This document shows positions 1 to 9,695 of a DNA stretch of 9,695 nt, piece after piece; the stretch's first letter is position 1; every line of letters begins with the position of its first letter. Origin of the DNA: Elusimicrobia bacterium HGW-Elusimicrobia-2 (GTDB lineage Bacteria > CG03); contig PHAM01000064.1 of NCBI GenBank assembly GCA_002841685.1, forward strand, positions 1 to 9,695, read 5' to 3'. The notes beneath the pieces were generated by a model. It saw only the letters and a list, made by a program, of their open reading frames with translations. It searched no databases and was not told the DNA's origin. The translations under genes were made by a program, and so were the position numbers.

Positions 1-18
1 GCAGTATAATAGTAAAAT

Positions 19-58
19 CAAGCAATCGGTAGTGACCACACTTTTATGAAATTGCTTG
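19..58. repeat. Inverted repeat with nested stem in the left intergenic region
   Basis: CAAGCAAT (19-26) and ATTGCTTG (51-58) are perfect 8-base complements, enclosing AGTG-ACCA-CACT (31-42), a smaller stem-loop. It sits downstream of the candidate leftward promoter, so it could be a leader RNA structure, an operator or a mobile-element end. No transposase is visible. Apart from this and the promoter I see nothing in 1-188. Confidence 0.35.
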
Positions 59-116
59 TGTAGCAAAGAACTTTTTGTCAGTTTGGCGAACTCGGGCTAA
101 CACTTCTCATAGCTCT

Positions 117-146
117 TTTCTATCATTTTCCGCCAAAATTTGTCAA
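117..146 (-). promoter_or_regulatory. Candidate leftward sigma70-type promoter
   Basis: On the minus strand TTGACA (146-141) is a full -35 match. TAGAAA (122-117) follows after 18 nt and is preceded by TG plus one base, an extended -10 arrangement. It lies about 43 nt beyond the last stop codon and would drive a gene off the left edge. Together with the lack of any ORF in 1-188 this suggests the six-gene run ends here. Confidence 0.4.
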
Positions 147-188
147 GGAGGAAAAAATTCCGGTGAAAAAAGGTAGCCGCCCGCAATC

Positions 189-1034
189 TCAGAATTTGAT
201 GCCGACGCTCGTTATGTACGCGTAGCCCAGAGCCCCGTGCGGGAGAAAAGCGAAATCCGCGAAATAGCCCCCGTCCTGCCAGCCCAGACCGAAACTGAGG
301 TTCAGGTCATCCTGATAAGACGAACCTATTCTCAGCGTGAGATTTTTCTGCCGCTTGAATTCAATGCCGAGAAGATACTGTATCTTCTCATATCCGGTGA
401 GTTTCACTTCGCTGACAAGATATAACCGGCCCATTTTCTGAAGGGCGCCGATCTGCAAAGACCGGGGAAGTTCCTCTTTTTCATTTATTATTTTTTTCTT
501 TCCTCCGAAGTTCTCAACCACCGCGCCGAAAGCTGTCGTGCGGGAGGGCTGCGTCAAAAATCCTATATCCCACGCGTGATGATTGTAATCATTACCGTAA
601 ATTTTCTGGCTGAGCTGTTTATATGTCACGCCCGTGACGGTGTAACGCTTCAGCCGGAGGCCGTATGACATGCTGAGAACACCGTATCTGTCCGTGAAAT
701 CACCGAGCTTTTCACCTGCGGCATCCCGCGCCGTATCCTCAAAACTGTAATTCTGCCAGCTCAAACCGAAATGCCCGGCGTTGACGGCGGCGGCATTCTG
801 CTTTGTTGACATATACCACGCGTTCTGGGAAAAAGACGCCGCTCTTTCCTGCTTGAAAGCCAGCATCGCGGGATTGATCCGCCAGCAATCCCGGCCCTCC
901 CACAGCGCGGAGGCCCCGTTCATCGCCGCCAGCCGCGCCGACGCGGGTATCTTAAGAAAAGCGAAGCTCCTTGTGCCGGGGTCTTCCGCGAAAACGGAAA
1001 CCGCGCAAATCAAAAGCAATATTATTTTTTTCAT
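189..1034 (-). CDS. PorV/PorQ family outer-membrane barrel protein
   Basis: A short signal peptide (MKKIILLLICAVSVFA) leads to EDPGTRSFAFLKIPASARLAAMNGA, which is typical of PorV/PorQ proteins, and then RINPAML at the usual NPA position. About 280 residues of alternating strands end GYAYITSVGIKF, a C-terminal Phe suited to BAM insertion. Length fits the PorV/PorQ family (roughly 300). PorV binds the C-terminal domains of type IX cargo and passes them to the PorU sortase; PorQ also works in that complex. The gene directly follows one encoding a sorting-domain protein and overlaps its stop by 4 nt (ATGA), so it may be a dedicated partner, by inference. The only binding site is weak, so translation probably depends on coupling. 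No clear terminator follows the stop. Confidence 0.78.
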   Translation of the reverse strand: MKKIILLLICAVSVFAEDPGTRSFAFLKIPASARLAAMNGASALWEGRDCWRINPAMLAFKQERAASFSQNAWYMSTKQNAAAVNAGHFGLSWQNYSFEDTARDAAGEKLGDFTDRYGVLSMSYGLRLKRYTVTGVTYKQLSQKIYGNDYNHHAWDIGFLTQPSRTTAFGAVVENFGGKKKIINEKEELPRSLQIGALQKMGRLYLVSEVKLTGYEKIQYLLGIEFKRQKNLTLRIGSSYQDDLNLSFGLGWQDGGYFADFAFLPHGALGYAYITSVGIKF

Positions 1035-1888
1035 CTTATTATCGTCATCTTTCCTTTTGCTTTTCCCTTCAATGCCTTATAAACGATAAAATAATTTCCC
1101 GTGGCGACAATGCCGCCGTGCCTGTTCCTGCCGTCCCATTCGTTGGTGCCGGTCAAGCTGACCACGAGCATCCCGCTCACATCATATATCTCCACGCTCG
1201 CGTTGAGCGAGCCCTTATCGGCCGGCGAGATGATCGTGCAGCTGTTTGAACCCGTTGGCCTGAAAGGATTGGGCGCCGAGTAGCAGACGCTCTCCTCCCT
1301 GAAACTTCCGTATTGAGAGGATTTAGGCGTGGGGAAGGAATTCACATAGAAATCAGCGGCGTTATTATCGCTGTCGGCTCCGGCTGGATCTCTTGTGAGG
1401 GATCCCCCCCCTCCCGCCACGGGAGCGCTTGCCCCGCCCTCGCCGTCAACATCTTGTATTGGCACATCATCGTAAGCCACCCTGTCCATTTCCACATCCG
1501 CGGAATTCACCAGCCGTATTCCCTGCCGAGAGCTGTTGCTCATCTGCAGTTCATTGGAATATACGAAATCCGGATAATCCGCGCCCCAGTCGTACCGTGT
1601 GTGCACCTGCGACTGCGTCATAAGAAAAAAAGATTTGGCGCCTATGACAAAACTCTTTGTCGGCGAAGAGATCGTTATAAAATCCTCAAAGCCGTCGACA
1701 CTGTCCGACTTCTGTATCTTCCAGTTCGTTACGGTGATATCGGCGGATGTGTTGTTGTAAAGCTCGATCCACTCATAGCCCTCATCGGCGCCGTCGGGGT
1801 CATAGACAAATTCGTTTATCACGACGCTGCCGGCGAACAATCTGCCGCATGCGGCAATGACCATGAATAGAAATAAAGCCCGCCTCAT
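1031..1888 (-). CDS. Lamin-tail-domain surface protein with type IX-like C-terminal domain
   Basis: The export signal (MRRALFLFMVIAAC) may be cut after LFA at residue 19, or processed as a lipoprotein at C14, since IAAC fits a lipobox. Residues about 21-190 carry the lamin tail domain signature: VVINEFVYDPDG, DEGYEWIELYN, WKI, FLMTQSQ, IRLVNSADVEMDRVAYDD. A Gly/Ala-rich linker with GGGGS follows. Residues about 201-285 are a FlgD-Ig/type IX-like sorting domain: APNPFRP, SVEIYDVSGMLVVSL, NEWDGRN, ATGNYFIVYKA and a final KMTIIR. In bacteria, lamin tail domains often accompany secreted nucleases and other surface proteins; here no catalytic domain is attached, so a binding or adhesion role is inferred. 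Start ATG 1888 overlaps the upstream stop (ATGA), with GGAG close in front. Its own stop overlaps the next start. Confidence 0.85.
   Translation of the reverse strand: MRRALFLFMVIAACGRLFAGSVVINEFVYDPDGADEGYEWIELYNNTSADITVTNWKIQKSDSVDGFEDFITISSPTKSFVIGAKSFFLMTQSQVHTRYDWGADYPDFVYSNELQMSNSSRQGIRLVNSADVEMDRVAYDDVPIQDVDGEGGASAPVAGGGGSLTRDPAGADSDNNAADFYVNSFPTPKSSQYGSFREESVCYSAPNPFRPTGSNSCTIISPADKGSLNASVEIYDVSGMLVVSLTGTNEWDGRNRHGGIVATGNYFIVYKALKGKAKGKMTIIR
1404..1411 (-). repeat. G8 homopolymer tract in a surface-protein gene
   Basis: The coding strand reads a run of eight G in the linker (GGGGS) between the lamin tail domain and the C-terminal sorting-type domain. Runs of this length are prone to slippage. 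A one-base change would remove the C-terminal domain and could also break coupling to the downstream PorV/PorQ-like gene. Phase variation is a possibility, not shown. Confidence 0.6.
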
Positions 1889-3120
1889 AATCTCCAGTCC
1901 AGCGACACATTGAACATGTGCATGGACTCCTGAATTCTCGCGTCATAAGAAGTGCTGAACCTCTGCCAGCTCTCCAGATAATTACGCCTGCCGTAAGCGT
2001 AGCCCAGATCCATGTACATGTTGGATGAGATGTAATATCCGAATCCGGCCGTGAGATATGCCCTCTCGACGGAAGTTCTCTCGTAAGAGGGAATGAAAGC
2101 CATTCCGTAACGGATCTGCAGGGTGCTGCTCAGATCATTCTCTATTCCGAGGTGATAAGACACACTGTCTTTGTAATTGTGTTTTACAAGCGTCACGGGA
2201 TCGATAAAACTCATGTCCGACCAGAAGGTCTTCACAATGTCAAAATAAATAGAGGCCGAAACGGCGCCGGCCCAGATGTGGTTCAGCCCGAAGACGAGCT
2301 TGCGCGGAAGATCCAGCGCACCTTTCTCTTTCCGGCTATCGGTGCCGCTTGTGTATTTGACATCATAGTCGAGCCCCGCCGGAGCGGTGTACGCCAAACC
2401 GTAATTCCAAAGCCCCCTGTCCCGGTAAAGAGACAAATTCGTGCGGCTTCCCGAAAAATCATATTCCCTTTTTTCCCGCTTCGTGGAGGCTTCGCTTGTG
2501 CCGATTATGCTCGTCTCAATTGAAGGATTGCCGCTTATTATCTCATGAGTCATGCCCCATGACCAGCCTCCTGAAAATTTTAAGGCCGCGGCAATATCAA
2601 AACTCCTTATATTTCCGGAACCCTTGTAATCAAATTTACCGATATAGCTCCCTCCGGAATAAGCTTCTGCCTCGTGTTTATAGGAAAAATTCATCAGTTG
2701 TATCATGCCCATACCCAGTCTCACCCTGTCGCTGAAAGCGTAAACGAAAGCCGTCTCCGGAATTTCAAAATAGGAATTGGCATTATAATACGCCCCGCCT
2801 CCATCGGCCGACCAGTTGTTGTCGGGAATCACTCTTTCCGAGACAGTAACAAGAGGAAGAGAAAAATAAAACCTGCTCCCGTCAAAAGCCGACATGGACG
2901 CGGCATTGCTGAAAAGACAGGTAGCGTTCTTCGCGGATGAGACTGACGTTAAACCCAGAGCGAGGGATTTCGCGCCGCCGGAATACACGGGGTCGCCCAG
3001 ATCAAGCATCCCCAAATTGGTAAAAGCCGGCGACGGAATTGTCAGAGCAGCCAGAAGCGCCGGAATTAAAATTTTTATCGTTTTTTTTCCGCCACAGGCG
3101 GATTTCACTCCTTTCAACAT
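1885..3120 (-). CDS. Outer-membrane barrel protein, OmpP1/FadL/PorV-like
   Basis: A signal peptide with a basic n-region (KKTIK) and hydrophobic core ends near PSPA (residue 32). The mature protein begins FTNLGMLDLGDP, then GGAKSLALGLTSV and FSNAASMSAFDGSRF. This is the position and style of the NPA-G-L segment found near the N-terminus of FadL/OmpP1/TodX and PorV-type barrels, with the usual Pro replaced. The rest is alternating beta strands with many Tyr, Ser and Gly (for example AYGRRNYLESW near the C-terminus), fitting a barrel of about 14 strands, though I cannot count strands reliably. In the wider family FadL carries hydrophobic compounds and PorV escorts type IX cargo; I cannot decide between them. 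ATG 3120 is set by a consensus AGGAGG. The stop overlaps the next start by 4 nt (ATGA). Confidence 0.68.
   Translation of the reverse strand: MLKGVKSACGGKKTIKILIPALLAALTIPSPAFTNLGMLDLGDPVYSGGAKSLALGLTSVSSAKNATCLFSNAASMSAFDGSRFYFSLPLVTVSERVIPDNNWSADGGGAYYNANSYFEIPETAFVYAFSDRVRLGMGMIQLMNFSYKHEAEAYSGGSYIGKFDYKGSGNIRSFDIAAALKFSGGWSWGMTHEIISGNPSIETSIIGTSEASTKREKREYDFSGSRTNLSLYRDRGLWNYGLAYTAPAGLDYDVKYTSGTDSRKEKGALDLPRKLVFGLNHIWAGAVSASIYFDIVKTFWSDMSFIDPVTLVKHNYKDSVSYHLGIENDLSSTLQIRYGMAFIPSYERTSVERAYLTAGFGYYISSNMYMDLGYAYGRRNYLESWQRFSTSYDARIQESMHMFNVSLDWRL
3088..3102. repeat. Perfect 6-bp inverted repeat with 3-nt loop at a gene start
   Basis: TCCGCC-TGT-GGCGGA on the minus strand, flanked by a run of A8. 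It lies 19-33 nt into the OmpP1/FadL-like gene and encodes part of the signal-peptide n-region. It is a stable GC hairpin close behind a consensus Shine-Dalgarno site. It could tune translation, or be an interspersed palindrome of the kind seen in many copies in some genomes. A single copy is seen here. Confidence 0.5.
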
Positions 3121-3125
3121 AATAA

Positions 3126-3131
3126 CCTCCT
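3126..3131 (-). promoter_or_regulatory. Consensus Shine-Dalgarno AGGAGG
   Basis: AGGAGG sits 5 nt before the ATG at 3120, immediately after the stop of the 700-residue barrel gene. It is the strongest binding site in the window and fixes the start of the next barrel protein. It implies that this protein is made independently and perhaps in larger amounts than its neighbours, which have weak sites or rely on coupling. Confidence 0.8.
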
Positions 3132-3133
3132 AA

Positions 3134-5236
3134 TCAAAATTTAAAAATATATTTCATCTCAAATGTCTCAGCGACATCGTTCATCACATCTTCTCCGCTA
3201 TATTCGTAAGTACCGTCGGTATAGTCGTATGTGCCGTATTCAGGCATATAGAATTCCGGCGGATAATGATACATCTTTCTTGTGTATTTCATCGACACGC
3301 TCGCATTCTTTGAGAACTTCATGCTCGGGCTTATTGATATCATGGTGTACTTCTTCTTTCCGTCGCCGGGATCTTTGGAATAGCTGACCTTGGAAAGCAG
3401 CTGAAAGCTCTTGGTGAATCTGTATTTGAGCTCCGCGGAAGAGGCGCTGTCGACCCAGAGCCATTGATTATCCTGTATGAGTTGTCTTCTGTCATACTGC
3501 CACTTTATTCTCGCGTCCGCCGACGGGCTCCAGGTCATCTGCAGGCGGAACTGATTTATTTCCTGAGGTATTTGATAATAATCGCTGGTGTCATACATCT
3601 TCATCTTATCATCCTCATTCTGTATCGTATAACGGCACATCATCTTAAGTTTCTTCGTCACCGGATACTGGCCCTGGAGATAGGTCTTGTAAAAAGTTTT
3701 GAGCGTTATTGCTTTAAGAGGATTGAGCTCTCTCCATATCTCGCCCGCCCATTTTATGTTCAGTTTTTTAGTTTTCGTCGTCATCTCGGAAAACATCTTC
3801 TCATAGGGGTTATCGCCGGAAATACGGTAATTGTAGTAATCGGAATCAAAACGGTGCAGGCCCAGAAGGAGTGTCGTGTAGGAAAAACTGTAAACGCTGG
3901 CGAACTGGAAGGCCTTGCCCAATTCCCTTTTCTTTGTTCTGTCTATATTGCTCTCATAGGCATCATGTACTGAAAGAGCATAATCCAGAAAAAATTTTCC
4001 GTTGCCCTGCGAGGTCTTAACGCCGGCGGAAAAAATATCGTTTCGGCCTCCGGAGAACTTGTAGCGTATGTATTTTATATCCGTCTCGCCCCATGCGGTA
4101 ATATCCTCTTCTTCCATCCAGTCGTCAGCTCTTTCCACCGGCATGACTTCCGGGGAGAAGATTTCGTGATAACTGAGGAAATGCACCTCATAATTAGGGA
4201 GAGGCACAGACACATAAAAACCGCAGGCCCTGTCTTCCATATTGTTGACGAGATTGAATTTGTCCTGATTGTTGTAGGCGAAACTCACGCTGGATGGCAC
4301 GGACTTCGCGGTGCCGTCGGGATTGAGTTTGGCCGTGAGAAATTTGTCCGAATAGAACGCCGCCCATGTCATGTAAGGCATGGTCTTCTGAACGGCTATT
4401 CCGTAAAAACCGGCGTTTTTATTAGACGACCTGTAGGGCTCAACGCCTTTTTTTTCGCGGCTGACGGCGGATATCGTCTTTGAAACCGAGCCGAGCCCGA
4501 GCCCGCGCTCAAATGTGAGCTTGAACGCGCCGAGCACAAAAGTGTCAAATCCCAGATAATCTTTCGCGTAAAGATAATTGCTCACGAGATAATATCTGCG
4601 CAGATTCTCCCATGTCATCCCCTGCCCCCACGCGTCCCTTTTCACCGCGAAAGAAAGCTCCATGTTGGTGCCGTAAAAATACCTCAGCCGGGCGAGCTGG
4701 GATTCGGGATTGTGAAAATTCGAGGGAGCCTCCGCCTGTTTGTCGGAAAAAGGCATCGTCAGTTTCTGCGTGATCCTGAGATCGCCTTTAAGCAATTCTT
4801 TCTCCTCTTCCACATAGACGGTCAAAAAAGGCCTTATCATCCTGTATATCTCATCCGTCATACCTGCCACATCTTTGAGTTCTTCCACGTCCCTGAATCC
4901 GCCGCGGCGCACGCGGTGCCGTATTATCTCAACCACCAGGCCCGGCGGGAGCATCGGGAGTTTCATAAGATCCGGGCGGTTTACGGTGTTGAGGTCAAGA
5001 GGGTTGGCCCTGAAATCTTCAAGTTCCTTGGTGTCTATATCGTCAAAGCCTATTTTTTCGTCTTCAACATCCTCCACGATCTCGTCGTATATGTTCTCGA
5101 GCTCATTTTCCGGGATGTCCGCGAAACAGGGCGCGGCAAAAGAAAGAATAACAAAAACGGATAGATATTTGAAAAACTGATTCAGCCCGGCGGCTGCCAT
5201 CCTCTCATACCGCATCTTGTCTCTTGCATACAGCAT
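3134..5236 (-). CDS. Large outer-membrane beta-barrel protein with N-terminal ComEA-like HhH domain
   Basis: A signal peptide ends at about PCFA (residue 39). It is followed by a strongly acidic stretch (41-75) and then a ComEA-like HhH domain at 79-140: LDLNTVNRPDLMKLP, IIRHRVRRGGF, VEELKDVAGM, IRPFLTV. From about 152 to 700 the sequence is alternating aromatic and polar strands ending MKYIFKF, a C-terminal Phe of the kind read by the BAM machinery. This suggests a large barrel with a periplasmic HhH plug or tether. Similar-sized HhH-plus-barrel proteins occur in Bacteroidota and Chlorobi genomes, without known function as far as I know. The first hairpin is PMLPPG and the second AGMTDE, so the canonical GIG loops are degraded. 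The ATG at 5236 lacks a good binding site; ATG 5215 and 5200 also precede the signal peptide. It follows the barrel-HhH-TPR gene by 6 nt. Confidence 0.75.
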   Translation of the reverse strand: MLYARDKMRYERMAAAGLNQFFKYLSVFVILSFAAPCFADIPENELENIYDEIVEDVEDEKIGFDDIDTKELEDFRANPLDLNTVNRPDLMKLPMLPPGLVVEIIRHRVRRGGFRDVEELKDVAGMTDEIYRMIRPFLTVYVEEEKELLKGDLRITQKLTMPFSDKQAEAPSNFHNPESQLARLRYFYGTNMELSFAVKRDAWGQGMTWENLRRYYLVSNYLYAKDYLGFDTFVLGAFKLTFERGLGLGSVSKTISAVSREKKGVEPYRSSNKNAGFYGIAVQKTMPYMTWAAFYSDKFLTAKLNPDGTAKSVPSSVSFAYNNQDKFNLVNNMEDRACGFYVSVPLPNYEVHFLSYHEIFSPEVMPVERADDWMEEEDITAWGETDIKYIRYKFSGGRNDIFSAGVKTSQGNGKFFLDYALSVHDAYESNIDRTKKRELGKAFQFASVYSFSYTTLLLGLHRFDSDYYNYRISGDNPYEKMFSEMTTKTKKLNIKWAGEIWRELNPLKAITLKTFYKTYLQGQYPVTKKLKMMCRYTIQNEDDKMKMYDTSDYYQIPQEINQFRLQMTWSPSADARIKWQYDRRQLIQDNQWLWVDSASSAELKYRFTKSFQLLSKVSYSKDPGDGKKKYTMISISPSMKFSKNASVSMKYTRKMYHYPPEFYMPEYGTYDYTDGTYEYSGEDVMNDVAETFEMKYIFKF

Positions 5237-5242
5237 TTTGCG

Positions 5243-6667
5243 TCATTGTCCAATTTCCTGTTTGCATTTTTCAATAATACGCAGCGACTGGGGATGAGAA
5301 GGATCTATTTCAAGTATTTTTTCAAATTCTGTTATAGCCTGCGAATATTTTTTGGCCTGATACAGCTTCAGCCCCCGGAAATACAGCTGTTTCTTCAGTT
5401 TCTCGGCTTCTTCCGGCGTTAATTTTTTCTCCGCTTCCTCTGGTTTTTCTTCCCTCACCGGCGGAGCGTATTCCAGCCCCTCCGGTTTCCCCGACGGCGC
5501 GGTGAGAGTTATATAATCCTTTATCTTATCAAACTGCTTCTTAGTAAAACGCGGCACCTTCAGCAGATCCTCTTTGGCCGTAAACGGCCTGCTGTTATTC
5601 CTGTAATCCACAATCCTGACCGCCGTCACCTTTCCTATGCCCGGCAGCGCGTCAAAATCGGCGACTTCCGCCTTGTTGATATCGATAAGCTCAGCGGGCT
5701 TCTCTCCCGGCGCGACCTGCACGACCGTGCGCGGCTGTTTCTTTTCCTTTTTATAATATTCCGTCGGGGCCGCCGTCTCCCTTTTCTCTCCCCATCTTAA
5801 AGACGCCGAAAAAACATGCTGATTGTTGAGCACTTCATGGGTCTGGAAAGCGTAGTCAAAATCTATCCGGTTGAGCATTATGCCGAAACCGAAAGAAGCC
5901 CTCTGCTGTTCCGGCTGAACGCCGAATCTCACGCAGAAGGACGGCACCACATTTATCTCGGCGCCGATCTTGAGAATATCCTCTTCCCTGTCGGCGGGCA
6001 TATTCCAGTCAATGACAGTTATCAAACCCCTGAAAGGACGATAGCACAGGCTGCCGGTCAGATCCCTGTAGAGGGTTTCCGAAGCTATCTGGGGCCGGTT
6101 GAGTCCTCTTGAGAAAACGCCTATGGAAAGTTGTGTGGATATCACACCCAGCGCCCCCGCGTCAAAAGACAGCGCCGAAGCACTGCCGCCGCCTTCTATT
6201 TGAAGGCCGAGATTCCTGATGTTATAACCGAAATAAGCGCCCGGAACGAGCATGAAACTGTGCGTAAAAATCAGTTCGCTTTCCTTATAGTATGACGCGC
6301 CGAAGGAAACATAATTGAAAGCGAAGGAGCCTGCCGTCTTTGTGGGGAGCATAAAACCCGCGCCGCTGTGTTTCATATCGGCTTCGCCGTAAAGAGAGGT
6401 CTGCGAAAATGACAGCGCCGAGGCGCTCAGAAGATTAAGTCCGGCGGGATTGAAAAAAGGAGCGCTGTAATCATTGGCAAGCGAAGTGTATGCTCCGCCC
6501 ATGGCCGCGGGGCGCGCGTAAAGAGGCTTGTCCTCAAAAGCGGCGTAACCACAAGTAACCAAAAGAAAAAGAAAAAGGAAAAGGGGACGGTGGAAAGTGA
6601 TTTTCTGAGAAAACCAATAATTCCTAAAAAATATTAAGGACGTCCCAATATTCACAATATTCATCAT
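5243..6667 (-). CDS. PorV-like barrel fused to ComEA-type HhH domain and TPR
   Basis: Four parts in order. A long N-terminal extension leads into a hydrophobic export signal (residues about 28-43, ending CGYAA). Residues about 44-293 look like a PorV/PorQ/UPF0164-type outer-membrane barrel: ARPAAMGGAYTSLANDYSAP then FFNPAGL, followed by alternating strands. Residues 328-388 are a ComEA-like HhH domain (IDINKAEVADFDALPGIGK, YRNNSRPF, DLLKVPRF, IKDYITL). After a Glu/Lys-rich linker, residues about 427-470 form a TPR-like unit (YFRGLKLYQAKKYSQAI, EFEKILEIDPSHPQSL). The HhH and TPR would sit in the periplasm. The first hairpin keeps PGIG; the second (PRFTKK) has lost it. In known systems ComEA HhH binds incoming DNA; whether this one does is open. 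Start ATG 6667 has AGGA 8 nt upstream, or the adjacent ATG 6664. The roughly 27-residue region before the hydrophobic core is unusually long. Confidence 0.78.
   Translation of the reverse strand: MMNIVNIGTSLIFFRNYWFSQKITFHRPLFLFLFLLVTCGYAAFEDKPLYARPAAMGGAYTSLANDYSAPFFNPAGLNLLSASALSFSQTSLYGEADMKHSGAGFMLPTKTAGSFAFNYVSFGASYYKESELIFTHSFMLVPGAYFGYNIRNLGLQIEGGGSASALSFDAGALGVISTQLSIGVFSRGLNRPQIASETLYRDLTGSLCYRPFRGLITVIDWNMPADREEDILKIGAEINVVPSFCVRFGVQPEQQRASFGFGIMLNRIDFDYAFQTHEVLNNQHVFSASLRWGEKRETAAPTEYYKKEKKQPRTVVQVAPGEKPAELIDINKAEVADFDALPGIGKVTAVRIVDYRNNSRPFTAKEDLLKVPRFTKKQFDKIKDYITLTAPSGKPEGLEYAPPVREEKPEEAEKKLTPEEAEKLKKQLYFRGLKLYQAKKYSQAITEFEKILEIDPSHPQSLRIIEKCKQEIGQ
6626..6652 (-). terminator. 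Terminator-like hairpin with T6 tract inside a coding start
   Basis: On the minus strand AATATTGGG pairs with CCTTAATATT (allowing G-U pairs) around a short ACGT loop, followed directly by a run of six T. It lies within the first 14 codons of the barrel-HhH-TPR gene. The stem is AT-rich, so it would be a weak terminator or an attenuator. It may simply be chance in an AT-rich segment. Confidence 0.2.
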
Positions 6668-7632
6668 AGTTTCCGTCCTATCGCCACAACCGTCTGCTCT
6701 TTTACCACACCGCCGGTGTCCTGGTCGGCGAGCTCCACCGAAATTATGTACATACCGCAGGGAAGAAACTGCTGATTGACGTCCCTGCCATCCCAGATGT
6801 AATCGTAATGCTGGGCCAAAAATTCCTCAGCCTTGACGATTGCCCTCACAAGGCGGCCCTTCACGTCGTAGACGAGCACATTGACCCTCTGCTCCGTAAC
6901 CGGAGCGCTCGGCAGATTGAAGACTATCCTGCATGATGAAGGTTTCCCCGCCGGAGTGGAATAGGGGAAAAACACTTTTAAAACATCGCCGGAATCGGGG
7001 GCAAAGGTTTTAAGGCCTATGGTTTTCAGATAAGCAGGCAGCGGCTCGTATGAAAACCTGACTGTGTCCACATAAACATCATTGTTGTTGTTCACTGTTT
7101 CCTTGACGGCTATGTATATCTTAGCTTTGACGGCAGTGGCAGGGGCCGCCATTCCCGGCGATGAGACAGAATGCCAACCGTCAAAAGCGCTGAGATTCGT
7201 TCCCGGTATCAGCCCTGTGTCTTTTCCCAGATCAAGGCCGTCAGCGTCATACCATTTGACATAAAGCTGTATATCCGTGTGCTCTATTTCGCCGGCGGCG
7301 GCCTCGTTGGCGACATAAAAATAAGCTCTGAGCGAAAAAGCGTAATCGTCTGCGGGTGATGAACTCCCCGTGGCCGTGAGGTCTATGCTATTGCTGTTGA
7401 GCGTCCGGCCGCTGAAAGCCGTTGTCGGGTCCTTGAATTTGCAGGAATAACCGCCTTCACAGCTTTCGTCGTTTGAGGCGGTGATGCTGGTTGAATTCGC
7501 GCTCCATCCTGTCAGCGTGCCGTCATTAAAATACTGATTGGTAAAATGAATGTAGTCCAGCGCCCACGCCAATGACGCAAACAGCGCAAACGCCGCGCCC
7601 GCGACAACAAATTTTAATTTTTTATTTCCCAT
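6664..7632 (-). CDS. Secreted protein with jelly-roll-like region and FlgD-Ig/type IX-like C-terminal domain
   Basis: A clear signal peptide (MGNKKLKF, hydrophobic core, predicted cut after AWA at residue 24) directs export. Residues about 25-195 are beta-rich, with aromatic and Asn/Asp-rich segments and a C58/C64 pair. The order of elements (FNDGTLTGWS, later DVYVDTVRF) resembles carbohydrate-binding or galactose-binding-like jelly rolls; that is inference. Residues about 216-320 match the FlgD Ig-like / type IX sorting-domain style: VNVLVYDVKGRLVRAI, then YIWDGRD, PCGMYIISVEL and a final basic GRKL. These domains commonly end surface-exported proteins in lineages with type IX-like secretion. 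Start ATG 7632 follows GAGGAG by 2 nt. The stop overlaps the next start by 4 nt (ATGA), pointing to translational coupling with the barrel-HhH-TPR gene. Ligand unknown. Confidence 0.7.
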   Translation of the reverse strand: MGNKKLKFVVAGAAFALFASLAWALDYIHFTNQYFNDGTLTGWSANSTSITASNDESCEGGYSCKFKDPTTAFSGRTLNSNSIDLTATGSSSPADDYAFSLRAYFYVANEAAAGEIEHTDIQLYVKWYDADGLDLGKDTGLIPGTNLSAFDGWHSVSSPGMAAPATAVKAKIYIAVKETVNNNNDVYVDTVRFSYEPLPAYLKTIGLKTFAPDSGDVLKVFFPYSTPAGKPSSCRIVFNLPSAPVTEQRVNVLVYDVKGRLVRAIVKAEEFLAQHYDYIWDGRDVNQQFLPCGMYIISVELADQDTGGVVKEQTVVAIGRKL

Positions 7633-7699
7633 TTCTCCTCTTTTTTTATCTCTAAAAATAATTTTTTCAACACACTCTGTATAAAAAATTTATCGTCTT
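7633..7699 (-). promoter_or_regulatory. AT-rich gap, possible start of the envelope-gene transcript
   Basis: This is the only substantial gap in the gene run and is strongly AT-rich. It separates the nucleotidyltransferase gene from the first secreted-protein gene. On the minus strand it contains TTGAAA (7670-7665) and TATACA earlier in the gap, but neither pairs with a convincing second hexamer at 16-18 nt. No GC-rich terminator hairpin is visible. The 3' end carries GAGGAG just before the ATG at 7632. A promoter here is plausible from the gap and composition alone, not from clear motifs. Confidence 0.3.
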
Positions 7700-8023
7700 T
7701 CATAGAATCGTTACAGCTTCCTTCATAATATCCGGTTTCAAAAACTCTGGAACGCTGCCTTCGGTGACAATTTCCACTTTCATCCCGAATAACTTTTCAA
7801 GTTTAAGCTCCAGAGAAAGCAGTTCCAGCAGGCCTTTTGTCTTTTTAAATTTGACAAGAAGGTCAATATCGCTGCCGCGCTTATGGTCCCCGCGGGCGCA
7901 GGAACCAAAAACAGAAATCTTTCCTATATCATTTTCGCGGCAAATTTCCCTCATTATTATCGCCTTATCCGCGCTTAGTTTTAACCCCGCGGCAGAGCGT
8001 TTGTTTTTCAATTTAATCCCCAC
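7700..8023 (-). CDS. MNT-type minimal nucleotidyltransferase domain protein
   Basis: This 107-residue protein has the DNA polymerase beta-like nucleotidyltransferase signature: FGS at 39-41, ARG, then GSDIDLLV with acidic residues D52 and D54. A third acidic position is probably E84 in KVEIVT, where many relatives have Asp. Family members transfer nucleotides to proteins or small molecules; MntA antitoxins AMPylate a HEPN toxin. No HEPN protein is adjacent on either side here, so a toxin-antitoxin role is not supported. The GTG start at 8023 directly follows the TAG of the membrane-protein gene, with GAGG 6 nt upstream inside that gene. A TTG at 8011 behind GGTGGGG is an alternative start. 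The first 20 or so residues are basic and lie outside the core domain. Cytoplasmic by inference. Confidence 0.85.
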   Translation of the reverse strand: MGIKLKNKRSAAGLKLSADKAIIMREICRENDIGKISVFGSCARGDHKRGSDIDLLVKFKKTKGLLELLSLELKLEKLFGMKVEIVTEGSVPEFLKPDIMKEAVTIL

Positions 8024-8809
8024 CTATGCCCTCGCCTTTTCAATTCTCGGCGGCAGCTTGATGCCTTTCATGTCAAAAAAACCCGCCACTATGGCTCCCG
8101 CGAAATAAATGACCCACAGATATGTGCCGTATCCGGTCACAAGCGCCGCGAAGCCCGCCACCAGCATGGAACAGGCGAATATTATCAGCGACACTTCCAG
8201 GAAATACCATTTCTTAGTCATCATGTTATAAATGGAATCCGCCGGGTAATTGTGCCTTTTGTGCCTGACGATTCCCGCCGCGAAAAGACAGAATCCCACG
8301 GGGGATATCCCCTGCACAAAAAGATGTATCAGCACGAGCTCAAGGCGCCTGGGTCCTTCCATAAACCATTGCGCGTCGTAAAGAGTGATGAAGGAGTTCT
8401 GCGCGATTATTTTTGAGCCGTCAACCGCGGCTATGTTTATGAGCACGAATATCAGCCCCATAAAAGCGGCCACGATAAAAACGGCGGCCTGCACGATTTT
8501 CGGCACCTTCTTGTCTTCCGATGTCCAGTTGAAAATGGCCACAAGCAGCGACGGGGCGAACAGCGCTATCATCAGAAACTGCCTCACGCAGTTCACCGCG
8601 AGCGGCGCAGGATGAGGCCCTATAATATTCTGCAGGGGCCTTGAAAGAAGCCACAGACCCAGGGCGACATAAGCGTAGAAGGTCCCCTTTATGGTCAGCT
8701 CGCCCATAATGAGCGTGCGGCCGCGGTTGCTCTTCTTTATCTCATAAGCCATAGCGAAATACACAAGGCCCGCCACCACCGGAAGCGCGAGGTTCAGGAT
8801 TATCAGCAT
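8024..8809 (-). CDS. Seven-helix integral membrane protein, unknown function
   Basis: I do not recognise the family. ATG at 8809 is preferred because GAGG lies 5 nt upstream. A TTG at 8824 would add five residues but has no spaced ribosome binding site. About seven hydrophobic segments are visible, starting near residues 1-20, 40-57, 75-93, 103-126, 155-180, 199-225 and 228-243 of the ATG-initiated protein. Short basic stretches lie between some of them (EIKKSNRGR, VRHKRHN) and a basic tail ends PPRIEKARA. No catalytic motif, cytochrome motif or kinase domain is seen. The layout is reminiscent of stand-alone seven-TM sensory modules, but this is only a shape comparison. It starts 21 nt after the SpoVG-repeat gene stops and abuts the nucleotidyltransferase gene, so the three are probably co-transcribed. 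Confidence 0.65.
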   Translation of the reverse strand: MLIILNLALPVVAGLVYFAMAYEIKKSNRGRTLIMGELTIKGTFYAYVALGLWLLSRPLQNIIGPHPAPLAVNCVRQFLMIALFAPSLLVAIFNWTSEDKKVPKIVQAAVFIVAAFMGLIFVLINIAAVDGSKIIAQNSFITLYDAQWFMEGPRRLELVLIHLFVQGISPVGFCLFAAGIVRHKRHNYPADSIYNMMTKKWYFLEVSLIIFACSMLVAGFAALVTGYGTYLWVIYFAGAIVAGFFDMKGIKLPPRIEKARA

Positions 8810-8830
8810 AAGCCCCTCAATCAACCCTTC

Positions 8831-9695
8831 TCAATACTCATCATCCGAACCGCCGCCGCCCGATCCCGATTCCGATTCGTATTTGTCCGTGAGACTCTTC
8901 TCAACAACGCTTTTGAGCTTTTTGTCTTTGAGCTCCACCTGGTTTATCCATGTGCCGCCGCCCTCGGGCGCGCGGGCCGGCCAGGAAACCCAGCCACCCC
9001 ATTTCCCTTCCATTATCTTGCATTCGATCTCTATCTTGTTGTTGAAAGTCATGGCGCAGAAAACCTTGAGCTTGCTGCCGCCGCGGGTGAAAGGAGAGTA
9101 TTTTGACACCTTATACGAGATCTGGCTTGAAGGTTTTGACGACGGCTCTTTTCTGACAATGGCGTCTGTCACCTCTTTTTCAAAAGCCGGGTCAAGTATC
9201 TTTATCTGCGGATAAACCTTGCCCCGTTTATTGACATAGGCGGGGAAATCGAGCTTGGTGCGGCCGGCGATATCCTTCACCTTTATTTCCGATATCTTTA
9301 TGGCGTTGTTGAGCACGACCGACGCTATGGCTTTCGTAGTGCCGGCGCCGCTGACAGGCGTCACCTCAACCTCTGTCACCGTCAGCGGAAGGGATTTTCC
9401 GCCCGGGATTATTTCCGCCTCATAGGATGTTTCTTTCTCGTATTTTTCAATAACGCTTTTCTCTATCTTTTTCTTTATTTCGGGCTTGATGAGGTCAACC
9501 TGTTTGACCCATTTGCTCCCGGATTTAGTGGAGGGCCAGGAAACCCACGGGCCCTTGGTCCCTGTCATGACCTTGCACTCCACCTCCACCTCGTTATTGA
9601 ATGTCACCGCGGAAAAGGCCTTCATGGACGATCTCTGTCCCTTGGGGTCATAGAGCGACATCTTTGACACCTTGTAGGAAAGCTTGCTGGATACG
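8831..9695 (-). CDS. Multi-domain SpoVG-like repeat protein, 5' end beyond the window
   Basis: The reading frame is open to the right edge, so the N-terminus is missing. A GTG at 9670 could be taken as the start, but the eight codons before it (VSSKLSYK) match the sequence before the same point in the last repeat (SSQISYKVSK), so that GTG is internal. Counting from it, three SpoVG-like units are visible: A1 to residue 80, B at about 96-175, and A2 at about 182-266. The A units share FNN-(E/K)-(V/I)-E-(V/I)-EC and WVSWP. The B unit has the family pattern KAIASVVLNN with a later PAYV in place of the usual MPS. SpoVG is normally a single domain of roughly 90-100 residues that binds nucleic acid and acts as a regulator. 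Three or more copies in one chain is unusual. The tail is Gly-rich and ends SDDEY. There is no signal peptide in the visible part; a cytoplasmic role is inferred. Family call fairly sure, function unknown. Confidence 0.8.
   Translation of the reverse strand, partial: VSSKLSYKVSKMSLYDPKGQRSSMKAFSAVTFNNEVEVECKVMTGTKGPWVSWPSTKSGSKWVKQVDLIKPEIKKKIEKSVIEKYEKETSYEAEIIPGGKSLPLTVTEVEVTPVSGAGTTKAIASVVLNNAIKISEIKVKDIAGRTKLDFPAYVNKRGKVYPQIKILDPAFEKEVTDAIVRKEPSSKPSSQISYKVSKYSPFTRGGSKLKVFCAMTFNNKIEIECKIMEGKWGGWVSWPARAPEGGGTWINQVELKDKKLKSVVEKSLTDKYESESGSGGGGSDDEY
8873..9127 (-). repeat. SpoVG-like repeat unit A2
   Basis: Second A-type copy: SSQISYKVSK, MTFNNKIEIECKIM, GGWVSWP and a C-terminal helix ending DKYESE, matching A1 in order and spacing. 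The differently styled unit B (about 9146-9385) sits between them, so the array alternates A-B-A. Confidence 0.75.
9431..9694 (-). repeat. SpoVG-like repeat unit A1
   Basis: First visible copy of the A-type domain in the SpoVG-repeat gene. It aligns with unit A2 over its whole length: SSKLSYKVSK, then VTFNNEVEVECKVM, GPWVSWP, and a C-terminal helix ending EKYEKE. Divergence is at amino-acid level; only short blocks such as ccaggaaaccca remain identical in DNA, so the duplication is old. Confidence 0.75.

Follow-up and report, generated by a model that had tools for sequence, protein, structure and literature searches.

What does a pair of outer-membrane barrels do when each carries a helix-hairpin-helix (HhH) domain of the type found in ComEA? 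The question arises from two adjacent genes in the window, by which we mean the whole 9,695-nucleotide stretch analyzed here, drawn from an assembly of 1.78 Mb that is 96% complete. Natural transformation is known in Porphyromonas and Riemerella, and to our knowledge no route for DNA across the outer membrane has been established there. The pair offers a specific and testable candidate for outer-membrane DNA passage in bacteria that have no pilus pore; it would place a ComEA-type domain on an outer-membrane protein, and it would tie surface proteins of the T9SS type to a possible role in handling nucleic acids.

The gene pair and its surroundings in the window

The genes for the 474-aa and 700-aa proteins lie 6 bases apart on the minus strand in the open reading frame (ORF) list of the window, among other genes for secreted proteins and barrels:

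189..1034, minus strand: 281-aa second PorV/PorQ-like barrel (PorV family match 1.5e-22, 80.6 of 90 bits)
1031..1888, minus strand: secreted protein with a lamin-tail domain (LTD, 4e-16) and a T9SS-like C-terminal tail
1885..3120, minus strand: 411-aa FadL-type barrel directly downstream of the pair (Toluene_X 1.3e-10; BamG 7.1e-16, below cut-off)
3134..5236, minus strand: 700-aa HhH-barrel protein (ORF, Pfam, model)
3137..4789, minus strand: predicted large beta-barrel region of the 700-aa protein, residues ~150-700 (low-confidence model)
4820..5005, minus strand: HHH_3 domain of the 700-aa protein, residues 78-139 (PF12836, E 3.9e-12; GhG lost)
5243..6667, minus strand: 474-aa protein, predicted PorV-like outer-membrane barrel with ComEA-type HhH and C-terminal TPR-like helices (ORF, Pfam, NCBIfam, model)
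5249..5416, minus strand: TPR-like helices at the C-terminus of the 474-aa protein, residues 418-473 (weak TPR_2 match, 5.7e-5, below cut-off; modeled as helices at pLDDT 83-91)
5507..5695, minus strand: HHH_3 domain of the 474-aa protein, residues 325-387 (PF12836, E 3.4e-17; GhG kept in the first hairpin)
5789..6538, minus strand: predicted PorV/FadL-like 14-strand barrel of the 474-aa protein, residues ~44-293 (model; PorV family match 9.4e-16, below cut-off; Foldseek)
6664..7632, minus strand: 322-aa secreted protein immediately upstream of the pair, CBM_4_9-like with a FlgD_ig/T9SS-like tail (Pfam/NCBIfam)

An earlier note, made from the letters alone, had described two adjacent barrels, each with a ComEA-type HhH domain, and the PF12836 matches in both proteins together with barrel-like models bear this out. 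Both HhH domains score far above the HHH_3 cut-off of 27 bits (62.7 bits in the 474-aa protein, 46.5 bits in the 700-aa protein), near the positions that the note had given for them (5504-5686 and 4817-5002), and the domain orders are the barrel-HhH-TPR and HhH-barrel that it had read.

The predicted structure of the 474-aa protein contains 14 strands at a mean pLDDT of 59.5, and a Foldseek search with this model placed the T9SS translocon component PorV (6h3i_F) and FadL among the matches. Its match to the NCBIfam PorV/PorQ family (NF033709) reaches 58.3 bits, below the curated cut-off of 90 bits, and its relatives score 41-78 bits. On these low-confidence models the 474-aa protein is best read as a PorV-like 14-strand barrel followed by HhH and TPR-like parts. 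It resembles the PorV/PorQ shuttles of the T9SS in modeled strand number, sequence and fold match, but differs from them in its sub-threshold score, its extra HhH and TPR-like parts, and its HhH-barrel companion. The model of the 700-aa protein (mean pLDDT 54.9) has about 22-24 strands beyond residue 150 and found large barrels as its top structural matches, which suggests an HhH domain followed by a large barrel, again at low model confidence. We dropped naming the large barrel from its structure because the models are too weak for family assignment, and apart from the HhH domain no named family was found for this protein in Pfam or NCBIfam. The two-gene module as a whole is unnamed in these databases except for its HhH and PorV-like parts. 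In a library with few subscription journals and preprints, we looked for papers connecting HhH domains to outer-membrane barrels or the T9SS to transformation, and for work on competence in Bacteroidota; no earlier description turned up, and within that literature the gene pair is previously undescribed.

Conservation of the pair and of its neighbors

We built profiles from the window family and used them to read the gene neighbors of its relatives. Of the 16 genomes in the window's phylum, 14 have a relative of the HhH-barrel. In the sample that we call Bacteroidota-like, 114 of 148 genomes have one, nearly always as a single copy, and it is absent from the other 34. "Bacteroidota-like" is an inferred label for the phylum of genome G077, chosen because a member, G218, has a 567-bit SprA_N match. 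The closest named relatives are Elusimicrobia bacterium records (e.g., PEUP01000082, 85% identity), a class-level relative is labeled Caldiserica bacterium, and six named loci were matched with a shallower alignment of the HhH-barrel. No relatives were found among viral contigs.

The HhH-barrel gene is immediately preceded by a PorV-like gene, which mostly overlaps it or lies within 40 bases, at 14/14 loci in the window's phylum, 17/35 loci in other lineages, 17/30 loci of G077's order and 23/26 Bacteroidota-like loci outside that order. In the same stretches from other lineages, PorV-like genes precede other genes in only 5 of 325 cases (Fisher p ~1e-15). The pair is therefore kept well beyond its source genome, in many bacterial groups, which answers the question of conservation that the earlier note had left to be checked; this conservation and the comEC linkage described below are solid computed results. 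The domain content varies around this theme: two HhH domains are present in the barrel protein in several lineages and in the PorV-like protein at four loci of the window's phylum, while the PorV-like partner has no HhH at L015 and L016. Outside the window's phylum, a PorV-like barrel is fused to a ComEA-type HhH at L073 (G151) and L178 (G108), and these fusions support a link to nucleic-acid uptake.

The surrounding genes recur as well. A FadL-like barrel follows the HhH-barrel at 12/14 loci in the window's phylum and at 11/35 loci in other lineages; secreted neighbors with LTD, OB-fold or DUF5689 domains are present at 12 loci of various lineages, some of the OB-fold matches being below cut-off. 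The window has the same neighbor set, with the LTD protein at 1031-1888 and the FadL-like barrel at 1885-3120. The BAM complex of Bacteroidota has a FadL-type subunit, BamG, and the FadL/BamG-like 411-aa neighbor could be taken as a sign that the pair has a general scaffold or assembly role in the outer membrane; HhH-domain relatives in PsbU are indeed structural. The resemblance is distant, the neighbor matching BamG (NF053685) at 58.3 bits, far below the cut-off of 250, and the absence of the HhH-barrel from 34 Bacteroidota-like genomes also tells against such a role. Two papers on the Bacteroidota BAM structure mention no HhH protein (PMC12611786, PMC12578637), and on that ground we rejected the HhH-barrel as a BAM subunit. 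We regard a scaffold role akin to that of BamG as very improbable.

T9SS-like tails are found on secreted proteins adjoining the module across lineages, which brings in the main rival to DNA uptake, a shuttle or scaffold linked to the T9SS. Here the PorV-like barrel would shuttle neighbors that bear C-terminal tails (LTD-FlgD, CBM-FlgD) for export or surface anchoring, the HhH-barrel would be a partner or anchor, and the HhH domains would bind protein, not DNA. It is the main rival because the barrel also tracks the translocon protein SprA: in a tally made by hand, with some long ORFs assigned from partial matches and with phylogeny as a confounder, SprA is present in 37/44 HhH-barrel genomes outside the window's phylum (odds ratio 31.6), and 73 of 290 genomes have an SprA_N match. 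A divergent SprA is present in 15/16 genomes of the window's phylum; that of G000 is a 1716-aa frame below the TIGR04189 cut-off. The kinship of the 474-aa protein with the PorV/PorQ family and the PorV fold match agree with this reading, as does the placement of PorP/SprF shuttles beside their cargo genes in F. johnsoniae (PMC12618676). Taken by itself, the SprA enrichment among HhH-barrel genomes counts against uptake. The association has exceptions in both directions: in G077 the HhH-barrel adjoins comEC but SprA is missing, and G010 and G012 have SprA and no HhH-barrel; the comEC linkage and the PorV-ComEA-type fusions are left unexplained. A T9SS-like function strikes us as rather unlikely.

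comEC linkage and the DNA-binding signature of the HhH domains

In one Bacteroidota-like order, that of G077, comEC directly follows the HhH-barrel gene at all 30 loci read (28 by script, which missed L089 and L096 because of a split frame and the choice of start codon), and in this order the pair differs further from PorV/PorQ by adjoining comEC. In G223 the genes run LTD, PorV, HhH-barrel, FadL, one gene, comEC. In G014 and G009, both from the window's phylum, the same strand encodes a second ComEC of ~985 aa (DUF4131 and Competence domains) ~6.5 kb downstream. The genome of the window itself does not have comEC adjacent to the pair, and no direct adjacency was seen in the other Bacteroidota-like genomes sampled. 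We thus rejected direct adjacency as a general rule; confined to one order of the Bacteroidota-like sample, it may reflect a single ancestral event.

In the order of G077, four of the five genomes tested lack secretins, which leaves them without a PilQ-type pore. Uptake through the pair would be served by the same inner-membrane ComEC as in the type IV pilus, PilQ, ComEA and ComEC route, but would differ from it in this absence of secretins from most tested genomes of the comEC-linked order. Secretins do occur in the window's phylum, so both uptake routes could exist there. The window's genome encodes ComEC, DprA and an anchored ComEA-like membrane protein, a set that fits uptake, and it also has secretins, an observation against uptake through the pair. 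ComEC and DprA are near-universal and do not discriminate, and we set their presence aside as a sign of competence.

Genes for PD-(D/E)XK nucleases near both ComEC paralogs raise the alternative that extracellular DNA serves as a nutrient, which the cell would catch on its surface, cleave, and bring in as fragments or nucleotides. In known systems ComEC imports single strands for transformation, which does not favor this alternative. 5'-Nucleotidase genes near the module at L077 and L079 and a PLD-like protein at L086 fit it, and LTD and OB-fold domains are combined in the extracellular nuclease ExeM (PMC6085458). As no nuclease is constant in the module, we consider a nutritional role improbable.

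The HhH domains themselves fall into two classes. A reading in which both bind DNA was not supported, and we rejected it for the barrel protein: a strict GhG hairpin is kept in 14/21 PorV-fused domains (mean charge +2.6) but in only 1/89 domains of barrel proteins (mean net charge -1.2), against 8/21 domains of small ComEA-like proteins, although p values for this comparison overstate independence because the classes contain many related sequences. Barrel HhH domains lack GhG even where comEC adjoins, which counts against uptake. The note had also called the second hairpins degraded, which is right for the 474-aa protein (LPGIGKVTA in the first hairpin, VPRFTKKQF in the second); in the 700-aa protein the loss falls on the first hairpin, where the GhG glycines are missing (LPMLPPGLV). 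Judged by their sequences, only the PorV-fused HhH of the two pair members keeps the predicted DNA-binding GhG hairpin, while the barrel-borne HhH appears to have lost it and is more likely a docking domain for a partner than a DNA-binding one. The loss of GhG in the barrel HhH is compatible with T9SS-linked protein binding as well.

Likeness to ComEA is partial. The domains belong to the same family (HHH_3; TIGR01259, TIGR00426), with GhG kept in the PorV-fused HhH, and solved ComEA structures rank with the top hits by sequence. ComEA is soluble or anchored in the inner membrane, whereas here the HhH is attached to outer-membrane barrels, of which the large one carries an HhH without GhG; the two window proteins score 39.5 and 22.5 bits against TIGR01259 (comE), far below its cut-off of 152.35. 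V. cholerae ComEA requires its GIG hairpin and K63 (PMC3879209). The PorV-linked HhH of the window has GIG, and counting from it, the K62/K63 positions of that reference correspond to V347/T348 in the 474-aa protein; that the lysines are not kept in the window's HhH counts against uptake.

A candidate route for DNA across the outer membrane

The earlier note had proposed an outer-membrane device for nucleic-acid capture or uptake, or else a paired scaffold, which we hold to be the less likely of the two. The genomic side of the uptake proposal has gained from the comEC gene next to the pair in one order, the second ComEC in two genomes, and the LTD, OB-fold and DUF5689 neighbors; DNA binding by both HhH domains is not supported. 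We favor DNA uptake on the strength of HhH domains in both proteins, the comEC linkage, the missing secretins in four of five genomes, the secreted neighbors, and the GhG in the PorV-fused HhH, and judge the chances to be about even that the pair belongs to a module for nucleic-acid uptake and forms its part in the outer membrane.

In such a module, DNA would be caught by secreted proteins that bear LTD or OB-fold domains, and the PorV-like barrel would keep these proteins at the surface in the way that PorV-type shuttles hold T9SS cargo. The DNA pore or gate would be the large HhH-barrel, with its HhH more likely docking a partner. In the periplasm, a ComEA-type HhH with intact GhG would grip the strand and ratchet it toward ComEC; in the window this HhH is part of the PorV-like protein, while in other genomes a separate ComEA probably provides it. 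We infer the pore function, DNA as the substrate, and the order of these steps. The more specific idea, that the HhH-barrel and its PorV-like partner form a secretin-independent outer-membrane DNA translocon and supply the missing outer-membrane step of transformation in Bacteroidota-like and several other lineages, is tentative, and we hold it to be doubtful.

Genes needed for transformation in Riemerella and Porphyromonas provide a comparison. ComEC and an HhH protein are essential there (PMC8459023, PMC11532111), and the PorV/HhH-barrel pair was not found among the transformation genes named for these organisms. The Riemerella transformation screen yielded other genes, an observation against uptake, and the candidate outer-membrane gene in Riemerella encodes a carboxypeptidase-regulatory/TonB-type protein, unlike the pair. 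Loss of RA0C_RS04920, which has a DUF5689 domain, abolishes transformation in Riemerella (PMC8459023), and a DUF5689 protein likewise lies beside the module at L079, L185 and L189.

Genes upstream of the barrel pair

Two genes of the window lie in this region:
8831-9694, minus strand: triple-SpoVG protein with three PF04026 stretches
7700-8023, minus strand: small nucleotidyltransferase (PF01909)

A triple-SpoVG protein is likewise found upstream of the module, the PorV-like and HhH-barrel gene pair, in G014, a genome of the same phylum (L086:148-1290). Since such a protein holds this position in both the window and G014, it may be a conserved neighbour of the module. The nucleotidyltransferase gene has the SpoVG/membrane genes on one side and the secreted-protein cluster on the other.

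HhH proteins and ComEC paralogs

L172:6802-7746 (G218, Bacteroidota-like): three-HhH protein, 315 aa

The layout of this protein is similar to that of the HhH protein required for transformation in Riemerella. Outside the window's phylum, G108 clusters a PorV-HhH fusion, a five-HhH, a single-HhH and a 631-aa HhH protein on a single strand (L178). The window's phylum carries two paralogs of the DNA-import protein ComEC (L164, which is G000:C80, and L162), both with RecB-like PD-(D/E)XK nuclease genes nearby.

T9SS-related proteins

G000:C93:5104-7839: reading frame of 1716 aa for a divergent SprA-like translocon
L037:7930-10263: secreted metallo-beta-lactamase protein that carries a tail for T9SS sorting

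The translocon of G000 occurs in a lineage outside Bacteroidota. In the Caldiserica-labelled record, a class-level relative, the metallo-beta-lactamase protein lies close to the module.
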